From contig NZ_CP073695.1 in the NCBI RefSeq assembly GCF_018228765.1, positions 806,001 to 870,000 of the forward strand: a stretch of DNA of 64,000 bases, given 5' to 3'. The position numbers and the translations under genes are program-made. Shown in pieces: positions 1 to 64,000 of the stretch; within the stretch, counting starts at the first letter, position 1, and the number at the start of each line of letters is the position of its first letter. This DNA is from Halorubrum ruber (lineage in GTDB: Archaea; Halobacteriota; Halobacteria; Halobacteriales; Haloferacaceae). The notes under the pieces are model-generated. The model searched no databases. It worked only from the letters and a program-made list of their open reading frames with translations, and was not told the DNA's origin.

Positions 1-543
1 CATCGCGCCGTAGAGGAACGTTGCGCCCGCCTTCGTCACCTTCTCCTCGAAGGAGTAACGGGCCTGGTTGACCGCCTGCGGCGTGTACGTGTCGGTCATG
101 AAGGGGACGAGCTCGGGGAGGTTCTCGCCGATCTTCGTCATCTCGACGCCGGTCTCGGTGCGGAAGTCCGCGCAGAGCCGCGCTATCGCCCACTCGCGGG
201 CCGTGATGTACGTCCGGTCGCGGAGGAACTCGTTGACGCGCTCGTAGCGCGCGCCGTCCATCTTCTTGAACCGCTCGTACTTCTGGACATCCCGCGGCAC
301 GTCGTCGGACTCGTCGTCGGTCGCGGTCGTATCCTGATCGCCACCGGTCGAATCCTGCTCGTCAGCGTCGGCCGCGTCCGGCCCCGCGGCCGGTGTCTCT
401 TCGTCCGTTCCGTCACCCGCTCGGGAGTCGGGCTCCCCGTCGTCGCCCTCGGCGGGGGACCGGTCCTCGGAGGGTGACCGGTCCGCGGCGGAGTCGCCGG
501 TCTCGCCGGCCGAGTCGGCCGCCGAACCGGTGTGATCGGTCAT
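1..543 (-). CDS. DUF5806 family protein, partial (runs off the left edge)
   Basis: The reading frame starts at the ATG at 543 and is still open at base 1, so the C-terminus is missing. The first 90 or so residues are a low-complexity Asp/Glu/Ser/Gly tail. After it comes a conserved-looking block with DVQKYERFKKMDG, then FLRDRTYITAREWAIARLC and TGVEMTKIGENLPELVPFMT. From memory this matches the haloarchaeal DUF5806 family, whose function is unknown; I cannot assign a role. It is transcribed away from the stress-protein gene at 650. Confidence 0.75.
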   Translation of the reverse strand, partial: MTDHTGSAADSAGETGDSAADRSPSEDRSPAEGDDGEPDSRAGDGTDEETPAAGPDAADADEQDSTGGDQDTTATDDESDDVPRDVQKYERFKKMDGARYERVNEFLRDRTYITAREWAIARLCADFRTETGVEMTKIGENLPELVPFMTDTYTPQAVNQARYSFEEKVTKAGATFLYGAM

Positions 544-649
544 ACATCCGAAACTCCGCGGGCGGGCAAAAGCCTTGTCGGTGGTCGCCCGCTCGGGGAT
601 CCACTTTTGCGGAGATCCACTTTTGTACCGCCGCGTGGAGGAATGGGGC

Positions 650-1018
650 ATGAAGGTGCTCTGCGGGATCGGCGGCAGCGACGACTCGTTCCGCGCGCTC
701 GACCGGACGGTCGAACGGGCGGCGGTCGCGAACGACGACCTGACGATCGCCGTGGTCGACAACGAGGACTCCTCTGTGTCGCCCGACGAGGTCGTCGAAC
801 GTGCCGAGGCGGCGGCGGACGAGGCCGAAATCGACGCCGAGGTCCGACGGGTCGAGGGCGACCCGGGGAGCCGGCTGGTGGAGATCGCCGAGACCGAGGG
901 GTTCGAGGAGATCGTCTTGGGCGGCGGCCACACGAGTCCGATGGGGAAGATCACGATCGGGTCGATCGCGGAGTTCGTCCTGCTGAACGCGAAGACGTCG
1001 GTCACGCTGGTCAGATGA
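650..1018 (+). CDS. Universal stress protein (UspA family), 122 aa
   Basis: A short single-domain Usp protein. The N-terminus MKVLCGIGGSDDS matches the first beta strand and the Asp of the Usp nucleotide-binding fold. The C-terminal GGGHTSPMGKITIGS fits the Gly-rich ATP-binding motif of the family. I chose the ATG at 650 because the fold begins there; an upstream in-frame ATG at 575 would add 25 non-conserved residues. The stop overlaps the ATG of the acetyltransferase at 1015 (ATGA), so the two are probably co-translated. Usp proteins bind ATP or act in stress survival; the specific role here is unknown. Confidence 0.88.
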   Translation: MKVLCGIGGSDDSFRALDRTVERAAVANDDLTIAVVDNEDSSVSPDEVVERAEAAADEAEIDAEVRRVEGDPGSRLVEIAETEGFEEIVLGGGHTSPMGKITIGSIAEFVLLNAKTSVTLVR

Positions 1019-1593
1019 GCGACCGAGGCTACCCGAACGCGGTGGCGGACGAGTTCCCGCCGCCGCCGACCGCGTTCACGGACCGCGAGGACCGCGAGAT
1101 CGAGATCCGGCCGTACGAGGGCGAGGAGGCGGTCCGCGAGGCGCTCGTCGAGATGTACGACGCCTTCGACCCGGCCGACCGCGCGCAGGGGATCCCGCCG
1201 GGCGGCGAGGAGCGCATCCGCGAGTGGCTCGACGCCATCCTCTGTGACGACTGCTACAACGTGATCGCCTGGTGCGGTGACGACGCGGCCGGCCACGCGA
1301 CGCTCGTCCCCGACGGCGACGCCTACGAGCTGGCGATCTTCGTCCACCAGGAGTACCAGCGCGCCGGGATCGGCACCCACCTCATCCGCGGGCTGCTCGG
1401 GCACGGGCAGGCGAACGGCGTCGAGAAGGTGTGGCTCACCGTCGAGCGGTGGAACCGCGCCGCGGTCTCGCTGTACAAGAAGATCGGCTTCGAGACCTCC
1501 GACGCCGAGAGCTTCGAGCTGGAGATGGGGCTGCGGCTTCACGCGGGCGACGACGAGGACGCCGATCCCGATCCGGACGACGGCGACGAGTAG
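1015..1593 (+). CDS. GNAT family N-acetyltransferase, 192 aa
   Basis: The acetyl-CoA binding signature is visible as QRAGIGTH (residues about 115-122), followed by the C-terminal GNAT helix and strand [14 protein letters not shown] (147-160). The substrate is not predictable. The start overlaps the Usp stop by four bases, and starting further upstream would read through the Usp gene in another frame. The last 20 residues are an Asp-rich tail. The pairing with a stress protein suggests a stress-linked acetylation, which is inference only. Confidence 0.88.
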
Positions 1594-1643
1594 CGTTGGC
1601 CGGAATCTTCAAGCCTTTAGGGGCGGCCCGCGACCGCTCCGGT

Positions 1644-2267
1644 ATGAGCCATCGAATCCTGCTGTTGGGGGCGCCCGGCGCCGGAAAGGGGACGCAGAGC
1701 GCGAAGCTGGCCGACGAGTACGGCGTCGAGCACGTCACGACCGGCGACGCGCTCCGCGCGAACAAGGAGATGGAGACGGAGTACGGCACGCCCAAGTCGT
1801 TCATGGACGCGGGCGAGCTCGTTCCCGACCCGGTCGTCAACGAGATCGTCGAGGCCGCGCTCGACGACGCCGACGGGTTCGTCCTCGACGGCTACCCGCG
1901 CAACGTCGAGCAGGCGGAGTACCTCTCGGAGATTACGGATCTCGACGCCGTCATCCTGCTCGACGTCGACGAGGAGGTGCTCGTCGACCGGCTCACCGGC
2001 CGCCGCGTCTGCGACGACTGCGGTGCGAACTACCACGTCGACTTCCAGCCGCCCGAGGAGCCGGGCGTCTGCGACGAGTGCGGCGGCGAGCTGATCCAGC
2101 GCGAGGACGACACCGAGGAGACCGCCCGCGAGCGCCTCGAGGTCTTCTACGAGAACACCGAGCCCGTGATCGACCACTTCCGCGACGAGGGCGTCCTCGT
2201 CGAGGTCGACGGCGAGGCGACCCCGGACGAGGTCTTCGCCCGGATCCGCGACGTCGTCGAGAACTGA
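1644..2267 (+). CDS. adk: Adenylate kinase, zinc-type LID, 207 aa
   Basis: It catalyses ATP + AMP to 2 ADP in the cytoplasm. The P-loop GAPGAGKGT lies at residues 9-17 and the AMP/ATP core LDGYPRN at 81-87. The LID domain carries four cysteines, CDDC at 123-126 and CDEC at 143-146, which form the structural zinc site of long-form adenylate kinases. In archaea adk commonly sits before a DUF106 gene, as it does here. A short AT-rich box (CTTCAAG, about 27 bases upstream of the ATG) suits a leaderless transcript. Confidence 0.97.
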
Positions 2268-2368
2268 CGCGATCGAGAGCCGGCCCCCGTCCGTCGCGCG
2301 GTGACGGGCCGGACGCGCGGCCGACGATCCTACAAGGTTCTTAACCGTCGACTGCTAACCGACCGCTA

Positions 2369-3277
2369 ATGAGCAAAGTCGAACGGCGAGTCCGCTCGCT
2401 GGTCCGCGAGGACGGCGAGATGCGGGACGCCATTCAAGTCGTCCTCGACAACGCCAGCGGCGGCGAGGTGCGTTGGGTCGACGTTCGCGACGAAATCTCG
2501 AGCGGGCAGTGGGGTCGGCTCATCGAGAAGGAGATCCTCATCGACGGCGAGGAGGGGTTCGCCTTAGCCGACCGCGAGGGGATCGAGGCCGGCTTGGAAG
2601 ATGACGACGACTCCGGCGGGAGCGACGTCGAGACGCCCGAGACGACCACCTGGTCGAAGTGGGACAAGCTCGCCGGGGTGGCGACGCTCGGCGCGTTCGT
2701 CGGGTACGCGGTCCCTCCGGTCCGGAACGCGATCGCCGGCGCCATCGACGTCGTTCTCGGCCCCCTCCTGAACGTAGTCCCCTTCTACGTCGTGATCATG
2801 GTCATCGCGCTCGGCACGGGCCTGTACTCGACGCTGCTGCGCGCCGGGCTCATGGACATGGAGAAGATGGGCGCGTACCAGGACCGGATGAAGGACATTC
2901 AGGAGCGCCGGAAGGAGGCCGAGAAGCGCGACGACGACGAGGCGCTCGACGAGATCCAAGAAGAGCAGATGGAGGCGATGGGCGACCAGCTCGGCATGTT
3001 CAAAGAGCAGTTCCGCCCGATGGTGTGGATCATGTTCCTCACCATCCCCGCGTTCCTCTGGATGTTCTGGGTGATCGGCTACCGCGGGTCGGACGCCGCG
3101 TATCCGGCCGTCGCCGCCCAAGAGCTCGTCGTGCCGCTCGCCGGCACCGTCACCTGGGACACGGGGATCGTCGGCCCGATCCAGATGTGGATCCTCTGGT
3201 ACTTCCTCTGCTCGATGGCGTTCACGCAGCTGGTCCAGAAGAGCCTCAACATCGAGATGTCGCCGTCTTCGTCGTAG
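2369..3277 (+). CDS. DUF106 family membrane protein (EMC3/YidC-like), 302 aa
   Basis: A soluble N-terminal part (about 1-100, ending in an acidic linker) is followed by two hydrophobic segments around 103-155. Next comes a charged coiled-coil stretch (MEKMGAYQDRMKDIQERRK region, about 165-205), then more membrane segments, one around 213-235 and one near the C-terminus. This layout, with the cytosolic helical hairpin, is that of archaeal DUF106 proteins. These are placed in the Oxa1/YidC/EMC3 superfamily of membrane-protein insertases. The position after adk is the conserved archaeal one; the usual next gene cmk is not here. Confidence 0.9.
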   Translation: MSKVERRVRSLVREDGEMRDAIQVVLDNASGGEVRWVDVRDEISSGQWGRLIEKEILIDGEEGFALADREGIEAGLEDDDDSGGSDVETPETTTWSKWDKLAGVATLGAFVGYAVPPVRNAIAGAIDVVLGPLLNVVPFYVVIMVIALGTGLYSTLLRAGLMDMEKMGAYQDRMKDIQERRKEAEKRDDDEALDEIQEEQMEAMGDQLGMFKEQFRPMVWIMFLTIPAFLWMFWVIGYRGSDAAYPAVAAQELVVPLAGTVTWDTGIVGPIQMWILWYFLCSMAFTQLVQKSLNIEMSPSSS

Positions 3278-3311
3278 GCGACGAGCGAACCCTCTCGGTT
3301 CCTCGCGGTCC

Positions 3312-4601
3312 CTACTCGTCGGCGTCGCCCGCGTCGTCGCCGTCGCTCTCCTCGGCCGCGCTCTCCTCGGCCGCGCTCTCCTCGGCCGAGACCTCCTCGG
3401 CGACCGCTTCGAACGCCGCGAGGATGACGCGCTTGCACGCCTGCCCCTCGGTGCTCCAGTGGTGGGCGTAGTCGAGCATGTCGTCGTAGATGTCGGGCTT
3501 GCAGCCCGCCGCCTGCGGGTGGCCGCCGCCGTTCACCCGTCCGGCGACCTCGTGGGCGTGGCGGAAGTCGTCCGAGCCGCGGATGGAGGCGGACCCCGCG
3601 GGCTTGACGATCACGGCGGCGTCGGCGCCCGCCTCGCGGAGCCGCTCTGCGACCTCGTTCTGCGAGCAGCGGCCGTAGGTGACCGCGACGCGCCAGTCGC
3701 CGACCTCGTGGGTGACCGCGCGGTCGACGGCGAGGTCGATCCTGGCCTCCTTCTCGACGCGGCGATCCTCGACGAACGACCGCACCGTCTCGGGGAGGTC
3801 GACGCCGTACGCGCCGATCACGGCCGCGTACTCCTCGGCGCCGGCCCAGTAGGAGTAGTCGGCGAGGTCGTCGGAGCGCGGGTCCTCCTTGAGCCAGAGG
3901 TCGTGGTCGCGCGTGACTTCCGCGAGCTCGGTCCAGCGGTCGTCGAACGCGTACTCCAGCGACCGGAGCGTCACGTCGGCGGTGCACTCCTCGTCGGAGT
4001 CGCCGACGACGAGGTCGACGCCCGCCTCGCGGACCGCGGCGGCGGTCGCGTCGTCCCACTGGTGGTGGTCGAACCAGCGGATCGAGTCGGTCGACGTCGC
4101 GAGCGATTCCAGCGGCTCCGCGATCCACTCGTAGTCGTCGGGGCAGAGGTCGCAGACGAACAGGTCGATGTCGTCGTCGGCGTACGCCTCGACGCGTTCG
4201 AGCGCGGTGTCGATCGAGTACGGGCCCGCCGAGAGCAGCCCGACCGGCGACTCGGCGTGGGCGTCGGCGAGGGGGTCGTCGTCGGACTCCTCGCTCTCTG
4301 CGTCGTCGGTCTCCGCGCCGCCCGACTCCTCGTCGTCCTCCGCCAGCCGCGCCGCGATGGCGTCCTCGAAGGGTTCGACGTCGAGCGCGGCGTCGTACGC
4401 CTCGCGGATCATCGCGGCGCAGGCGAGGCCGTCGGCGTCGCCGTCGGCGATCACGACCGCCTCGCAGCCCTCGATCGCCTCCCGTGCCCGTCGCTCCGCG
4501 CGCTCGTCGTCCAGCGAGTCGGGGTAGAAGAACCCCTTCCCCGGCAGCTTCGTGTACCGCGATCGGGGGGCCTCGCCCGTCTCGATAAGGTCGTCGTCCA
4601 T
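3312..4601 (-). CDS. DHH family phosphoesterase, 429 aa
   Basis: The DHH motifs are in order: ADGDADG at residues 52-58, WFDHHQWDD with DHH at 178-180, and the DHHA1 motif GGGHPQAAG at 358-366. These residues bind two metal ions in RecJ-like nucleases and cyclic- or oligonucleotide phosphoesterases. The gene is shorter than RecJ and lacks an OB domain, so a small-substrate or archaeal-specific DHH enzyme is more likely than RecJ proper. An acidic insert lies at about 89-112, and the C-terminus is a short AEESA tandem repeat. The gene converges on the DUF106 gene. Confidence 0.88.
   Translation of the reverse strand: MDDDLIETGEAPRSRYTKLPGKGFFYPDSLDDERAERRAREAIEGCEAVVIADGDADGLACAAMIREAYDAALDVEPFEDAIAARLAEDDEESGGAETDDAESEESDDDPLADAHAESPVGLLSAGPYSIDTALERVEAYADDDIDLFVCDLCPDDYEWIAEPLESLATSTDSIRWFDHHQWDDATAAAVREAGVDLVVGDSDEECTADVTLRSLEYAFDDRWTELAEVTRDHDLWLKEDPRSDDLADYSYWAGAEEYAAVIGAYGVDLPETVRSFVEDRRVEKEARIDLAVDRAVTHEVGDWRVAVTYGRCSQNEVAERLREAGADAAVIVKPAGSASIRGSDDFRHAHEVAGRVNGGGHPQAAGCKPDIYDDMLDYAHHWSTEGQACKRVILAAFEAVAEEVSAEESAAEESAAEESDGDDAGDADE
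3344..3388 (-). repeat. Short coding tandem repeat, AEESA units
   Basis: Three imperfect 15-base units (ctctcctcggccgcg) at the 3' end of the DHH gene encode consecutive AEESA pentapeptides. It is a low-complexity acidic tail, probably length-variable between strains; no function is implied. Confidence 0.7.
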
Positions 4602-4692
4602 ACCGTCGAGGCGGGCGGCAGCCGGAAAACTCCGCCGCTCTCGGGCCGGTCGCGCGGCGTCGCGTTCGGCGGCCGCCGACCTCCGCGACCGC

Positions 4693-5157
4693 TCAGATCG
4701 TCGTCCGCCGCGGGTCCTCGTCGGTCAGCTGTCGCACGGTCAACACGGGGACCGGGCAGGTACGCACGACGCGCTCGGCGACGGAGCCGATGAGGAAGCG
4801 GTTCTCGCCGTGCCGGCCGCGGGTGCCCATCGCGACGAGGTCGGCGTCGACCGACCGGGCGTACGTGTCGATCTCCGAGGCCGGGCGGCCCTCGCGGACC
4901 TCGATCGTCACGTCGAGGTCGCCGTCGCGGTCGTGCGCGGCGTCCGCGACGCGGTCGAGCGCGTCGCGTCCCTCGTCGTCGAGCGCGTCGCGGAGGTCCT
5001 CGCGGACCCGGTCCGGCGACGACTCGACCTCGCCGGCGTCGACGACGTACACCGCGTGGACCTCGGCGTCGAACCGCGCCGCCACGTCGACCGCGACCGA
5101 GACGGCCCGCCGCACGCTGTCGGAGCCGTCGGTCGCGACCACGATGGTGTCGAACAT
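4693..5157 (-). CDS. Universal stress protein (UspA family), 154 aa
   Basis: A canonical single-domain Usp. The N-terminus MFDTIVVATDGSD carries the nucleotide-contacting Asp. The C-terminal stretch MGTRGRHGENRFLIGSVAERVVR has the G-x2-G-x9-G-S ATP-binding pattern, so this member probably binds ATP. It is followed downstream (minus direction) by the DHH gene after about 90 bases. Upstream lies the structured repeat element, transcribed in the opposite direction. Confidence 0.93.
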   Translation of the reverse strand: MFDTIVVATDGSDSVRRAVSVAVDVAARFDAEVHAVYVVDAGEVESSPDRVREDLRDALDDEGRDALDRVADAAHDRDGDLDVTIEVREGRPASEIDTYARSVDADLVAMGTRGRHGENRFLIGSVAERVVRTCPVPVLTVRQLTDEDPRRTTI

Positions 5158-5246
5158 GGCCGTCCGTTCGCCGCAACGGCACCTAAAACCCGGCGGTCGG
5201 GGGAGGGGAGACGGTGCGAAGCGGCGCGAGTGCGACGAGGTTTCTA

Positions 5247-5254
5247 TTTATAAA
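5247..5254 (+). promoter_or_regulatory. TATA-like box upstream of structured element copy A
   Basis: TTTATAAA, itself a perfect palindrome, sits about 19 bases before the conserved GGCGGTGGCGCGTGC start of the element. Boxes at matching places precede copies C and D. The spacing puts a predicted transcription start at or very near the first helix of the element. Confidence 0.5.
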
Positions 5255-5265
5255 TGACTGGACAG

Positions 5266-5535
5266 GGCGGTGGCGCGTGCCTGCGAGTGGCCGCCGAAGG
5301 CGGCCGCGAGGAGCACGCGCGAGGGAGTCAGTCGCCCGAAGCGGAGCGAGGGCGACTGACGAGGCTGGGGAGGTGTGAGGCGCTGTGCGGTTGCGGTGGT
5401 GGGCGGTGCGGGGCGGGACTCAAAGGGGCAGCCGGCGAGGCGGGCGCAGGCGACGTAAGCACTGAAAGGAGCGAGCAACGCGAGCGACTGAAGCGCGCAG
5501 CGAGCGTGCGCCCGCCTCGCCGGCTGGGGCTTTGG
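5266..5535 (+). ncRNA. Multi-copy structured element, copy A (putative structured RNA)
   Basis: Helix one pairs GCGCGTGC (5273-5280) with GCACGCGC (5313-5320) and encloses GGCCGCC/GGCGGCC. Helix two pairs GTCAGTCGCCC (5327-5337) with GGGCGACTGAC (5350-5360). Helix three pairs a perfect 20-base arm, 5429-5448, with 5507-5526. Between helices two and three lie conserved unpaired blocks, GAGGCTGGGGAGG and GGGACTCAAAGGGGCAG. The same plan with different stem sequences recurs in copies B, C and D. No protein family is recognisable in any frame; open frames here are Arg-rich compositional artefacts. I cannot name a known RNA family. A structured mobile or REP-like repeat is the alternative. Confidence 0.55.
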
Positions 5536-5741
5536 CTGTGTCCGCTGCGGCGGCAGCGATTTATAAGCGAGCAGTCGGTGATTTGGCGGTGTCCACCGTT
5601 GATCCATAGTCGACTATTTATAAACGAGCGGCTGGGGATTTGGAGGCGTTCGCCGCCGATCTATTATCGATTATTTATAAGCAAGCGGCTGGGGATTTGG
5701 AGGAATTCTCTGCCGACCCGCCGTATTTATAAAAGACTGCG
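5522..5741 (+). repeat. Tandem 57-base repeat with TTTATAA boxes, array A (four units)
   Basis: Units begin with GGCTGGGG(A/C)TTTGG-like sequence at 5522, 5573, 5630 and 5687. Each contains a small GGCG...CGCC hairpin region and ends with a TTTATAA box (5560, 5617, 5674, 5726). The first unit overlaps the 3' arm of helix three of copy A. The array ends 15 bases before the pitA stop codon. The repeated boxes could be promoters or AT-rich terminators; the sequence alone does not say which. Confidence 0.7.
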
Positions 5742-5755
5742 CGCGTCCAGTCCCG

Positions 5756-7444
5756 TTACGCTAAGAAGACGTGTCGCGGGCGGTCGGCGAGCACGTCGCG
5801 GCCCCACTGGACGGTCTCGGAGAACTCGTCGGAGCGGAAGAACGCCATCGCGTCCTCCTTCGCGTTCCACTGGCTGGCGATGAACATGTCGTTCTCGTCT
5901 TCGACGTTCACCATCAGGTCGGTCTCGACGTGGCCGTCCATCTCCCCCAGCAGCTCGCCGACGTCGTCGAACGTCTCGACGAACTCCGTCTGGTAGTCGG
6001 GCTTGACGGTGTAGAACATCCCCATCGTGCCGAAGCCGGACTCCTCGCCGGCGCGGGCGACGATGTCGGGCAGCTCCGAGAGGAAGCCGGCCGCGGTCTC
6101 GGCCGCCGACGCGGTGTCCCAGATGGAGACGACCGCGGCGCGGTCGGTGTGGCGCCCCTCGTACACCGCGGTCTTCACGTGCGTGCCGTAGTGGTCGAAG
6201 TTGCCGCGGAGCCCCTCGACCTCGTCGAACAGCTCGTCGACGTCGGCCTCGCTGTACAGCACCGTGGCGTACACGTCCTCGCCGTGGGGCTTCCCGGCGT
6301 AGATGTCGAGGTCGGCGAGCTCGCCGCGGATGTCCTCGTCCGAGGCACCGTCGCCTCCGCCGCCGTGACCTCCCTCGCCGCCGTGACCGCCCTCGCCGCC
6401 GTGACCATCCTCCCCGCCGTGTCCGTCGCCCTCGCCGTGGGGATGGTCGCCCTCGCCGCCGCCCCCATCCTCGCCGTGCGGGTGGTCGCCGTGCGCGGAG
6501 CCGCCGCCCGCGCCCGAGCGGTCGTGGCCCTCGCCGCGACCGTGGCCGTCGTCGCCGTGACCGCCTTCGCCGTGGTGGCTCCCCTCATCGTGGCCGCCGC
6601 TCTCCCCGCCGTGACCGCCCCCGCCGTGGGGGTGCCCGGCGCTGTCGTCCTCCGCAACGCGACCGGTCGGGACCGTCTCGCCCGCGAGGAAGGCGTCGAG
6701 GTCGCGCGGCGGGAACCGGCGGCCGACGTAGAAGTCGCCGAACTCGCCGTACCGCGAGGAGGCGGGGTCGAACCGCATCTCGTAGACGATGTCCTTGATG
6801 TCGGTCGGGTCGGCGCCGAACAGCGTGACCCCCCACTCGTGCTCGTCGAAGCCGACGGAGGAGGCGATCACCTGTTTGATCTTCCCGGCGTACTCCTTGC
6901 CCACCTCGCCGTGGCCCGCCATCAGGTCGGCGCGCTCCTCGAACTCGAGGTCGTACCAGTTGTGCTCCTCGCCGCGGCGCTTGCTCATGGGGTAGAAGCT
7001 GACGTACTCCTCGTCCGGGATATCGGGCTTCAGCTTCCCCTCGATGTAGCGGCGGAGCCCCTCGTCGACGGCGTCGGCGCCCTCCTCGAAGTAGTCGTCG
7101 GAGACGTACCCCGACACCTCGGTGACGGAGACGTAGGAGGTCTCACGCTCGGTGAACTTCGCGAGCGCGGTGTCCTCGAACCGGCGCTCGATCGCGGAGA
7201 GGTCGTCGAGCGACGGCCGGAAGTGGAGGAACAGGAGGTCGGCCTTGTGCCCGAGCACGGAGAACAGCGCGGACTCGCCGTCGTCGGCGTCGGCGACCAG
7301 CTCGCGGTGTTTCAGGAAGGCCTCGCCCTCCTCGATCGCTCGTCGTCGCTCTGACTCGGGCGCCTCGCGCCACGCGTCCCAGTCGATCGAGCGGAAGTCG
7401 TGCAGCGAGAACCACCCTTCGGCGGTCTGTGGAGCCTCGACCAT
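5756..7444 (-). CDS. pitA: PitA: chlorite dismutase-like heme protein fused to an ABM domain, 562 aa
   Basis: The N-terminal part (about 1-265) is a chlorite-dismutase/HemQ-family domain: PMSKRR...HNWY, the likely heme-ligand His in LMAGHGEVGKEY, and MRFDPASSRYGEFGDFYVGRR. A very long His/Gly/Asp-rich linker (about 268-370) follows, then an antibiotic-monooxygenase (ABM) dimeric barrel to the end. This Cld-linker-ABM fusion is the known haloarchaeal PitA architecture. The Cld part is related to coproheme decarboxylase, so a heme-synthesis role is likely. The linker may bind metal (inference). The gene is bracketed by inverted copies A and B of the structured element. Confidence 0.92.
   Translation of the reverse strand: MVEAPQTAEGWFSLHDFRSIDWDAWREAPESERRRAIEEGEAFLKHRELVADADDGESALFSVLGHKADLLFLHFRPSLDDLSAIERRFEDTALAKFTERETSYVSVTEVSGYVSDDYFEEGADAVDEGLRRYIEGKLKPDIPDEEYVSFYPMSKRRGEEHNWYDLEFEERADLMAGHGEVGKEYAGKIKQVIASSVGFDEHEWGVTLFGADPTDIKDIVYEMRFDPASSRYGEFGDFYVGRRFPPRDLDAFLAGETVPTGRVAEDDSAGHPHGGGGHGGESGGHDEGSHHGEGGHGDDGHGRGEGHDRSGAGGGSAHGDHPHGEDGGGGEGDHPHGEGDGHGGEDGHGGEGGHGGEGGHGGGGDGASDEDIRGELADLDIYAGKPHGEDVYATVLYSEADVDELFDEVEGLRGNFDHYGTHVKTAVYEGRHTDRAAVVSIWDTASAAETAAGFLSELPDIVARAGEESGFGTMGMFYTVKPDYQTEFVETFDDVGELLGEMDGHVETDLMVNVEDENDMFIASQWNAKEDAMAFFRSDEFSETVQWGRDVLADRPRHVFLA
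6340..6660 (-). repeat. Low-complexity His/Gly-rich linker repeats inside pitA
   Basis: A run of short imperfect repeats of the GGHGG, GHGDDGHG and GDHPHGE type encodes the linker between the two PitA domains. Dozens of histidines suggest metal binding, but that is not shown by sequence alone. Such runs often vary in length between strains. Confidence 0.7.
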
Positions 7445-7544
7445 ACTTCGGGTTCGGGCCGCGCGACTTAGGGGTTTGCGGGTCGTCCCGATACGCAGTA
7501 ATCAGCTGGACCGTACCCGGTAGTGTCCGAGTCGAAGACGGCAC

Positions 7545-7694
7545 TAGCGGTTTCGAAGTCCCCACCGCTCGGCCGTACGTGAGTATCTTTACCGACGGTG
7601 ATTCCCTGACCGATGAGAACGCCTCCAAAGCCCCAGCCGCTCGGCGATACGTGAGTGACCGCTGATCGATGGCGAACATCCCCAAAGCCCCAGT
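7545..7694 (-). repeat. Tandem repeat downstream of copy B, divergent units
   Basis: On the minus strand the unit starts CTGGGGCTTTGG near 7694, GGCTGGGGCTTTGG near 7638 and GGTGGGGACTTCG near 7565. These correspond to the 57-base units of arrays A and D. Here the TTTATAA box is replaced by CTCACGTAT/CTCACGTAC before CGCCGAGC or CGGCCGAGC. The array lies between copy B and the pitA start codon, so it may overlap the pitA promoter region. Confidence 0.6.
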
Positions 7695-8003
7695 CGCGAG
7701 GCCGCCGTACGCTCGTTGCGCTCCTCGCTCGCGGTGCTCGCTGCGGTGCTTACGTCGTCATCAGAACGCTCCGCGTTCTGATTGGCTCACGAGAGCTCCG
7801 CTCTCGTGAACGCCTACGGCGGCCTCGCGACTGCCCCTTTGAGTCCCACCCCGCACCGCTCCGCACAGCACCTCACGCCTCCCCAGCCTCGTCGGGCGCA
7901 TCCTTCGGGCTCCCTTCGGTCGCCCTCGGCGCGCCCGACTCCCTCGCGCGTGCGCCTCGCGGCCTCCGCTTCGCTCCGGCCGCTCGCGGGCACGCGCCGA
8001 CCG
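7682..8003 (-). ncRNA. Multi-copy structured element, copy B (putative structured RNA, enlarged)
   Basis: Read on the minus strand. Helix one pairs 7990-7997 with 7946-7953 (GCGCGTGC/GCACGCGC), with an inner GCGGCC/GGCCGC. Helix two pairs GTCGGGCGC (7891-7899) with GCGCCCGAC (7931-7939). Helix three pairs a perfect 19-base arm, 7815-7833, with 7691-7709. Two extra perfect 9-base-pair hairpins with three-base loops (7761-7781 and 7788-7808) are inserted inside helix three, which makes this the longest copy. No TTTATAA box precedes it, unlike the other copies, so it may be silent. Confidence 0.5.
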
Positions 8004-8126
8004 CACGTGGCTATCCTGCCGGATGCCGGAGCCATCGAAGCGCCCGAATCCGCCGGCTCGTCGCGGCTCGCGTCCGGGGTCGCCGTGACCGAAACCCTTT
8101 CGACGCGACCCCGAAAAGTCGGGACA

Positions 8127-8759
8127 ATGCGGAAAAGCGGCCCGCCGAAAGGACTGATCTCGTACCTCGTGTTGGAGCTGCTCGACGAGCGTCCCCGGTA
8201 CGGGTACGAGCTGCTCGGCGAGATAACCGAAATCAGCGGCGGTCACTGGGAGCCCTCCTACGGCTCCGTCTACCCGATCCTCTACAAGTTCGAGGAGGAG
8301 GGCGTCGCCGAGCGCGTCGAGCGCGACGACGAGCCCGACCGCAAGTACTTCGCGCTCACCGACGCGGGCCGCGAGGAACTCGCCGAGAAGCGCCGCGAGA
8401 TCGGCGGCGAGGCGAGGGAGTTCGGCGACGTCGTCCTCGGCTTCTATCACCTGTACGCCGCGCTCGCGACCGACGGCCGCTTCGAGGTCGACGACGCGGA
8501 CGCCGACTGGGGGTTCTCGGAGCGGTACAGCGCGTGGATCGTCGAGCAGATGATCCGCCACCACGAGCGCGACTTCGGCGAGTTCGAGCGGATCGACGCC
8601 TCGCCCGAGGAGTTCTACGCGGAGGCGGACGACTCGGAGGCTGCCGACGCGGACGGCTCGGAGGCTGCCGACGCGGATGGCTCGGAGGCCGCCGACGCGG
8701 AGGGGTCGGAGGGAGCGCCCGGTGCCGAGGGGTCCTCGTCTGGCGCCGCCGACGACTGA
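8127..8759 (+). CDS. PadR family transcriptional regulator, 210 aa
   Basis: The PadR winged helix is clear in the N-terminal 90 residues: GLISYLVLELLDERPRYGYELL, then GSVYPILYKFEEEGV and KYFALTDAGREEL. Members usually repress a nearby transporter or detoxification gene in response to a small ligand. I see no obvious target beside it, the SDR gene being convergent. The ATG at 8127 is chosen because the family fold starts within ten residues. The tail carries three 24-base tandem repeats encoding SEAADADG. Confidence 0.9.
   Translation: MRKSGPPKGLISYLVLELLDERPRYGYELLGEITEISGGHWEPSYGSVYPILYKFEEEGVAERVERDDEPDRKYFALTDAGREELAEKRREIGGEAREFGDVVLGFYHLYAALATDGRFEVDDADADWGFSERYSAWIVEQMIRHHERDFGEFERIDASPEEFYAEADDSEAADADGSEAADADGSEAADAEGSEGAPGAEGSSSGAADD
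8634..8705 (+). repeat. Coding tandem repeat, three 24-base units
   Basis: Three near-identical 24-base units starting TCGGAGGC at 8634, 8658 and 8682 encode SEAADADG-like octapeptides in the disordered tail of the PadR regulator. It is probably a slippage product without specific function. Confidence 0.85.
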
Positions 8760-8793
8760 CGCGCGACGTGGTCCCCGCGCCGGAACGGGCTCG

Positions 8794-9642
8794 TCACCGG
8801 CGGAGCAGCCGCCACAGGAGCCCGCCGGGGAGTCCGGCGCGCACGAGTCGGTCGTACAGCCGGTCGGGGAGGACGCGCGCGAGTCGCGGCAGCCACCGCG
8901 CCCGACGGCTCACCCGGTAACGCGTTTCTGGCCGCTCCGCCGTCACCGCGGTCACCACGCGCTCGACGACCGTTTCGACGTCGGTGGCGGCCGGCGAGTA
9001 CCCCTCGAACTCACGGTAGGCGTCGGCGTAGGGGCTCTCGTCGCTCGCGTCCTCGCCGCCCTCCCCCGCGCCGCTCGCGTCCTCGCCGTCCGCACTCACG
9101 ACCGCCGCCGCGGCCCGCTCGTTGAACCCGGTCTGGACCGGCCCGGGCTCGACCAGCGCGACGTCGACCCCGCGGGGGGCGACCTCGCGACGGAGCGCGT
9201 CGACGTAGCCGTCGAGACCCGCCTTCGCGGCGCTGTACGCGCCGTGGTACGGTAGCGCGACCGACCCGACCATCGACCCGACGACGACGACCCGGCCGCC
9301 GCGCTCGCGCAGCGCCGGGAGCGCCGCGGAGACCGTCACGTGGACCGCGGTCAGGTTCGTCTCCACCTGTCGCCGGAACGCCTCCGCCGAGGTGTCCTCG
9401 ACCGCTGCGATCTCGTAGCCCCCGATACAGGAGACGACCGCGTCGAGGGGGCGGTCCGCGAGCAGGTCGCGGACGGCCGCCTCGTCGCGGAGGTCGATCG
9501 CGGCGGTCTCGACCGCGTCGGGCAGATCGGCGAGCCCCGCCGCGTCGCGGTCGACCCCGAGGACGTCGTGACCGGCGGCCGCGAGCGAGCCCGCGACGCC
9601 CCCACCGATCCCGCCCGCCGCCCCCGTCACGAGAACGTACAT
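8794..9642 (-). CDS. Short-chain dehydrogenase/reductase (SDR), 282 aa
   Basis: A classical SDR. The Rossmann motif TGAAGGIG is at residues 6-13, with Asp in VDRD favouring NAD(H) over NADP(H). The catalytic GSMVGS strand and YSAAK (Tyr and Lys) follow, then EPGPVQTGF. A Gly/Asp/Glu-rich insert sits around 188-202, and the C-terminus is Arg-rich with a possible amphipathic helix. Substrate is unknown. It converges on the PadR gene with a 34-base gap. Confidence 0.9.
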   Translation of the reverse strand: MYVLVTGAAGGIGGGVAGSLAAAGHDVLGVDRDAAGLADLPDAVETAAIDLRDEAAVRDLLADRPLDAVVSCIGGYEIAAVEDTSAEAFRRQVETNLTAVHVTVSAALPALRERGGRVVVVGSMVGSVALPYHGAYSAAKAGLDGYVDALRREVAPRGVDVALVEPGPVQTGFNERAAAAVVSADGEDASGAGEGGEDASDESPYADAYREFEGYSPAATDVETVVERVVTAVTAERPETRYRVSRRARWLPRLARVLPDRLYDRLVRAGLPGGLLWRLLRR

Positions 9643-9757
9643 GGCCGGGCGTTCGCGACGGAGTCAATAGACGGTGGCGGTTCGGCGGGTCGGCGCGATA
9701 CCGACGACTGACGACGCGCCCGAAGGCATATACCCGCCACGGGCGATTGTCGGCGTA

Positions 9758-9979
9758 ATGTCCACCGACGAGCCGTCCGTCCCGATCGTGTGCGACGAGT
9801 GCGAGACGGAGACCCGCGTGCCGCTCGACGACCTCGCGGACGCGCTCGAGAAACACAACGCCCAGAAGCACGACGGCGAGTCCGTCGCGGAGGTCGACCC
9901 GGCGATCAAAGACCGGCTCGCCGACCTCGTCGCCGAGGATCTCGGACTGTTCGACGAGGACGCGACCGAGCGGCCGTGA
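9758..9979 (+). CDS. Small CxxC protein, 73 aa, function unknown
   Basis: The frame starts at ATG 9758 (MSTDEPSVPIVCDECETETRV). It contains a CDEC pair and later KHNAQKHDG, giving a possible Cys2-His2 metal site. A TATA-like stretch (GGCATATACC) about 30 bases upstream supports a leaderless transcript. The earlier in-frame ATG at 9674 would include that promoter and is unlikely. I do not recognise the family; it may be a small zinc protein. Confidence 0.7.
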   Translation: MSTDEPSVPIVCDECETETRVPLDDLADALEKHNAQKHDGESVAEVDPAIKDRLADLVAEDLGLFDEDATERP

Positions 9980-10243
9980 GACCGTACGCCGTCTGATTCG
10001 CGCGAGCGGGTCGCCGCCGACAGACTCCCGCGTGCGCCCCGCGAGACCGCGAACGAGCGCTCCCGACGGGGGACCACACCAGCAACATTTGCGTCGTTCG
10101 ATGACGGGCTCTGCTCCGGAATATCGCTTGAAACCCGTTTTCAATCCCGAGCGGCTCCGAATTTCGAATTCGTCGGCGTCACCGGAACGCGCTTCCGTTG
10201 CTGGTGACGCGAGGGTGTTGCCCGCGGAGCCGCTTTCGTGCGT

Positions 10244-11272
10244 ATGTACGAACCAACGCGGACAGCGTCGCGGCGGTCGTTCCTCGCGGCCGCGGGCGGA
10301 ACCGCGACGGTCGGCCTCGCCGGCTGTCTCGGCGGCGGCGGTGGCGGCGGACTCGACGAGCTAACGGTCGCGCACATGCCGATCTACCCGGACCTTCAGT
10401 GGTACGTGATGGAGGGCGAGGGGTACTTCTCGGAGATAGACGCCGAGGTCACCGGACAGGAGTTCGGCAACGGCCCGGACATCGTTCAGGCGCTCGGCGG
10501 CGGCGACATCGACATTGCGATGTTCGGGATCGTTCCCGCGATGATCGCCATCGACCGCGGCATCTCGGCGCAGGTGACCGCCGCGAATATCGAGGAGCCG
10601 ATGGGTATCATGGCCGAGGAGTCGTTCCACGAGACGTTCGAGGCCGAGGGCGCCGACGCGTTCGCGACGTGGGAGGAAGAGCAGGGTGAGCCGTTCACCT
10701 TCGGCACGTTCCCGCAGGGGAGCGTCCCCGACGTTCTCCTGCGCTACTGGCTCCGCGACGTCGGCGTCGACCCCGCGGCGAACGACGCGGTGGAGATCAT
10801 CGAGATCAGCGGCGCGAGCTCGGTCTGGCAGGCGATCGCCAACGACGAGATCGACGGCACCTCGATCATGGAGCCGGTACCGACGATCGCGCAGGCGGAG
10901 GGCTCGTCGGTGACGATGCTCCGGACTGCGGCCGAGGTCCTCCCCGGCCAGCCCGCCGCGGTCACCCTGATGAGCGACGCGGTGCGCGACTCGCCGCTCG
11001 CGGCGCAGTTCCTCGAAGAGCACGTCCGCGCGACCGAGTTCATCGGCGAGAACCCGGACGCGACCGCCGCGCACGTCAACGAGGGGATCGGGATGCCGAC
11101 CGACCGCGCACGGGATGCGCTCGACTCGCCGCTGTCGAACTTCATCACCGACCCCAACGAGATCACCGAGGCGACGCAGGTGTTCTCGGAGTTCGCGGCC
11201 GGGAACGGCCAGATCGACGAGCAGCTGTCGAACGACCAGATATTCGATCTGGAGGTGTACGACACCCTCTGA
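10244..11272 (+). CDS. ABC transporter substrate-binding lipoprotein (NitT/TauT type), 342 aa
   Basis: The N-terminus has a Tat signal with a twin-Arg (SRRSFLAAAG) and a lipobox LAGC with Cys 28. It is therefore probably exported folded and lipid-anchored. The mature part resembles SsuA/TauA/NitT binding proteins of the type 2 periplasmic fold. It is the first gene of a three-gene operon with a permease and an ATPase (overlapping starts). The ligand is unknown; sulfonates, nitrate-like ions or pyrimidine thiamine precursors are typical of the family. A GTG six bases upstream is an alternative start. Confidence 0.88.
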   Translation: MYEPTRTASRRSFLAAAGGTATVGLAGCLGGGGGGGLDELTVAHMPIYPDLQWYVMEGEGYFSEIDAEVTGQEFGNGPDIVQALGGGDIDIAMFGIVPAMIAIDRGISAQVTAANIEEPMGIMAEESFHETFEAEGADAFATWEEEQGEPFTFGTFPQGSVPDVLLRYWLRDVGVDPAANDAVEIIEISGASSVWQAIANDEIDGTSIMEPVPTIAQAEGSSVTMLRTAAEVLPGQPAAVTLMSDAVRDSPLAAQFLEEHVRATEFIGENPDATAAHVNEGIGMPTDRARDALDSPLSNFITDPNEITEATQVFSEFAAGNGQIDEQLSNDQIFDLEVYDTL

Positions 11273-12075
11273 TGGCGACCGAAACCGCATCGCCCGTCGG
11301 GGAGGGCGACGCGTTCGCGGGCGTCGAGCTCGGCGACGGCCGCCGGCTGCTTCGCGGGGCCGTCGGGATCGCGGCGTTCCTCCTCGTCTGGCACGCCGTC
11401 TCGCTGACGCAGGATCCGTTCGTCCTTCCCTCGCCGGTCGCGGTCGCGGGGGCGTTCGCGAGCGAACTCGCCTCGGGCGACATGACGGCGGCGTTGTTCC
11501 AGAGCGTCCAGCACTGGATTCCGGGCACGCTCGCCGGAACGGGGCTCGGCGTGGCCGCCGGCGTCGCGTTCGGCTGGAGCCGACTGCTCGACGACCTGAC
11601 GGCGCCGCTCGTCAGAACGCTGCGCCCGGTGCCGCCGCTCGCGCTCATCGGCTTCGCGATCGCGTGGTTCGGGATCAACGACTGGGGCGCCGCCTTCATC
11701 ATCGCGGTCGGCGCGTTCTGGATCAACTTCTACGCGGCGTACGGCGCAGTCGAGGGCGTGAGCGAAGACCTCCTCGACGTGGGGCGAACGCTGGGGGTCC
11801 GCGGCGACCTCGACGCGGTCCGCTCGATCGTGCTACCAGCGTCGATGCCGGGGATTCTCACCGGGATCCGGACGGGACTGGGACGGTGTTGGATGCTCGT
11901 CGTCGCCTCGGAGATCTTCGGCGTCCCCGGGGTCGGCCGCGAGATCATCCGCGCCAGCAACAACCTCCGCGTCGACCGGGCGATCGCGTACATCCTCGTG
12001 TTGAGCCTGATGTACCTGCTCGTCGACGTGGCGTTCCGCGCGGTCGAACGGAGGGCGTTAGCGTGGCGGGCGTGA
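11272..12075 (+). CDS. ABC transporter permease (SsuC/TauC type), 267 aa
   Basis: An inner-membrane permease with about six hydrophobic segments. The EAA loop is recognisable in DVGRTLGVRGDLDAVRSIVLPASMPGILTGIRTGLG, the cytoplasmic region that contacts the ATPase. Its ATG shares one base with the stop of the binding-protein gene. Together with the ATPase at 12072 it forms a NitT/TauT-class importer. Confidence 0.92.
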   Translation: MATETASPVGEGDAFAGVELGDGRRLLRGAVGIAAFLLVWHAVSLTQDPFVLPSPVAVAGAFASELASGDMTAALFQSVQHWIPGTLAGTGLGVAAGVAFGWSRLLDDLTAPLVRTLRPVPPLALIGFAIAWFGINDWGAAFIIAVGAFWINFYAAYGAVEGVSEDLLDVGRTLGVRGDLDAVRSIVLPASMPGILTGIRTGLGRCWMLVVASEIFGVPGVGREIIRASNNLRVDRAIAYILVLSLMYLLVDVAFRAVERRALAWRA

Positions 12076-12857
12076 ACGGCGGCTCCTCCCTCACTCCCGC
12101 GGAGGCCAGCGTCGCGCTCGACGGGGTCGGCAAGACGTACCCCGGCGACGGCGACGGCGGCTCGGTGCGCGCGCTCGACGACGTTTCCTTCTCGGTCGCG
12201 GACGGGGAGTTCGTCTGTCTCGTCGGGCCGTCGGGCTGCGGCAAGACGACGCTGTTCCGGATCGCGGCCGGGCTCACCGACGCGACGGACGGCCGCGTCT
12301 TGCTCGACGGCACCGAGGTCACCGGCCCCACGACCGACATGGGCGTGGTGTTTCAGGAGTACCACCTGTTCCCGTGGCTGACCGTCGCGGGGAACGTCGG
12401 GTTCGGCCTCGAACGGAGCGACCGCTCGCCCGCCGAGCAGGAGGCGCGCGTCGACGAGATGCTCGATCTCGTCGGGCTGACGGAGTTCCGCGACGCCTAC
12501 CCGAAGTCGCTGTCCGGCGGGATGAAACAGCGCGTCGCCATCGCGCGGTCGCTCGCCGTCGATCCGAGCCTCCTGCTGCTGGACGAGCCGTTCGGCGCGG
12601 TCGACGCTCAGACCCGCGAGATGCTCCAGCGGGAGCTGCTCGACGTGTGGGCCTCGACGGGGAAAACCGTCCTCTTCGTCACGCACGACGTCGCGGAGGC
12701 GGTGACGCTCGCGGACCGGATCGTCGTGATGGCCGCCGACCCGGGACGCGTCCGCGAGATAGTCGACGTCGACGTCGAGCGCCCGCGCGAGCGCGGCGAC
12801 GCCGCGTTCGCGGAGTACGTGGGTCGCGTCCGGGAGCTGATCGGGGCCGGGCCGTAG
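12072..12857 (+). CDS. ABC transporter ATP-binding protein (SsuB/TauB type), 261 aa
   Basis: All ABC motifs are present: Walker A GPSGCGKTT, Q-loop FQEYHLFPWLTV, signature LSGGMKQR, Walker B LLLLDEPFG and the switch His in VTHD. I place the start at the GTG at 12072, which overlaps the permease stop in a GTGA; a GTG at 12063 is also possible. Energises the importer encoded at 10244-12075. Confidence 0.92.
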   Translation: MNGGSSLTPAEASVALDGVGKTYPGDGDGGSVRALDDVSFSVADGEFVCLVGPSGCGKTTLFRIAAGLTDATDGRVLLDGTEVTGPTTDMGVVFQEYHLFPWLTVAGNVGFGLERSDRSPAEQEARVDEMLDLVGLTEFRDAYPKSLSGGMKQRVAIARSLAVDPSLLLLDEPFGAVDAQTREMLQRELLDVWASTGKTVLFVTHDVAEAVTLADRIVVMAADPGRVREIVDVDVERPRERGDAAFAEYVGRVRELIGAGP

Positions 12858-12866
12858 TCGATCGGG

Positions 12867-13049
12867 TTACGCTTCGTGGTCTCCGCCGTCCCCGCTGTCC
12901 TCGACGCTCTCTGACAGCTCGTCGACGTGGGTGCGGAGCGTCGCCAGCGTCGCGTCCGCGTCGGCGTACCCCTCGTCGTAGTCGTCGAGCGCGGCCGCCG
13001 CTCGGTCCAGGAACCGTTCCACCGCCTCGTCGGTCGGCTCGTCGGTCAT
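12867..13049 (-). CDS. Small acidic hypothetical protein, 60 aa
   Basis: A short acidic, helix-forming protein (MTDEPTDEAVERFLDRAAAALDDYDEGY...). Asp/Glu use and codon bias fit a real haloarchaeal gene, and it ends ten bases from the convergent ABC ATPase gene. No motif is recognisable. It might pair with the membrane protein gene at 13121-13348, which is on the same strand about 70 bases upstream of it. Confidence 0.6.
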   Translation of the reverse strand: MTDEPTDEAVERFLDRAAAALDDYDEGYADADATLATLRTHVDELSESVEDSGDGGDHEA

Positions 13050-13120
13050 GCGAAACCGTCCGCCCGCGAGCGGTTTATGTCTCCCGGCGGCGCGGTCGAA
13101 CGCCGGCGACGCGTGCCCGG

Positions 13121-13348
13121 CTACTGTCGCCGGCGGAGCGCGTACGCCGTGTAGCCGACGGCGACGACGAGCGCGGCGGAGAGCAGGGTGCCGAAGACCG
13201 CGGGCGATGCGGTGACGTAGTCGCCGAACGGGTCGGTCAACGCGAACACGCCCACGACGAGCGCGAGCGAGATGGCGATGCCGACCGCGCCGAACGCCTT
13301 GAACGCCGCGTCGAGGTCGAAGCCGGGCGATCCGGATTGGTGGCTCAT
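13121..13348 (-). CDS. Small two-helix membrane protein, 75 aa
   Basis: Two hydrophobic segments are visible: FKAFGAVGIAISLALVVGVFAL and VFGTLLSAALVVAVGYTAYAL. A basic RRRQ end suggests a cytoplasmic C-terminus. ATG 13348 is preferred because a TATA-like TTTATA (minus strand) lies about 24 bases upstream, as expected for a leaderless gene. Function unknown. Confidence 0.72.
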   Translation of the reverse strand: MSHQSGSPGFDLDAAFKAFGAVGIAISLALVVGVFALTDPFGDYVTASPAVFGTLLSAALVVAVGYTAYALRRRQ

Positions 13349-13476
13349 ACTCCTCGATAGGCGTTCCGCGTATAAATCCACCCGACGGGATTCTCAGAGC
13401 CGTGGAACGGCAGGGCGCGGGAACTCCCCGGGAACGGCGGCGGGGACTCGTTCCGAGAGAACGGCGACCGGCGCAC

Positions 13477-14115
13477 TCACTCCGGGAATCCCTCGACGAT
13501 CTCGACGCCGGAGGAGGCGCCGATCCGGACCGCGCCCGCGTCGAGCATCTCCGTTGCCTCCTCGTAGGACCCCACGCCGCCGGAAGCCTTCACGGGGAGG
13601 TACTCGCTCATCAGCTCTACGTCGGGGACCGTCGCGCCGCCGTCGGCGAAGCCGGTCGAGGTCTTCACCATGTCGGCGTCGGCGGCGACGGCGGCCTCGC
13701 AGGCGCGGCGCTTCTCCGCGTCGTCGAGCAGGGCAGTCTCGATGATCACCTTCACCGGGACCGGCACGGCCGCGACGACGTCCGCGATCTCGTCGGCGAC
13801 CGCGCCGTCGTCCCCCGCCTTCAGCCGGCCGACGTTGATCACGAGGTCGATCTCGTCGGCGCCAGCCTCCCACGCCGCGACCGCCTCGTCGCGCTTGACA
13901 TCGGGGGCGTGCTGGCCGTGCGGGAACCCGACCACGGTCGCGATCGCCTCGGGCTCGGCCTCGTACGCGACCGCCTCGGGGAGGTAACAGGGCGGGATAC
14001 AGGCGTTCATCCCGTGAGCGGCGGCCTCGTCGAGAACGGTCCGCACGTCGGCCGGGGTGGTCTCAGGGCCGAGAACGGTGTGGTCGATGCTGGCGGCGAA
14101 CTCCTCGCGGTTCAT
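13477..14115 (-). CDS. deoC: Deoxyribose-phosphate aldolase, 212 aa
   Basis: It cleaves 2-deoxyribose 5-phosphate to glyceraldehyde 3-phosphate and acetaldehyde in nucleoside catabolism. The N-terminal [11 protein letters not shown] and TVVGFPHG motifs are visible. The Schiff-base Lys lies in MVKTSTGF, and the phosphate-binding VKASGGV and GASSG loops follow. Length matches the family. No other nucleoside-catabolism gene is adjacent. Confidence 0.96.
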
Positions 14116-14297
14116 GCCCCGTTCGTGGCGGCGGAGTACAAAAGGCGTGCGGGGTCGTGGCGCGCGGATCCGACCGGATCGACGTCGAAAAGACGGGCTC
14201 TCGCGGTCGAAAGCGGAAGCGTACGGCCGAAAAACGCGGGGTGAGAGCGGGGGTCGACCGGCGCGCGGCCGGTCGGTCGCGGCGGACGGCGCCGCGG

Positions 14298-14666
14298 TCA
14301 GCTCTCGATCTCGATCTCCGTGCCGCTGACGGCGTTCTCGACGGTCACGGGGAGCCGGACCGTCAGGATGCCGTTCTGGTATTCGGCCGTGATGCCGTCC
14401 TCGTCGATCGCCTTCGGGAAGCGGAACCGCCGGTGGTACGTCCGACGAGTCCCGCGGTTCTCGTCCTCGTGTTCCCCGGCCACGTTGAGCACGCCGTCGT
14501 TCCACGAGGCGGTGATCTCCTCGGGATCGAACCCGGGGAGCTCGACCGAGAGGACGAACTCGCCGTCCTCCTCGTACAGTTCGTAGTCGTTGCTACCGGA
14601 TTCGAGCAGTCGGCTCGGGAAGTCGAGTCCCTGCGTCCACGTGTTCGCCGGTTCGAGCATGGGCAT
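14298..14666 (-). CDS. Small heat shock protein, Hsp20/alpha-crystallin family, 122 aa
   Basis: An ATP-independent holdase chaperone. The alpha-crystallin domain runs from about residue 24 to the end: [43 protein letters not shown] and GILTVRLP. The usual C-terminal I-x-I motif appears as IEI at the extreme end. I chose ATG 14666; the in-frame ATG at 14660 is also possible. A strong TATA-like box lies 43-50 bases upstream. Confidence 0.93.
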
Positions 14667-14708
14667 TGCTGACCACCTCGAACTCGGTCGGTAGTATGGC
14701 GGCGGTTC

Positions 14709-14716
14709 TATAAAAA
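14709..14716 (-). promoter_or_regulatory. TATA box of the hsp20 gene
   Basis: TATAAAAA on the plus strand (TTTTTATA on the minus) is an unusually strong TATA-like element for this GC-rich genome. It predicts a start about 25 bases further on, giving an untranslated leader of roughly 20 bases before the hsp20 ATG. Confidence 0.6.
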
Positions 14717-14831
14717 TCCAACGAATTTTGGGAGGAATTAACAGGCACACCGCGAGCTGCGGACCGTTCGCGACGAAGCGGTCTCGACGAATCTCCCACG
14801 ATGAGCGCGATCAATCAGCGCGGCGATTCCG

Positions 14832-14849
14832 GTTGGAGATTTCTCCAAC
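14832..14849. promoter_or_regulatory. Perfect inverted repeat, candidate operator of the aminotransferase gene
   Basis: GTTGGAGA (14832-14839) and TCTCCAAC (14842-14849) are perfect reverse complements around a TT spacer. The repeat sits about 20 bases upstream of an ATTTATTT box (14869-14876), itself about 27 bases before the ATG at 14899. This is where a haloarchaeal activator or a repressor dimer would bind. Which protein binds is unknown. Confidence 0.5.
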
Positions 14850-14898
14850 GTTCGCGCTGCCGCCCCGGATTTATTTCACCTGCGTGCCAGTAGCACCC

Positions 14899-16239
14899 AT
14901 GGATCGCGACACCGCAACGCCCGCCGTCGCCGGCCTCCCCGGCGAGCGCGCTCGCGAGTGGGTCGACTACCACCACGAGTCGGCCGCGCCGAGCACCTAC
15001 GTTTACGAGTTCGTCTGGGACCGCACCGCGCCCGCGGAGGGCCCGTTCTGCACCGACGTCGACGGCAACGTCCTCATGGACTTCACCAGCCACGTCGCCG
15101 CCGCGCCGCTCGGGTACAACAACCCCCTCATAATGGACCGGCTCGAAGAGTTCGACCTCGTCGACCCGCTGAAGATCGCCGGGCAGGACTTCTACGCCGC
15201 TGGCGGCCCCTCTCCCGGGGACGGACTCCCCGGCTCGTCGGGGCTTATGGACCGCCTGACGGACCTGACGAGCCACTACGACATGGACACCGTCTTCCTC
15301 TCGAACTCCGGGGCGGAGGCGGTCGAGAACGCCATCAAGATCGCCTACGACGCCTCCGACGGCGCGAAGTACGCGATCACCTTCGACGGGGCGTTCCACG
15401 GCCGGACGCTGGGCGCGCTCTCGCTCAACCGCTCGAAGTCCGTCTACCGCCGCGACTTTCCGGAGATCAGCGGCGTGACCGAGGTGCCGTTCTGCGAGGA
15501 CCGCACCTGCTCGCCCGAGACCTGCTCGTGCGGTTTCTTCGCGGACGGCGTCTCGCGGCTCCGGAAGAAGCTCGATCCGGAGCGCGGGAACGTCCACCCC
15601 GACGACGTGGCCTACCTCATCATGGAACCGATCCAGGGCGAGGGGGGCTACCGGTTCCCCTCGGAGGCGTTCACCGACGAGATCGCGGCGCTCGCCGAGG
15701 AACACGACATTACGGTGATCGCCGACGAGATCCAGACCGGCGTCGGGCGCACCGGCGAGATGTGGGGCTCCGACCACTACGCGTACGACCCCGACGTGAT
15801 CGCGAGCGGGAAGGGGCTCCGCGTGGGCGCGACCGTCTCGCGGAGCGACGTGTTCCCCGAGGAGACCGGCCGGCTCTCCTCGACGTGGGGCGCCGGCGAC
15901 CTGATCGCCTCGGCGCAGGGCGCGCTCACGCTCGACGCCATCGAGGAGGCGGACCTCACCGACAACGCCGTCGTCCGCGGCCGACAGTTCAAAGAGACGA
16001 TGCGCGACGCCGACCTCGACCCCGTCGAGGACGTCCGCGGAAAGGGCCTGTTGCTCGCCGTCGAGTTCGACACGAAGGAGCGCCGGGACGCGGTCGTCGA
16101 CGAGGCGTTCTCGCGCGGCCTCCTCACGCTCGCGTGCGGTCACAAGGTCCTCCGAATTCTCCCGCCGCTCGACGTCACCGAACGCGAAATCGACCTCGGC
16201 GCCGACCTACTCACGGACGCGATCGAAGCGGCGGCGTAG
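14899..16239 (+). CDS. Class III aminotransferase, PLP-dependent, 446 aa
   Basis: A fold-type I PLP enzyme related to 4-aminobutyrate and acetylornithine aminotransferases. It has SNSGAEAVENAIK (132-147), the PLP-Asp motif ADEIQTGVGRTG (275-286) and the Schiff-base Lys 305 in SGKGLRVGA. The amino donor and keto acid cannot be read from sequence. An unusual cysteine cluster (Cys 199, 204, 209, 211, in CEDRTCSPETCSC) lies on the surface-loop side and may bind metal or form disulfides. Regulated perhaps through the upstream inverted repeat. Confidence 0.88.
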   Translation: MDRDTATPAVAGLPGERAREWVDYHHESAAPSTYVYEFVWDRTAPAEGPFCTDVDGNVLMDFTSHVAAAPLGYNNPLIMDRLEEFDLVDPLKIAGQDFYAAGGPSPGDGLPGSSGLMDRLTDLTSHYDMDTVFLSNSGAEAVENAIKIAYDASDGAKYAITFDGAFHGRTLGALSLNRSKSVYRRDFPEISGVTEVPFCEDRTCSPETCSCGFFADGVSRLRKKLDPERGNVHPDDVAYLIMEPIQGEGGYRFPSEAFTDEIAALAEEHDITVIADEIQTGVGRTGEMWGSDHYAYDPDVIASGKGLRVGATVSRSDVFPEETGRLSSTWGAGDLIASAQGALTLDAIEEADLTDNAVVRGRQFKETMRDADLDPVEDVRGKGLLLAVEFDTKERRDAVVDEAFSRGLLTLACGHKVLRILPPLDVTEREIDLGADLLTDAIEAAA

Positions 16240-16257
16240 GCCCGCTATCGTCGCTCG

Positions 16258-16908
16258 CTACCGGTCCGCGTACCACTCCGCGAACTTCTCTAAGGCCCGC
16301 CCGCGGTGCGACACCGCGTTCTTGCGGTCGGTGTCCATCTCCGCGAACGTCTCGCCGTCGTGTTCGAAGATCGGGTCGTAGCCGAACCCGCCGTCGCCCC
16401 GCGGCGCGACGATCCGGCCCGGGACGTACCCCTCGAACAGCTTGACCGGGAGCGGGTCGGCGCCGGCGTCGCCGCTACCGCCGTCACCTTCGCCCTCGTC
16501 CGGACCCGCCGCCGCGGCCGCGTCGCGGTCGCCGCGGTCCACGGGGTCGGGGCTCGCGGCGAACCCCTCGCCGTCGCAGTAGCCGAGCACGCACCGGAAG
16601 GCTGCGCGGCGGTCGTCGAGGTCGGCGGCGATCTCGTGGACGCGCTCGACCCCGAGGGTGTCTTCGACGTACGAGGAGTAGGGTCCCGGGAAGCCGTCAA
16701 GCCCCTCGACGAACAGTCCCGCGTCGTCAACGAGGACCGGACCGTCCGCGTGGCGGTACGCCTCGCGGGCCCCGCGGGCCGCGATCGGGCCGAGCTCGTC
16801 GGCCTGGACCTCCGCGTAGTCGAAGTCGAGCCGCTCCACCGAGCCGTCCGGGAGGTACCGCTCCGCCTCGCGCACCTTCCCCGGGTTCGTCGTCACGTAC
16901 CTGAGCAC
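16258..16908 (-). CDS. XTP/dITP diphosphatase (HAM1/RdgB family), 216 aa
   Basis: It hydrolyses non-canonical purine nucleotides (ITP, XTP) to monophosphates, cleaning the nucleotide pool. Family motifs are TTNPGKV near the N-terminus, DDAGLFVEGLDGFPGPYS, GFGYDPIF and SHRGRAL. A Gly/Asp/Glu-rich insert at about 135-155 is an acidic haloarchaeal expansion. A GTG at 16908 is the best start because VLRYVTTNPGK aligns with the usual N-terminus. Convergent with the aminotransferase gene. Confidence 0.94.
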   Translation of the reverse strand: MLRYVTTNPGKVREAERYLPDGSVERLDFDYAEVQADELGPIAARGAREAYRHADGPVLVDDAGLFVEGLDGFPGPYSSYVEDTLGVERVHEIAADLDDRRAAFRCVLGYCDGEGFAASPDPVDRGDRDAAAAAGPDEGEGDGGSGDAGADPLPVKLFEGYVPGRIVAPRGDGGFGYDPIFEHDGETFAEMDTDRKNAVSHRGRALEKFAEWYADR

Positions 16909-17016
16909 GGATCGCCGTGGGCGCGCGCCCGACGAATAGGCGTCGGTCGCGGGCGACGGTGAAAATCCGCCCGACCCGGCAGTACGCTTTTGTCGACGCG
17001 ACGGAATCCGTGGCAT

Positions 17017-17430
17017 ATGTCCCTCCCCACGTTCGAGAAGAAGCGACTCATCGGGCTCATCGCTGTTCTTTCGTTCGGCCTCACCTCCCTCTTCGCGGTC
17101 ATCGTCCCGGGCCCGCTGGAGGCGCTGATCCCGGCGACGTTCATCGCCGGATTCTTCCTCCTGATCCCGCTCGTGGCGGTGCTCGGCGAGGACTTCCCGC
17201 TCGTCGCGGCAGACGATCCCGACGCCGACGCGTCGACTGAGAGCGCGACGACCGCCGAACGACCGGTCGCGGAACTGCGCGAGCGCTACGCGAGCGGCGA
17301 AATAGACGAGTCGGAGTTCGAGCGGCGGCTCGACCGCCTGCTGGCGACCGAGGACCTCGACGAGCGGTTCGACCGGATCGACGCCGACCGCGGCGGGGGA
17401 AGTCGGGAGCGCGACCTCGAACTGGAGTGA
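17017..17430 (+). CDS. SHOCT-domain membrane protein, 137 aa
   Basis: Two transmembrane segments fill residues about 9-57, followed by an acidic linker. A C-terminal SHOCT motif follows, RPVAELRERYASGEIDESEFERRLDRLL (about 86-113). SHOCT is a short oligomerisation domain found at protein termini. ATG 17017 is preferred to one 27 bases upstream because a TATA-like stretch (GTACGCTTTTGTC) lies about 30 bases before it. Function unknown. Confidence 0.85.
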   Translation: MSLPTFEKKRLIGLIAVLSFGLTSLFAVIVPGPLEALIPATFIAGFFLLIPLVAVLGEDFPLVAADDPDADASTESATTAERPVAELRERYASGEIDESEFERRLDRLLATEDLDERFDRIDADRGGGSRERDLELE

Positions 17431-17452
17431 ATCGGCGCGCGTCGGTTCCGCC

Positions 17453-18544
17453 TCAGGGGTCGACGCGGACGAGCCACGCCTCGGGGTCGTCGATCTCTCC
17501 GGCGGTCGGGAGGTTCTCGGCGCGCTCCCAGACGGCGCCCGCGGCCTCGATGCCGCGCACGTCGGCGACGTGCCGGAAGAAGGCGGCGCCGCGCTCGTAC
17601 TGCCGCCGCTTGAGCCCGAGGCCGAGCAGGCGCTGCGCGAGCCGGCGCACGGGGCCGCCCCCGCCGCGGCGCTCGTCGAGCTTCCGTCGGAGGTCCGCGT
17701 ACTCACCGTCGAACGCGCGGTCCATCAGCACCTCGGCGTACCCCTCCACCGCGGTCATCGCGGCCTGGAGCTCCGCGAACGCGTCGGGGTCGAGCCCGCG
17801 CCCGGTCATCCCCTCGACGCCGCCCGCGCCGCCGACCATCCCCTCGACGCCGCGCTCGACGCGCGATTCGAGGTACTCCGGCAGCCACGGCGCCGCGCCG
17901 AACTCCGCGGCGTGGGTCACCTCGTGGAACGCGATCCACCGGCGGAACCGAGGGTAGTCGACGTCGAGCGCGGCCGCGACCGCGACGATGTTCGGGTGGA
18001 CGAAGTAGAGCCCGTGGTCGGCGTCCGGCTCGTCGGCGAGCAGCAGCGGGTCGTACTGGCCGAGGACGTTCCGCGCGAGGAAGCCTAAGGCGAACGCCAT
18101 CGACCCCGTGTTGGCGACCCGCGAGAGGTCCTGCGCGAAGGCTGCGCCGGGTGCGGGTCCGACCGGTCCGGGCGCGCTGTCCGGCATCACGTCGAGCGAG
18201 TCGGTTCCGGGATCCCCGACCGCTCCGGCCTCCTCGCCGTCGCCGGCCGCGGCCGCCTCGATCGGGTCCATCACGCGCCGGAAGGTACCGACGCTCGCGT
18301 CGATCCAGTGGTGGCGGTTCTGCACCTCGACGGTGTCGGGAACGTCGAACTCGATCCCGGCCACCTCGGCCAGCCGCGAGCGCGCGTCGCGGACGTCGGC
18401 GGCGTACCCCGCGCGCTCCGCGTCGGAGAGCGCGATCGATCCGGGGGCCGTGGCGTCCTTCGCGGCCGCCGCGGCCCGGTCCCAGTCGACGACGCCCGGC
18501 CCCTCGGCCTCGGCGACGGTCCGGACGCTTCGGAGGATGTCCAT
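17453..18544 (-). CDS. Zincin-type metalloprotease family protein (F420-biosynthesis-associated), 363 aa
   Basis: The zinc-protease signature HEVTH is at residues 207-211, within WIAFHEVTHAAEFGAAPWL. The protein belongs to the family labelled zinc-dependent metalloprotease / coenzyme F420 biosynthesis-associated (zincin_2). Proteolytic activity has, as far as I know, not been shown for the archaeal members. A Gly/Asp/Pro-rich insert occupies about 95-135. It diverges from the M42 peptidase gene. Confidence 0.85.
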   Translation of the reverse strand: MDILRSVRTVAEAEGPGVVDWDRAAAAAKDATAPGSIALSDAERAGYAADVRDARSRLAEVAGIEFDVPDTVEVQNRHHWIDASVGTFRRVMDPIEAAAAGDGEEAGAVGDPGTDSLDVMPDSAPGPVGPAPGAAFAQDLSRVANTGSMAFALGFLARNVLGQYDPLLLADEPDADHGLYFVHPNIVAVAAALDVDYPRFRRWIAFHEVTHAAEFGAAPWLPEYLESRVERGVEGMVGGAGGVEGMTGRGLDPDAFAELQAAMTAVEGYAEVLMDRAFDGEYADLRRKLDERRGGGGPVRRLAQRLLGLGLKRRQYERGAAFFRHVADVRGIEAAGAVWERAENLPTAGEIDDPEAWLVRVDP

Positions 18545-18689
18545 ACGGATCCGACGGGCGGCCGCCCCAAAGCGCTTGCGTCGACCGCTCTCCAAGCCTG
18601 CGGGCTCGCCGAGAGTCCCGGCGTCGAGGGTCCCGGCGCCGAGCGCCGACACCGACGTTTTCTTGCCGGCCGCCCCACAGCCTCGGAGC

Positions 18690-19766
18690 ATGGACGACGA
18701 GCGCAGCGCGTTCCTCGACGACCTCCTCGCGACGCCGAGCCCCTCAGGGTTCGAGACGGCCGCCCAGCGGGTCTGGACCGACTACGTCCGCGAGTTCGCG
18801 GACCGGGTCGACACCGACGCGTACGGTAACGCCGTCGCGGTTCACGAGGGCGACCCCGACGCGCCGGCGATCGCCGTCACCGGCCACGCCGACGAGATCG
18901 GGTTCATCGTCCGCGACGTGCTCGACGACGGCTTCCTCCGGATCGGGCGGATCGGCGGCTCCGACCGCACCGTCTCGAAGGGCCAGCACGTCACGGTTCA
19001 CGCCGACGAGCCGGTCCAGGGCGTCGTCGGCCAGACGGCGATCCACCTGCGGGACGAGGGCGACGACGAGTACGAGGACGTGGCGGCCCAGTTCGTCGAC
19101 ATCGGCGCCGAGGACGCCGACGAGGCGCGCGACCACGTCGAGGTCGGCGACCCCGTCACGTTCTCGACGGGCCGCCGCGACCTCGTCGGCGACCGGATCG
19201 CCGCCCGCGGGATCGACAACCGGGCCGGCGCGTGGGCGGCCGCTGAGGGGCTCCGCCGCGCCGCAGCGGCCGACGTCGACGCCACCGTCTACGCGGTCTC
19301 GACCGTCCAGGAGGAGGTCGGGCTCCAGGGCGCCCGGATGGTCGGCGTCGACCTCGACGACGTCGACGCGTTCGTCGCGGTCGACGTCACCCACGCCACC
19401 GACAACCCGGACGTCGACCGCGAGCGGCGCGGCCCGGTCGAGCTCGGCGCCGGTCCGGTGATCGGTCGCGGCAGCGCGAACCACCCGGTCCTCGTCGACC
19501 TCGCGCGCGACGCGGCGGACGACGCCGGCCTCGAGGTCCAACTCCAGGCGGCGGGCATTCGCACCGGCACCGACGCGGACGCGTTCTACACCGCCCGGGG
19601 CGGCGTGCCGGCGCTCAACGTCTCGATCCCGAACCGGTACATGCACACGCCGGTCGAGGTGATCGACACCGGGGACCTCGACGCCGTCGCCGACCTCCTC
19701 GCCGCGATCGGCGCGGCGGCGGGCGATCTCGACGCGGCGGAATCGCCGTTCGGGGTCGACGTCTGA
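18690..19766 (+). CDS. M42 family metallopeptidase (TET/deblocking aminopeptidase), 358 aa
   Basis: M42 peptidases assemble into tetrahedral TET particles that degrade peptides released by the proteasome. Metal ligands of the family are visible in GHADEIGF, IDNRAGAW, TVQEEVGLQGA (catalytic and metal Glu), VDVTHATD and the C-terminal NRYMHTPVEV. Length matches TET peptidases. The start at 18690 is preceded by a GTTTTCTTG box about 33 bases upstream. Confidence 0.94.
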   Translation: MDDERSAFLDDLLATPSPSGFETAAQRVWTDYVREFADRVDTDAYGNAVAVHEGDPDAPAIAVTGHADEIGFIVRDVLDDGFLRIGRIGGSDRTVSKGQHVTVHADEPVQGVVGQTAIHLRDEGDDEYEDVAAQFVDIGAEDADEARDHVEVGDPVTFSTGRRDLVGDRIAARGIDNRAGAWAAAEGLRRAAAADVDATVYAVSTVQEEVGLQGARMVGVDLDDVDAFVAVDVTHATDNPDVDRERRGPVELGAGPVIGRGSANHPVLVDLARDAADDAGLEVQLQAAGIRTGTDADAFYTARGGVPALNVSIPNRYMHTPVEVIDTGDLDAVADLLAAIGAAAGDLDAAESPFGVDV

Positions 19767-19860
19767 GCGCGGCTCGCCACGACAAACCGGGGCACGGCGG
19801 CGTCGAAACGGAACTGTTTTACTATCGTCTTTCCTACCGTAGATTGCGACGAACGGACGT

Positions 19861-19935
19861 GCTCTGGTGGTGTAGTCCGGCCAATCATATCACCCTCTCA
19901 CGGTGATGACCTGGGTTCAAATCCCAGCCGGAGCA
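19861..19935 (+). tRNA. tRNA-Glu (CTC)
   Basis: The acceptor stem GCTCTGG pairs with CCGGAGC (with G-T pairs) and the discriminator is A at 19935. The anticodon stem TCACC/GGTGA encloses the loop CTCTCAC with anticodon CTC. The T arm is CTGGG-TTCAAAT-CCCAG. No intron is seen. A T-rich stretch follows and could terminate transcription. Confidence 0.95.
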
Positions 19936-20072
19936 TTTCTCTCACGACGCGACCAACCGACGAGAGCCGGCTCCGTCTTTCCGGTCGCGCCCGCCGAACC
20001 GCGTCGCACGGCTTCGGTCGGGTCGGTACGGCTCCCCACACTTATCGGGCGCCCCGTCCTCTTCGGGCACAC

Positions 20073-21496
20073 ATGCCCGACGAGCCGAGCGGCCGCAACC
20101 TCGACGGCGACGCTCCGGTCGCGGAGTCGGTCGTCGAGACCGAGTCGGCGACGATCACCGGCGACGCCGAGCTCGAACGCACCATCGGGCTGACCGGCGG
20201 CCTCGCGATCGGGATCGGGACGATGATCGGCGCCGGGATCTTCGTGTTCCCCGGGCTCGCGGGCGGAGAGATCGGGACCGCGGCGGCTGCCTCGTTCGCC
20301 GTCGGCGGGGTGATCGCCCTCCTCGTCGCGCTCCCGACCTCCGAGCTCGCGACGGCGATGCCGCGGAGCGGCGGCGGCTACTACTTCATCTCGCGGGGGC
20401 TCGGGACGCTCGCCGGGACCGTGATCGGGCTGTCACTGTGGCTCGGGCTCGTGTTCGCGACCGCCTTCTACCTCGTCGGGCTCGGCTACTACGCGCTCGA
20501 CGCGCTCGCACAGGTCGGGCTCGCGGTCGGCGCCGGCTCGGACGCCGTCGTCTCCGTCATCGCCGTCCTCGCCGGGGTCGCGTTCACCGTCCTGAACGTC
20601 ACGGGAACCGAGAACGCCGCGAAGCTCCAGAACGGGATCGTCGCGCTCCTGCTCTCGATGCTGGTCGCGTTCCTCGGGTTCGGGCTGTTAGAGGCGTTCG
20701 GGCTCGTCGCCGTCGACACGCCGCCCGGCCAGGCCGCGAACGTCTGGGGTGCCGGGCCGGTCCTCTCCGTCGCCGCGCTCGTGTTCACCTCCTACCTCGG
20801 GTTCGCCCAGGTGGCGACGGTGGCCGGAGAGATGAAAGACCCCGGCCGGAACCTCCCGCTCGCGATGGTGGGCTCTGTGGTGATCGTCACGGTGCTGTAC
20901 GTGTTGACCATCTTCGTCGCGACCAACATCTTCACGCGGGACGCGCTGCTTTCCGCCGGCGAGACCGCGATGGTCGAGGTCGGCCGCGCGCTGCTCGGCC
21001 CGGCCGGGGCGCTCGTGATCATCGTCGGCGGACTGTTAGCGACGATGTCGTCGGCGAACGCCTCGATACTCAGCACCTCGCGGGCGATCTACGGCGTCTC
21101 GAAGGACGCGCTCCTCCCGCGGCGGGCGAGCCGGATCAACCTCCGGTACGGCACGCCGCACGTTGCCCTCGGCATGGCCGGCGGCCCCGTCGTCGTCCTC
21201 GCGGCGACCGGGCAGGTGGAACTGCTCGCCGAGGTCGCCTCCTTCCTCCACCTGATCATGTACGGGCTGATGTGCGTCGCGCTCGTCGCCATCCGCCGGG
21301 ACCGGCCCGCGTGGTACGACCCCGACTTCGTCGTGCCCGGGGGCCCGTTATCCCGGTCCTCGGCGCGCTCGCCAGCTTCGGGCTGATCGCGTTCATGAAC
21401 CGGCTCTCGATCCTCGTCGGGATCGCGATCATCGCCGCCACGGCCGGGTGGTACTTCTATTACGCCCGCGACGTGTCGCTCAAGGGGGCCCTGTAA
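20073..21496 (+). CDS. APC family amino acid permease, one-base frameshift near the 3' end
   Basis: The N-terminal motif [23 protein letters not shown] is the first transmembrane helix of APC transporters (substrate and Na+ or H+ site), followed by about ten more helices. The frame is intact to about 21347, where it leaves the family sequence and stops at 21386. The missing last helix pair ([19 protein letters not shown]... to [12 protein letters not shown]) continues in another frame to the stop at 21496. One base inserted after 21347 restores a 474-residue protein. The stop overlaps the next ATG, as in intact permease-Usp pairs. Read error or a recent mutation are both possible. Confidence 0.85.
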
Positions 21497-22344
21497 TGAC
21501 ACGCGTACTCGTACCCGTCGCGGTGCTCGAGGGAGGGAGCGTCTCGACCGGCCTGATCTCGCTGCTCGGGACCGTCGACGTGACCGTCCTCGGCTACCAC
21601 ATCCTCCCGGAACAGACGCCGCCGGACCAGGCCCGGCTCCGGTTCGAGGAGCGCGCGACGTCCGCCCTGGAGGACATCAGTCAGGAGTTCGCGGCCGCGG
21701 GCGGCGCGGCCGACCACCGGCTCGTGTTCACGCACGACCGCGAGCAGACGATCCGGCGGGTCGCGGGCGAGGTCGACGCCGACGCGTTCGCCGTCCCCGG
21801 AACGACCGGCGACGTCGACCGGATCTTAGTGTCGCTCTCGGGCGACGTCGACGCCGACCGGATCCTCTCGTTCGTCAAGGCGCTCGTCGGCGACCGCGAC
21901 ATCGGCGTCACCCTGTTCCTCGCGGCGGGAGCCGAAATGCCCGGCGACGGCGCCGCAGACGCCGCCGCGTCCGAGAGTGCCGATCCCGGCGTCGCCGGCG
22001 ACGTGGGCGACGGTGTCGACGCCCGGCTGGCGGCCGCGGCCGACCGCCTCCGCGAGGCGGGGCTCGACGTTGACACGGCGACGGCGGCGGACGGCTCGCC
22101 GTTCGACGCGCTGATCGACGCGGTGCCCGGCCACGACGCGGTCGTGATGGGCGAGCGCGCGCCCTCGTTCCGGTCGTTCGTGTTCGGCGAGGAGAGCGAG
22201 CGCGTCGCGGCCGCCTCCGTCGGTCCCGTCCTCGTCGTCCGTGACCGCCGAGCGGACGACGAGTCCGACGAGGACACAGCGGCGTCTGCCGCCGACGACA
22301 CGGCGTCTGCCGCCGACGAAACGGCGCCTGCCGCCGACGAGTAG
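21496..22344 (+). CDS. Universal stress protein, transporter-associated, 282 aa
   Basis: A two-domain-length Usp with [24 protein letters not shown] at the N-terminus and a second, Usp-like half ending VMGERAPSFRSFVFGEESERVAAASVGPVLVVRD. An Ala/Asp-rich linker lies at about 155-180, and the tail is a repeat of SAADDTA type. Its ATG shares one base with the permease stop, so it is translationally coupled to the APC transporter. Haloarchaeal permeases often carry such a partner, presumably for regulation by nucleotide state. Confidence 0.88.
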   Translation: MTRVLVPVAVLEGGSVSTGLISLLGTVDVTVLGYHILPEQTPPDQARLRFEERATSALEDISQEFAAAGGAADHRLVFTHDREQTIRRVAGEVDADAFAVPGTTGDVDRILVSLSGDVDADRILSFVKALVGDRDIGVTLFLAAGAEMPGDGAADAAASESADPGVAGDVGDGVDARLAAAADRLREAGLDVDTATAADGSPFDALIDAVPGHDAVVMGERAPSFRSFVFGEESERVAAASVGPVLVVRDRRADDESDEDTAASAADDTASAADETAPAADE

Positions 22345-22374
22345 GACGGGCCGGCGCGGCGTCGTTCGGAGATC

Positions 22375-22803
22375 CTACCGCTCGCCGCTAACCGACACCG
22401 TCTCCTGTTCGAACCCCGCCTCGTCGCCGCGCCAGCGCCACGAGCCGACGAACGGGGAGCCGTCGAGCGCACAGATCACGTACGAGTAGCCGGGCCACGT
22501 CGCCCGCGAGGCGTCCGTCTCGCTCGGGCGCGCCGGTCCCGCCGGGTGCGAGTGGTAGAAGCCGACCACGTCGCGGCCGTCGGCCTCGATCGCCTCGAAC
22601 AGTTCGAGCTGCTCCTCCGGGTCGATCCGGTACCGGACCTCGGACGCGTCGGCGACGTTCTCGGCCTCGTGAGCGCGCGCGACGACGCTCGACTCGTCAC
22701 CGTCGCCGCGGGTCCCGGCCAGCACGCCACAGACCTCCTCGGCGCCGCCCGCGTCGGCGTGCCGGACCACGTCGTCGTAGGCCTCCCGAGCGAACTCGAT
22801 CAT
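22375..22803 (-). CDS. JAMM/MPN+ metalloprotease, desampylase-like (HvJAMM1 type), 142 aa
   Basis: The JAMM zinc motif is complete: a Glu at 22/23 in AEEVCG, then HSHPAGPARPSETD with His 84, His 86, Ser 94 and Asp 97. Haloarchaeal single-domain JAMM proteins such as HvJAMM1 remove the ubiquitin-like SAMP from targets and from chains. Length and motif spacing match. The gene stands alone and is convergent with the Usp gene. Confidence 0.9.
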   Translation of the reverse strand: MIEFAREAYDDVVRHADAGGAEEVCGVLAGTRGDGDESSVVARAHEAENVADASEVRYRIDPEEQLELFEAIEADGRDVVGFYHSHPAGPARPSETDASRATWPGYSYVICALDGSPFVGSWRWRGDEAGFEQETVSVSGER

Positions 22804-22927
22804 ACGCGGACAACGGAGGGGCGCCGGATAAGTCCGTCTCGACCGGGGGTCGGCGCGCCGCCGAAGGTCGCGAGGCGGAGCGACGTTGGGGCGGAGCGGC
22901 GGCGAGGTGTCGATGCGGTGGCCGTCG

Positions 22928-23158
22928 TCACCGGTTCAACCGCCAGCGGATCGCCCCGGCGGCGAGGAGGACCGTCCCGAACGTGACGGCGCCGGAGATC
23001 AGCGCGCCGCGCACGCTGGTCGCCCCGGTCGCGAACGCGCTCGTCGAGGCGGCGCCGCCGACCACTGCCGCCCCGCCGGCCAGCCCGCCGAACCCGATAC
23101 AGCAGAGGCTCAGCAGGCCCACGGCGGACAGCGACCCGAGGATCCCGTCGTCGCTCAT
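22928..23158 (-). CDS. Small Gly/Ala-rich membrane protein with a CC motif, 76 aa
   Basis: Two hydrophobic segments are visible, the first containing LLSLCCIGFGGLAGGAA. A vicinal Cys pair in a first membrane helix resembles MerT/MerC-type metal transporters, but the protein is too short and lacks other signatures. The function is therefore unknown. The C-terminus IRWRLNR is basic and probably cytoplasmic. It diverges from the helicase gene. Confidence 0.68.
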   Translation of the reverse strand: MSDDGILGSLSAVGLLSLCCIGFGGLAGGAAVVGGAASTSAFATGATSVRGALISGAVTFGTVLLAAGAIRWRLNR

Positions 23159-23250
23159 CGTCGCTTCGCCCTTTTGCCCCGGACTACCAATAGGTGTCGC
23201 CCCCGCGGCCCAAGCGAGGGTTTAATTCCGACAGCGCGCGAGGGCGTCGT

Positions 23251-25155
23251 GTGGACCCGAGCCGGATCCCCGCCGAGTTCCCCGCGCCGAGCTTCCGCGG
23301 GGCACAGGAGCAGGCCCTCGCCGACATCCGCGACGCGTTCGCGGCCGGCAACCGGGTCGTGTTGGTGCGCGCGCCGACGGGCAGCGGCAAGTCGCTGCTC
23401 GCCCGCGCGATCATGGGCGCGGCCGCGACCGCCGGCGAGGCGGCCCCCAGCGAGGCGACCGGCGCCTACTACACGACCCCGCAGGTGTCGCAGATCGACG
23501 ATGTCGAGGCCGACGACCTGCTCGACGACCTCGCGGTGATCCGCGGGAAGTCGAACTACGACTGCGTGCTCCCGGGCGAGCACGACACGCCCGTGAACCG
23601 CGCCCCCTGCGCGCGCCAGCAGGGGTTCGACTGCTCGATCCGGCACCGCTGCCCGTACTTCTCCGACCGCGCCATCGCCTCCGGCAACCGCTTCGCGGCC
23701 ATGACGCTCGCGTACTTCATGCGCACCGCCGGCTCCGAGGTGTTCCGCAAGCGCGACGTCGTCGTGATCGACGAGGCGCACGGGCTCGCGGAGTGGGCCG
23801 AGATGTACGCGACCATCGAGATATCGCCCGAGCGCGTCCCGGTGTGGGACGACGTGGGCGTCCCCGACGTCGCGGCCGACGCCGGCCCCGAGGAGGACCC
23901 GCTCGACCGGACCGCGCGGTTCGTCGAGAGCCTTCGCGACGTGGCGATCCGCGCGAAAGACGAGCTGGTCGGCCGCCCCGAGCTCGACCGCGAGGAGGTG
24001 GCTCGGCGCGACAGACTTCAGGAGCTCATCAGCGAACTCGGCTGGTTCCTTGAGGACTACCGCGAGCCGGAGTCCCCGACCACGTGGGTCGTCGACCAGT
24101 CGGGCGGCGAGGGGTCCCGCATCGACATCAAGCCGCTCGACCCCGCGCGCTACCTCAGACACACGGTGTGGGACCGCGGGAACCGCTTCGCGCTGCTGTC
24201 CGCCACCATCCTCTCGAAGAACGCGTTCTGCCGCGGCGTCGGGCTCGACCCGGCCGACGTCGCCCTCGTCGACGTCGAGCACACGTTCCCGCTCGCGAAC
24301 CGACCGCTGTACGACGTGACGCAGGGGCCGATGACGTACGAGCACCGCGACGAGACGGTGCCGAAGATCGCCCGCCTGATCGTCCGGCTGATGGCCGAAC
24401 ACCCCGACGAGAAGGGGCTGATCCACGCGCACTCGTACGACATCGCGGAGCGGATCACGGAGCGCCTCGGCGAGTTCGGCGTCGCCGCGCGCGTCAGGCG
24501 CCACGACCGACAGAACCGGGACGCCGAACTGGAGGCGTGGAAGGCGAGCGCCGACCCGGAGGTGTTCGTCTCCGTGAAGATGGAGGAGGCGCTGGACCTC
24601 AAAGGCGACCTCTGCCGCTGGCAGGTGGTGTGTAAGGCGCCGTACCGGAACACGAACGACTCGCGGGTCGCCCGGCGGCTGGAGGACGGCCAGTGGGCGT
24701 GGTACCACCGCACGGCGCTGCGCACGGTCATCCAGGCGTGCGGCCGGGTCGTCCGCGCGCCGGACGACTACGGCGCGACGTACCTCGCGGACGACTCCCT
24801 CCTCGACCTCTTCGAGCGCGCCGATGCCGACACGCCCGGCTGGTTCCGCGACCAGGTCGACGCGATGACGACCCCGTCGCTGCCGGCGTTCGACCCAGAG
24901 GCGGCGCTGGCCGGCATCGACGCGTCGCCGTCCGGCGGCGCCGGCGCGGGACGGCGGCGGAGTCGCCGCTCGGGCGGGTCAGAGAGCGGGAACGCGGGTC
25001 ACGCGTCCCGCGGCGAGGGCGGCTCGGAAGCCGGCGACGGGGACGCGACCGTCGACAGCGGAACGCCCGGCGACGAGTCGGTCCGGACCCGCTCCGAGCG
25101 CGACGAGGAGCGCCGACGGGACCACCCGCTGTCGGACGTGTGGGGCGACGGCTGA
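23251..25155 (+). CDS. XPD/DinG-like ATP-dependent DNA helicase with Fe-S cysteines, 634 aa
   Basis: A superfamily 2 helicase. Walker A APTGSGKS is at about 41-48 and the DEAH box (VVVIDEAHGLAEW) at 174-177. Between them are four cysteines (105, 120, 128, 134) placed as in the 4Fe-4S domain of XPD/Rad3/DinG. The C-terminal helicase core has HAHSYDIAERITERL and the motif VI-like QACGRVVRAPDD. The last 80 residues are a disordered Ser/Gly/Asp tail. The GTG at 23251 is preferred because GTTTAATTCC, about 30 bases upstream, looks like its promoter; an ATG at 23194 lies upstream of that. Confidence 0.9.
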   Translation: MDPSRIPAEFPAPSFRGAQEQALADIRDAFAAGNRVVLVRAPTGSGKSLLARAIMGAAATAGEAAPSEATGAYYTTPQVSQIDDVEADDLLDDLAVIRGKSNYDCVLPGEHDTPVNRAPCARQQGFDCSIRHRCPYFSDRAIASGNRFAAMTLAYFMRTAGSEVFRKRDVVVIDEAHGLAEWAEMYATIEISPERVPVWDDVGVPDVAADAGPEEDPLDRTARFVESLRDVAIRAKDELVGRPELDREEVARRDRLQELISELGWFLEDYREPESPTTWVVDQSGGEGSRIDIKPLDPARYLRHTVWDRGNRFALLSATILSKNAFCRGVGLDPADVALVDVEHTFPLANRPLYDVTQGPMTYEHRDETVPKIARLIVRLMAEHPDEKGLIHAHSYDIAERITERLGEFGVAARVRRHDRQNRDAELEAWKASADPEVFVSVKMEEALDLKGDLCRWQVVCKAPYRNTNDSRVARRLEDGQWAWYHRTALRTVIQACGRVVRAPDDYGATYLADDSLLDLFERADADTPGWFRDQVDAMTTPSLPAFDPEAALAGIDASPSGGAGAGRRRSRRSGGSESGNAGHASRGEGGSEAGDGDATVDSGTPGDESVRTRSERDEERRRDHPLSDVWGDG

Positions 25156-25178
25156 CGGGGGTTACCGCGAGGCGGCCG

Positions 25179-25262
25179 TCACAGCAGCGAGACGCCGTAC
25201 GCGACCATGGAGCTCACCATGAGAAACGCGAAGAACAGCGCCATAACCTGTTGTCTGTCCAT
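25179..25262 (-). CDS. 27-residue membrane peptide
   Basis: ATG 25262 to TGA 25179 encodes a hydrophobic peptide, MDRQQVMALFFAFLMVSSMV and seven further residues (AYGVSLL). It forms a single transmembrane helix with a charged N-terminus. A TTATA box on the minus strand lies about 27 bases upstream, fitting a leaderless start. From memory, similar very short membrane peptides starting MDRRQV/MNRQQ are found in other haloarchaea, so I think it is real. Function unknown. Confidence 0.6.
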   Translation of the reverse strand: MDRQQVMALFFAFLMVSSMVAYGVSLL

Positions 25263-25432
25263 GTCGCCGTGTCGACCGTAGAACCGTATAACTCCTGCGG
25301 GCGAGGGGTGGCGGCGCGCGAGTCGTATTATCACCCCCGCGCCGATCATGCGTCAATATATATCGTATAAGGTGTATCAGGGCCCTCCATGAAGTAGTAA
25401 CCTTCATAATCCCTCACGCGACTACTGGATGT

Positions 25433-25624
25433 ATGGCCACGAACGGGCTGTCGAGTGCGCTGACGCTGTACGGTGCGCGAACCCTGACGCTGTCGCAGGC
25501 GGCCGCACAGGCAGGGCTCAGCGAGGCCGAATTCATCGAGCAGCTCGAACGCCGCGGCATCGAGGTAACCGAGTCCGAGCGCGCCGCAGCGCTCGGCCGC
25601 GAACAGCCCGCCCGCGCCGATTGA
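25433..25624 (+). CDS. Small helix-turn-helix-like protein (UPF0175-like), 63 aa
   Basis: The sequence ARTLTLSQAAAQAGLSEAEFIEQLERRGIEV reads like a short helix-turn-helix of the UPF0175 kind, where an entry helix LSQAAAQAGLS is followed by the recognition helix. Such proteins are often antitoxins or small regulators. No toxin partner is adjacent. The upstream region is AT-rich with a TATA-like patch and the hexamers AGTAGT/ACTACT in inverted orientation. Confidence 0.7.
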   Translation: MATNGLSSALTLYGARTLTLSQAAAQAGLSEAEFIEQLERRGIEVTESERAAALGREQPARAD

Positions 25625-25725
25625 GCGTCTCCCGCTCCCGCTGACGACGTCGACGCGCCGACCCGACTCTTCGGCTTCCTTCCACGAACGATCAGTTCTT
25701 CCGCCGAAACGACCCGCGAGAAGCG

Positions 25726-26870
25726 TCAGTCCCGACTCGGCGCCGACTCCGCGGTCGGTTCCGCTCCTTCCTCCGGAACGAGGAGAACGTCGCCGCCGTG
25801 TTCGAACGCGAGGACCGTGTCGGCGTCGTCGTCGACGAACGCCGGGTTCGGGACGGTCTTCGCCTCGTAGGTGACGGGGTCGAGCACCTGGATCGCGTTC
25901 TCGTCCTCGACGGTCACGACCGTCGTCTCCGTCGCGTCCGATCGGGTGCCGAGGCGGGTCGCGTCCGGGGCCTCCCCGTCCGCGAACGCGGAGGCGTACT
26001 CCGCGCCGCTGGCGAGGCGCACGCCCCGGAGGCGGTCGGAGACGCCGGTGACGAGGACCGGCCCGTCGCCGTCCTCGGGGTCGACGATCTCGCCCTCCGC
26101 GTACTTCGGCAGCCGGACCGCGAACGTGACGCGGTACACCTCGTTGCCGTCGCCGTCCTCGGTGACGAGCGTCGGGTACGACTCGAAGCTCCCGCCGAGC
26201 GACTCCGTGATCCGCGTCGCGACGTTCTGCGCGAGGCGGTTCGAGGAGAGCTTGATATTCGGCCCGTCGTCGGTCTCGTTCACCTCGGTGATGAACGCCT
26301 CGCGGTCGCCGTCGGCCTCCTGGTCGGCCACGTACGTCTCGGCGATGTCGAGCGCCTCGGCGCGCTCTGCGGGGGTGAGGTCGCGCTCGTCGGCGCGGAC
26401 CTGGACGATCCCGCGTAGTAGCCGCCGGCGATGCGCCCGCAGCGGTCGCAGGTCCCGCGCGAGATCTTGACCGGGACCGTCACCTCGGCGGACCGGAGGG
26501 TGCCGCGCACCACGCCCGAGAAGCGGCAGTGCATCCGCACGTTGTTCTCGTCGACCTGCTCGGGCTCGACGCCCCACTCGACGTCCTCGGCGTCGACGTG
26601 GACCCCGAGCGCCTCGGCGACCTCGTCGACGGCGACGTCGGTGTAGTCGCGCGCGCCGACGTCGCGCCACGACTCGCCGCGCCTGACGGCGCCGCAGCCG
26701 GAACAGACCAGCACCTCGATCCGGTCGGGCGCGTCGACGAGGTCGAAGTCCTCGAAGTAGCAGTCGTCGCAGAGCAGCGCGTCTCGCCCGCGCGGCTCGC
26801 CCGGCAGGGGGTCGCGCCGCTCGGGGACCGGGTCGCCGCAGCGCGGACAGAACTCCCGCGACTCGCTCAT
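25726..26870 (-). CDS. NMD3-related 60S/50S export-type protein, one-base frameshift
   Basis: NMD3 family proteins bind the large ribosomal subunit in eukaryotes; the archaeal ones are presumed ribosome-biogenesis factors. The N-terminal half has CxxC zinc pairs: CPRC, CDDC, CSGC and CDRC. The frame breaks at about 26410, right after GGYYAG, and continues as [20 protein letters not shown] in another frame to the stop at 25726. One G added to the run at that point gives an intact 381-residue protein. The run is CCC on the plus strand (26410-26412), so a homopolymer read error is likely. Confidence 0.85.
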
Positions 26871-27012
26871 TGCCCGCGGCTACGCCGAGGATCCGTTTAA
26901 ACCGCGCGGACCGCCCCCGTCGGTCGTCGACGGGCGCCCCCCCGGTTCCGCCCGGGCCGCGCGGGTCGCGACCTCCGAAATGGTTTTTCGCACGGACCGA
27001 GAACGGACGCGT

Positions 27013-27366
27013 ATGAGCGGCAACCCCGACGACGAACGGCTCGAGGAACTGCGCGAACAGAAGATGGAGGAGCTCCGCGAGCGACAGGGCGGCGAGGGCG
27101 ACGCCGCCGAGGCCCAACAGGAGGCCCAAGAGCGCGCCGAGGCCCAGCAGGAGGCGGTGTTGAAACAGCACCTGACCGACGGCGCGCGCCAGCGGCTCAA
27201 CGCGGTCGAGATGTCGAAGCCCCAGTTCGGCGAGAAGGTGAAAAAGCAGGTCGCCGCGCTGGCGCAGAGCGGACGAATCCAAGGACAGATCGACGAAGAG
27301 CAGATGCGAGACCTGCTCAAAGAGCTTCAGCCCGAGCAGAAGAGCTTCGACATCCGACACCGGTAG
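27013..27366 (+). CDS. PDCD5-family DNA-binding protein, 117 aa
   Basis: The archaeal PDCD5/TFAR19 fold is a three-helix bundle with a long disordered N-terminal helix. Here the N-terminal half is Glu/Gln/Arg-rich ([15 protein letters not shown]), then [41 protein letters not shown] and EEQMRDLL. In archaea the gene is often near rpl39e/rpl31e or translation genes; here it is directly followed by a PP-loop gene. Exact role in archaea is unclear. Confidence 0.93.
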
Positions 27367-27960
27367 ATGGAGCTCGCGCTGCTGTACAGCGGGGGGAAAG
27401 ACTCCTCGCTCGCCGCCCACCTGCTCGACCGGTTTTACGACGTCCGCTGCGTCACCGGCAGCTTCGGGCTCACGGACGACTGGGAGCACGCCGAGCGGGC
27501 GGCCGACGAGCTCGGGTTCCCGTTCGAGCGCGTCGACCTCGACCGCGAGGTGGCCGAGGACGCAGCCGAGACGATGGTCGCCGACGGCTACCCCCGGAAC
27601 GGGATCCAGCGCGTCCACGAGCACGCCTTAGAGACCATCGCCGCCCTCGACGTCGACGCCATCGCGGACGGCACTCGTCGCGACGACCGCGTCCCCACGG
27701 TGTCGCGGGCGCAGGCGCAGAGCCTCGAAGACCGCAACGGGATCGACTACATCTCCCCGCTCTCCGGGTTCGGCCGCCACGCCGTCGACCAGCTCGTCGA
27801 CGCCACCTTCGATGTCCAACAGGGGCCGAGCGAGGAGGTCCCGAAGGCGGACTACGAGGACGAGCTCCGGACGCTCATCGCCGGCGAGTACGGCGAAGAG
27901 ACCGTCGGCGACGTGTTCCCCGACCACGACCAGACGTACGTCCACGGCCGGAACGACTGA
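27367..27960 (+). CDS. PP-loop (N-type) ATP pyrophosphatase superfamily protein, 197 aa
   Basis: The PP-loop SGGKDSS is at residues 9-15. The family activates a substrate by adenylation with release of pyrophosphate (tRNA thiolation, diphthamide amidation, asparagine-type synthases). The rest, GFLT/GSFGLTDDWEHAERAADELGFPF and ADGTRRDDRVPTVSRAQAQSLEDRNGI, fits a small archaeal PP-loop family of unknown substrate. It starts at the base after the stop of the PDCD5 gene, so the two are probably one operon. Confidence 0.85.
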   Translation: MELALLYSGGKDSSLAAHLLDRFYDVRCVTGSFGLTDDWEHAERAADELGFPFERVDLDREVAEDAAETMVADGYPRNGIQRVHEHALETIAALDVDAIADGTRRDDRVPTVSRAQAQSLEDRNGIDYISPLSGFGRHAVDQLVDATFDVQQGPSEEVPKADYEDELRTLIAGEYGEETVGDVFPDHDQTYVHGRND

Positions 27961-28069
27961 CCCCGGCCGACCCCTCGTCCGTCGCGGGCGGCACCGTCCG
28001 CAGTCGACGCCCTCCCGTCGACCCGGAACCGCCGGAACTCCTTTCGACCCCGGGGTCGTAGCGTCAGGT

Positions 28070-28525
28070 ATGTCATCCGACCGAGTCGTCGACCTGCTCC
28101 GGACGGCGTACGCCGACGAGATCGAGACCGTGATGAACTACCAGACGAACGCGATCGTCCTCGACGGCGTCCGTGCCGAGGAGATCAAAGAGAGCCTCAA
28201 ACAGGACGTCCAAGAGGAGCTCGGCCACGCCGAACAGCTCGGACAGCGGCTCAAACAGCTCGACGCGCGTCCGCCCGGGTCCGCCGAGTTCACGGCCGGC
28301 CAGGAGTCGCTCCAGCCGCCCGAGGATTCGACGGACGTGTTGGCCGTCATCAACGGCGTCCTCGACGCCGAGGAGGACGCGATCGCGACGTACCGAGACC
28401 TGATCGACGCCGCCGAGGAAGCCGACGACCCGGTCACCGAGGACCTGGCCGTGACGCTGCTCTCCGACGAGGAGGCCCACCGGACCGAGTTCCGCGGGTT
28501 CCAGAAGGAGTACCAGCGCGAGTAG
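28070..28525 (+). CDS. Ferritin-like domain protein, 151 aa
   Basis: A four-helix diiron protein. The carboxylate and His ligands appear as DEIETVMNYQ in helix 1, QEELGHAEQL in helix 2, EEDAIATYRD in helix 3 and SDEEAHRTEF in helix 4. This is the rubrerythrin/bacterioferritin-type spacing, suggesting iron storage or peroxide reduction. No rubredoxin or heme site is visible. It is monocistronic; a GTCAGGTATG context surrounds the start. Confidence 0.88.
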   Translation: MSSDRVVDLLRTAYADEIETVMNYQTNAIVLDGVRAEEIKESLKQDVQEELGHAEQLGQRLKQLDARPPGSAEFTAGQESLQPPEDSTDVLAVINGVLDAEEDAIATYRDLIDAAEEADDPVTEDLAVTLLSDEEAHRTEFRGFQKEYQRE

Positions 28526-28638
28526 ACCGGTCGCGGGGCCGCGCTCCCCGACCGTGAGTCGCGCGACCCACGCATCGACGCCGGCGAGCCCGCCCCCGAA
28601 AGGATGCTTTCAAGCGGGCGCTCGCCGAACCGACGCTC

Positions 28639-29961
28639 ATGTACGACGGCCTCAAGGGATTCCGAGATTTCTACCCCGGCGAGCAGTCCGCTCGCCGCGA
28701 GGTGACCGACGCGATCGAGGACGCGGCGGCCAGGCACGGCTTCCGCGAGATCGCCACTCCCGCCTTGGAGCGGACGGAGATGTACGTCGACAAGTCCGGC
28801 GAGGAGATCGTCGAGGAGCTGTACGCCTTCGACGACAAGGGCGGCCGCGGCGTCTCGATGACGCCGGAGCTCACGCCCACCGTCGCCCGGATGGTCGTCG
28901 CGAAGGGTCAGGAGCTGTCGAAGCCGATCAAGTGGATGTCCACCCGCCCGTTCTGGCGCTACGAGCAGGTCCAGCAGGGCCGCTTCCGCGAGTTCTACCA
29001 GACGAACATCGACGTGTTCGGCTCCTCGGCGCCCGAGGCCGACGCCGAGGTGCTGGCAGTCGCCGCCGACGCCCTCACGGACTTGGGGCTCACCGGCGAC
29101 GACTTCGAGTTCCGGGTCTCCCACCGCGACATCCTCGGCGGCCTCGTTCGCTCGCTCGCGGCTGATCCCGACGCGGTCGACACCGCGGCCGCCATCCGCG
29201 CGGTCGACAAGCGCGCGAAGGTCGACGACGCCGAGTACGTCGGCCTCCTCTCCGACGCCGGGCTCGCCCGCGACACGGCGCGCGACTTCGACGACCTCAT
29301 CGCGGACGTCGAGACCGTCGACGACCTCGACGCGGTCGCGGAGGCCGGCGACGAGTCGGTCGAGGACGCCGTCGAGAACCTCCGGAACGTGCTCGCCGCG
29401 GCAGACGACTTCGGCGCGGGCGAGTTCTGCGAGGTGTCGCTGACGACCGCCCGCGGGCTCGACTACTACACGGGCGTCGTCTTCGAGTGCTTCGACTCCA
29501 CCGGCGAGGTCTCACGCTCCGTCTTCGGCGGCGGGCGCTACGACGACCTCATCGAGAGCTTCGGCGGCCAGCCGACCCCCGCGGTCGGGGTCGCGCCCGG
29601 TCACGCCACGCTGAAGCTCCTCTGTCAGCGCGCCGGCGTCTGGCCCGACGAGGAGCTGTCGACCGACTACTACGTCCTCTCGGTGGGCGACACGCGGAGC
29701 GAGGCCGCCGCGCTCGCGAGCGACCTCCGCGCGCTCGGCGACGACGTGGTCGTCGAACAGGACGTCTCCGGCCGCTCGTTCGGCGCGCAGCTCGGCTACG
29801 CCGACTCGATCAACGCCGAGACGGTCGTGGTCGTCGGCGAGCGCGACCTGGAGAACGGCGAGTACACGGTGAAGGACATGGCGAGCGGCGACGAGACGAC
29901 GGTCCCGGTCGAAGAGTTCCCGCCGGAGGAGGGGCTGCCGACGTACGAGGACTACGAGTAA
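28639..29961 (+). CDS. hisS: Histidyl-tRNA synthetase, 440 aa
   Basis: Class II synthetase charging tRNA-His. Motif 1 region GFRDFYPGEQSARREV starts the protein. Motif 2 with RPFWRYEQVQQGRFREFYQ follows, then the His-binding loop RGLDYYTGVVFE and motif 3 in FGGGRYDDL...GVAPGHATL. The C-terminal anticodon-binding domain runs from about 340. Length is standard. Confidence 0.97.
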   Translation: MYDGLKGFRDFYPGEQSARREVTDAIEDAAARHGFREIATPALERTEMYVDKSGEEIVEELYAFDDKGGRGVSMTPELTPTVARMVVAKGQELSKPIKWMSTRPFWRYEQVQQGRFREFYQTNIDVFGSSAPEADAEVLAVAADALTDLGLTGDDFEFRVSHRDILGGLVRSLAADPDAVDTAAAIRAVDKRAKVDDAEYVGLLSDAGLARDTARDFDDLIADVETVDDLDAVAEAGDESVEDAVENLRNVLAAADDFGAGEFCEVSLTTARGLDYYTGVVFECFDSTGEVSRSVFGGGRYDDLIESFGGQPTPAVGVAPGHATLKLLCQRAGVWPDEELSTDYYVLSVGDTRSEAAALASDLRALGDDVVVEQDVSGRSFGAQLGYADSINAETVVVVGERDLENGEYTVKDMASGDETTVPVEEFPPEEGLPTYEDYE

Positions 29962-30020
29962 CGGGCGAACGCGGTCGCTTTCTCAACGCTTTTCAACTGC
30001 GCGTCGGGACGGTGGGGACG

Positions 30021-31097
30021 ATGATCCCGCTCGCGACGGCGATGCCCCCAGTCGAGATCGGCCTCCGCGTGGCCGCCGGCGTCGCCCTCATCCTGATCAA
30101 CGCGTACTTCGTGGCGATCGAGTTCGGCCTGACGCGCCTGCGTCAGTACCCCGAGTCGGAGATGGACACCCCCGGACTGCGGCGGGCGTGGGAGATGACC
30201 GACGACTTGGAGTTCTACCTGACGACCTGTCAGGTGTGGATCTCCGGAACGTCCATCGCGCTCGGTATCGTCGCGGAGCCGGGGCTCGCGGCGCTTTTCG
30301 CCCCGCTGTTCGAGAACACGGCGCTCGCGTCCGCCGGCGCCGGCTCCCTGTTGGGATTCTTCCTCATCAACATGGTCCACCTGACCCACGGCGAGCAGAC
30401 GCCGACGTACCTCGGCGTCGAGCGCTCGAAGCAGGTCGCCAACTACGGCTCCCGACCGCTGTACTGGTTCGCGTGGCTCATCTCGCCGCTGATCAAGTTC
30501 GGCGACTGGGTCGCGAAGGCGACGCTGGGGCTGTTCGGCGTCGAGATGACCGGCTCGTGGACCGAGGCCGAAGAGGAGGTGTTGGAGACGCGCGCGGAGC
30601 TCCGCAACCGACTCGGATCGATGATGGAGGAGGTCGAGCTCCCCGAGGAGCGCCGCGAGGAGGTCCTCAACGCGCTCGACGTCGACGAGCTCGCCGTACG
30701 GGAGGTGCTGACGCCGGCCGACGAGGTGATCTCGCTGTCGACGACCGCCTCCGCCGAGGAGAACCTCGACCGGATCCGCGACACCCCGCACAGCCGCTTC
30801 CCGCTCGTCGGCGACGACCTGAACGAGTTCGAGGGGATCGTGTACGCCCCGTCGATCGTGAGCCGCTTCGACGAGCTCCGGGACGGCGACCTCACGTTCG
30901 CGGACGTCGCGGCCCCGCCGATGACGGTGTCGGCGGACGCGAGCGTCAGCGACGCCTTCGACCAGTTTCAGGCGGAGTCGCAGGAGCTCGCCTTAGTCAT
31001 CGAGGACGGCGGGGTCGTCGGCCTGATCACCGCGACCGACGCGATGGAGGCGGTGATGGGCCAGTTAGAGGACCCGCTGGACGCTGGCAACTTATAA
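30021..31097 (+). CDS. CNNM/CorC-HlyC family membrane protein with CBS domains, 358 aa
   Basis: The N-terminal DUF21 transmembrane domain (about 10-190) includes ILINAYFVAIEFGLTRLR and TCQVWISGTSIALG. It is followed by two CBS domains, with VREVLTPADEVISLS and then ELALVIEDGGVVGLITATDAMEAVMG. Family members are linked to magnesium or cobalt export. The terminal CorC/HlyC domain is absent, so it is a short form. A CTTTTCAAC box about 28 bases upstream suits a leaderless start at 30021. Confidence 0.9.
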   Translation: MIPLATAMPPVEIGLRVAAGVALILINAYFVAIEFGLTRLRQYPESEMDTPGLRRAWEMTDDLEFYLTTCQVWISGTSIALGIVAEPGLAALFAPLFENTALASAGAGSLLGFFLINMVHLTHGEQTPTYLGVERSKQVANYGSRPLYWFAWLISPLIKFGDWVAKATLGLFGVEMTGSWTEAEEEVLETRAELRNRLGSMMEEVELPEERREEVLNALDVDELAVREVLTPADEVISLSTTASAEENLDRIRDTPHSRFPLVGDDLNEFEGIVYAPSIVSRFDELRDGDLTFADVAAPPMTVSADASVSDAFDQFQAESQELALVIEDGGVVGLITATDAMEAVMGQLEDPLDAGNL

Positions 31098-31129
31098 ACG
31101 GGCAGTGACGCCGGCGGCTCTGCGGCCGC

Positions 31130-32020
31130 CTACCCGCCGAGGAAGTCGCGCCGCACGTCCTCGTCGGCGAGCAGCACGTCGCCGCGGTCGGTGTAGCGGT
31201 TCTCGCCGTTCACCAGCACGTAGCCGCGGTCGCAGCGACGGAGCGCCTCCTTCGCGTTCTGCTCAACCATCAACACCGCCGTCCCGCCCTCGTTGATCCG
31301 GTCGATCCGGTCGAACATGTCGGAGACGAGGTCCGGGGCGAGCCCGGCCGAGGGCTCGTCGAGCAGGAGGAGGTCGGGATCGAGCATGAGCGCCCGCCCC
31401 ATCGCGACCATCTGCCGCTGGCCGCCGGAGAGGGTCCCCGCCTTCTGGTCGCTGCGCTCGCGGAGGATCGGGAACCGGTCGTAGATCGTCTCGATCTGGT
31501 CTTCGGGCACCTCGTCGAGGATGTACGCGCCCATTTCGAGGTTCTCGCGGACGCTGAGCCCGGGGAACACGTTGTCGTTCTGCGGGACGAACCCGATCCC
31601 CTCGCGGATGATCTGCTCGGGCGCGAGCCCCTGTATCGATTTCCCCTCGAACTCGACGGTGCCGCCCATGTGGGTCGTGAGTCCGAAGACGGTCTTCATC
31701 ACCGTCGACTTCCCGGCCCCGTTGGGGCCGACGATGGTGACGTACTCCTCGTCGGCGACATCTAAGACCACGTCCGAGAGGATCTGGAGGTCGCCGTAGC
31801 CTGCGTCGAGGTCGCGGATCCGGAGGATCGCGTCGCCGTCGATCGCGTGTTCGGCACCGGCGTCCGCGTCGGCCTCCACCGCATCCGAGTCGACGTCGAC
31901 CGCGTCGGCGGAGTGTCCGTCCGTCGCCGGGGCGTCGTCCCCGTCCGTCGCCGGGGCGTCGCCTCCGTTCGTCGGCGAGGCGGCGTCGCCGGCCGCGTCA
32001 GGTCCGTCGTCGGCGCTCAT
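31130..32020 (-). CDS. livF: Branched-chain amino acid ABC transporter ATP-binding protein LivF, 296 aa
   Basis: The last gene of a four-gene operon. It has Walker A VGPNGAGKST, Q-loop VPQNDNVFP, signature LSGGQRQM, Walker B LLLLDEPSAG and VEQNAKEAL typical of LivF. An unusually long acidic N-terminal extension (about 62 residues, with repeats such as DAPATDG) precedes the ABC domain; it is specific to this organism or group. The start overlaps the livG stop (ATGA). Confidence 0.9.
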   Translation of the reverse strand: MSADDGPDAAGDAASPTNGGDAPATDGDDAPATDGHSADAVDVDSDAVEADADAGAEHAIDGDAILRIRDLDAGYGDLQILSDVVLDVADEEYVTIVGPNGAGKSTVMKTVFGLTTHMGGTVEFEGKSIQGLAPEQIIREGIGFVPQNDNVFPGLSVRENLEMGAYILDEVPEDQIETIYDRFPILRERSDQKAGTLSGGQRQMVAMGRALMLDPDLLLLDEPSAGLAPDLVSDMFDRIDRINEGGTAVLMVEQNAKEALRRCDRGYVLVNGENRYTDRGDVLLADEDVRRDFLGG

Positions 32021-32928
32021 AGGTCCTCCCCCAGGTAGGCCTCGATGACCCGCTCGTCGTTCCGTATCTCGTCGCCGGTCCCTTCGGCGAGCACGCTGCC
32101 CTGATGCATGACGATGACGCGTTCGCAGTTGTCCATGATGACGTCCATGTCGTGTTCGACGAGCAGGAAGGTGTAGCCGTCAGCGCGCAGGTCGTGGATC
32201 CGGTCTAAGAGCTTCTCTTGGAGGGTCGGGTTGACCCCGGCGAGCGGCTCGTCGAGCAGCACCATCTCGGGGTCGGTCATCAGCGCGCGGGCCATCTCCA
32301 GCAGCTTCCGCTGGCCGCCGGAGAGGTTCCCCGCGTGCTCGTGTGCGAGGTGGTCGATCTCGAAGAACTCCAGCGTCTCCCAGGCCCGCTCGCGGAGCTC
32401 GGTCTCCTCCGCGACGACGGCGCCGCGGAGCCCGGGCGTCACCGCCCGGACCGCAGATTCGCCGAGCTGGCCCTGCGGCGCGAGCATGAGGTTCTCTAAG
32501 ACGGTCATCTCGGAGAGCTCCCGGGCGATCTGGAACGTCCGGACCAGCCCCTTCCGAGCGATCTGGTGCGGCCTGAGTCCGGTGATATCCTCGCCTTCGA
32601 AGTACACCTTGCCGGCGGTCGGCTCGTGGACGCCGGTGATGCAGTTGAACGTGGTCGACTTCCCGGCGCCGTTCGGCCCGATGAGCCCTGTCAGCGAGCC
32701 GGACTCGACTTCGAACGAGGCGCCGTCGACGGCGGTGACGCCGCCGAACCGCTTGACTAATCCCTCCACGCGGAGCGGGGGCCCCCCGGAGGGGACGTGT
32801 TTCGCCGCCTCCTCGACCGCGCTGTCGTTCGCCTCGGGTTCGTCGACCGTCGCGTCCGTCGCGTCGACCGTGTCGGCGACATCGTCCGCGTCGGCGATGT
32901 CGGCCGGGTCGGGCGCGTCGCTACTCAT
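32017..32928 (-). CDS. livG: Branched-chain amino acid ABC transporter ATP-binding protein LivG, 303 aa
   Basis: An ABC ATPase with Walker A IGPNGAGKST, signature NLSGGQRKLL, Walker B MVLLDEPLAG and LVEHDMDVIMDNCERVIVMHQG, the last being the LivG-type C-terminus. An acidic N-terminal extension of about 50 residues repeats Asp/Ala dipeptides. The ATG at 32928 overlaps the livM stop by eight bases. An ATG nine bases upstream is an alternative start. Confidence 0.9.
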   Translation of the reverse strand: MSSDAPDPADIADADDVADTVDATDATVDEPEANDSAVEEAAKHVPSGGPPLRVEGLVKRFGGVTAVDGASFEVESGSLTGLIGPNGAGKSTTFNCITGVHEPTAGKVYFEGEDITGLRPHQIARKGLVRTFQIARELSEMTVLENLMLAPQGQLGESAVRAVTPGLRGAVVAEETELRERAWETLEFFEIDHLAHEHAGNLSGGQRKLLEMARALMTDPEMVLLDEPLAGVNPTLQEKLLDRIHDLRADGYTFLLVEHDMDVIMDNCERVIVMHQGSVLAEGTGDEIRNDERVIEAYLGEDL

Positions 32929-34246
32929 CGCTCTCACCTCCGGCCGGCCGCTCCGAGAGGTCGACGGCCGCGGCCGTCTCGATCCGGTCGCCTAAGATTC
33001 CCTCCGGCCGCCGGTGGATGATGAACACCAAGACGAGGCCAAGGAAGACGAACTGGAGCGGCGCGATGTTGTCGGTCGCGTACGCGAGGAACGTCACCGG
33101 GTCGAGCGAGACGAGGGCGTCGGCGAACGACGGCGGCGTCTCCGCGTCAATGAGCCCCCGCACCGTCCCGCCGACGCGCCGCGGCCCCTCGAACAGGACC
33201 GCGGCGAAGACGATGCCGCCGAGGACGGAGCCGGTGTTCGACCCCGACCCGCCGATGATCACCGCGATGAACACGTAGAAGGTCAGGAGGGGGCGGAACT
33301 GCGGGGTCGGCGAGACGTTGCCCTGGCTGCCGAACCAGAGGATCCCCGCGAGCCCCATCAGCGCGCAGCCGATGACGAACACCTTGATCTTCACGAGGTT
33401 CACGTCCTTGCCGAGCGAGTTGGCGACGAGCTCGTCCTCCCGGATCGCCTTCATCGTCCGACCGAACGGCGAGCGGCCGAGGCGTTCGAGTACGAGGTAG
33501 AACGCGACCAAAAACGCCGCGAGGACGGCGATGTACCCCCAGCCGATGAGGATCGGGTGCGAGATGCCGAGCCCGTCGTTCCCGAAGACGCCGAAGACGA
33601 GCTCGCCGAACGCGGTCGGCGTCCCCGCCTGTCCGTCGACGAGGAACAGTTCGCGGACGGGGTTGTCCGGCATCCCCATCCCGCGGCCGCCGCCGGTGCC
33701 GGCGCCGATCGTGTCGCGCAGGAAGTTGTCGAAGGCGCTCGACTGGAGCGACAGGCGGACGATCTCCGAGAGGCCGAGCGTCACGATGGCGAGGTAGTCG
33801 GCCTTGAGCCGGAGTGCCGGCAGGGCCGCGACCGCGCCGAGCAGCGCCGCCATCCCCATGCCGGCGACGATCCCGACCGGGAGCGGCAGCCCGAGTCCGG
33901 GCGGGCCGAACGCGGGGTCGGGCGACCGGACGACCATCCCCATCGTGTACACGCCGACGGCCATGAAGCCGGCGACGCCGATGTTGAAGAGGCCGGTGTA
34001 CCCCCACTGGAGGTTTAAAGCGAGCGCGGTGAGCGCGTAGACGAGCCCGAGGAACGTCAGCGTCTCCATGAGCCCGACGACGCTGTTGAGCCCGTCGGTG
34101 AACGTCAGCAGCGTCGCGGCCGCGTAGATGGCGAGCAGCGTCCCGACGACGAGGCCGAGGTCACTCTCTCGGGCGGCCTCGACCACCGCCGCCGTCGCGC
34201 TCTCGGGCGCCTCGGCGTCCCCTTCAGTCGAATTCGCGTCGCTCAT
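32921..34246 (-). CDS. livM: Branched-chain amino acid ABC transporter permease LivM, 441 aa
   Basis: About ten membrane segments. The family motif NLQWGYTGLFNIGVAGFMAVG and the EAA-like loop LGRSPFGRTMKAIREDELVANSLGKDVNLVKIKVFVIG are visible. The N-terminal 25 residues are acidic and cytoplasmic. The start overlaps the livH stop by four bases. Substrate specificity within the HAAT class (branched-chain amino acids, urea, short amides) cannot be fixed without the binding protein. Confidence 0.9.
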   Translation of the reverse strand: MSDANSTEGDAEAPESATAAVVEAARESDLGLVVGTLLAIYAAATLLTFTDGLNSVVGLMETLTFLGLVYALTALALNLQWGYTGLFNIGVAGFMAVGVYTMGMVVRSPDPAFGPPGLGLPLPVGIVAGMGMAALLGAVAALPALRLKADYLAIVTLGLSEIVRLSLQSSAFDNFLRDTIGAGTGGGRGMGMPDNPVRELFLVDGQAGTPTAFGELVFGVFGNDGLGISHPILIGWGYIAVLAAFLVAFYLVLERLGRSPFGRTMKAIREDELVANSLGKDVNLVKIKVFVIGCALMGLAGILWFGSQGNVSPTPQFRPLLTFYVFIAVIIGGSGSNTGSVLGGIVFAAVLFEGPRRVGGTVRGLIDAETPPSFADALVSLDPVTFLAYATDNIAPLQFVFLGLVLVFIIHRRPEGILGDRIETAAAVDLSERPAGGESDE

Positions 34247-35364
34247 GTGGTCGTCACCCCGCCGAAGAGCCCCTCGGGGCGCAACAGCAGCATGAGGATC
34301 ATCACGCCGAACGCCGCGGCCTGGTTGAAGTCGGAGGGGATCCAGATCGTCGACGTGGTGAACACCACGCCGATGACGAGGCCGCCGGCGATGGCGCCGT
34401 AGACGGAGCCGATCCCGCCTAAGATCACGGCCGCGAAGATCAACAGGAGGAGGAGCCAGCCGAAGTCGAACTGGATCGTCCCGCGGAGCAGCACGTAGAG
34501 GTAGCCGGACGCGCCCGCGAGCCCGCCGCCGATGATCCACGTGGCGGTGACGACGCGCTCGGCCGGGATCCCCGTGATGAGCGCGAGATCCTTGTTGTCG
34601 GCCATCGCCCGCATCGCCGTGCCGAGCTTCGTGTGCTGGAGCATCCCGTGCATCGCGAGCATCAGCCCGACCGCGGCCACGAGGATGGTGAGCTCGTGGG
34701 CGTTCACCGAGAGCCCGAGCGGGTCGAACGCGAGGTTCGACGCGTCGACGCTGGCGGTGATCCCTCGGCGGTCGGAGCCGTAAACGAACTGGAGCAGGTA
34801 GCGGACGATGAGCGCCGCGCCGATGGAGGCGATCAGCAGCGAGATCCCGTCGCGGTCACGCATCGGCTTGTAGAACGCGCGGTCGAGCGCCACCGCGAGC
34901 AGCGCGGTGACGGCGAACGCCGCGAGCAGCCCGACGAGGATGGCGGCGGGCGTCGTGAGGATGTGCGCGCCGATGTCGCCCGGCGAGGCGTTCCCCGCAT
35001 CGCGGACGGTCAGGAGCGCGCGGACCGGCACGTCGCCGAAGCCCGCGATCAGGAACGCCACGCCCCAGCCGGAGAACGCTCCGACGCTGACGAGGTCGCC
35101 GTGCGCGAAGTTCGCGAACGAGAGGATGCTGTACGTCATCGAGAGCCCGATGCCCGCGAGCCCGATCACGAGCCCGATGACGACGCCGTTCCAGAGGTTC
35201 GAGCCGAGCCGGTCGACCGAGATCGACCCCCCGATCGGGCCGAGGCCGACTCCCGCGAGCTTCGCCGCGAGGTCGACGAGAAGCAGGCCGCCGAGGAGGG
35301 CGACGAAGAGAAGCCCCGGTCGGGCCCGCGCCGAGTCGACGATCGACGAGTCAGTTGTTCCCAT
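34243..35364 (-). CDS. livH: Branched-chain amino acid ABC transporter permease LivH, 373 aa
   Basis: The first gene of the operon. Hydrophobic segments and the LivH signature YSILSFANFAHGDLVSVGAF and TKLGTAMRAMADNKDLALITGIPAERV are present. Transcription probably starts from a GTTATTTACC box around 35401-35410 on the minus strand, leaving a leader of about 20 bases. No livJ or livK binding-protein gene is adjacent; it must be elsewhere or lost. Confidence 0.92.
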   Translation of the reverse strand: MGTTDSSIVDSARARPGLLFVALLGGLLLVDLAAKLAGVGLGPIGGSISVDRLGSNLWNGVVIGLVIGLAGIGLSMTYSILSFANFAHGDLVSVGAFSGWGVAFLIAGFGDVPVRALLTVRDAGNASPGDIGAHILTTPAAILVGLLAAFAVTALLAVALDRAFYKPMRDRDGISLLIASIGAALIVRYLLQFVYGSDRRGITASVDASNLAFDPLGLSVNAHELTILVAAVGLMLAMHGMLQHTKLGTAMRAMADNKDLALITGIPAERVVTATWIIGGGLAGASGYLYVLLRGTIQFDFGWLLLLLIFAAVILGGIGSVYGAIAGGLVIGVVFTTSTIWIPSDFNQAAAFGVMILMLLLRPEGLFGGVTTT

Positions 35365-35508
35365 GTGTACGTCTCACTGCCACAGGGTGGGTCACCGAGC
35401 GGTAAATAACTCGCTGTTCGGACAAAAGTCGATACCTCGAAAGCGCCTGACAGCTGTGGCGGCCTCGGCGGAGTTCTCGGAGCCGCGCCTCGGTGTTTTA
35501 TATCCCTG

Positions 35509-36447
35509 TCAGTCCCCGCCCGCGGCCCGCGCGTGGCGCCGCGCGTCCTCGGGCGACCTGCCCTCGCGCACCAGCGCCTCGACGAACAGCTCGCCGGCCT
35601 TGTACGACGACCGAACCATGGCGCCCGACGCGCAGTAGAGGAAGTCGAACTCCTCCTCGGCGACCCGCCGCCACGTCTCGAAGACGTCCGGGTGGACGTA
35701 CTCGAACACGTCGAGGTGCGAGCGCGACGGCTGGAGGTACTGGCCGAAGGTGACGACGTCGACGCCGACCTCGCGGAGGTCGCCGAGCGTCCGGTACACC
35801 TCGTGGTCGTACTCGCCGACGCCGAGCATGAGGCTCGTCTTCGTGTGGATGTCCGACTCGCGGTCGACCCGGTCGAGGACCGCGAGCGACTGCTCGTAGT
35901 TCGCGCGGCGGTCGCGGACCGGCCACTGGAGCCGCTCGACGGTCTCGACGTTGTGGGCGATCACGTCCGGCTCCGCCTCGATGATGCGGTCGATCGCCTC
36001 GGGGTCCCCCTGGAAGTCCGGGATGAGCGTCTCGACGAGGATCTCCGGGTCGCGGCGCTTGATCTCGCGGATCGTCTCGGCGAAGTGCGCCGATCCTCCG
36101 TCCGCGAGGTCGTCGCGGTCGACGGACGTGAGAACGACGTAGTCCAAGCCGATCTCCGCGACCGCGTCCGCGACGTTCGCCGGCTCGTCAGGGTCGAGCG
36201 GCTCCATGCCGCCCGTCTCGACGTCACAGAAGTTACAGCCGCGCGAGCAGCGGTCGCCCATCAGCATGAACGTCGCCGTGCCGGGGCCGTCCTCTCCCGA
36301 CCAGCACTCGCCCATGTTCGGGCAGTTCGCCTCCTCGCAGACCGTGTGAAGGTCGCGGTCGCGGAGGGTGGACTTGATCTCGGTGAAGCGACTCCCGGAC
36401 GGCGGGCGCGACTTCAGCCAGTCCGGCTTCCGGCGGCCGCGTTGCAT
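35509..36447 (-). CDS. lipA: Lipoyl synthase, 312 aa
   Basis: A radical SAM enzyme that inserts two sulfur atoms into octanoyl groups. The auxiliary cluster cysteines CEEANCPNMGEC (Cys 37, 42, 48) and the radical SAM motif CSRGCNFC (Cys 67, 71, 74) are intact, as is the C-terminal GAMVRSSYKAGELF with the conserved RSSY. Length is standard. No lipB/lplA or oxoacid dehydrogenase gene is adjacent. Confidence 0.97.
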   Translation of the reverse strand: MQRGRRKPDWLKSRPPSGSRFTEIKSTLRDRDLHTVCEEANCPNMGECWSGEDGPGTATFMLMGDRCSRGCNFCDVETGGMEPLDPDEPANVADAVAEIGLDYVVLTSVDRDDLADGGSAHFAETIREIKRRDPEILVETLIPDFQGDPEAIDRIIEAEPDVIAHNVETVERLQWPVRDRRANYEQSLAVLDRVDRESDIHTKTSLMLGVGEYDHEVYRTLGDLREVGVDVVTFGQYLQPSRSHLDVFEYVHPDVFETWRRVAEEEFDFLYCASGAMVRSSYKAGELFVEALVREGRSPEDARRHARAAGGD

Positions 36448-36537
36448 AGTCGACCCTTAGCGTCCGAGCGCAAAAGCGTGCGGGTCGGCGGGGGTCGCCG
36501 CCGGTTCGAGCCGGAGCGGCGCGGCGGTCCCCTCGAC

Positions 36538-37539
36538 TCAGGCCTCGGGGACGAAGACGTTCATCGACGGCGTCTGGATCCCCTGGAACTTGTTCTTCCA
36601 GTTGTACGCGATGTTCAGCACGCGCCGCCGATTCTCGGGCGGTCCCGTCACCACGCTCACGGAGGTCCCGTCCTCCGGGATCTCGACGCGCGTGTCCGCC
36701 CACTCGAAGCCGGCGAGCAGCTCCGAGGGGTTCTCGACCGTCACCGCCCCGCTGTTCTTGTTCACCTCGTAGAGGCGGTAGGAGTCGGTTTCGAGGAGCC
36801 GCTTGATCTCGTCGAGGTCGTCGTCGAAGTGTTCCTCCAGCGCGTCGGCGGTGTGGTAGCCACAGATGATCAGGTGCGCGAACGTCTCGACGTTGCGCGG
36901 GTTCTGCTCGGCCTCGCGGAGGTGATCGAAGTACGCGAACTTCTCCTCGCGGTCGAGTTCGAGAATCGCGTTGACGATCCGCGCCGCCTCGCGCTGCCTC
37001 TCCGTCGAATCTGGGTCCGCGAGGACCTCATCCGCCCGCGACCCCGTTTTCTGGCCCCGCGACACGTCGAGGACGTTTTTGAGGTGTTTCGCGCGGTCGT
37101 ACACCGCCGACTTGTACGACCAGTCGCGGACGTCGTCCGGGTAGTCGTCGAACCGCCGGAGGAGGGCCTCGCGGTCCTCGGGGAACCCGATCTCCTCGCG
37201 GAAGTCGCTCCACGCGGTGGCGTCTTCGAAGAGTCCGAACTGCGTCAGGGTGTCCTGTCCGAGGTTCGCCCGCGTGCCCCCGCTCGCGACGAACTTCGCT
37301 TCGAGGAACGTCTCGCCGTCGGCGGCGTCGACGATCAGGTCGCCCAGCGAGTCGTAGGAGTTGCCGGCGTGTCGCACCGCGGTCCGGTCCGGGAAGTCGG
37401 CCCGGATGCGCTCCGCGAGGGCCTTCGCGAGGTCGGGTTCCCCCTGTTCTTCGAGGTCGGGGTCGGGTGCCGTGCCGTTCGCGAGCTGCGCCGTCAGCTT
37501 CTCCGTGGCCTCGACCCAGCCGCGCTCGTGTTTGCCCAT
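36538..37539 (-). CDS. Putative PD-(D/E)xK nuclease, orphan, 333 aa
   Basis: A PD-(D/E)xK-like core is visible: Asp 67 or Asp 71 in SLGDLIVDAADG, then FLEAKFV with Glu 80-x-Lys 82, followed by ASGGTRANLGQDTLTQFGLF. This looks like a restriction-type endonuclease. The rest is largely helical and I do not recognise it. There is no DNA methyltransferase nearby, so it is not a standard restriction-modification system. It leads a small accessory island together with two toxin-antitoxin-like pairs. The function is inference; a DNA-damage or defence role is plausible. Confidence 0.55.
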   Translation of the reverse strand: MGKHERGWVEATEKLTAQLANGTAPDPDLEEQGEPDLAKALAERIRADFPDRTAVRHAGNSYDSLGDLIVDAADGETFLEAKFVASGGTRANLGQDTLTQFGLFEDATAWSDFREEIGFPEDREALLRRFDDYPDDVRDWSYKSAVYDRAKHLKNVLDVSRGQKTGSRADEVLADPDSTERQREAARIVNAILELDREEKFAYFDHLREAEQNPRNVETFAHLIICGYHTADALEEHFDDDLDEIKRLLETDSYRLYEVNKNSGAVTVENPSELLAGFEWADTRVEIPEDGTSVSVVTGPPENRRRVLNIAYNWKNKFQGIQTPSMNVFVPEA

Positions 37540-37614
37540 GTGTCGTGTCAGTCGGAGAGTGGGAAATAAAAAAGCGCCTACCGCGGGGAGATTCGATCGC
37601 TTACCGGCGCCGGT

Positions 37615-38091
37615 TCAGGGCGGGTTGCTCACGGCGTTGAGCGGCGCGTACGAGTCCGCGTGATAGGCGACCCGCCACAGTTTACAGACGGCGCGGGTGA
37701 CCAGCTCCTCGGGAGACTGCGTGATACAGGACGCCTCGACCTCGTCGGGGTCCGAACTCGCGTCCGGAGGCGGATGGTAGTGCTCCGGCCCGGTGGCGTG
37801 AACGTAGTCGCCGTCGTGGGGATGGTTTCCCCACCGGAGGTTCACGCCCGTGGGATCCGTGTAGTGGTACTTGTAATCGCCTCGCGTCGTCCACGTGACG
37901 TCGAGGCGGGCCTCGTCGGCGTCGCGGAGTCCGTCCGCGAGTTCGACTTCGAGCGCGGACGGATTGATATAGTCGTCGAGGCGGGCCGTGGCGAGCGGCT
38001 CCATCTCCTCGACGGTGTCGCGGATCGCGAGCAGCGCCGGGCGGTCGGTCGCCCCGCGGAGGGCGTGGGCCTCATGTTGTGGCTCCGGCAT
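37615..38091 (-). CDS. HRWxxHP-motif protein, possible TumE-like toxin, 158 aa
   Basis: Contains DVTWTTRGDYKYHYTDPTGVNLRWGNHPHDG and EHYHPPPDASSD. The YHY...RW..HP...HPPPDA pattern matches a common haloarchaeal family always found after a helix-turn-helix gene. The layout resembles DUF6516/TumE toxins; I hold that with modest confidence. The HTH partner at 38095 ends four bases upstream, and both are on the minus strand. A paralogous pair lies at 56902-57917. Confidence 0.6.
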   Translation of the reverse strand: MPEPQHEAHALRGATDRPALLAIRDTVEEMEPLATARLDDYINPSALEVELADGLRDADEARLDVTWTTRGDYKYHYTDPTGVNLRWGNHPHDGDYVHATGPEHYHPPPDASSDPDEVEASCITQSPEELVTRAVCKLWRVAYHADSYAPLNAVSNPP

Positions 38092-38094
38092 CGA

Positions 38095-38685
38095 TCACAC
38101 GGGAACGCCGTCGTCGCCGGAGCGACGGTCGTCGTCGACGAACCGCTCCGCGTTGCCGACTGCGAGGGCCGCGTTCGCGAACGCGAGGTTCCGCCGGAGC
38201 GTCTTCCACTCGCGAATCGTCTCCGGATCGGGGTCATCTGACTCGGACTCGGACGCCGCGAGCGCGTGGTTCGTCTGGTCGACGGTCAGTTCCTCGGGCG
38301 ATTCGACGCCGTACTCCGACTGGAACTCGCCGAGCCGCGTCCGCATCTCTCGGATCCGAGCGACGAGGTCGTCGGTGGAGACGCGTTCGAGGATCTCCGC
38401 GGCCTGCTCGACGACCAGCGACTCCGGCGAGCGGCGGTACAGCGTCCCGCCGTGGTCGCCGTTCTCCGTCTCGACGAACCCCTCCGTCGCGAGCGCGTTC
38501 AGGTGTTTGCGGGCGGTTTTCGGCGCGGTCCGCGCCTCCTCCGCGACCGTCTCGGCCGAGACGGGGTCGTACGCGTGCTCGATGACGCGCCGGACGCGTT
38601 CGTACGGCGTCGTTTCGGCCTCCCACTCGGCGCCGACCGCCTCATTGACGTCTTCGAACTCCCCCGGTGGGCTTCCGTCGTCCAT
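38095..38685 (-). CDS. Winged-helix regulator, partner of the HRWxxHP protein, 196 aa
   Basis: A winged helix fills residues about 25-90: ERVRRVIEHAYDPVSAETVAEEARTAPKTARKHLNALATEGFVETENGDHGGTLYRR. A helical C-terminal half follows with RRNLAFANAALAVGN near the end, a block recurring in haloarchaeal proteins of this kind (DUF7342, from memory). It probably represses its own operon and may act as the antitoxin. The gap to the partner gene is three bases. Confidence 0.75.
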   Translation of the reverse strand: MDDGSPPGEFEDVNEAVGAEWEAETTPYERVRRVIEHAYDPVSAETVAEEARTAPKTARKHLNALATEGFVETENGDHGGTLYRRSPESLVVEQAAEILERVSTDDLVARIREMRTRLGEFQSEYGVESPEELTVDQTNHALAASESESDDPDPETIREWKTLRRNLAFANAALAVGNAERFVDDDRRSGDDGVPV

Positions 38686-38737
38686 GCGATCACACTGGAT
38701 ATGAAGGAATATAGTAGTTCGGAGAGGATCATGTTAC

Positions 38738-39021
38738 TTAATCGTCGTTAGCGGTGTACGCGCCGCCCCGACGCTTGATACGTGCAACGACGAGCCGCTC
38801 GTCGTCCTGCCGGAAGCTCACGGAGAGCCGGAACTCCCCGATCGGATTTTCTTGTACGGACTGTTCCGGAGCGGTTCACCGTAGTCGGGCGGGTCGCGCC
38901 ACGGTGAGTCGACGATCTCGTCGAGCTTATCGAGAATTTGTTTTTGATCGGCAGGAGGGAGTCCGTCGAGGTCGTCTTCGGCCGTCGCGGAGAGTTCCCA
39001 CGCCCTCCCGTTGTCATTCAT
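38738..39021 (-). pseudogene. RelE/ParE-type toxin, frameshifted
   Basis: The first 58 residues read like a RelE family toxin: WELSATAEDDLDGLPPADQKQILDKLDEIVDSPW...PPDYGEPLRNSPYKKIR. After that the frame closes quickly. In another frame the expected RelE end follows: GEFRLSVSFRQDDERLVVARIKRRGGAYTANDD, stop at 38738. One base added near 38841-38844 would restore a 94-residue toxin. The break is not in a homopolymer, so a real inactivation is more credible here than at the other frameshifts. The gene overlaps its antitoxin gene by eight bases. Confidence 0.75.
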
Positions 39022-39292
39022 CCGTGTCGAACCGCTCGCGGGCTTCCTCGGCGCTCGTCGTTCGTCCCTCGCGGATGTCTTCTTCGGCTTCGAGCAGGGC
39101 GACGAGTTCGTCGCGGTCGAACGTCGGGAACTCGACGGCGTCCCGAAGCGTGTACCGGATGAACTCGCTCCGGCTGTTGAACCCGCGTCCCTGCCACGTA
39201 TCGTCTATCTGTTCGAGGAACGACTCGGTGAGTTTGAAGTTGACCGTGGCGATGTCGTCGCCGCCGTCGTCGTTTGTGGTTGCTTCGGACAT
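39014..39292 (-). CDS. Ribbon-helix-helix antitoxin, 92 aa
   Basis: The ribbon-helix-helix is ATVNFKLTESFLEQIDDTWQGRGFNSRSEFIRYTLRDAVEF (about 16-56), as in CopG/ParD antitoxins; the C-terminal tail (DRDELVALLEAEEDIREGRTTSAEEARERF) would neutralise the toxin. ATG 39292 is preferred because TATA-like ATATAAACG lies directly before it, suggesting the ATG may be at or near the 5' end. It precedes and overlaps the RelE-type toxin gene. Confidence 0.8.
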   Translation of the reverse strand: MSEATTNDDGGDDIATVNFKLTESFLEQIDDTWQGRGFNSRSEFIRYTLRDAVEFPTFDRDELVALLEAEEDIREGRTTSAEEARERFDTDE

Positions 39293-39649
39293 ATAAACGT
39301 AATACGCTGGTCTTACCGATAGTCGTTTCGGCGGAGGCTCACTCACCGCGTAACCGACGTGGATAGCCGCATCGAGGAGCAGTTCTATCACATTCCTGAC
39401 TACGGTTCATCGTCCATCCCGTGAGTGTGGATTAGTGAAATCCGGGGTGTCGATTGAGGGGACGCACCCCCGGTCAATTTTGGGTCTAATCCGCCGCTGT
39501 CTGTGAATCAGTTTGTGTGTCCTGACACTTCACCGAATCGCATTACGGCGAGGGATGCCCTGTTTAGCGAGAGACGCGAATCTCGAACGGGTTTCGTTCA
39601 GACGAGTGTATCGATAAAAGTGTGCGTACAAGGAGTGTACGGAGGAAAG
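39293..39649. other. Intergenic region with possible coding relic
   Basis: No gene is supported. A plus-strand stretch at about 39350-39420 reads TDVDSRIEEQFYHIPDYGSS before a stop, which looks like the tail of a lost protein but has no start or recognisable family. The following 150 bases are less GC-rich than their surroundings. This gap separates the antitoxin gene from tRNA-Thr and may be an old integration boundary. Confidence 0.3.
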
Positions 39650-39721
39650 AGCCTGAGGGGGGATTTGAACCCCCGGTCTCGTCCTTACCAAGGACGCGCT
39701 TTACCGCTAAGCTACCCAGGC
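39650..39721 (-). tRNA. tRNA-Thr (GGT)
   Basis: Read on the minus strand: acceptor GCCTGGG pairs with CTCAGGC (one G-T), the discriminator is T as usual for archaeal tRNA-Thr, and the anticodon stem CGTCC/GGACG encloses TTGGTAA with anticodon GGT. The T arm is GGGGG-TTCAAAT-CCCCC. No intron. Confidence 0.95.
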
Positions 39722-39811
39722 ACGCAACCAGTCGTTGACCGGATTCGACTTTAGGGGTTTCGATTCGTGGGCGCGGCGTCGGGGGATCGACTCCGCCTCG
39801 TCGTCCGCCGG

Positions 39812-40477
39812 TCAGCGGTCCGTCGCGCTGACGGCCCGCTCCGAGATGTCGGCGATGCGGTCGGCGGTCGCGTCCGGCAGCGCCCGGCCCGCGGGCGGGA
39901 ACTCGCCGTCGCAGTCGGCGGCGAGGTCGCGGGCGTATTCGAGCAGCTCCTCGGGCGGGTCGCCGCCGACGGCGGTGGTGCCGGCGACGACGGCGAGCTC
40001 GAGGGCGTCCACCTCCAGGTTGCGGTCGAGTCCGGCCGCCGTCTCGGCATCCGTGCCCTCGCGGTCGCGCAGCGTCTGGTCGCGGCCGAACGAACGCACC
40101 ACGTCGACCGCGGGGCGGGCGGCGTCGGTACAGGCTAAAAGCGAGAAGCCGCGGGAGACGAGCACGTCGGCGGCGAGGATATCCATGTCGGCGTCGATGT
40201 CGGCCGCGGCGGTCGCCGCCGTCACCCACGGCTCCTCGCGGGCCACCGTGCGGGTGAGTCGCAACCCTTCGTAGATGAGCTGCACGCCCGCGGCGCGGTC
40301 GGCCACGTCGCCGAGGTCGACGTCGGGCTCCAGCGCGCGAGCGGTGACCAGCGCCAGCACGCCGGGGGTCACCGCCGCGTCGAGGAGCCGACCGTCAAGG
40401 GCCTCGCGGAGCTGTTCGGGTTCGACGTCCGCGAGCGCATCGCGCGCGGCGTCACGCGCTCGCGCGGCATCGTCCAT
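39812..40477 (-). CDS. Haloarchaeal all-helical protein (DUF7114-like), 221 aa
   Basis: An alanine-rich helical protein. The blocks QLIYEGLRLTR, DIDADMDILAADVLVSRGFSLLACTDAA, VVRSFGRDQTLRD and DRNLEVDALELAVVAGTTAVGG read like a haloarchaeal family I remember as DUF7114. The overall pattern recalls polyprenyl synthetase folds, but the Asp-rich catalytic motifs are absent. Function unknown. It diverges from the enoyl-CoA hydratase gene. Confidence 0.65.
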   Translation of the reverse strand: MDDAARARDAARDALADVEPEQLREALDGRLLDAAVTPGVLALVTARALEPDVDLGDVADRAAGVQLIYEGLRLTRTVAREEPWVTAATAAADIDADMDILAADVLVSRGFSLLACTDAARPAVDVVRSFGRDQTLRDREGTDAETAAGLDRNLEVDALELAVVAGTTAVGGDPPEELLEYARDLAADCDGEFPPAGRALPDATADRIADISERAVSATDR

Positions 40478-40536
40478 TGCCGTTCGGTAGACGAGCGAAG
40501 GGCAAAGACCTTTGGAAACGAACGGGATCCGGTACC

Positions 40537-41244
40537 GTGATCCGGACCCGAACCGACGGCGACGTGCGCGTCGTCACGCTCGACCGCCCGGAGGCGCGCA
40601 ACGCGCTTCGGCCCGCGGACCTGACCGCCCTGCGCGAGGCGTTCGCGGAGCCGGAAGCCGAGGAAGGCCCGCCGGTGACGCTCCTGCGCGGCGCGGGCGA
40701 CGCCTTCTGTGCCGGCGCCGACCTCGACGCGGTCGCCGCGCTCGACGATCCGGAATCGTTCGCGCGGCGAGGGCAACGCGTCGCCGCCGCCATCGAGGAG
40801 TCGCCGTCGGTCGTCGTCTGCGGGATCGACGGCGCTGCCCGTGGTGGTGGAGTGGAGTTGGCGCTGGCGGCCGACGTTCGAGTTGCGACCCCGCGGGCGA
40901 CGCTGGCCGAGCCCGGCGTCTCCTTGGGGCTGTTCGGCGCCTGGGGCGGGACCGTCAGGCTCCCGCGCGTCATGAGCGAGGGTGACGCGCTCGACTTCGC
41001 GCTCTCGGGGCGGGTCCTCGACGCGGACGCCGCGCTGCGGACCGGGCTCGTCTCGCGCGTCGTCGACGACCCGCGCTCGGTGGCCGACGAGATCGCGGCT
41101 GGCGAGTCCGACGCGCTCGCGGCGATCAAGCGCCGGATGCGTGACCGGCGTGAGAGCGGGACGCAGGAAGATGCGGAGGCCGCCACGTTCGCCGATCTTC
41201 ACGACGCGCACGCGGACGAGATCGCGCGACTGCGGGGAGAGTGA
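40537..41244 (+). CDS. Enoyl-CoA hydratase/isomerase family protein, 235 aa
   Basis: Crotonase fold. The oxyanion-hole motifs are RPEARNALRP (first) and AGDAFCAGADLDAVAAL, then GAARGGGVELALAADVRVATPRATLAEPGVSLGLFGAWGG. The catalytic Glu of hydratases would be in LAEPGVSLG. Length is slightly short for the family. I chose the GTG at 40537, as IRTRTDGDVRVVTLDRPEARNAL aligns with the standard N-terminus. Pathway unknown, probably fatty acid or aromatic acid CoA degradation. Confidence 0.9.
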   Translation: MIRTRTDGDVRVVTLDRPEARNALRPADLTALREAFAEPEAEEGPPVTLLRGAGDAFCAGADLDAVAALDDPESFARRGQRVAAAIEESPSVVVCGIDGAARGGGVELALAADVRVATPRATLAEPGVSLGLFGAWGGTVRLPRVMSEGDALDFALSGRVLDADAALRTGLVSRVVDDPRSVADEIAAGESDALAAIKRRMRDRRESGTQEDAEAATFADLHDAHADEIARLRGE

Positions 41245-41335
41245 GCGACGAAGCGGCGACGAGGACAACGACGCACCGCAGTCCCGATGTGACAGGTTTA
41301 AGTGAGTCTCCGACCAACTGCGAGATGCGAAGCAC

Positions 41336-41406
41336 GCACCGGTAGTGTAGTGGTATCACGCAACCTTGCCATGGTTGCAACCCGAGTTCAAATCTCGGCC
41401 GGTGCA
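41336..41406 (+). tRNA. tRNA-Gly (GCC)
   Basis: The acceptor GCACCGG pairs perfectly with CCGGTGC and the discriminator is A at 41406. The anticodon stem CAACC/GGTTG encloses TTGCCAT with anticodon GCC. The T arm is CCGAG-TTCAAAT-CTCGG. The last 14 bases are repeated at 41507-41520. Confidence 0.95.
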
Positions 41407-41520
41407 CTCCTTTCAGTCGTGCCCCGGCCTGACTCCCGCTCGCTGCGTCGCCGGCGCTACGCGCCGGCTGCCAGAGGGACCCTCGGTCCCTCGCTGCTCG
41501 CGGGAGTCTCGGCCGGTGCA
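41407..41520. repeat. Three-way-junction inverted repeat followed by a duplicated tRNA-Gly 3' end
   Basis: GACTCCCGC (41431-41439) pairs with GCGGGAGTC (41500-41508), enclosing two perfect 8-base-pair hairpins: GCCGGCGC-TAC-GCGCCGGC (41450-41468) and GAGGGACC-CTC-GGTCCCTC (41474-41492). The 14 bases TCTCGGCCGGTGCA at the end of the tRNA gene (41393-41406) recur at 41507-41520, right after the structure. This arrangement resembles a short palindromic element inserted at the tRNA end. No integrase gene is present. Confidence 0.65.
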
Positions 41521-41572
41521 TTTCTCGAACGTAGTGAGAGGAATCGCCGAGAGGGATTTGAACGCTATCAGT

Positions 41573-41623
41573 TATTTATAAATCGGCGGCAGGTCGGCGG
41601 AGCACACCTCCAAAGCCCCAGCC
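41573..41623 (-). repeat. Single repeat unit after copy C
   Basis: On the minus strand one unit GGCTGGGGCTTTGGAGG... ending in TTTATAAATAACT follows helix three of copy C, matching a unit of arrays A and D. Only one unit is present here, so unit number varies between copies (four, three, one). Confidence 0.6.
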
Positions 41624-41866
41624 GCGAGGCGGACGCACACTCGCTGCGCTCCGCACTCGGTCGCTACCGCTCCCTCGTTGCGGTGCTTGCGTCGTCTGCG
41701 CCCGCCTCGCGACTGCCCCTTTGAGTCCCGCCCCGCACCGCAACCGCGCCTCACGCCTCCCCAGCCTCGTCGCTGGCGGCCTTCGCTGCGCTCCGGCCGC
41801 CAGCGACTCCCTCGCGCGTGCTCCTCGCGGCCGCCTTCGGCGGCCACTTGGAGGCACGCGCCACCG
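41610..41866 (-). ncRNA. Multi-copy structured element, copy C (putative structured RNA)
   Basis: Read on the minus strand. Helix one pairs 41854-41861 with 41814-41821. Helix two pairs GTCGCTGGCGGCC (41769-41781) with GGCCGCCAGCGAC (41795-41807), 13 base pairs. Helix three pairs 41697-41715 with 41619-41637 over 19 positions. Two of these are G-U pairs on the minus-strand RNA but would be A-C mismatches on the plus strand. That supports minus-strand transcription, the same sense the TTTATAAA box at 41876 implies. Conserved blocks between helices match copies A, B and D. Confidence 0.55.
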
Positions 41867-41875
41867 CCCCGTTCA

Positions 41876-41883
41876 TTTATAAA
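41876..41883 (-). promoter_or_regulatory. TATA-like box upstream of structured element copy C
   Basis: TTTATAAA precedes the conserved CGGTGGCGCGTGC start of copy C by about ten bases when read on the minus strand (TTTATAAATGAACGGGGCGG). The flank TTTATAAATGA is shared with copy A. Confidence 0.5.
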
Positions 41884-42030
41884 CAACTCAGAACTGCTCG
41901 CATCGTCATTTAAATACCGTCCGCGTTCGCATCCGTCTCGCTCGTGACCGCTCCGCGAGCGCCGTGTGTGCGGAGCTGACAGCGACAGACCCGGTCCGTT
42001 TAACAGCGCGTGTGTTCTCTGTTCGGGTAT

Positions 42031-43197
42031 ATGGTTGAGCTTCTTCTTTTCGTCGGCATCGCGGTGGCAGCGTTCGTCGGATACAACATCGGCGGGGCGA
42101 CGACGGGGCCGGCGTTCGGACCGGCCGTCGGCGCGGACGTGATATCGAAGGCGGGCGCGGCGGCGCTGATGTCGGTGTTCTTCTTCGTCGGTGCGGGGAC
42201 GCTGGGCCAGCGCGTGGTGACGACGCTGGGCGAGGACCTCGTCACCGGCGCGAACGTGTTCACGCTGGAGACGAGCATCATCGTCCTCTTCTTCATCGGC
42301 GGCGCGCTGTTCGTCGGCAACTACGCCGGAGTCCCGGCGTCGACATCGATGACGGCGGTCGGCTCCATCGCCGGGCTGGGAATCGCGACGAACACCCTCG
42401 ACTGGGCGGTGATGGGCGAGATCGCGATCTGGTGGCTCGTCGCGCCGATCATCGGGTTCTGGGTGTCGGGCGTCGTCGGGCGCTACTTCTACTCGGCGAT
42501 CGACCGCTGGGTGGCGATCGAGAGCACCGACGGGGCGCTGTTCGAGTTCGACCGCTCCGGACTGATCCCGCGGCCGGTCCTCGGCCCGAACACGACGCGG
42601 CGCGAGCTGACGGGCGGAATCGTCGTCATCTCCATCGGCTGCCTGATGGCGTTCTCCTCCGGGACGTCGAACATCGCGAACGCCATCGCGCCGCTCGTCG
42701 CGCTCGACGGCGTGGAGATGACGCCGATGATCCTCCTCGGGAGCGCCGCGGTCGCGGTCGGCGCGTTCACCATCGCTCGGCGGACGCTCGACACGCTCGG
42801 CAACGACATCACCGACCTCCCGCTGACGGCCGCCATCGTCGTCGCGGTCGTCTCCTCGGGGATCGTCATCAGCCTCTCGGCGGTCGGCATCCCCGCCTCG
42901 TTCGTGATCATCGCGACGATGTCGATCGTCGGGCTGGGCTGGGGGCGCGCAACGCGCACGGTGACGGTGCGACAGGGGATCAAAGGCGAGAAGGAGCCGA
43001 CGGTCTCCGTCGGCGCGCTGACGGCCGACGAGATGCCGGAGATCGGCGAGGGGGACGCGAGCGACATCCCCTCGGCCTCAGACCTGTTCAACCCGGGCAC
43101 GAGCGCGCGCGTCGTGTTGATGCAGAACATCGTGCCGATCCTCTCGACCGTGGGCGCGCTGGTGACGTTCACCGCGCTCTTCGCGTTCGTCTGGTAG
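42031..43197 (+). CDS. Inorganic phosphate transporter, PiT family, 388 aa
   Basis: A low-affinity phosphate:cation symporter of ten or so membrane helices. The PiT half-motifs appear as FFFVGAGTLGQRVV...LVTGANVFTLETSI in the first half and SSGTSNIANAIAPLVAL in the second. The N-terminal GYNIGGATTGPAFGPAVG loop is also typical. ATG 42031 is used; an upstream ATG at 42010 adds seven residues. No phoU gene is adjacent. Confidence 0.88.
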   Translation: MVELLLFVGIAVAAFVGYNIGGATTGPAFGPAVGADVISKAGAAALMSVFFFVGAGTLGQRVVTTLGEDLVTGANVFTLETSIIVLFFIGGALFVGNYAGVPASTSMTAVGSIAGLGIATNTLDWAVMGEIAIWWLVAPIIGFWVSGVVGRYFYSAIDRWVAIESTDGALFEFDRSGLIPRPVLGPNTTRRELTGGIVVISIGCLMAFSSGTSNIANAIAPLVALDGVEMTPMILLGSAAVAVGAFTIARRTLDTLGNDITDLPLTAAIVVAVVSSGIVISLSAVGIPASFVIIATMSIVGLGWGRATRTVTVRQGIKGEKEPTVSVGALTADEMPEIGEGDASDIPSASDLFNPGTSARVVLMQNIVPILSTVGALVTFTALFAFVW

Positions 43198-43249
43198 GCG
43201 GTCTTCGGGGGTGCCGAGCGGCGCCCGCTACCTGCCGAACCGGCGCTCG

Positions 43250-43909
43250 CTACCTACCGAACCGGCGCTGTCGGTCCTGGAAGTCTAAGACCGCGCGGAG
43301 GTACTCGCGTCTGCGAAAGTCCCGCCAGTTCACGTCGGTGAAGTAGAGTTCGGCGTACACCGACTGCCAGATGGCGAAGTCGGAGAGCCGCTCGGCGCCG
43401 GTCTTGATGACTAAGTCGGGCTCTTCGGGGAACAGCAGCCGCTCCGCGACGTCGGTCTCGTCGATGGCCTCGGGCGTGATCTCGCCGGCCGCGACGTCGC
43501 TCGCGAGCTCGCGGACCGCGCCGGCGAACTCTGCCTTGCCGCCGAGGCCGACCAGAATCCGGACCGGGGCGTCGGCGTCAGCGGCAGTGCCCGCCTCCGT
43601 CGCCGCGTCCGGGCTCCCCTGCTCCGGCCCCCCGTCGACTTCCGGACCGCGGACCACGGTCTCCGTCGGTGTGTCGAGCCGCCGTAACTCACGAACGAGC
43701 GTCGGGGCGACCGCGCGGTCGAGGACGGAGACGGAGACGGTGACGCGCTCCGCGCCGTACTCGAACGCCCAGCCGATCGCCGACGAGAGCGTGTCGAACG
43801 CGCCGTCGGCGAGGAGGTCGCGCTCGGTGACCACCAAGGCGACGTGTGCCGGGGGCTCGGCGTCGTGGAGGCGGTGGCGCGTCGCGAGGTAGGCGTCGTA
43901 GAGACCCAC
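43250..43909 (-). CDS. Undecaprenyl diphosphate synthase-like protein with degenerate N-terminus, 219 aa
   Basis: The C-terminal half is a clear cis-prenyltransferase: DLVIKTGAERLSDFAIWQSVYAELYFTDVNWRDF, the substrate-binding region of UppS. In the N-terminal half the usual catalytic HxxxxMDGNxRW is replaced by HVALVVTERDLLADG, so the essential Asp and the Asn-Arg are missing. An acidic insert separates the halves. It may be an inactive partner subunit, as eukaryotic NgBR is for dehydrodolichyl synthase. Upstream of the membrane protein and secF/secD cluster. Confidence 0.8.
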   Translation of the reverse strand: MGLYDAYLATRHRLHDAEPPAHVALVVTERDLLADGAFDTLSSAIGWAFEYGAERVTVSVSVLDRAVAPTLVRELRRLDTPTETVVRGPEVDGGPEQGSPDAATEAGTAADADAPVRILVGLGGKAEFAGAVRELASDVAAGEITPEAIDETDVAERLLFPEEPDLVIKTGAERLSDFAIWQSVYAELYFTDVNWRDFRRREYLRAVLDFQDRQRRFGR

Positions 43910-43988
43910 GTAGGGAGGATCCGGTCGCGCCTATAAATGGCTTCCCGCCGACGAGGGATTTAATCCGCCGACGCGCCTACCGCGTGTA

Positions 43989-44531
43989 ATGGCAGAGAGT
44001 TACCGCGGGGTGTTCGGCGCGATCCCCTACGCGTTCCGCGCGACCGAGTCGCTGACGATGCGCGCGTACGCCGCGCTCGGCGCGCTGGCGGCCGCGTTCG
44101 TCGCGCTCATCGTCACGCTCGCCCTCGTCGTCTGGATGGGCGAGACCGTCTCAGCGCAGGGGGGGACGTTCCTCTTCTCGCGGTCGCTGTTCGTGGTCGC
44201 CGGGCTCGGCGCCGTCGGCCCGCTGCTCGCGCCGATCCTGTTCGTCGCCCGCCGCCACCGCCGCGGCGACCGCGTCGCGGACACGTACGACCGGTGGATG
44301 GGGGTCGCCGGCTTCCTGTTCCTGCTCTCCCTATACCTCGGGATGGTCATCTCGGCGCCCGAAGGCCTCCGGGACCCGACCGACTCCGCCGTGATCGGGG
44401 CGCTGTACGCGCTTCCGCAGTTAGCCGGGTTCGTCCCGCCCGTCGCGGCCGCGCTCGCCGTCTTCGCGACGCACTTCCGGCTCCGCGGCGGGTCGGACGA
44501 CGACGCGGACGTCAACGACGTGGCGACGTAG
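43989..44531 (+). CDS. Four-helix membrane protein, 180 aa
   Basis: Four membrane segments are visible: about 28-50, 64-86, 104-124 and 140-164. A basic loop with RRHRRGDRVADTYDRWMG lies between helices two and three. The Asp-rich tail is cytoplasmic. The family is not recognised by name. It lies between the UppS-like gene and the DUF5812-secF-secD cluster, an order I remember from other haloarchaea. Confidence 0.75.
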   Translation: MAESYRGVFGAIPYAFRATESLTMRAYAALGALAAAFVALIVTLALVVWMGETVSAQGGTFLFSRSLFVVAGLGAVGPLLAPILFVARRHRRGDRVADTYDRWMGVAGFLFLLSLYLGMVISAPEGLRDPTDSAVIGALYALPQLAGFVPPVAAALAVFATHFRLRGGSDDDADVNDVAT

Positions 44532-44591
44532 ACGCGAGTCACCGCCGACGGCTCGAAAGCCGGAAGTCGGCCGAGCGACTACCCGGACGCA

Positions 44592-45062
44592 ATGACCGAC
44601 GAGAAGGAGAGCACGTTCCTCGTCACGCACGTCGAGAGCGACTCGGCCGTGCTGAAGGACGTCCACGACGGGCAGGTGCACACGCTGAGCTCGAACCCCG
44701 GTCTCGACGTCGACGACGCCGTCGAGGCGACCGTCGCCCCCGATCCGCCGATGGAGGTCACCTATCAGGTGATCGAGGTCGCGGAGCGCCGGTCGCTGTC
44801 GATCGAGGAGAGCCCGGAGCCGCCGACCGTCCACGAGCGCGAGCTCGCCGCGGAGACCGAGACGGGAGAGCTCTCCCGAGAGGAGCGCGCGGGCGTCGGC
44901 GAAGTCCACGTGTTGACGCCGCCGGAGTCGGAGACGGAAGCGGCGGTCGCCGACGTGATAGACGATCGCGAGGGGACGCTCTCGCGTGCGGCCCGGCTCG
45001 GCGTGAACCGCGTCGAGGTCCGGTCGGAGCCGGGCGTCGTCGCCGTGCGGTACCTTCCGTAG
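44592..45062 (+). CDS. DUF5812 family protein, 156 aa
   Basis: Motifs MTDEKESTFLVTHVESDSAVLKDVHDGQVHTLSSNPGLDVDDAVEATVAPDPPMEV and EVRSEPGVVAVRYLP match a haloarchaeal family of unknown function that I remember as DUF5812. It is normally found directly before secF, as here. A small beta-rich domain is followed by a helical part. Role in secretion is suggested only by neighbourhood. Confidence 0.8.
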   Translation: MTDEKESTFLVTHVESDSAVLKDVHDGQVHTLSSNPGLDVDDAVEATVAPDPPMEVTYQVIEVAERRSLSIEESPEPPTVHERELAAETETGELSREERAGVGEVHVLTPPESETEAAVADVIDDREGTLSRAARLGVNRVEVRSEPGVVAVRYLP

Positions 45063-45142
45063 CGCGGCCGACCGGAGCGCCGTCGTCGCCGTACCCTCGG
45101 AGATAAGAAGGCTTATTCGCGCCCGCGGAGGAAGCGGTATTT

Positions 45143-46027
45143 ATGGTAGCGATCGAGGTGCCGGAGGTCAACTACACCGACTACTCGAACCGGCAGCTCG
45201 CGGCGGTGCCGCTCGCGTTCCTGGTCCTCGCGCTGGCGATCATCGGCGGCTGGTTCGTGGCCACCGGTGCGCCGGCGAACCTCGGACTGGAGTTCACCGG
45301 CGGCGTCGAGCTGCGAGTCGCGGACGAGGCGAACGGCGACGTCGAACAGCAGATTCAGACGGCCTTCGACCGCCAGCCCGACTCGGTCCGGACGATCCCG
45401 GGCGACGACGTCGTCGTCGTCACGTTCCAGGCGGCCGAAGACGACCCGGAGGGACTCGCGAACGACCTCCAAGACCAGGCGGAGGCGGCGGGGTTAACCA
45501 CGACCGCCGTCGATCAGGTGTCGCCGAGCTTCGCGAGCGACACCGCGCGGACCGCGCTGTTCGGCGTGGCCCTCGCGTTCCTCGGGATGAGCGTGCTCGT
45601 GTTCGCGCTGTTCCGGACGTTCGTCCCCTCGCTCGCGGTCGTCGCGTCCGCGTTCTCCGACCTCGTGATACCGGTCGCGGCGATGAACCTCCTCGGCATC
45701 GAGATGACGCTCGGAACGATCGCGGCGCTTTTGATGATCATCGGCTACAGCGTCGACTCGGACATCCTGTTGAACGACTCCGTGCTGCGCCGGACCGGCG
45801 AGTTCTACGAGTCGGTCAGCCGCGCGATGCGGACCGGGGTGACGATGACGCTCACCTCCATCGCCGCGATGGTCGTGATGGCGGTCGTCGCCTCGGTGTT
45901 CGGCGTCGGACTGCTCCGTGACATCGGGATCATCCTCTCGGTCGGGCTCTGTGCCGACCTGATGAACACGTACCTTCTGAACGTCTCGCTGCTTCGCTGG
46001 TACAAGTTCGAGGGGGTGGCGCGATAA
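45143..46027 (+). CDS. secF: Protein-export membrane protein SecF, 294 aa
   Basis: SecF with SecD uses the proton or sodium gradient to pull proteins out of the Sec channel. One helix precedes the short P1-like domain, which has the hallmark LEFTGGVEL (about 49-57). Then come five helices with ALFRTFVPSLAVVASAFSDL and MIIGYSVDSDILLNDSVLRR. The gene order secF-secD, reversed relative to bacteria, is the archaeal one. A GGAGG ribosome-binding site lies 12 bases before the ATG. Confidence 0.97.
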   Translation: MVAIEVPEVNYTDYSNRQLAAVPLAFLVLALAIIGGWFVATGAPANLGLEFTGGVELRVADEANGDVEQQIQTAFDRQPDSVRTIPGDDVVVVTFQAAEDDPEGLANDLQDQAEAAGLTTTAVDQVSPSFASDTARTALFGVALAFLGMSVLVFALFRTFVPSLAVVASAFSDLVIPVAAMNLLGIEMTLGTIAALLMIIGYSVDSDILLNDSVLRRTGEFYESVSRAMRTGVTMTLTSIAAMVVMAVVASVFGVGLLRDIGIILSVGLCADLMNTYLLNVSLLRWYKFEGVAR

Positions 46028-47619
46028 TGCTCGAACCGATCAAGGAAAACTGGCGGATCCTGCTGCTTGTCGTCGTCGTGCTCGGGTCGACGGTGGCGCT
46101 GTTCGGCCCCGGATTCGGCCCGGAGCCGGCGCCCGGCGAGAACGCGAGCGAGGCCAAACAGGGGATCACGAACCTCCAGTACGGGCTCGACCTCGCGGGC
46201 GGGACGCGCGTCCGAGCGCCGCTCTCGGGGTACACCGCCACCGACGTGGCGCTCGGAGGTGAGAGTCCCGAGGCGGTCGCGGAGGCGGTCGCGGCCGAGC
46301 TGGACAACGCCTCGACGCGGGATGTCGGCGTCGTCCCCGACGAGAGCGCGGTGGAGGTCACGGAGCCGTCCGTGACCGAGTCCCAGTTCCGGGCGGCGAT
46401 GGACGCCGCCGGCTACGAGTACGGCGGGATCCGCTCGGGCGTCACTCAGGAGACCCGAGACGCGACGATGGAGATCATCCAAGGGAAGATCAACGAGGCG
46501 GGCCTCTCCGGCGGGAGCGTCCAGCAGGTCCAGTCGATCACCGGCGAGTACTTCATCCTCGTCGAGGTGCCGGGACAGGGCCGGCAGGAAGTGATCGACC
46601 TCCTCGAGGACCGCGGGACCGTCCGGATCGACATCGCGTACCCCGACGGGAACGGCACCGCGGTTCAGGAGGGGGCGCTGATCCAAGACGACTTCGAGGA
46701 GATCGGGACCGCGACACAGAGCGACCGCGGCACCGGCGCGTACGTCCCCGTCACGGTGCGTAACACCGCCGAAAGCGGCCAGTCGCCGGCACACGCCTTC
46801 CAAGACGCCGTGGCGCAGCGCGGCTTCGCCGACGCGTACCAATCCCAGGCGGACCGATGCGGGTACAACTCGGAGACCGGGGAACTCGAGAACTCGAACC
46901 CGTGTCTCCTGCTCGTCGTCGACGGGGAGGTCGTCAACTCCTTCGGGATGGACCCCGGCCTCGCCGGCAGCATGGCGGCCGGCTCGTGGGCCGACACGGG
47001 GAACTTCCGTCTCACGACCGGCGAGTTCACCGAGGCGCAGACCATCTCGCTGAACCTCCGCGCCGGCGCGCTCCCGGCCGACCTCGACATCAGCGGCGAG
47101 GGGACCTCCTCGTCCATCTCGGCCTCGCAGGGTGAGAACTTCCGGACCTACTCGCTCATCATCGGCGTGCTCTCGGTGTTCGCCGTCGCCGGGATGGTGT
47201 TCCTCCGCTACCGGGAACCGCGCGTCGCCCTGCCGATGATCGTCACCGCGCTGGCGGAGGTGTACGCCCTGCTCGGGTTCGCGGCGCTGCTCGGCTACCC
47301 GCTGGAGCTCGCGGTGATCGCGGGCTTCATCGCGGTCGTCGGGACCGGGGTCGACGACCTCGTCATCATCGCCGACCAGGTGATGAGCGAGGGCGACGTG
47401 AGCTCCCGGACGGTGTTCAACTCGCGGTTCCGGCAGGCGTTCTGGGTCATCGGCGCGGCCGCGGCCACGACCATCATCGCGATGTCGCCGCTGATGGTGC
47501 TGTCGCTCGGCGACCTCTCCGGGTTCGCCATCTTCACCGTCCTCGGCGTGCTGATCGGCGTGCTGATCACCCGCCCCGCCTACGGCGACATCCTGCGCCG
47601 CCTGCTGACGGTCAGGTGA
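46027..47619 (+). CDS. secD: Protein-export membrane protein SecD, 530 aa
   Basis: The partner of SecF. Motif YGLDLAGGTRV (about 54-64) is the SecD P1-domain signature. A large extracellular region follows, then six C-terminal helices with FIAVVGTGVDDLVIIADQVM, where Asp residues in helix 4 serve ion movement. The ATG overlaps the secF stop by one base, indicating coupled translation. Confidence 0.97.
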   Translation: MLEPIKENWRILLLVVVVLGSTVALFGPGFGPEPAPGENASEAKQGITNLQYGLDLAGGTRVRAPLSGYTATDVALGGESPEAVAEAVAAELDNASTRDVGVVPDESAVEVTEPSVTESQFRAAMDAAGYEYGGIRSGVTQETRDATMEIIQGKINEAGLSGGSVQQVQSITGEYFILVEVPGQGRQEVIDLLEDRGTVRIDIAYPDGNGTAVQEGALIQDDFEEIGTATQSDRGTGAYVPVTVRNTAESGQSPAHAFQDAVAQRGFADAYQSQADRCGYNSETGELENSNPCLLLVVDGEVVNSFGMDPGLAGSMAAGSWADTGNFRLTTGEFTEAQTISLNLRAGALPADLDISGEGTSSSISASQGENFRTYSLIIGVLSVFAVAGMVFLRYREPRVALPMIVTALAEVYALLGFAALLGYPLELAVIAGFIAVVGTGVDDLVIIADQVMSEGDVSSRTVFNSRFRQAFWVIGAAAATTIIAMSPLMVLSLGDLSGFAIFTVLGVLIGVLITRPAYGDILRRLLTVR

Positions 47620-47796
47620 CCCGGCTCTGACCCCGCGGTCGCCTGTTCCCCGGCCATATGTGACGCTCGATCAGTTGTCTCGCGTCCGGCGCGCTCTTTT
47701 TCTCGTTCGTGATCCCGATAGGGGCGGCACTAGGGCTCTATCAGAAAACGGCAGATGATCCGACAAACTATTAGTTTAGACCAGTCAAAAAAGTCT

Positions 47797-48501
47797 ATGC
47801 CCACCGACGCCGTCGAAGATTATCTCAAGGCGATCTATCGGATCGAGTCGCGGGCGGGGCCGCCCGTCTCGACCTCGCAGGTCGCGGAGGCGCTCGACAA
47901 GACCCCCGCGACCGTGACGAGCATGGTGGAGACGCTCTCCGACCGGGGGCTGCTCTCCCGCGAGAAGTACACAGGCGTCGAACTCACCCCCGCCGGGGAG
48001 GTCGCCGCGCTGGAGGTCGTGCGCCGGCACCGCCTCATCGAGGCGTTCCTCGCCGAGCAGCTGGACTACGAGGCGACCGAGGTGCACGACGAGGCCGACG
48101 CGCTCGAACACCACGTCAGCGAGGAGTTCACGCGACGCGTCGAGCGGGTCCTCGACTACCCCGCGGCCGACCCGCACGGCGACCCCATTCCCCCGGCGGA
48201 CCTGTCGACGCCGGAGGACGCCGGGACCGCGCTCGTCGCAGCCTTGGCGCCCGGCGAACGGGGAACCGTCGCCCGCATCAGCGACCGCGACCCCGACGTG
48301 TTGGAGTTCCTCGTCGACGCGGGGATCACCCCGGGAACGACCGTCGAGGTCGTCGACGTGGCCTCGTTCGGGCTCGTCACCGTCCGGACGAGCGACGGGG
48401 ACGAACACGGGCTGCCCGAGGCGGTCGCGGACCGCGTGTACGTCCGCCGCGCCGCGGAGTCGAGCGCCGCCGGAGACGGCCAGGAGGCAAGCGACGCATG
48501 A
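47797..48501 (+). CDS. Metal-dependent transcriptional regulator, DtxR/MntR family, 234 aa
   Basis: The winged helix MPTDAVEDYLKAIYRIESRAGPPVSTSQVAEALDKTPATVTSMVETLSDRGLLSRE is followed by the dimerisation/metal domain (RRHRLIEAFLAEQLDY...EADALEHHVSEEF). An FeoA/SH3-like domain ends it (PGERGTVARISDRDP...GITPGTTVEVVDV). It probably senses Mn(II) or Fe(II). ATG 47797 is preferred because the box CTATTAGTTTAG lies about 25 bases upstream; an ATG 42 bases upstream lies before that box. Translationally coupled (ATGA) to the GDT1-type transporter, which suggests control of metal export. Confidence 0.88.
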   Translation: MPTDAVEDYLKAIYRIESRAGPPVSTSQVAEALDKTPATVTSMVETLSDRGLLSREKYTGVELTPAGEVAALEVVRRHRLIEAFLAEQLDYEATEVHDEADALEHHVSEEFTRRVERVLDYPAADPHGDPIPPADLSTPEDAGTALVAALAPGERGTVARISDRDPDVLEFLVDAGITPGTTVEVVDVASFGLVTVRTSDGDEHGLPEAVADRVYVRRAAESSAAGDGQEASDA

Positions 48502-49199
48502 CCGGCTACGTCGAAATCCTCGTCGTCGCGTTCGCCGCCCAGCTCGCGGTGCTCCCGGGCGAGAAGGTACAGCTGATGATCGCCGGGCTCGCGACGAAGT
48601 ACGACCCGAAGATCGTCGTCGCCGCCGCGGGGTCCGCGTTCGCCGGGTGGACCGCCGTCGAGATCGCGTTCGGTCAGGCCCTCCAGTCGGCGCTCCCGCC
48701 GCTCGTGCTCAACGCCGTGACGGCGGTCCTGTTCTTCGTCTTCGCGGTGCTTCTGTACCGCTCCGCCCCGCCCCGCGGGACGAGCCCCGAGGCGGAGCGC
48801 ACGGACGGCGGGATGGCCGCGTTCGACGACCTCTCGCTGCCGGGGCGGCTCGATCGGTACTCGGGGTCGCTCGGCGGCTTCCTGCCGATCTTCGCGCTCA
48901 CCGCGACCGGCGAGTTCGGCGACAAGACCCAGCTGGTCACGATCGGCTTAGCGGTCCAGTACGGGGCGACCTCCGCCATCTGGTTCGGCGAGATGCTCGC
49001 GATCATCCCGGTGAGCCTCGCGAACGCGTACTTTTTCCACAAGTTCGCCGGGCGGGTCGACATGCGCCTCGCTCACCTCGGCTCCGCGCTGCTGTTCGCC
49101 TTCTTCGGCGCGGACACCGTGTTGGCGATCGCGACCGGCTTCTCGGTGTGGGAGGCGTTCGTCGGGGCGGTCGGCGGGCTCGTCGCAGGACTGTTCTGA
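48498..49199 (+). CDS. GDT1/UPF0016 family transporter (TMEM165-like), 233 aa
   Basis: Six membrane helices in two repeats. The second repeat has the conserved TGEFGDKTQL motif of the E-x-G-D-(K/R)-T type. In the first repeat the equivalent reads LPGEKVQL, so the acidic residue is displaced. The family moves Mn(II) or Ca(II); some bacterial members export manganese. The start overlaps the MntR-type regulator gene, supporting a metal-export role (inference). Confidence 0.85.
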   Translation: MTGYVEILVVAFAAQLAVLPGEKVQLMIAGLATKYDPKIVVAAAGSAFAGWTAVEIAFGQALQSALPPLVLNAVTAVLFFVFAVLLYRSAPPRGTSPEAERTDGGMAAFDDLSLPGRLDRYSGSLGGFLPIFALTATGEFGDKTQLVTIGLAVQYGATSAIWFGEMLAIIPVSLANAYFFHKFAGRVDMRLAHLGSALLFAFFGADTVLAIATGFSVWEAFVGAVGGLVAGLF

Positions 49200-49230
49200 G
49201 GGCGACCCTCCGTCGCCCTTTCGAATCGGC

Positions 49231-49938
49231 TCAGAACTCGTCGAGCGCGGACTGCTCGGCGGCCGCGAGAACGTCGTCGCAGGTCGCCCACGAACGGCGG
49301 GCGCAGTCGGGGAGGTCGCCCGTCTCGGCGACGTACTCGCGCAGGAACGACCGGGTCGCGGGGTCGCTCGGGTAGCCGCTCCCGAGGTCGTCGTACTCGG
49401 GGTACTCAGCGTTTATCGCAGCCATTCGCCGGTCGCGGCTCACCTTGGCGACGACGCTCGCAGCGCCCACGACTGGATCGTCTTCGTCGGCGCCGTGGGC
49501 GGCCGTCACGTCGACCGCCGGGAGCGGTCCCCCGTCTGGGGGGTCGCTCTCGCCGTCGCCCTCGACGAACTCGCTGAGGCGCCGCGCGAACCGCTCCTCG
49601 CTGGTGTCGCCCGCGTCGGCGACGACGCGGACCGGTTCGGCGACGTCCGCGGGGAGGTCCGCGAGCGCGTCGCGGACCGCCCGCGCCTGCCCCCGAACGG
49701 TGAGCGTGTTCATGTCGGTGTCCGGGCGGTCGATCTCGGCGGGCTCGACGCGGGCGACGCCGACGGCGACGTCGGGGTCGCTCCTGAGGGCCGCGGCCAT
49801 CTCCTCGCGCCGAGCCGGCGCGATCCGCTTCGAGTCGCCGACGTCGGCCGGCAGGCTCGCCGGGTCGGCGATCACCGCGGCCGCGACCATCGGGCCGAGC
49901 GCGGGCCCCTTGCCGGCTTCGTCGACGCCGAGGTACAC
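49231..49938 (-). CDS. rnhB: Ribonuclease HII, 235 aa
   Basis: It removes ribonucleotides and RNA primers from DNA. The active-site motif GVDEAGKGPALGP (residues about 4-16) supplies the first Asp and Glu, and VVADAGDTSEERF supplies a third acidic residue. Then VTAAHGADEDDPVVGAASVVAKVSRDR follows. Length is typical for archaeal RNase HII. It is followed at distance by rps8e upstream on the same strand. Confidence 0.95.
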   Translation of the reverse strand: MYLGVDEAGKGPALGPMVAAAVIADPASLPADVGDSKRIAPARREEMAAALRSDPDVAVGVARVEPAEIDRPDTDMNTLTVRGQARAVRDALADLPADVAEPVRVVADAGDTSEERFARRLSEFVEGDGESDPPDGGPLPAVDVTAAHGADEDDPVVGAASVVAKVSRDRRMAAINAEYPEYDDLGSGYPSDPATRSFLREYVAETGDLPDCARRSWATCDDVLAAAEQSALDEF

Positions 49939-49986
49939 GCGTGGCTGGTGGACGTGCGAGGGGAAATACCTTCAGAAAGGTCGCGC

Positions 49987-50358
49987 TTAGTCGAGCAGGA
50001 CCGCGCTGACCTGGCCGGTCTGGCCGGGGCGGGAGGTGACGCGCGCGCGGCCGGCGGACGTCTCGATGATGGCGCCCTTGGTGACGATGTTCCGGCGGGC
50101 GTAGTTGACGTTCGCGGGGTTGTCGACGACGTTCTCGATCTCGGCCTCGCTGACCTCGCCGTCGTCGGCGACCTGCGCGACGTTCGTCGAGAGCGCGCGG
50201 ACCTTCTTGTCCGTGCCGCGGGCGTCGATGTACTGGAGTCGCGTCTCGCCGACCGTGGTCTCGGCGGGCTCGCGGCCGAGCTGGTGGCGCTTCTTGTTCG
50301 AGGCGTGCTTGAGTCGGCCGCCGGTCCGCTTGCGCGCGGAGCGTCCCTGGTCTTTCAT
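49987..50358 (-). CDS. rps8e: 30S ribosomal protein S8e, 123 aa
   Basis: The N-terminus MKDQGRSARKRTGGRLKHASNKKRHQLGREPAETTVGE, followed by the core VRALSTNVAQVADDGEVSEAEIENVVDNPANVNYARRNIVTKGAIIETSAGRARVTSRPGQTGQVSAVL, is diagnostic of archaeal S8e. Full length. About 48 bases separate it from the downstream rnhB gene, possibly one transcription unit. Confidence 0.97.
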   Translation of the reverse strand: MKDQGRSARKRTGGRLKHASNKKRHQLGREPAETTVGETRLQYIDARGTDKKVRALSTNVAQVADDGEVSEAEIENVVDNPANVNYARRNIVTKGAIIETSAGRARVTSRPGQTGQVSAVLLD

Positions 50359-50496
50359 ACGGGTACGAACAGCCAGCGAATACTTGAAGCGTTCGACTCG
50401 TCCCGGCGGGATCGGCGGTGCGAGCGGGATCAGCGCCGCGACCCGGACCGGCGGCGCGGGCCGAATTCGTAGAGCGAATCCGCAGAGCGAACCCGC

Positions 50497-52131
50497 TCAG
50501 GCGAACGCGCGCTCGAACGCGCGGACCCCCTCGTCGGTGCCGGCGACGACGAGCCCGTCGCCCCGCTCGATCCGGGTCTCCGGGCCCACGTCGGTGACGA
50601 GCTCGTCGCCGCGCTCGACGGCGATGACGGTACAGCCGGTGGTCTCGCGGACGGCCGCTTGCCCGACCGTACGGCCGGCCAACGCGGGCGCCTCGCTCTT
50701 GACGACCTCGACGTGGGTGTCCAGCGAGAGCACGTCGCGGTCCGCGAGGACGGCCGACGCCGACATCCGCCCGGTCACCGTCGAGAGGGAGAGGACGTAG
50801 TCGGCGCCGGCGCGGTGCATCTTCGGCACGCTCTCCGGGTCCTCGACCCGCGCGAGCAGCTCCACGTTCGGCGCCAGATCGCGGACCACGAGCGTCGCGA
50901 ACTCGGCCGTCGTGTCGTCGGGAAGGGCGAGGACGACGGTGCGCGCGTCGTCGACGCCGGCCTCCCGGAGCGTCTCCGGCTCGGTCGCGTCGCCGACTAC
51001 GTCGATCGCCTCGCCGCCGTCGCGGTCGACGACGGTCACCGGGAGGTCGGCCGCTTCGAGGGCGTCCACGACGGTCTTCCCGACCTGTCCGTACCCGACG
51101 ACGACGGTCTCGCCCGCGCCGAACCGGCGGGCCGCCGAGTTGGTCAGGTCGACGAGCCGCTCCACCTGCCCCTCGGTCCCCGAGACGAGGAGGACCGTCC
51201 CCGCGGACAGCGTCGCGTTCGGCGGCGGCGCCGCCTCGAACGACCCGTTGAACCACGCGCCGATCACGTCGACCCCCGTGCGTTCGCCGATCCGGCTGCC
51301 GGCGAGCGTCGAGCCGGCGAGGCCGCTCCCGTGGTGGATCGACACCTCCGCGATCCGCAGGTCACCGACCGCGACCGCCGAGTCGAGGTCGGTCCGCACC
51401 GCGGTCGTCACCTTGGAGGCGAGGCTCTCTCCGAGCAGCGACCGCGGGGAGAGTACCTCGTCCGCGCCGGCGAGGCGGTGGTACCGCTCGCGGCTCGGGT
51501 CCTCGACGACGCTTATCGCGCGGACGTCCGTCGAGAGCTCCTTCGCCGCGAGGACGATGCTCGCGTCGACGCGGTCGGAGACGTCGGTGACTAGGGCGCG
51601 CGCCGACCCGAGGCCCGCGCGCTCGAGCCCCCCGGTCGTCTCGGGGTCGGCCCGGATCACCCTGTGGCCCGCCTCGTAGAGGTCCAGCGCCCGGTCCGGG
51701 TCGCGCTCGACGACGACGTACGGAACCGATTCCGACTCGAACTCGTCTAAGAGCGCATCGGAGCGCGCCGTGTCGGAACACACCACGACGTGTCCCTCCA
51801 GGTCCCCCTCTAGCGATCGGGGGACGGTCGTCGAGAACGCGGACTCGAGGAGCGGGGTCGCGACGACGGGGAGCGCGCCGATGAGGAGCATCATCCCGAC
51901 GAGGTCCATCACGGCGACGAACGCGTGTATCTGCTGGCTCTGCCACGAGGACGAGTCGCCGCCGAACCCCGTCGTGGTGAACATCTCGATCGCGAACTGG
52001 ACCGACTCGATCAGGGTCCGGGGGTCGTTCTCGTACACGCGCATCCCCCACCGGTAAGCGACGGCGGTGAAGGTGAGCACGACGCCGAGAAATATCGTGT
52101 ACAACACGACTCGTCGCTTCCACGTGTCCAT
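50497..52131 (-). CDS. Potassium channel with two RCK/TrkA modules, 544 aa
   Basis: Two membrane helices flank the pore helix and a selectivity filter TTTGFGGD (residues 52-59, related to TVGYGD). Two TrkA-N domains follow (GHVVVCSDTARSDALLDEFE... and ETVVVGYGQVGKTVVDALE), each followed by a TrkA-C domain. The NAD- or ATP-binding RCK modules gate the channel. ATG 52131 is preferred to one 66 bases upstream because the membrane domain begins directly (MDTWKRRVVLYTIFLG). Function is K+ flux in a high-salt cell. Confidence 0.9.
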   Translation of the reverse strand: MDTWKRRVVLYTIFLGVVLTFTAVAYRWGMRVYENDPRTLIESVQFAIEMFTTTGFGGDSSSWQSQQIHAFVAVMDLVGMMLLIGALPVVATPLLESAFSTTVPRSLEGDLEGHVVVCSDTARSDALLDEFESESVPYVVVERDPDRALDLYEAGHRVIRADPETTGGLERAGLGSARALVTDVSDRVDASIVLAAKELSTDVRAISVVEDPSRERYHRLAGADEVLSPRSLLGESLASKVTTAVRTDLDSAVAVGDLRIAEVSIHHGSGLAGSTLAGSRIGERTGVDVIGAWFNGSFEAAPPPNATLSAGTVLLVSGTEGQVERLVDLTNSAARRFGAGETVVVGYGQVGKTVVDALEAADLPVTVVDRDGGEAIDVVGDATEPETLREAGVDDARTVVLALPDDTTAEFATLVVRDLAPNVELLARVEDPESVPKMHRAGADYVLSLSTVTGRMSASAVLADRDVLSLDTHVEVVKSEAPALAGRTVGQAAVRETTGCTVIAVERGDELVTDVGPETRIERGDGLVVAGTDEGVRAFERAFA

Positions 52132-52299
52132 CGAGCCGCGATACGCCGCGGCCGTACAAAAACGGGGGGACTCGCTCGGGTCGACTCCCGCGCCCATGCG
52201 CAGTCCCTCTGCGGGTCGGACCGGGAGGTGGACGGTCGAACCGTCCCGGCACTGGACCGAAGTTCGATGGTTTAAGTTCCGGGGGCCGAACCGTCAGGC

Positions 52300-52697
52300 A
52301 TGGTGCGGGACCCGTCGCGAGAGTCGGAGCCGCCGTCGGTCGACGAGGTGCTCGACGCGCTGGCCGACGACGCGGCCCGGCAGATCGTCGCGGCGCTCAC
52401 CGAGCCGAAGACCGCGAGCGAGCTCTCCGAGGAGTGCGACATCCCCTGTCGACGACCTACCGGAAGCTGGAGAAGCTCACGGACGCCTCCCTGCTGTCGG
52501 AGTCGACCGACATCCGGCGGGACGGACAGCACACGACGCGGTACTCGGTGTCGTTCGACGCCGTCACCGTCTCGGTCGACGGCGACGGCGAGGAAGACGC
52601 GGACCGCCGCGAGTTCGACGTGGAGTTCTCTCGGCCGGAGCGGACCCGAGACGAGCGACTTGCCGACCTGTGGTCGGAGCTACGAGAGGAAACATGA
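52300..52697 (+). CDS. Winged-helix regulator with one-base frameshift, partner of a DUF7521 protein
   Basis: The N-terminal DEVLDALADDAARQIVAALTEPKTASELSEECDIP is an ArsR-like helix-turn-helix. At the CCCC run (52443-52446) the frame breaks. The wing and tail continue in another frame: LSTTYRKLEKLTDASLLSESTDI...RYSVSFDAVTVSVDGDGEE, stop at 52697. One extra C restores a 132-residue protein. The stop overlaps the ATG of the following gene (ATGA). Read error is likely. Confidence 0.75.
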
Positions 52698-52972
52698 ACC
52701 CCTACATCGACCTGACTATCATCGCCGCAAAGACCGCCATCCTGGCCCTCGGTGGCAGCATCACCTACTACGCGCTCCGCGCGTACAACCGGACCGGCGA
52801 CCGCTCGCTGCGGGAGCTCGGCGTCGGCTTCGGCATCGTCACCGTCGGGGCGCTGCTGGGCGGCGTCTCCCACCAGATTATCGGCGCCGACCTGGCGGTC
52901 GGCATCGCCATCGACGGCCTCCTCACGGCGGTCGGGTTCGCGGTCATCGTTTACTCGCTGTATCTGGAGTAG
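52694..52972 (+). CDS. DUF7521 family small membrane protein, 92 aa
   Basis: Three membrane helices: IDLTIIAAKTAILALGGSITYYALRAY, GVGFGIVTVGALLGGVSHQII and GIAIDGLLTAVGFAVIVYSLYL. This three-helix family (DUF7521 from memory) is regularly paired with a winged-helix gene, as here. Function unknown; the regulator may be its repressor or signalling partner. Confidence 0.75.
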   Translation: MNPYIDLTIIAAKTAILALGGSITYYALRAYNRTGDRSLRELGVGFGIVTVGALLGGVSHQIIGADLAVGIAIDGLLTAVGFAVIVYSLYLE

Positions 52973-53037
52973 GCTTCGCGGCTTTCGACGCGCGACGAAC
53001 GGTACCCTTTTGCGGCGCTCGGCCGTCCGTTCATGGC

Positions 53038-53739
53038 ATGAGCGACGCACGCGAGGAGCTCTCCCGCCGGATCGCCGGCGAGATAACGCTGAGCGACGAC
53101 CCGGGGGCGACGCTCCGGAAGTGGCGGACCGACTTCGACGTCTCGCAGACGGAGCTGGCCGAGCAGCTCGGCGTCTCCTCGTCGGTCGTCTCCGACTACG
53201 AGAGCGGTCGCCGCGAGAGCCCGGGGATCGGCGTCGTCCGCCGCACGGTTGAGGGCCTGCTCGACATCGACGAGCGGCGCGGCGGCGGGCGGCTCCGACA
53301 GCACGCCCGGGTGCTTTCGGCCGGGTTCGAGAGCGACATCGTCCACGACCTCCGCGAGTACTCGACGGCGGTGCCCTTAGCGGAGTTTTACGAGGCGATG
53401 GGCGCGACGGAGATCGTCCGCGGCGACCACGACCACGTGAACGGGCACACAGTCATCGACTCGATCCAGGCGATCACGCGGCTCTCCAGCGAGGAGTTCT
53501 ACCGGCTGTACGGCCAGTCGACGAACCGCGCGCTCGTGTTCACGCGGGTGACGCGCGGCGAGTCGCCGCTCGTCGCGCTCCGGGTCGTGAGCCCCACCCC
53601 AAACGCGGTCGTGCTCCACGGGATCGAGGACGGCGACCTCTGGGACCACGCCGCCGACCTCGCCCGCGTCGACGGCGTCTCGCTGGCGACGTCGAACCGC
53701 GACCTCGACGACTGCCTCGCGGACCTTCAGGCGCTGTGA
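53038..53739 (+). CDS. XRE-type helix-turn-helix regulator (COG1709-like), 233 aa
   Basis: The XRE helix-turn-helix is TLRKWRTDFDVSQTELAEQLGVSSSVVSDYESGRRESPGIGVVRRTVEGLLDIDE (residues about 22-78). A conserved C-terminal domain follows with DHDHVNGHTVIDSIQAITRLSSEEFYRLYGQSTNRALVFTRVTRGESPLVALRVV. This is the layout of the archaeal predicted-regulator group COG1709. Targets are unknown; the flanking genes are not obviously related. Confidence 0.85.
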   Translation: MSDAREELSRRIAGEITLSDDPGATLRKWRTDFDVSQTELAEQLGVSSSVVSDYESGRRESPGIGVVRRTVEGLLDIDERRGGGRLRQHARVLSAGFESDIVHDLREYSTAVPLAEFYEAMGATEIVRGDHDHVNGHTVIDSIQAITRLSSEEFYRLYGQSTNRALVFTRVTRGESPLVALRVVSPTPNAVVLHGIEDGDLWDHAADLARVDGVSLATSNRDLDDCLADLQAL

Positions 53740-53808
53740 GCTGACGGCGGGGACGGAGAGGGCAGCCGAACCGCGGGCCTGAAACGGCCGGCGCCCGTCG
53801 GTCCGGCC

Positions 53809-54354
53809 ATGAGCGAGGACTACGCCGAGCGGCTCCGCGCGAACCGCCGGGAGAAAGACGAGTTCTTCGACGACCACCCGCAGTCGCCGATTCCGCCGGA
53901 ACAGCGCGACGAGTTCGACGGGCTCGACTACTTCCCGCCGAATCCGGACTACCGCGTCGAGGCGACCGTCACGGTCCACGACGATCCCGAGCCGGTCGAG
54001 ATGGAGACGACCGCGAGCAACCCGGTCCGGTACCTCCGGGTCGTCACGTTCGCGTTCGAGGTCGACGGAGAGGAACACACCTTGGCGGGCTACCGACAGG
54101 AGGGCGACGACGGCGCCATCTTCGTCCCCTTCCGCGACAAGACGACCGGTCAGCAGACGTACCATCAGGGGCGCTACATGGAGCTGGCGCCCGAGCGCGA
54201 CCTCGACGACGGCGACAGCGTCACGATCGACTTCAACCTCGCGTACAGCCCGTTCTGCGCGTACAGCGAGACGTTCTCCTGTCCGCTCCCGCCCGAGGAG
54301 AACTGGCTGGAGATCGTGATCCCGGCGGGCGAGCGGGCGCCGGACATGGACTGA
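53809..54354 (+). CDS. DUF1684 family protein, 181 aa
   Basis: The motifs DYFPPNPDYRVEATVTV, YRQEGDDGAIFVPFRDKTTGQQTYHQGRYMEL and DFNLAYSPFCAYSETFSCPLPPEENWLEIVIPAGE are diagnostic of DUF1684. Here Y-x-GGRY-x(5) and FNxAYNPxCAY-x(5)CPxP are the family's hallmarks. The conserved Tyr, Cys and Asn residues suggest an enzyme or ligand-binding protein, but no reaction is known to me. Confidence 0.88.
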   Translation: MSEDYAERLRANRREKDEFFDDHPQSPIPPEQRDEFDGLDYFPPNPDYRVEATVTVHDDPEPVEMETTASNPVRYLRVVTFAFEVDGEEHTLAGYRQEGDDGAIFVPFRDKTTGQQTYHQGRYMELAPERDLDDGDSVTIDFNLAYSPFCAYSETFSCPLPPEENWLEIVIPAGERAPDMD

Positions 54355-54450
54355 GCGGCGGGAGCGTCGCTGGCGTCGCCACTCTGCGGGGCGTGAAAAA
54401 CACGAAAATCGGATTCCGGAACGGCCCGAGAGCAGTCCGTCGCGGTCGGC

Positions 54451-54999
54451 TTACTCGAGCGTCTCGCTCGTGACGAGCGTGTCGTCCTCGAGGTAGTGCT
54501 CGAGGTGGTGGCCGTGTTCCTCGACGTCTTCGAGGACCTCGCGGAGCTGCTCTTCGGTGTTGTAGTCGCCGAGGTTGTTGGCGAGCTGGATGTGCTCGCG
54601 GAGCTGCTCGGTGATGTCGCCGAAGATCTCGAGGTCGTGTTCCAGCGACGTCCGGATGTCGTAGGCGTCGGCGTCCTCGGGGGTCACCGGCGCGTGTTCC
54701 TCGTAGTTCGCGCCGCCAGAGAGCGGCACGCCGCCGAGCGCCTGTGCGCGTTCGGCGAGCACGTCGGCGCCCTCCTCGAGGTCGGCCGCGACCTCGCCGA
54801 GGTACTCGTGGATGTCGAGGAACTCGGCGCCCTCGACGAGCCAGTGGTGTTTCTTGACCTGATGGTAGAGGACGTACGTCGCCGCGAGGTCGCTGTTGAG
54901 CGCGTCGACGAGCTGTTCGGCCTTCTCCTCGGGGACGCGGAGCGCTTCGCTCTCGTGAACGTCGCCGTATCGCTGACGGGCCTGCTTTTGGGTACTCAT
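54451..54999 (-). CDS. dpsA: DpsA, DNA protection during starvation ferritin, 182 aa
   Basis: A dodecameric mini-ferritin that oxidises Fe(II) with hydrogen peroxide and stores iron. The ferroxidase ligands are in HHWLVEGAEFLDIHEYLGEVAADLEEGADVLAE (His, Asp, Glu of the inter-subunit site). The N-terminus MSTQKQARQRYGDVHESEAL is the halobacterial DpsA type. The upstream region is AT-rich with repeated CCTACTTA motifs, suggesting stress or iron regulation. Confidence 0.95.
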   Translation of the reverse strand: MSTQKQARQRYGDVHESEALRVPEEKAEQLVDALNSDLAATYVLYHQVKKHHWLVEGAEFLDIHEYLGEVAADLEEGADVLAERAQALGGVPLSGGANYEEHAPVTPEDADAYDIRTSLEHDLEIFGDITEQLREHIQLANNLGDYNTEEQLREVLEDVEEHGHHLEHYLEDDTLVTSETLE

Positions 55000-55022
55000 T
55001 TCAACTGTACATACGCGCGCGA

Positions 55023-55077
55023 CCTACTTAATAGTTCCTACTTAGAAAACTACTTTTTCAATATTCAAAAGAATATT
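55023..55077. promoter_or_regulatory. AT-rich regulatory patch upstream of dpsA
   Basis: Direct repeats CCTACTTA lie at 55023-55030 and 55037-55044, 14 bases apart and about 25-45 bases upstream of the dpsA ATG, overlapping the likely TATA box. Further out, AATATTC (55060-55066) and GAATATT (55071-55077) form a perfect inverted repeat around AAAA. Such AT-rich blocks stand out in this genome and are good candidates for a metal- or peroxide-responsive operator. Confidence 0.5.
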
Positions 55078-55213
55078 TTCAAACTTATCGACGGCGCCGA
55101 CCGGATCCCGCTGTGGGGCGAGCGTCTCGCGGTCGAGCGTCGCGGTCAGCGTCGCCGGCGCCCGGTCGAGTTCGGCCGCAAGGACGATACGGGCGCGGCG
55201 CCGACCGACGCGT

Positions 55214-55867
55214 ATGACCTTCGCCGACTTGTTCGAGCGCGCGGCCGCGTTCGACGGCGACCTCGACGAGGCGGACGTGCGCTCGGCGCTCGACGACGTG
55301 CGATCAGCGTCAGACCGGGACGACGGCGACGCCTCCCGCGACGGCGACGCGGTCGCCGACCCCCTCGACCCCACCCCGGCCCGCGTCGTCGCCGACGCGG
55401 ACGCGCTCGCGGCGGACCTGCTCGTCGGCGGCGCCGCGCGCGATGCGCTCGACGCGCTCCGATCGCACGCGTGGACGACGCTGGTCGCCAGCGACCCGCT
55501 CCTCGACGACGCCGAGGCCGTGATCGCGTCGCTCTCGGACGCCGACCTCGCGGCTGACTGGCGGGCCGCGGTCGAGACGTGGCGCGAGCCGGTCGCGCAG
55601 CCGCCGGGCGATCACCCCGCGCTGGCCTCCGCCTACCGCGGCGGCGCGATGCAGGTCGTGAGCCTCGACCCCTCGCTGACCGGGCCGGGGGCCGCCGCCG
55701 GGCTGCGCGACCGCATGCCCGTGAGCGTCCGGGAACCGCGCGCGTTTGCGACGGTGTTCGACCCTGCGAAGCTGTACCCGGACGCCGTCGGCGGAGAGTA
55801 TCCGGGTCCCGACCGCGACCCACGGACGATGGCGGCGGTCGACGCCGGCGGCGACCAGCACCGATAA
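55214..55867 (+). CDS. Haloarchaeal PIN-like protein (DUF7384-like), 217 aa
   Basis: The segment ARVVADADALAADLLVGGAARDALDALRSHAWTTLVASDPLLDDAEAVI is PIN-domain-like (VVADADVLA...LVASDALLDDAE), and later DHPALASAYRGGAMQVVSLDPSLTGPGAAAGLRDRM resembles its second half. A haloarchaeal family I remember as DUF7384 fits. Whether it cleaves RNA is unknown. It lies just before mutY. Confidence 0.7.
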   Translation: MTFADLFERAAAFDGDLDEADVRSALDDVRSASDRDDGDASRDGDAVADPLDPTPARVVADADALAADLLVGGAARDALDALRSHAWTTLVASDPLLDDAEAVIASLSDADLAADWRAAVETWREPVAQPPGDHPALASAYRGGAMQVVSLDPSLTGPGAAAGLRDRMPVSVREPRAFATVFDPAKLYPDAVGGEYPGPDRDPRTMAAVDAGGDQHR

Positions 55868-55891
55868 ACCGCCGCCGGTCGGACCGGAGGT

Positions 55892-56839
55892 ATGACCGAC
55901 TCGGAGGGTGCCGCCGCGGGCGACGACGCCGGAGAGTCGCCGGCGCTGCCGGCCGACCTCGACGCGGTCCGCGACGCGCTCGTCGACTGGTACGAGGCGG
56001 ACCACCGGGAGTTCCCGTGGCGCCGCACCGAGGACCCCTACGAGGTCCTCGTCAGCGAGGTGATGAGCCAGCAGACTCAGCTCGACCGCGTCGTGCCGGC
56101 GTGGGAGGACTTCCTCGACGAGTGGCCGACCACGGCCGACCTCGCGGCCGCCGATCGCGCCGACGTGGTCGCCTTCTGGTCGGACCACTCGCTCGGATAC
56201 AACAACCGCGCGAAGTACCTCCACGAGGCGGCCGGCCAGGTCGAGGACGACTACGACGGGTCGTTCCCGGAGGACCCCGACGGCCTGAGCGAACTGATGG
56301 GCGTCGGCCCGTACACCGCCAACGCGGTGGCGTCGTTCGCGTTCGACAACGGCGACGCCGTCGTCGACACCAACGTGAAGCGGGTCCTGTACCGCGCGTT
56401 CGATGTCCCGGACGACGACGACGCGTTCGAGCGGGTCGCGTCCCGGCTCATGCCGGCGGGCGAGTCGCGTGTCTGGAACAACGCGATCATGGAACTCGGC
56501 GGCGTCGCCTGCGGGAAGAAGCCCCGCTGCGACGAGGCCGGCTGTCCGTGGCGCGAGTGGTGTCACGCCTACCAGACCGGCGATTTTACCGCCCCGGACG
56601 TGCCCGAGCAGCCGAGCTTCGAGGGGAGCCGCCGGCAGTTCCGCGGGCGGATCGTGCGGCTGCTCGGTGAGTACGACGAGATGAAGTTGGACGCGCTCGG
56701 CCACCGGATCCGCGTCGATTACGCACCGGACGGCGAGCACGGCCGGGAGTGGCTCCGCGGGCTCGTCGACGACCTCGCGGACGACGGGCTGGTTCGACTC
56801 GAAGAGCGGAGCGATCGGGCGGTCGTTCGATTGCGGTAG
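55892..56839 (+). CDS. mutY: A/G-specific adenine glycosylase MutY-like, 315 aa
   Basis: It removes adenine mispaired with 8-oxoguanine. The HhH-GPD core has EVMSQQTQLDRVVPAWEDFL, the helix-hairpin-helix LMGVGPYTANAVASFAF and VVDTNVKRVLYRAF with the catalytic Asp. The 4Fe-4S cysteines follow in CGKKPRCDEAGCPWREWC. The MutT-like C-terminal domain of bacterial MutY is replaced by a shorter winged-helix-like end. Confidence 0.93.
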   Translation: MTDSEGAAAGDDAGESPALPADLDAVRDALVDWYEADHREFPWRRTEDPYEVLVSEVMSQQTQLDRVVPAWEDFLDEWPTTADLAAADRADVVAFWSDHSLGYNNRAKYLHEAAGQVEDDYDGSFPEDPDGLSELMGVGPYTANAVASFAFDNGDAVVDTNVKRVLYRAFDVPDDDDAFERVASRLMPAGESRVWNNAIMELGGVACGKKPRCDEAGCPWREWCHAYQTGDFTAPDVPEQPSFEGSRRQFRGRIVRLLGEYDEMKLDALGHRIRVDYAPDGEHGREWLRGLVDDLADDGLVRLEERSDRAVVRLR

Positions 56840-56901
56840 GGGAGTTCGTGGAATATTCCGTGCGAGAAAGTTTTATCCCGTAATACCCCGAAGAGCGGCG
56901 T

Positions 56902-57477
56902 ATGGACGACCCCCGTGACGAACTGAAGGCGGGCGATGCGGAGCGCGCGGACGCGCCCGACTTCGAAGCGTTGGCGCCGCCGGAGGAGGCGGTCCACGGC
57001 GATCGAACGCGGGACGACTTCCTCGACGCCGTCCTCGCGCTCGATTCGCCGGCGACGGCGGGCGAGGTCGCCGATCTGGCTGGCCACGGCGTCGACGCCG
57101 CCCGGGAGTACTTGTCGTGGTTCGAGCGCATGGGAGTCGTGACGAAGGCCACGAACTCGCCGGCCACCTACGAGCGGAACCAGGAGTACCTGAACTGGCG
57201 ACGCGTCCAGCGCCTCCGCCGGGAGTACACGACCGAGGAGCTCATCGGCCTGCTGGAGGAGGAGTCCGAGCGTGCCACGGCGCTGCGACGGGAGTTCGAC
57301 GCCGACGACCCGACGGACGTCGCGATCGCGGCCCGCGCCGAAGCGACCGACCGCTCCATCGAAGCGGTCTGGGAACGGCTCGCCGCGTGGCAGACGGCCC
57401 TCCGACGGGTGGCACTGCTCGAACGCGCGCTCGCGGCCGAGTCCGGTGACGCCGCCGACCGGCGATCCGCTGTATGA
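56902..57477 (+). CDS. Winged-helix regulator, partner of the second HRWxxHP protein, 191 aa
   Basis: Winged-helix part: DDFLDAVLALDSPATAGEVADLAGHGVDAAREYLSWFERMGVVTKATNSPATYERNQEYLNWRRVQRLRREYTTEELIGLLEEE. The C-terminal half is helical. The family resembles that of the gene at 38095 in length, domain order and context. Its stop overlaps the ATG of the partner gene at 57474 (ATGA), so the two are co-translated. Confidence 0.75.
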   Translation: MDDPRDELKAGDAERADAPDFEALAPPEEAVHGDRTRDDFLDAVLALDSPATAGEVADLAGHGVDAAREYLSWFERMGVVTKATNSPATYERNQEYLNWRRVQRLRREYTTEELIGLLEEESERATALRREFDADDPTDVAIAARAEATDRSIEAVWERLAAWQTALRRVALLERALAAESGDAADRRSAV

Positions 57478-57917
57478 GCGGCGGAGCGGGAGACGAGTCG
57501 GACTCGCCGAGCGGTGCGCCCGTCGATTTCGACCGACTCGACGCGATCCGCGAGCGGTTCGCGACGGACGACCGGTTCAGTCGAGTCGACGGGGAACCGG
57601 CGGGCGCTCCGGACCGATTGGTCTGTGTCTACAACGACCGGTTCTACCCGGGGCGAGTCCGCGCCGCTCGGCTGGAGGTGGTCTGGTACGAGAACGGGGA
57701 CTTCTCGATCCACTACCACGAGGAGTACGAAGCCGGGGCGTTCGACCATCGGTGGGACAGACACCCTTCCGACCATAACGCGCGCGACCACGTCCACCCG
57801 GGACCGGATGCGCCGACCCCCGGTGACGACGCGTCCCACCCGCCGGACTGGCGAGACGTCCTGTCGGGCGCGCTCTCGGAGGTTGAAGCGCGGCAACGGG
57901 CGTTCTGGGAGGAGTAG
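57474..57917 (+). CDS. HRWDRHP-motif protein, possible TumE-like toxin, 147 aa
   Basis: The core RAARLEVVWYENGDFSIHYHEEYEAGAFDHRWDRHPSDHNARDHVHPGPDAPTP carries the conserved HRWDRHP...HNxRDHxHP pattern, with many His and Asp residues. This suggests a metal-binding or nuclease-like site. It is the same family type as the protein at 37615-38091. It ends with a helical segment EVEARQRAFWEE. Partner of the winged-helix gene; a toxin function is inferred from pairing and family resemblance. Confidence 0.65.
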   Translation: MSGGAGDESDSPSGAPVDFDRLDAIRERFATDDRFSRVDGEPAGAPDRLVCVYNDRFYPGRVRAARLEVVWYENGDFSIHYHEEYEAGAFDHRWDRHPSDHNARDHVHPGPDAPTPGDDASHPPDWRDVLSGALSEVEARQRAFWEE

Positions 57918-57985
57918 CGCCCGGTCCGGTTCGGTCCGCCCCGTGAACCGTCACCCGTTTATTACGGGAGCCGGAAGGGAGACGC

Positions 57986-58384
57986 ATGAGCGAGACCGTC
58001 GACTCGGACCTGTACGCCCGGACGAAGGCCCTGTTAGAGCCCGGCGACATCGAGTTAGTGGGCTGTATCGTCCACACGGACCTCGACGGCCAGCAGGACC
58101 TGGAGATGCACGAGCTGACGGTCGCCGCCAACGAGGTCATCGCCGACCACGCGGGGAAAGGCGAGACGTACATCGAGGCGGGCAACGACGACACGAACTT
58201 CTCGTCGAACCAGTTTCAGGGACTCACGCTCGACGGCGAGGAGTTCGTCTGGGAGTGTCAGCAGCTCCTCCGCGACGGCGCCTTCGACATCGTGTTCTAC
58301 TACGAGGCGACCGTCGACCAGGAGGCGCTCGCGGCCGACCTCGCCGATCTCGACGACGTCGACCGCGTGACGCAGGTCCCCTGA
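57986..58384 (+). CDS. DUF5778 family protein, 132 aa
   Basis: Motifs DLYARTKALLEPGDIELVGCIVHTDLDGQQDLEMHELT and VYYEATVDQEAL-like FDIVFYYEATVDQEAL match a haloarchaeal family remembered as DUF5778, of unknown function. It is followed after 34 bases by the hydrolase gene. Codon usage and composition are typical of the window. Confidence 0.75.
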   Translation: MSETVDSDLYARTKALLEPGDIELVGCIVHTDLDGQQDLEMHELTVAANEVIADHAGKGETYIEAGNDDTNFSSNQFQGLTLDGEEFVWECQQLLRDGAFDIVFYYEATVDQEALAADLADLDDVDRVTQVP

Positions 58385-58418
58385 GCGGGAGCGACAGCGA
58401 GCCCCAGATCCGACTCCC

Positions 58419-59036
58419 GTGACCGACACCGTCCTGATTCCCGGCGGCCGCGACGTGCGCGCCACGCTCGACACCGCAGCGAGCGACGCCGACACGGTCG
58501 TCGTCGCCTGCCCGCCGCACCCGCAGCAGCGCGGCCACCGCGGCGACGAGCGGCTGGTGGCCGTGAGCGACGCCCTGACCGACCGGGGGATCGACTGCCT
58601 CCGGTTCGACTACGGCGACTGGGACGAGGGGTACGGTGAGACCACCGACGCGGATCGGGCGGTCGGCTGGGCGCTCGACCGCTACGACCGCGTCGGGCTG
58701 TTCGGCTTCTCGTTCGGCGGCACGGTCGCGCTCGTCGCGGCCGCGTCGCGGCCCGAACTGGCCGGTGTCTGCGCGCTCGCCCCGACGGCGCGCCTGAACC
58801 CCGACGTCGACGCGGTCGCGGCGCTCGACGACCTCGTCGAACGCGGCGTGCCGGTTCGGATCCTGTACGCGACGCGCGACTCGACGGCGGACTGGAAGCC
58901 AGTGGTCGAGCGGGCGGAGGAGTTGGGCGTCGAGACGGTCGCGTTCGAGTCCGACCACTTCTTCATCGGGCGGATCGGGGAGATAAGCGAGGCGGCCGCG
59001 GCGTTTCTCGGACCGCGGCTTCGCGACGATTTATAA
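58419..59036 (+). CDS. Alpha/beta hydrolase, 205 aa
   Basis: The nucleophile elbow GFSFGG is clear, preceded by CPPHPQQRGHRGDERLVAVSDALTDRGIDCLRFDYGDWDEG. The Asp of the triad is likely in LYATRDSTADWKP and the His in FESDHFFIGRIG. The protein is short and without a lid, as in dienelactone-hydrolase-like or esterase members. Start codon is GTG. Substrate unknown. Confidence 0.88.
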   Translation: MTDTVLIPGGRDVRATLDTAASDADTVVVACPPHPQQRGHRGDERLVAVSDALTDRGIDCLRFDYGDWDEGYGETTDADRAVGWALDRYDRVGLFGFSFGGTVALVAAASRPELAGVCALAPTARLNPDVDAVAALDDLVERGVPVRILYATRDSTADWKPVVERAEELGVETVAFESDHFFIGRIGEISEAAAAFLGPRLRDDL

Positions 59037-59056
59037 GCGGCAGCGCTTCGTCCGGA

Positions 59057-60301
59057 CTATTCGCTCCCGACCTTCGTCGTCACCCGGAACGTCTCGGGCG
59101 GGCTGAGGATGCCGGCGACCGTCCCCATCGAGTGGACGACGGTGATCAGCGGGGCCAGCGGGACCGCCAGCGCCCACCGGCGGTGGTCGTCGCCGTAGTA
59201 GCCGACGCCGAGGAGGAACCAGCCGAGCGTACACAGCGCCAGTCCCATCGACGCTACGAAGAACAGTCCGCTGTAGGCGATCGTCACGCTGAGCAGCGAC
59301 AGCGGGACGACGAGCAGGGTGACGATCGGCGAGAGCGCCCACGCGTAGTTGCGGACCCTCGTCAGCAGTTCGTACCGGAACGGGAGCATCGCCGACGCCT
59401 GGAGGTTTCCGGCCGCCCAGCGGCGGCGCTGCTGGACGATCTCGTACAGCGACGGCGGCGCCTCGTTCCGGCAGACCGCGTCCGACAGCGCGAACGTCAC
59501 GTCGAACTCCCGGAACGCGGCCCAGACGAACGCGGTGTCCTCGACCAGCGTCTCGCGGTCCCACGTCGTCTCGTCTTCCACCTCGGTCCGGACCGCGATG
59601 CCGCCGCCCCACGCGAACAGCGGGATCGAGAGGCGCGCGAACGCGCGCTGTTCGACCTGGACGCCCATCCGGTAGATGTCGGCCAGGTAACTGAGGTTCG
59701 ACCCAGTGAGTCGGGGCTTCTCGCGGAGCTGGACGATGTCCGCGTCCGGGAGGCCGTCGAGCGACTCGACGATACTGTCCTCGTCGAGGTACAGCACGAA
59801 CTCCCGCTGAGGGTCCAGCGCCTGGCGCGCCCACTCCTGGGCGCGCCCCTTCCGGACCGCGTCACACGCGAACTCCTCCGGGACGACGTGGACGGTCGCC
59901 CCGCTCACGTCGATCTCCGACTCCGCGATCACGTGGACGTCGTCGAGCCCCTCGGGCAGGGAGTCGACCGTGTCCTGAACGACTTCGGCGGCGTCGACGG
60001 TCATGATACGGACCTGAATCTCGTCGAGGCCGTACTCGTTGGGCGGCGCCTCGTAGCCCGCGCCCACGACTCCCGTGAGCACGAACCAGACGAGCGCGGT
60101 CGCGCCGAAGAGGAGCGTCACGCCCCAGAGCGCGATCCCGAACAGCGACCCGAGTCCGCCGTCGCCGACTGCGGTGGTTGCCGCCGCCTGCGCGGGAGCG
60201 GTGCCCGGGCCGGAGAGGACCGTCGGTGCGAACAGCGTCGCGAGGCCGCCGACGACGAGCGCCAGCGTCACCCCGATCAGTGCGATACGTTCGGTGTTCA
60301 T
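59057..60301 (-). CDS. Membrane glycosyltransferase family 2 protein, 414 aa
   Basis: Two N-terminal helices (about 8-25 and 50-75) are followed by a GT-A catalytic domain with LYLDEDS (nucleotide-sugar/metal), VEDTAF and the processive QRRRW motif. Four C-terminal helices close it. This layout (TM-GT2-TM with Q-x-x-R-W) is that of processive or single-addition cellulose-synthase-like enzymes. The product is unknown; no polysaccharide genes flank it. ATG 60301 is preferred as the first residues of the first helix follow it. Confidence 0.85.
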   Translation of the reverse strand: MNTERIALIGVTLALVVGGLATLFAPTVLSGPGTAPAQAAATTAVGDGGLGSLFGIALWGVTLLFGATALVWFVLTGVVGAGYEAPPNEYGLDEIQVRIMTVDAAEVVQDTVDSLPEGLDDVHVIAESEIDVSGATVHVVPEEFACDAVRKGRAQEWARQALDPQREFVLYLDEDSIVESLDGLPDADIVQLREKPRLTGSNLSYLADIYRMGVQVEQRAFARLSIPLFAWGGGIAVRTEVEDETTWDRETLVEDTAFVWAAFREFDVTFALSDAVCRNEAPPSLYEIVQQRRRWAAGNLQASAMLPFRYELLTRVRNYAWALSPIVTLLVVPLSLLSVTIAYSGLFFVASMGLALCTLGWFLLGVGYYGDDHRRWALAVPLAPLITVVHSMGTVAGILSPPETFRVTTKVGSE

Positions 60302-60656
60302 CGTGCCCCCCACTCCCGCGCCGAGCCCTATGAACCGTCCAAACGTTACAGGAGAATTCAGTCGTATTTCGACCGGATTTACGCGCTTAATCCGATCTGA
60401 TTCGAGACAATCCACAGACTGCGGCGCTATGGTGCGTGTTGGTATGTTTCACGGTGTCGGCTCTGTGTTTCGCGGTTCGAGCCGTCGATCGGCCCGGGTG
60501 CTCGGGGCGCGCGCGTCAGCGGTCGCCGATCAGCTCCGCCGCCAGCCGCTCGCCGCGGGCTGGCCTCCGCCGGGGTCCTCGGGAGGGGCGCGGCCGGGGA
60601 ACGCGTCGCCCCCGCGTCGACCGCGCGTCGCCGTGGAGCCTCCCGCGCTAGCGCGG
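60302..60656. other. Intergenic gap with no supported gene
   Basis: Two short open frames with no recognisable features occur on the plus strand, and the minus strand is broken by stops. The region next to the glycosyltransferase start is moderately AT-rich and probably holds its promoter. The rest is GC-rich without structure that I can see. Confidence 0.4.
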
Positions 60657-60986
60657 TCAGTTGTACCCGCGCCAGCGGTGGCCGCACTCCTTGCATTTAA
60701 AAAACCGGGTCGGCGGCTCGTCCGCGGCGCCGGTCTGTTTGATCGTGTACCACGCCTCGCCGTGGCCGCACTCGTCGCAGACGACGTCTGTCGCGGTCGG
60801 CTTCCCCTCGAAGTTGGCGCCCTCCTCCGTCTCGATCACCTCGTCGCCGGTCTGTTCGGTCGTCGACTCGAACTCGGCCGCGAGCCCCTCGTCGCGCTCG
60901 GCGGTGCCGCCGCAGTCGTCGTTCTGACACACCATCTCCCCGTCGCGAGAGACCATCATCGAGCCGCAGTCGTCACAGAACTGCAT
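60657..60986 (-). CDS. tfs: Transcription factor S (TFS), 109 aa
   Basis: An archaeal TFIIS/RPB9-like elongation factor that stimulates RNA polymerase cleavage. The N-terminal zinc ribbon uses CDDC and CQNDDC. The C-terminal one is CDECGHGEAWYTIKQTGAADEPPTRFFKCKECGHRWRGYN, with the acidic catalytic pair in ADE. Length matches. Structured element array D begins about 70 bases upstream. Confidence 0.95.
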   Translation of the reverse strand: MQFCDDCGSMMVSRDGEMVCQNDDCGGTAERDEGLAAEFESTTEQTGDEVIETEEGANFEGKPTATDVVCDECGHGEAWYTIKQTGAADEPPTRFFKCKECGHRWRGYN

Positions 60987-61057
60987 ATACGTGTTCGACA
61001 GGGGGTCGAGCGGTTTAGGTCCGGTGGGTGCGATCGAGACGAAGAAGCGCGAGGGGA

Positions 61058-61247
61058 TTTATAAACGAGCTCACACCGAGATTGCGGTCGACGTATCGGG
61101 AATCGCTGCCGTGGGCTCTCCGAAAACCTCTGCCGCTCTTTTATAAATAGGTGTCAGTAGCTCAGCGTTGAACACCGCCAAATCCCCAGTCGCTGGCTTA
61201 TAAATAGCTGAGAACAGATCGGCGGCGAACACCGCCAAAGCCCCAGC
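61058..61247 (-). repeat. Tandem 57-base repeat, array D (three units)
   Basis: On the minus strand, units starting at 61247 (GGCTGGGGCTTTGG), 61190 (GACTGGGGATTTGG) and 61133 (GGCAGAGGTTTTCGG) follow the element. The first two are 57 bases apart and end in TATTTATAAGCCAGC and TATTTATAAAAGAGC; the third diverges and ends in GTTTATAAATCC. The array lies between copy D and the tfs gene. Confidence 0.65.
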
Positions 61248-61490
61248 CGCGAGGACTCGCGCGGCTTGCTGCGCTCCTCGTCGCTCACTCCGTTCGCTCC
61301 TGCGGTGCTTACTGCGCCGTGCTTCGCCCTCGCGGCTGCCCCTTTGAGTCCCACCCCGCACCCGCACCGCACAGCACCGCACCTCACGCCTCCCCAGCCT
61401 CGTCAGCCGGCCTCCGCTACGCTCCGGCCGGCTGACTCCCTCGCGCGTGCTCCTCGCGGCCAAGGGCCGCTCGCAGGCACGCGCCACCGC
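61235..61490 (-). ncRNA. Multi-copy structured element, copy D (putative structured RNA)
   Basis: Read on the minus strand. Helix one pairs 61477-61484 with 61443-61450 (GCGCGTGC/GCACGCGC) and encloses GCGGCC/GGCCGC with loop AAG. Helix two pairs GTCAGCCGGCC (61402-61412) with GGCCGGCTGAC (61426-61436). Helix three pairs CAGCCGCGAGG arms (61328-61338 with 61244-61254), shorter than in A-C. The conserved unpaired blocks of copies A-C are present, including GAGGCTGGGGAGGCGTGAGG and GGGACTCAAAGGGGCAG. Confidence 0.55.
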
Positions 61491-61496
61491 ATCTCG

Positions 61497-61503
61497 TTTA
61501 TAA
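61497..61503 (-). promoter_or_regulatory. TATA-like box upstream of structured element copy D
   Basis: TTTATAA lies a few bases from the conserved start of copy D, CGGTGGCGCGTGCC, when read on the minus strand (CTTATAAACGAGATGCGGTGG). Spacing to the first helix is similar to copies A and C. Confidence 0.45.
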
Positions 61504-61525
61504 GTGGTTTCCCCTCACTGGCCCG

Positions 61526-62617
61526 TCAGCCGCCGACCCGCTCCCACACGAGGTGAACGGCGATGCCGACGAGGAACGCGACGCCGAGGTTCGTCGCGAT
61601 CGCGAGGAGGCCGATCCCGACCGAGAGGGCGCGGTTTCCCGAATCAGTGACGTTGCGCGCCAAGGAGACGGCGACGATGGCGAGGAGCGCGCCGAGCATC
61701 GCCAGCGGGAACGCCGCGATGAGCGCGGGCGTGGCGAAGAGCGCGGCGACGAGGTAGCCGGCGCCGAGGACGACGTTCGCGCCGCCGGTCCGCGCGCCGA
61801 AGGCGTACTTGCCGGCGACCCCGTCGCAGCCGTGGCACATGGGAATCCCGCCGAGCGGCACCGCGATTAGGTTGGTGATCCCCATGCTCGTCGACAGCTC
61901 GTCGGGGGTGACGTCGGCGTCGAGCAGGTCCGAGAAGAGGAGGGAGGTCGCCAGCGCGGCGTTGCCGATGGTCATGGCCAACTGCGCGACCACGCCGTCG
62001 AAGGTGGCCCGCGTGAGCGCCGTTCCGAACGCCGGCGTCGGCGGCGCACCGGGCAGCCGTGGCGTCGGCACGCCGGCGACGACGAGCGCGGTCGCGACGC
62101 CGAGGAGGGCAACGGCCAGCGCGCTCGCCTTCCCGTGGCCCGCGAGCGCGAACGCGGCGGCGACCGCGACACCGACGAGCGCGACGAGCGGGTCGTCGAC
62201 CGCGAGTTCGATCCCCGTCTCCAAGAGGACGAGCCCGACCGCGAACTGGACGCCGCGGATGACGGGCTCGCCGATCCAGCGCTCGACGTACGCGAGCGTC
62301 CCGGACAGTCCGATCGCGAGGAGGACGACGCCGAGGATCATCCCCGCGAGCGCGAGCTCGGCGTAGGTGAGCGCGCCCGCGATCGCGAGCGCGGCCAGCG
62401 CCTTCATCGGCTCGACGGACACCGGGAGGCCGTACCGGACCCCCCAGACGACCTGGAACGCGCCGAAGGCGACGAGCGCGTGCGGCAGCGACACGTCCGT
62501 CAGCAGCGCCAGCGCGACGACGAGCGGAATGACCGTAATCGAATCCCCTATCGCGCCGGTGACCGCCCCCGACCCGAACTCGATCGACCGGTACCCCTTC
62601 GAACCGAATTTCACCAC
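61526..62617 (-). CDS. MOT1-like sulfate/molybdate transporter, 363 aa
   Basis: Ten to eleven membrane helices. The MOT1-type signatures are SVEPMKALAALA (a P-V-x-P-M-K-A motif) and GGIPMCHGCDGVAGKYAFGARTGGANVVLG. The second carries the CHGxGG...FGARTG block of molybdate and sulfate transporters of the SulP-related group. It has no STAS domain. No molybdenum cofactor gene is adjacent. Substrate is likely molybdate or sulfate. Confidence 0.88.
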   Translation of the reverse strand: MVKFGSKGYRSIEFGSGAVTGAIGDSITVIPLVVALALLTDVSLPHALVAFGAFQVVWGVRYGLPVSVEPMKALAALAIAGALTYAELALAGMILGVVLLAIGLSGTLAYVERWIGEPVIRGVQFAVGLVLLETGIELAVDDPLVALVGVAVAAAFALAGHGKASALAVALLGVATALVVAGVPTPRLPGAPPTPAFGTALTRATFDGVVAQLAMTIGNAALATSLLFSDLLDADVTPDELSTSMGITNLIAVPLGGIPMCHGCDGVAGKYAFGARTGGANVVLGAGYLVAALFATPALIAAFPLAMLGALLAIVAVSLARNVTDSGNRALSVGIGLLAIATNLGVAFLVGIAVHLVWERVGG

Positions 62618-62705
62618 GTGACGAGGGCATTATCTGCCGAGGTGACTTGAACGTGTTCAGAAATTTCTGGTGGATGCGCTACCGTCAGAGAGAAACTACT
62701 TACGG

Positions 62706-63446
62706 TTACTCTTCGTCGAAGGCGGGATCCTCCGCGTCGACCATCGGGCAGTCGCGGACTCGGAACCGAGAGAAGTCGACCGACTCGACGATTTCGGTCC
62801 CCTCGTGGGTACACGCCGTCTCCGGCGGCGCCGTGAAGTGCGGGCACTGCTGGCAGTAGCTCCGCTTGTCGACCACGCGCTCGTCACCGGTCGTCCCCGA
62901 CCCCGGCGTCTGCCCCAGATCGCCGACCGCACCGCCCTCGGCGGCGTCGTCGAACTCGGTCGCGTCGGCGCCGACCGACGTCCCCTCGTCGAGCGCCTCC
63001 CACACGTCCTCCTCGCCGACGTCGCCGCTCCCCATGGACTCGAAGGGATCCTCGTCGGTCGGCGAGCCGGCGGCGTCGGCGTCCAGTTCGGCGAACGGGT
63101 CGTCCGCCGGGGCGCTCGGTTCGGGGTCCGCGGACGCGCTCGGCTCCGGGTCCGCCCAAGCCGATGTCTCGCTGCCGTCGTCGGTAGCTGCGGCGTCCGT
63201 TTCCCACCCGATATCGGCGTCGTCGGAGCCGCGGGCGTCGTCTCGGGCGGGGTCGGGGCCGTCGTCGACTCCCTCGCCGAGCGCCGCGAAGGGGTCGTCG
63301 GCTTCGTCCGCGTCGGGCTCGTCGAAGCCGTCGTCGGTCTCGTCGCTCGGTTCGTCGCCGAACGGATCGTCACCGAAGGGGTCCCCGTCCGAGTCGTCGT
63401 CGCCGAAGGGATCGGCCTCCGGGTCGTCCGACCGGTCGTCGCTCAT
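62706..63446 (-). CDS. Acidic protein with C-terminal cysteine cluster, 246 aa
   Basis: The first 180 residues are a low-complexity Asp/Gly/Ser/Phe-rich region with DPFGDD-type repeats. The last 50 contain CQQCPHFTAPPETACTHEGTEIVESVDFSRFRVRDCPMV, five cysteines and two histidines that could bind zinc. I do not recognise the family by name. Its ATG overlaps the stop of the zinc-ribbon gene at 63443 (ATGA), so it is translationally coupled to it. Confidence 0.75.
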   Translation of the reverse strand: MSDDRSDDPEADPFGDDDSDGDPFGDDPFGDEPSDETDDGFDEPDADEADDPFAALGEGVDDGPDPARDDARGSDDADIGWETDAAATDDGSETSAWADPEPSASADPEPSAPADDPFAELDADAAGSPTDEDPFESMGSGDVGEEDVWEALDEGTSVGADATEFDDAAEGGAVGDLGQTPGSGTTGDERVVDKRSYCQQCPHFTAPPETACTHEGTEIVESVDFSRFRVRDCPMVDAEDPAFDEE

Positions 63447-64000
63447 CGACGGTCTCCGTCCGGTCCGCCGTCGCTCGCGGCGGTGCTCGTCCGGTCCGTC
63501 GTCCGGCCCGTCTCGTCGCCGTCGTCGGCAGCGACGTCGCCGTCGATAGCTGGCGCATCCCCGACGAGGAGCTTCGACGTGCCGAGGAAGCCGGTGTTCG
63601 GCTCCAAGTCCTCGAACCGGCGCCCGCAGTGGGGACACTCCGGCGCCGACAGCAGCCCCAGTTCGACGCCGCCGCCGCAGTGGTCGCAGTCCGCGGTCCG
63701 CACCCCGTGTCGGTTCGCCGTCCGCGTCAGCGCGTCCACGCGCTCGCGATCGGCGCGGTCGCGCTCGGCCGCGTCGAGCCGGCGTTTGACTCTGACGACC
63801 GCGTTCGCGACCCGCGAGAGCTTGTCGTCGATCTCGGTCAGTTTCTCCCCCGAGATCCCGTCGAGGTCCGCCTCGACGGCGTCCAGTCGGTCGTCGACGC
63901 CGCCGAGTTGATCGTCGACCCCATCGAGGCGGTCGTCGACGCCGTCCAGTCGGTCGCGGACCGCGTCCAGGTCGTCGAGGCGGTCGTCGAGCGCCTCCAG
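63443..64000 (-). CDS. Coiled-coil plus zinc-ribbon protein, partial (runs off the right edge)
   Basis: The open frame enters from base 64000 with LEALDDRLDDLDAVRDRLDGVDDRLDGVDDQLGGVDDRLDAVEADLDG, a heptad-like repeat of LDGVDDR that predicts a coiled coil. After a helical linker comes a zinc ribbon, CDHCGGGVELGLLSAPECPHCGRRFEDL, then a hydrophilic Asp-rich tail. The start lies beyond the window. It is co-translated with the acidic gene downstream. Confidence 0.75.
   Translation of the reverse strand: MEALDDRLDDLDAVRDRLDGVDDRLDGVDDQLGGVDDRLDAVEADLDGISGEKLTEIDDKLSRVANAVVRVKRRLDAAERDRADRERVDALTRTANRHGVRTADCDHCGGGVELGLLSAPECPHCGRRFEDLEPNTGFLGTSKLLVGDAPAIDGDVAADDGDETGRTTDRTSTAASDGGPDGDRR

Follow-up and report, generated by a model that had tools for sequence, protein, structure and literature searches.

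Dispersed intergenic repeats that carry hairpins and reach high copy numbers are familiar from bacteria, where they are known as REP or REPIN elements. Bacterial conjugative plasmids also carry single-strand elements, termed Frpo or ssi, in their leading regions. Among haloarchaea, short non-coding repeats have been described in Haloquadratum walsbyi under the names PATEs and SMRs (PMC3119063). Likewise, the Halorubrum virus HF2 carries class I intergenic repeats of 56-58 bp with an AT-rich promoter box (PMC8707807). The repeat considered here was found in none of the literature searched, which comprised open papers, and the family is apparently undescribed.

One member of this family, which we call copy C, lies in a 64,000-nt stretch of Halorubrum DNA (the window) and occupies positions 41575-41883 of the minus strand, from its 5' box to its 3' box. 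It was recognized both by blastn searches that recovered a family in its own genome and by a covariance-model match at 41749-41862 on the minus strand (contig positions 847749-847862) scoring 86.3 bits. A tRNA-Gly gene adjoins it on one side and a gene for a pitA-like phosphate transporter on the other. The first-pass annotation had drawn attention to two G-U pairs in copy C, but a folded repeat that is found throughout a genus and has a relative on plasmids is of greater interest than these two pairs. We propose that the folded molecule of copy C is a structured non-coding RNA some 250-300 nt long, a reading to which we assign an even chance.

Architecture and distribution of the repeat

All features of copy C are given in the order in which they occur on the minus strand. 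The 5' boundary is formed by a palindromic box, TTTATAAA, at 41876-41883. Helix 1 (41814-41862) has a conserved GA/GA internal loop and a triloop, and exhibits many double compensatory changes (alignment columns 8-62). It is followed by the unpaired junction GAGGGA (41808-41813), which is invariant in the alignment, and by helix 2 (41769-41807), whose arms at 41769-41781 and 41795-41807 form 13 perfect base pairs in copy C. The most conserved stretch is the core, GAGGCTGGGGAGGCGTGAGG, at 41749-41768, which is invariant except for one Y. Beyond the core and a G-rich linker, the 3' domain begins with GGGACTCAAAGGGGCAG (41713-41729) and continues with helix 3 (41611-41723), in which arms at 41611-41640 and 41694-41723 include a conserved GGG/GGG internal loop and flank a variable inner part. 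The conservation of the internal loops in helices 1 and 3 was judged by inspecting alignments. Finally come GGAGGTGTGCTCCGCCGACC and a second TTTATAAA box at 41575-41582, which had escaped mention in the first-pass annotation.

Additional copies are present in the window. Copy A, together with tandem 57-nt 3' units that have boxes of their own, spans 5247-5740 on the plus strand; the tandem units occupy 5540-5740, and TTTATAA occurs in each. A further copy on the minus strand (7683-8010, outer limit approximate) has its core near 7890 and helix-3-type arms at 7683-7712 and 7812-7841. Another, also on the minus strand and equipped with 3' units, has its core near 61401 and extends over 61058-61500, again with an approximate outer limit. 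Near copy C, the region 41393-41525 repeats the tRNA-Gly gene's 3' end beyond a palindromic insert some 95 nt long. The number of these units, each consisting of a tRNA end and a hairpin, varies among orthologous loci, and they constitute a repeat family separate from that of copy C.

Members of the family are modular. At least one extra 57-nt 3' unit is present in 81 of 130 copies, and such units almost always lie on the 3' side (an upstream unit was seen in 1/130). Adjacent units resemble each other more than they resemble units from different arrays. Less frequently (19/180 copies), an extra middle module consisting of CACGGAAGTCGCAG and two hairpins is inserted between the core and the 3' domain. 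Four G-tracts around helix 3 are kept in 129/141 full copies. Runs of at least three G residues each, at 41713-41748 and 41611-41640 in copy C, might permit a G-quadruplex in the potassium-rich cytoplasm. We suggest that a single strand would fold in the order of helix 1, GAGGGA, helix 2, the GAGGCTGGGGAGGYGTGAGG core, the G-rich linker, helix 3 with its GGG/GGG loop, and the 57-nt units.

With a covariance model built on the 5' domain, at least 150 copies were identified in the 3.02-Mb Halorubrum genome, and all 150 scored candidates passed. The sequence GACGAGGCTGGGGAGG, with up to two mismatches, has 223 matches there compared with 10 in a reversed control. The genome holds roughly 150-200 copies, and the repeat is estimated to take up 1-3% of the chromosome. 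The best-scoring copies in this genome are 79-86% identical to copy C. Elsewhere in the genus, the core motif (at most one mismatch) is present in all 35 of 35 genomes, with 11 to 157 matches each, and is near chance in other genera; similarly, GGGACTCAAAGGGGCAG has 6-185 matches in 19 of 19 genus genomes and 0-2 in others. Nearly all named records among the matches listed belong to Halorubrum, the others being Halobellus captivus and the uncultured archaeon MAG A07HR67. High copy number is confined to Halorubrum among the genera searched.

Other genera of the same taxonomic family contain a few weaker relatives (46-57 bits); their stems are quite different, and they keep GAGGGA and GAGGYTGGGGAGG. 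The 5' domains in another genus form head-to-head pairs that overlap by about 10 nt, with some of the partners being weak. Searches of Rfam 15 at the gathering score returned only tRNAs within the window, and at relaxed thresholds the best family match reached 17.6 bits where 55 were needed. Phage records and IMG/VR yielded 0 matches to the repeat.

The folding strand of copy C

The geometry reported for helix 3 in the first-pass annotation proved to be correct. Counted inward from CAG (41715 downward) and CTG (41619-41621) on the minus strand, the helix runs uninterrupted for 19 positions, 17 of which are Watson-Crick pairs. The odd positions are 4 (T41712.G41622) and 15 (G41701.T41633), which become A.C if read on the plus strand. 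G.T is better tolerated than A.C in RNA and in single-stranded DNA alike. The likelihood that both odd pairs of copy C land on one given strand by chance is p = 0.25, and therefore the strand claim is carried by a test of the family rather than by copy C.

A G-U bias in other copies, which had been named as a check on the original claim, was indeed present in helix 3 at about 2:1. Across 141 copies, 58 G.T pairs were counted versus 26 A.C (p = 6e-4), and the ratio was 52:26 when only unique helix-3 sequences were used. These counts were obtained by walking along the arms with one criterion for G.T and A.C alike. The same walk gave 17:13 for helix 2 and 37:30 for outer helix 1, neither of which is significant; the helix-1 counts from this simple walk are perhaps in a shifted register, and alignment-based counts were used alongside. 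Among aligned pairs that are at least 70% Watson-Crick in 133 copies, G.T exceeded A.C by 175:107 (p = 6e-5 by cells, which are not independent), and a sign test per pair gave 29:20, which is not significant.

Folding energies distinguish the strands as well. The consensus of 48 aligned copies folds at -107 kcal/mol in the sense direction versus -79 kcal/mol in antisense, which is 28 kcal/mol worse, and the antisense consensus fold retains an excess of A.C (52 A.C vs 31 G.U). In each of the 133 full copies the sense strand has the better fold, by a mean of 24.6 kcal/mol, a difference to which base composition contributes. Because the family has a G.T bias and folds more poorly in antisense, the minus strand is the folding strand of copy C. 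The original strand call therefore stands, on better grounds than those first given for it. Comparing G.T with A.C over many copies provides a statistical way to assign a strand; it cannot, alone, separate RNA from single-stranded DNA.

RNA and DNA readings of the folded strand

Changes on both sides of the pair were found at 38 of 64 consensus pairs in 48 copies from many species; helix 1, for example, includes the pair variants CTCC/GGAG, CTGC/GCAG, CGGT/ACCG, CGAT/ATCG, and CCGT/ACGG. The family thus displays what is expected of a structured non-coding RNA, namely covariation along with G.U in excess of A.C on one strand, with the caveat that copies may have exchanged sequence. Orthologous copies differ by 63 double changes that keep pairing versus 18 single changes that keep it, and these arrive in blocks. 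Since double changes outnumber single ones, stepwise compensation is a poor fit, which suggests whole-helix exchange between copies or templated repair. Such exchange makes the covariation weaker as proof of selection on an RNA, and the block-wise double changes count against the RNA reading. Pairing constraint and exchange between copies may together uphold the likeness among copies.

Whole helix blocks differ together when orthologous copies are compared, which would also suit palindromic repeats of an ordinary double-stranded kind. On this view, recombination or template-switch repair keeps the repeats perfect, they have no single-strand function, and their strand bias stems from G-rich composition. 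Copies lie between called genes in 133 of 138 cases, occur in excess between convergent genes (p = 7e-6), as tolerated intergenic repeats would, and are fewer between divergent genes (p = 0.02), with gene calls in all these counts made by a home-made composition score. However, the most conserved parts of the element are its unpaired motifs, in other genera as well, and the asymmetry between G.T and A.C is likewise at odds with a purely double-stranded repeat, making this explanation improbable. The retention of long unpaired motifs in other genera despite wholly different stems counts in favor of the RNA reading.

The AT-rich box was the second signal that the first-pass annotation had put forward, on the premise that it lies upstream only on the minus strand. 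This premise does not hold, because TTTATAAA reads identically on both strands and the second copy, at 41575-41582, is upstream on the plus strand. The box occurs 7 times in the window, with 0.00 expected by chance. With up to two mismatches, it is found within 35 nt upstream of GGTGGCGCG in 128/176 copies compared with 4/176 in a control stretch, which indicates that the box is part of the element; it starts mostly at -18 to -15 relative to GGTGGCGCG. The 3' end carries TTATAA family-wide (92/140 copies). The fixed place of the AT-rich box in most copies counts in favor of the RNA reading.

As a promoter, the box is unusual. Archaeal TATA boxes are typically centered near -27. This usual spacing would put the start at about +9 to +14, within the 5' outer arm of helix 1 (+4 to +11) or past it, and this arm is conserved although the expected start falls there; the box is several base pairs too near helix 1. 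The TATA motif of HF2 class I repeats begins at -26 (PMC8707807). Additionally, CGAAA has been proposed as the BRE that immediately precedes the TATA box in haloarchaea (cited in PMC4983044). No conserved BRE was found beside the box when copies were aligned on helix 1 (no position from -22 to -45 exceeding 0.16 bit), and CGAAA is absent from the profile aligned on the box, whose maximum is about 0.5 bit. The missing BRE and the position of the expected start count against the RNA reading. With its palindromic sequence and its recurrence at either end and where 57-nt units join, the box is not a clean independent signal of strand.

Agreement of the two signals on a strand had been taken to strengthen the RNA reading. 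It does not by itself show RNA, since a single DNA strand that folds could equally accommodate G.T wobbles and the loops observed. The loops are mostly triloops, which cap 124 of 149 unique helix-1 sequences and 97 of 121 unique helix-2 sequences. In helix 2, 60% of the sequences have the form C(GNA)G, with GAA (54), GGA (10), GCA (5), and GTA (3). The C(GNA)G loop is very stable in DNA and is favored by DNA. Loops of 3 nt outnumber those of 4 nt by 19:1 inside the element, versus 32:43 outside, and the triloops and C(GNA)G loops weigh against RNA.

These observations bring forward the main competitor, which holds that the same strand folds as single-stranded DNA. The repeat would then serve in mobility or replication as a non-autonomous element, its hairpins being recognized on one strand and TTTATAA acting as a boundary or target, and its plasmid form would be served by a neighboring RPA-like protein. 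TTTATAA at both ends and at unit joints agrees with this proposal, as do the conservation of a helix-1 arm that lies in part ahead of the expected start and the gene of ssDNA-binding type that adjoins the plasmid form. Yet no ends are held in common with resident TnpB (21 loci) or Y1 loci, the similarity found there consisting of whole neighboring copies or 3' units. Genomes without Y1_Tnp still hold about 70-105 matches to the core or helix-3 motifs, and the lack of matches among phages and in IMG/VR also speaks against such an element. An association with TnpB was considered and rejected, since a copy found by the model lies no more than 2 kb away from about 5 of 21 loci compared with about 4 expected from density, both figures being estimates.

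The history of individual loci provides evidence on movement. The element at the pitA locus is present in six close species, is altered or reduced to the 5' domain in four, and was not seen at the remaining pitA loci read; presence thus varies, and the flanks have diverged too far to reveal a clean empty site. The copy A locus in H. distributum carries an internal deletion and offers no empty site. Over the one segment compared, of about 120 kb, full copies are largely common to the genome studied and its sister species H. distributum, which indicates that movement is old or rare and runs counter to a mobile single-stranded DNA. No bias of strand or position was found along the chromosome (74 plus, 76 minus, with spacing close to random). 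We regard single-stranded DNA as a real but less probable explanation.

A SINE-like retroposon, copied from RNA by a reverse transcriptase, would account for the high copy number, the structured body, and the restriction of 3' units to the 3' side. In contrast, RVT_1 was detected in 0 of 52 genus genomes in a search whose controls matched in 3, and copying of the element includes its upstream box, which would be lost if an RNA from that start were the template. This explanation is therefore very improbable. The spread of the family may be ancient and would most likely have occurred by copying at the DNA level. On the whole, the evidence modestly favors RNA over single-stranded DNA, and the RNA reading is plausible rather than established. 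We infer both the RNA nature of the folded strand and any function it might have. If this reading is right, every Halorubrum genome tested has about ten to two hundred copies of a folded single-strand element.

Plasmid relatives and comparison with known systems

The 3' domain of copy C matches plasmids of Natrinema zhouii (E = 2e-8) and Halobaculum (E = 3e-13), with 55 nt aligned at 87% identity to a plasmid, and by sequence the domain is related to these loci. Using the Natrinema copy as the query, matches were obtained in 70 plasmid records, mostly at one place each. The canonical plasmid form, which occurs in several families, adjoins a gene of about 290 codons in 17 of 18 annotated records inspected, a count that leaves out matches in Halobaculum, Halorussus vallis unnamed1, and Haloarcula rara that are of another type or unannotated; Halobacterium noricense is the exception. 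The locus sits a few hundred base pairs from the start of this gene, in diverging orientation. Annotations of the gene include DNA-binding protein, replication factor A, OB-fold protein, and hypothetical protein. Three of the approximately 290-aa proteins, when scanned, displayed a C-terminal OB fold with weak similarity to Ssb, and the match to replication factor A fell well short of its cut-off.

The plasmid locus is about 450-550 nt long, highly conserved, foldable, and absent from Rfam. Its consensus fold has -87 versus -83 kcal/mol on the two strands, such that folding does not settle the strand. The chromosomal family could be an amplified, shortened relative of this conserved structured locus beside an RPA-like gene on haloarchaeal plasmids, and descent may have run from the plasmid form to the chromosomal form. 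More specifically, we suggest tentatively, while leaning somewhat to the other side, that haloarchaeal plasmids carry an unrecognized structured RNA or single-stranded DNA element of about 450-550 nt together with an RPA-like OB-fold protein, and that a shortened derivative gave rise to as many as about 200 strand-oriented chromosomal copies per Halorubrum genome.

Several described systems resemble the repeat in part. Like PATEs and SMRs, it is short, non-coding, free of transposase, and high in copy number, with palindromes near its ends. It also resembles PATEs in lacking terminal inverted repeats (its ends differ beyond the box) and in being too short, at about 300 nt, for a transposase. 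However, the ends of PATEs resemble IS200/IS605, whereas those of the Halorubrum repeat are unlike the ends of resident TnpB and Y1 elements, and near-terminal palindromes of the IS605 type were not found in comparison with the 21 TnpB loci and the Y1 loci. The Halorubrum repeat also differs in being mostly folded and strand-polarized. With regard to MITEs, the 14-nt end repeat of copy C is mostly the palindromic box, no family-wide inverted repeat was seen beyond the box, and the transposon ends compared were those of TnpB and Y1 only.

The 3' units of the Halorubrum repeat, at 57 nt with TTTATAA, recall the HF2 repeats in length and AT-rich box. Kinship was rejected, as these are the sole features in common: the reported HF2 motif, CTTTAAGT, is unlike the consensus of the 57-nt units, and no phage matches were found. 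The plasmid relatives are similar in description to Frpo/ssi elements or large plasmid RNAs, in that each is a folded stretch of a few hundred nucleotides upstream of an SSB-type gene, although Frpo/ssi elements are bacterial. We know of no chromosomal amplification of Frpo/ssi-type elements or large plasmid RNAs.

REP and REPIN elements are likewise dispersed, hairpin-bearing repeats, a likeness that extends to enrichment between convergent genes. The Halorubrum repeat differs from them in being much longer and modular, and its presence does not require a dedicated Y1 (RAYT-like) enzyme. If our reading is right, archaea would have in this family a counterpart of SINE-like or REPIN-like families, one whose connection to a conserved plasmid locus and an RPA-like protein can be tested.
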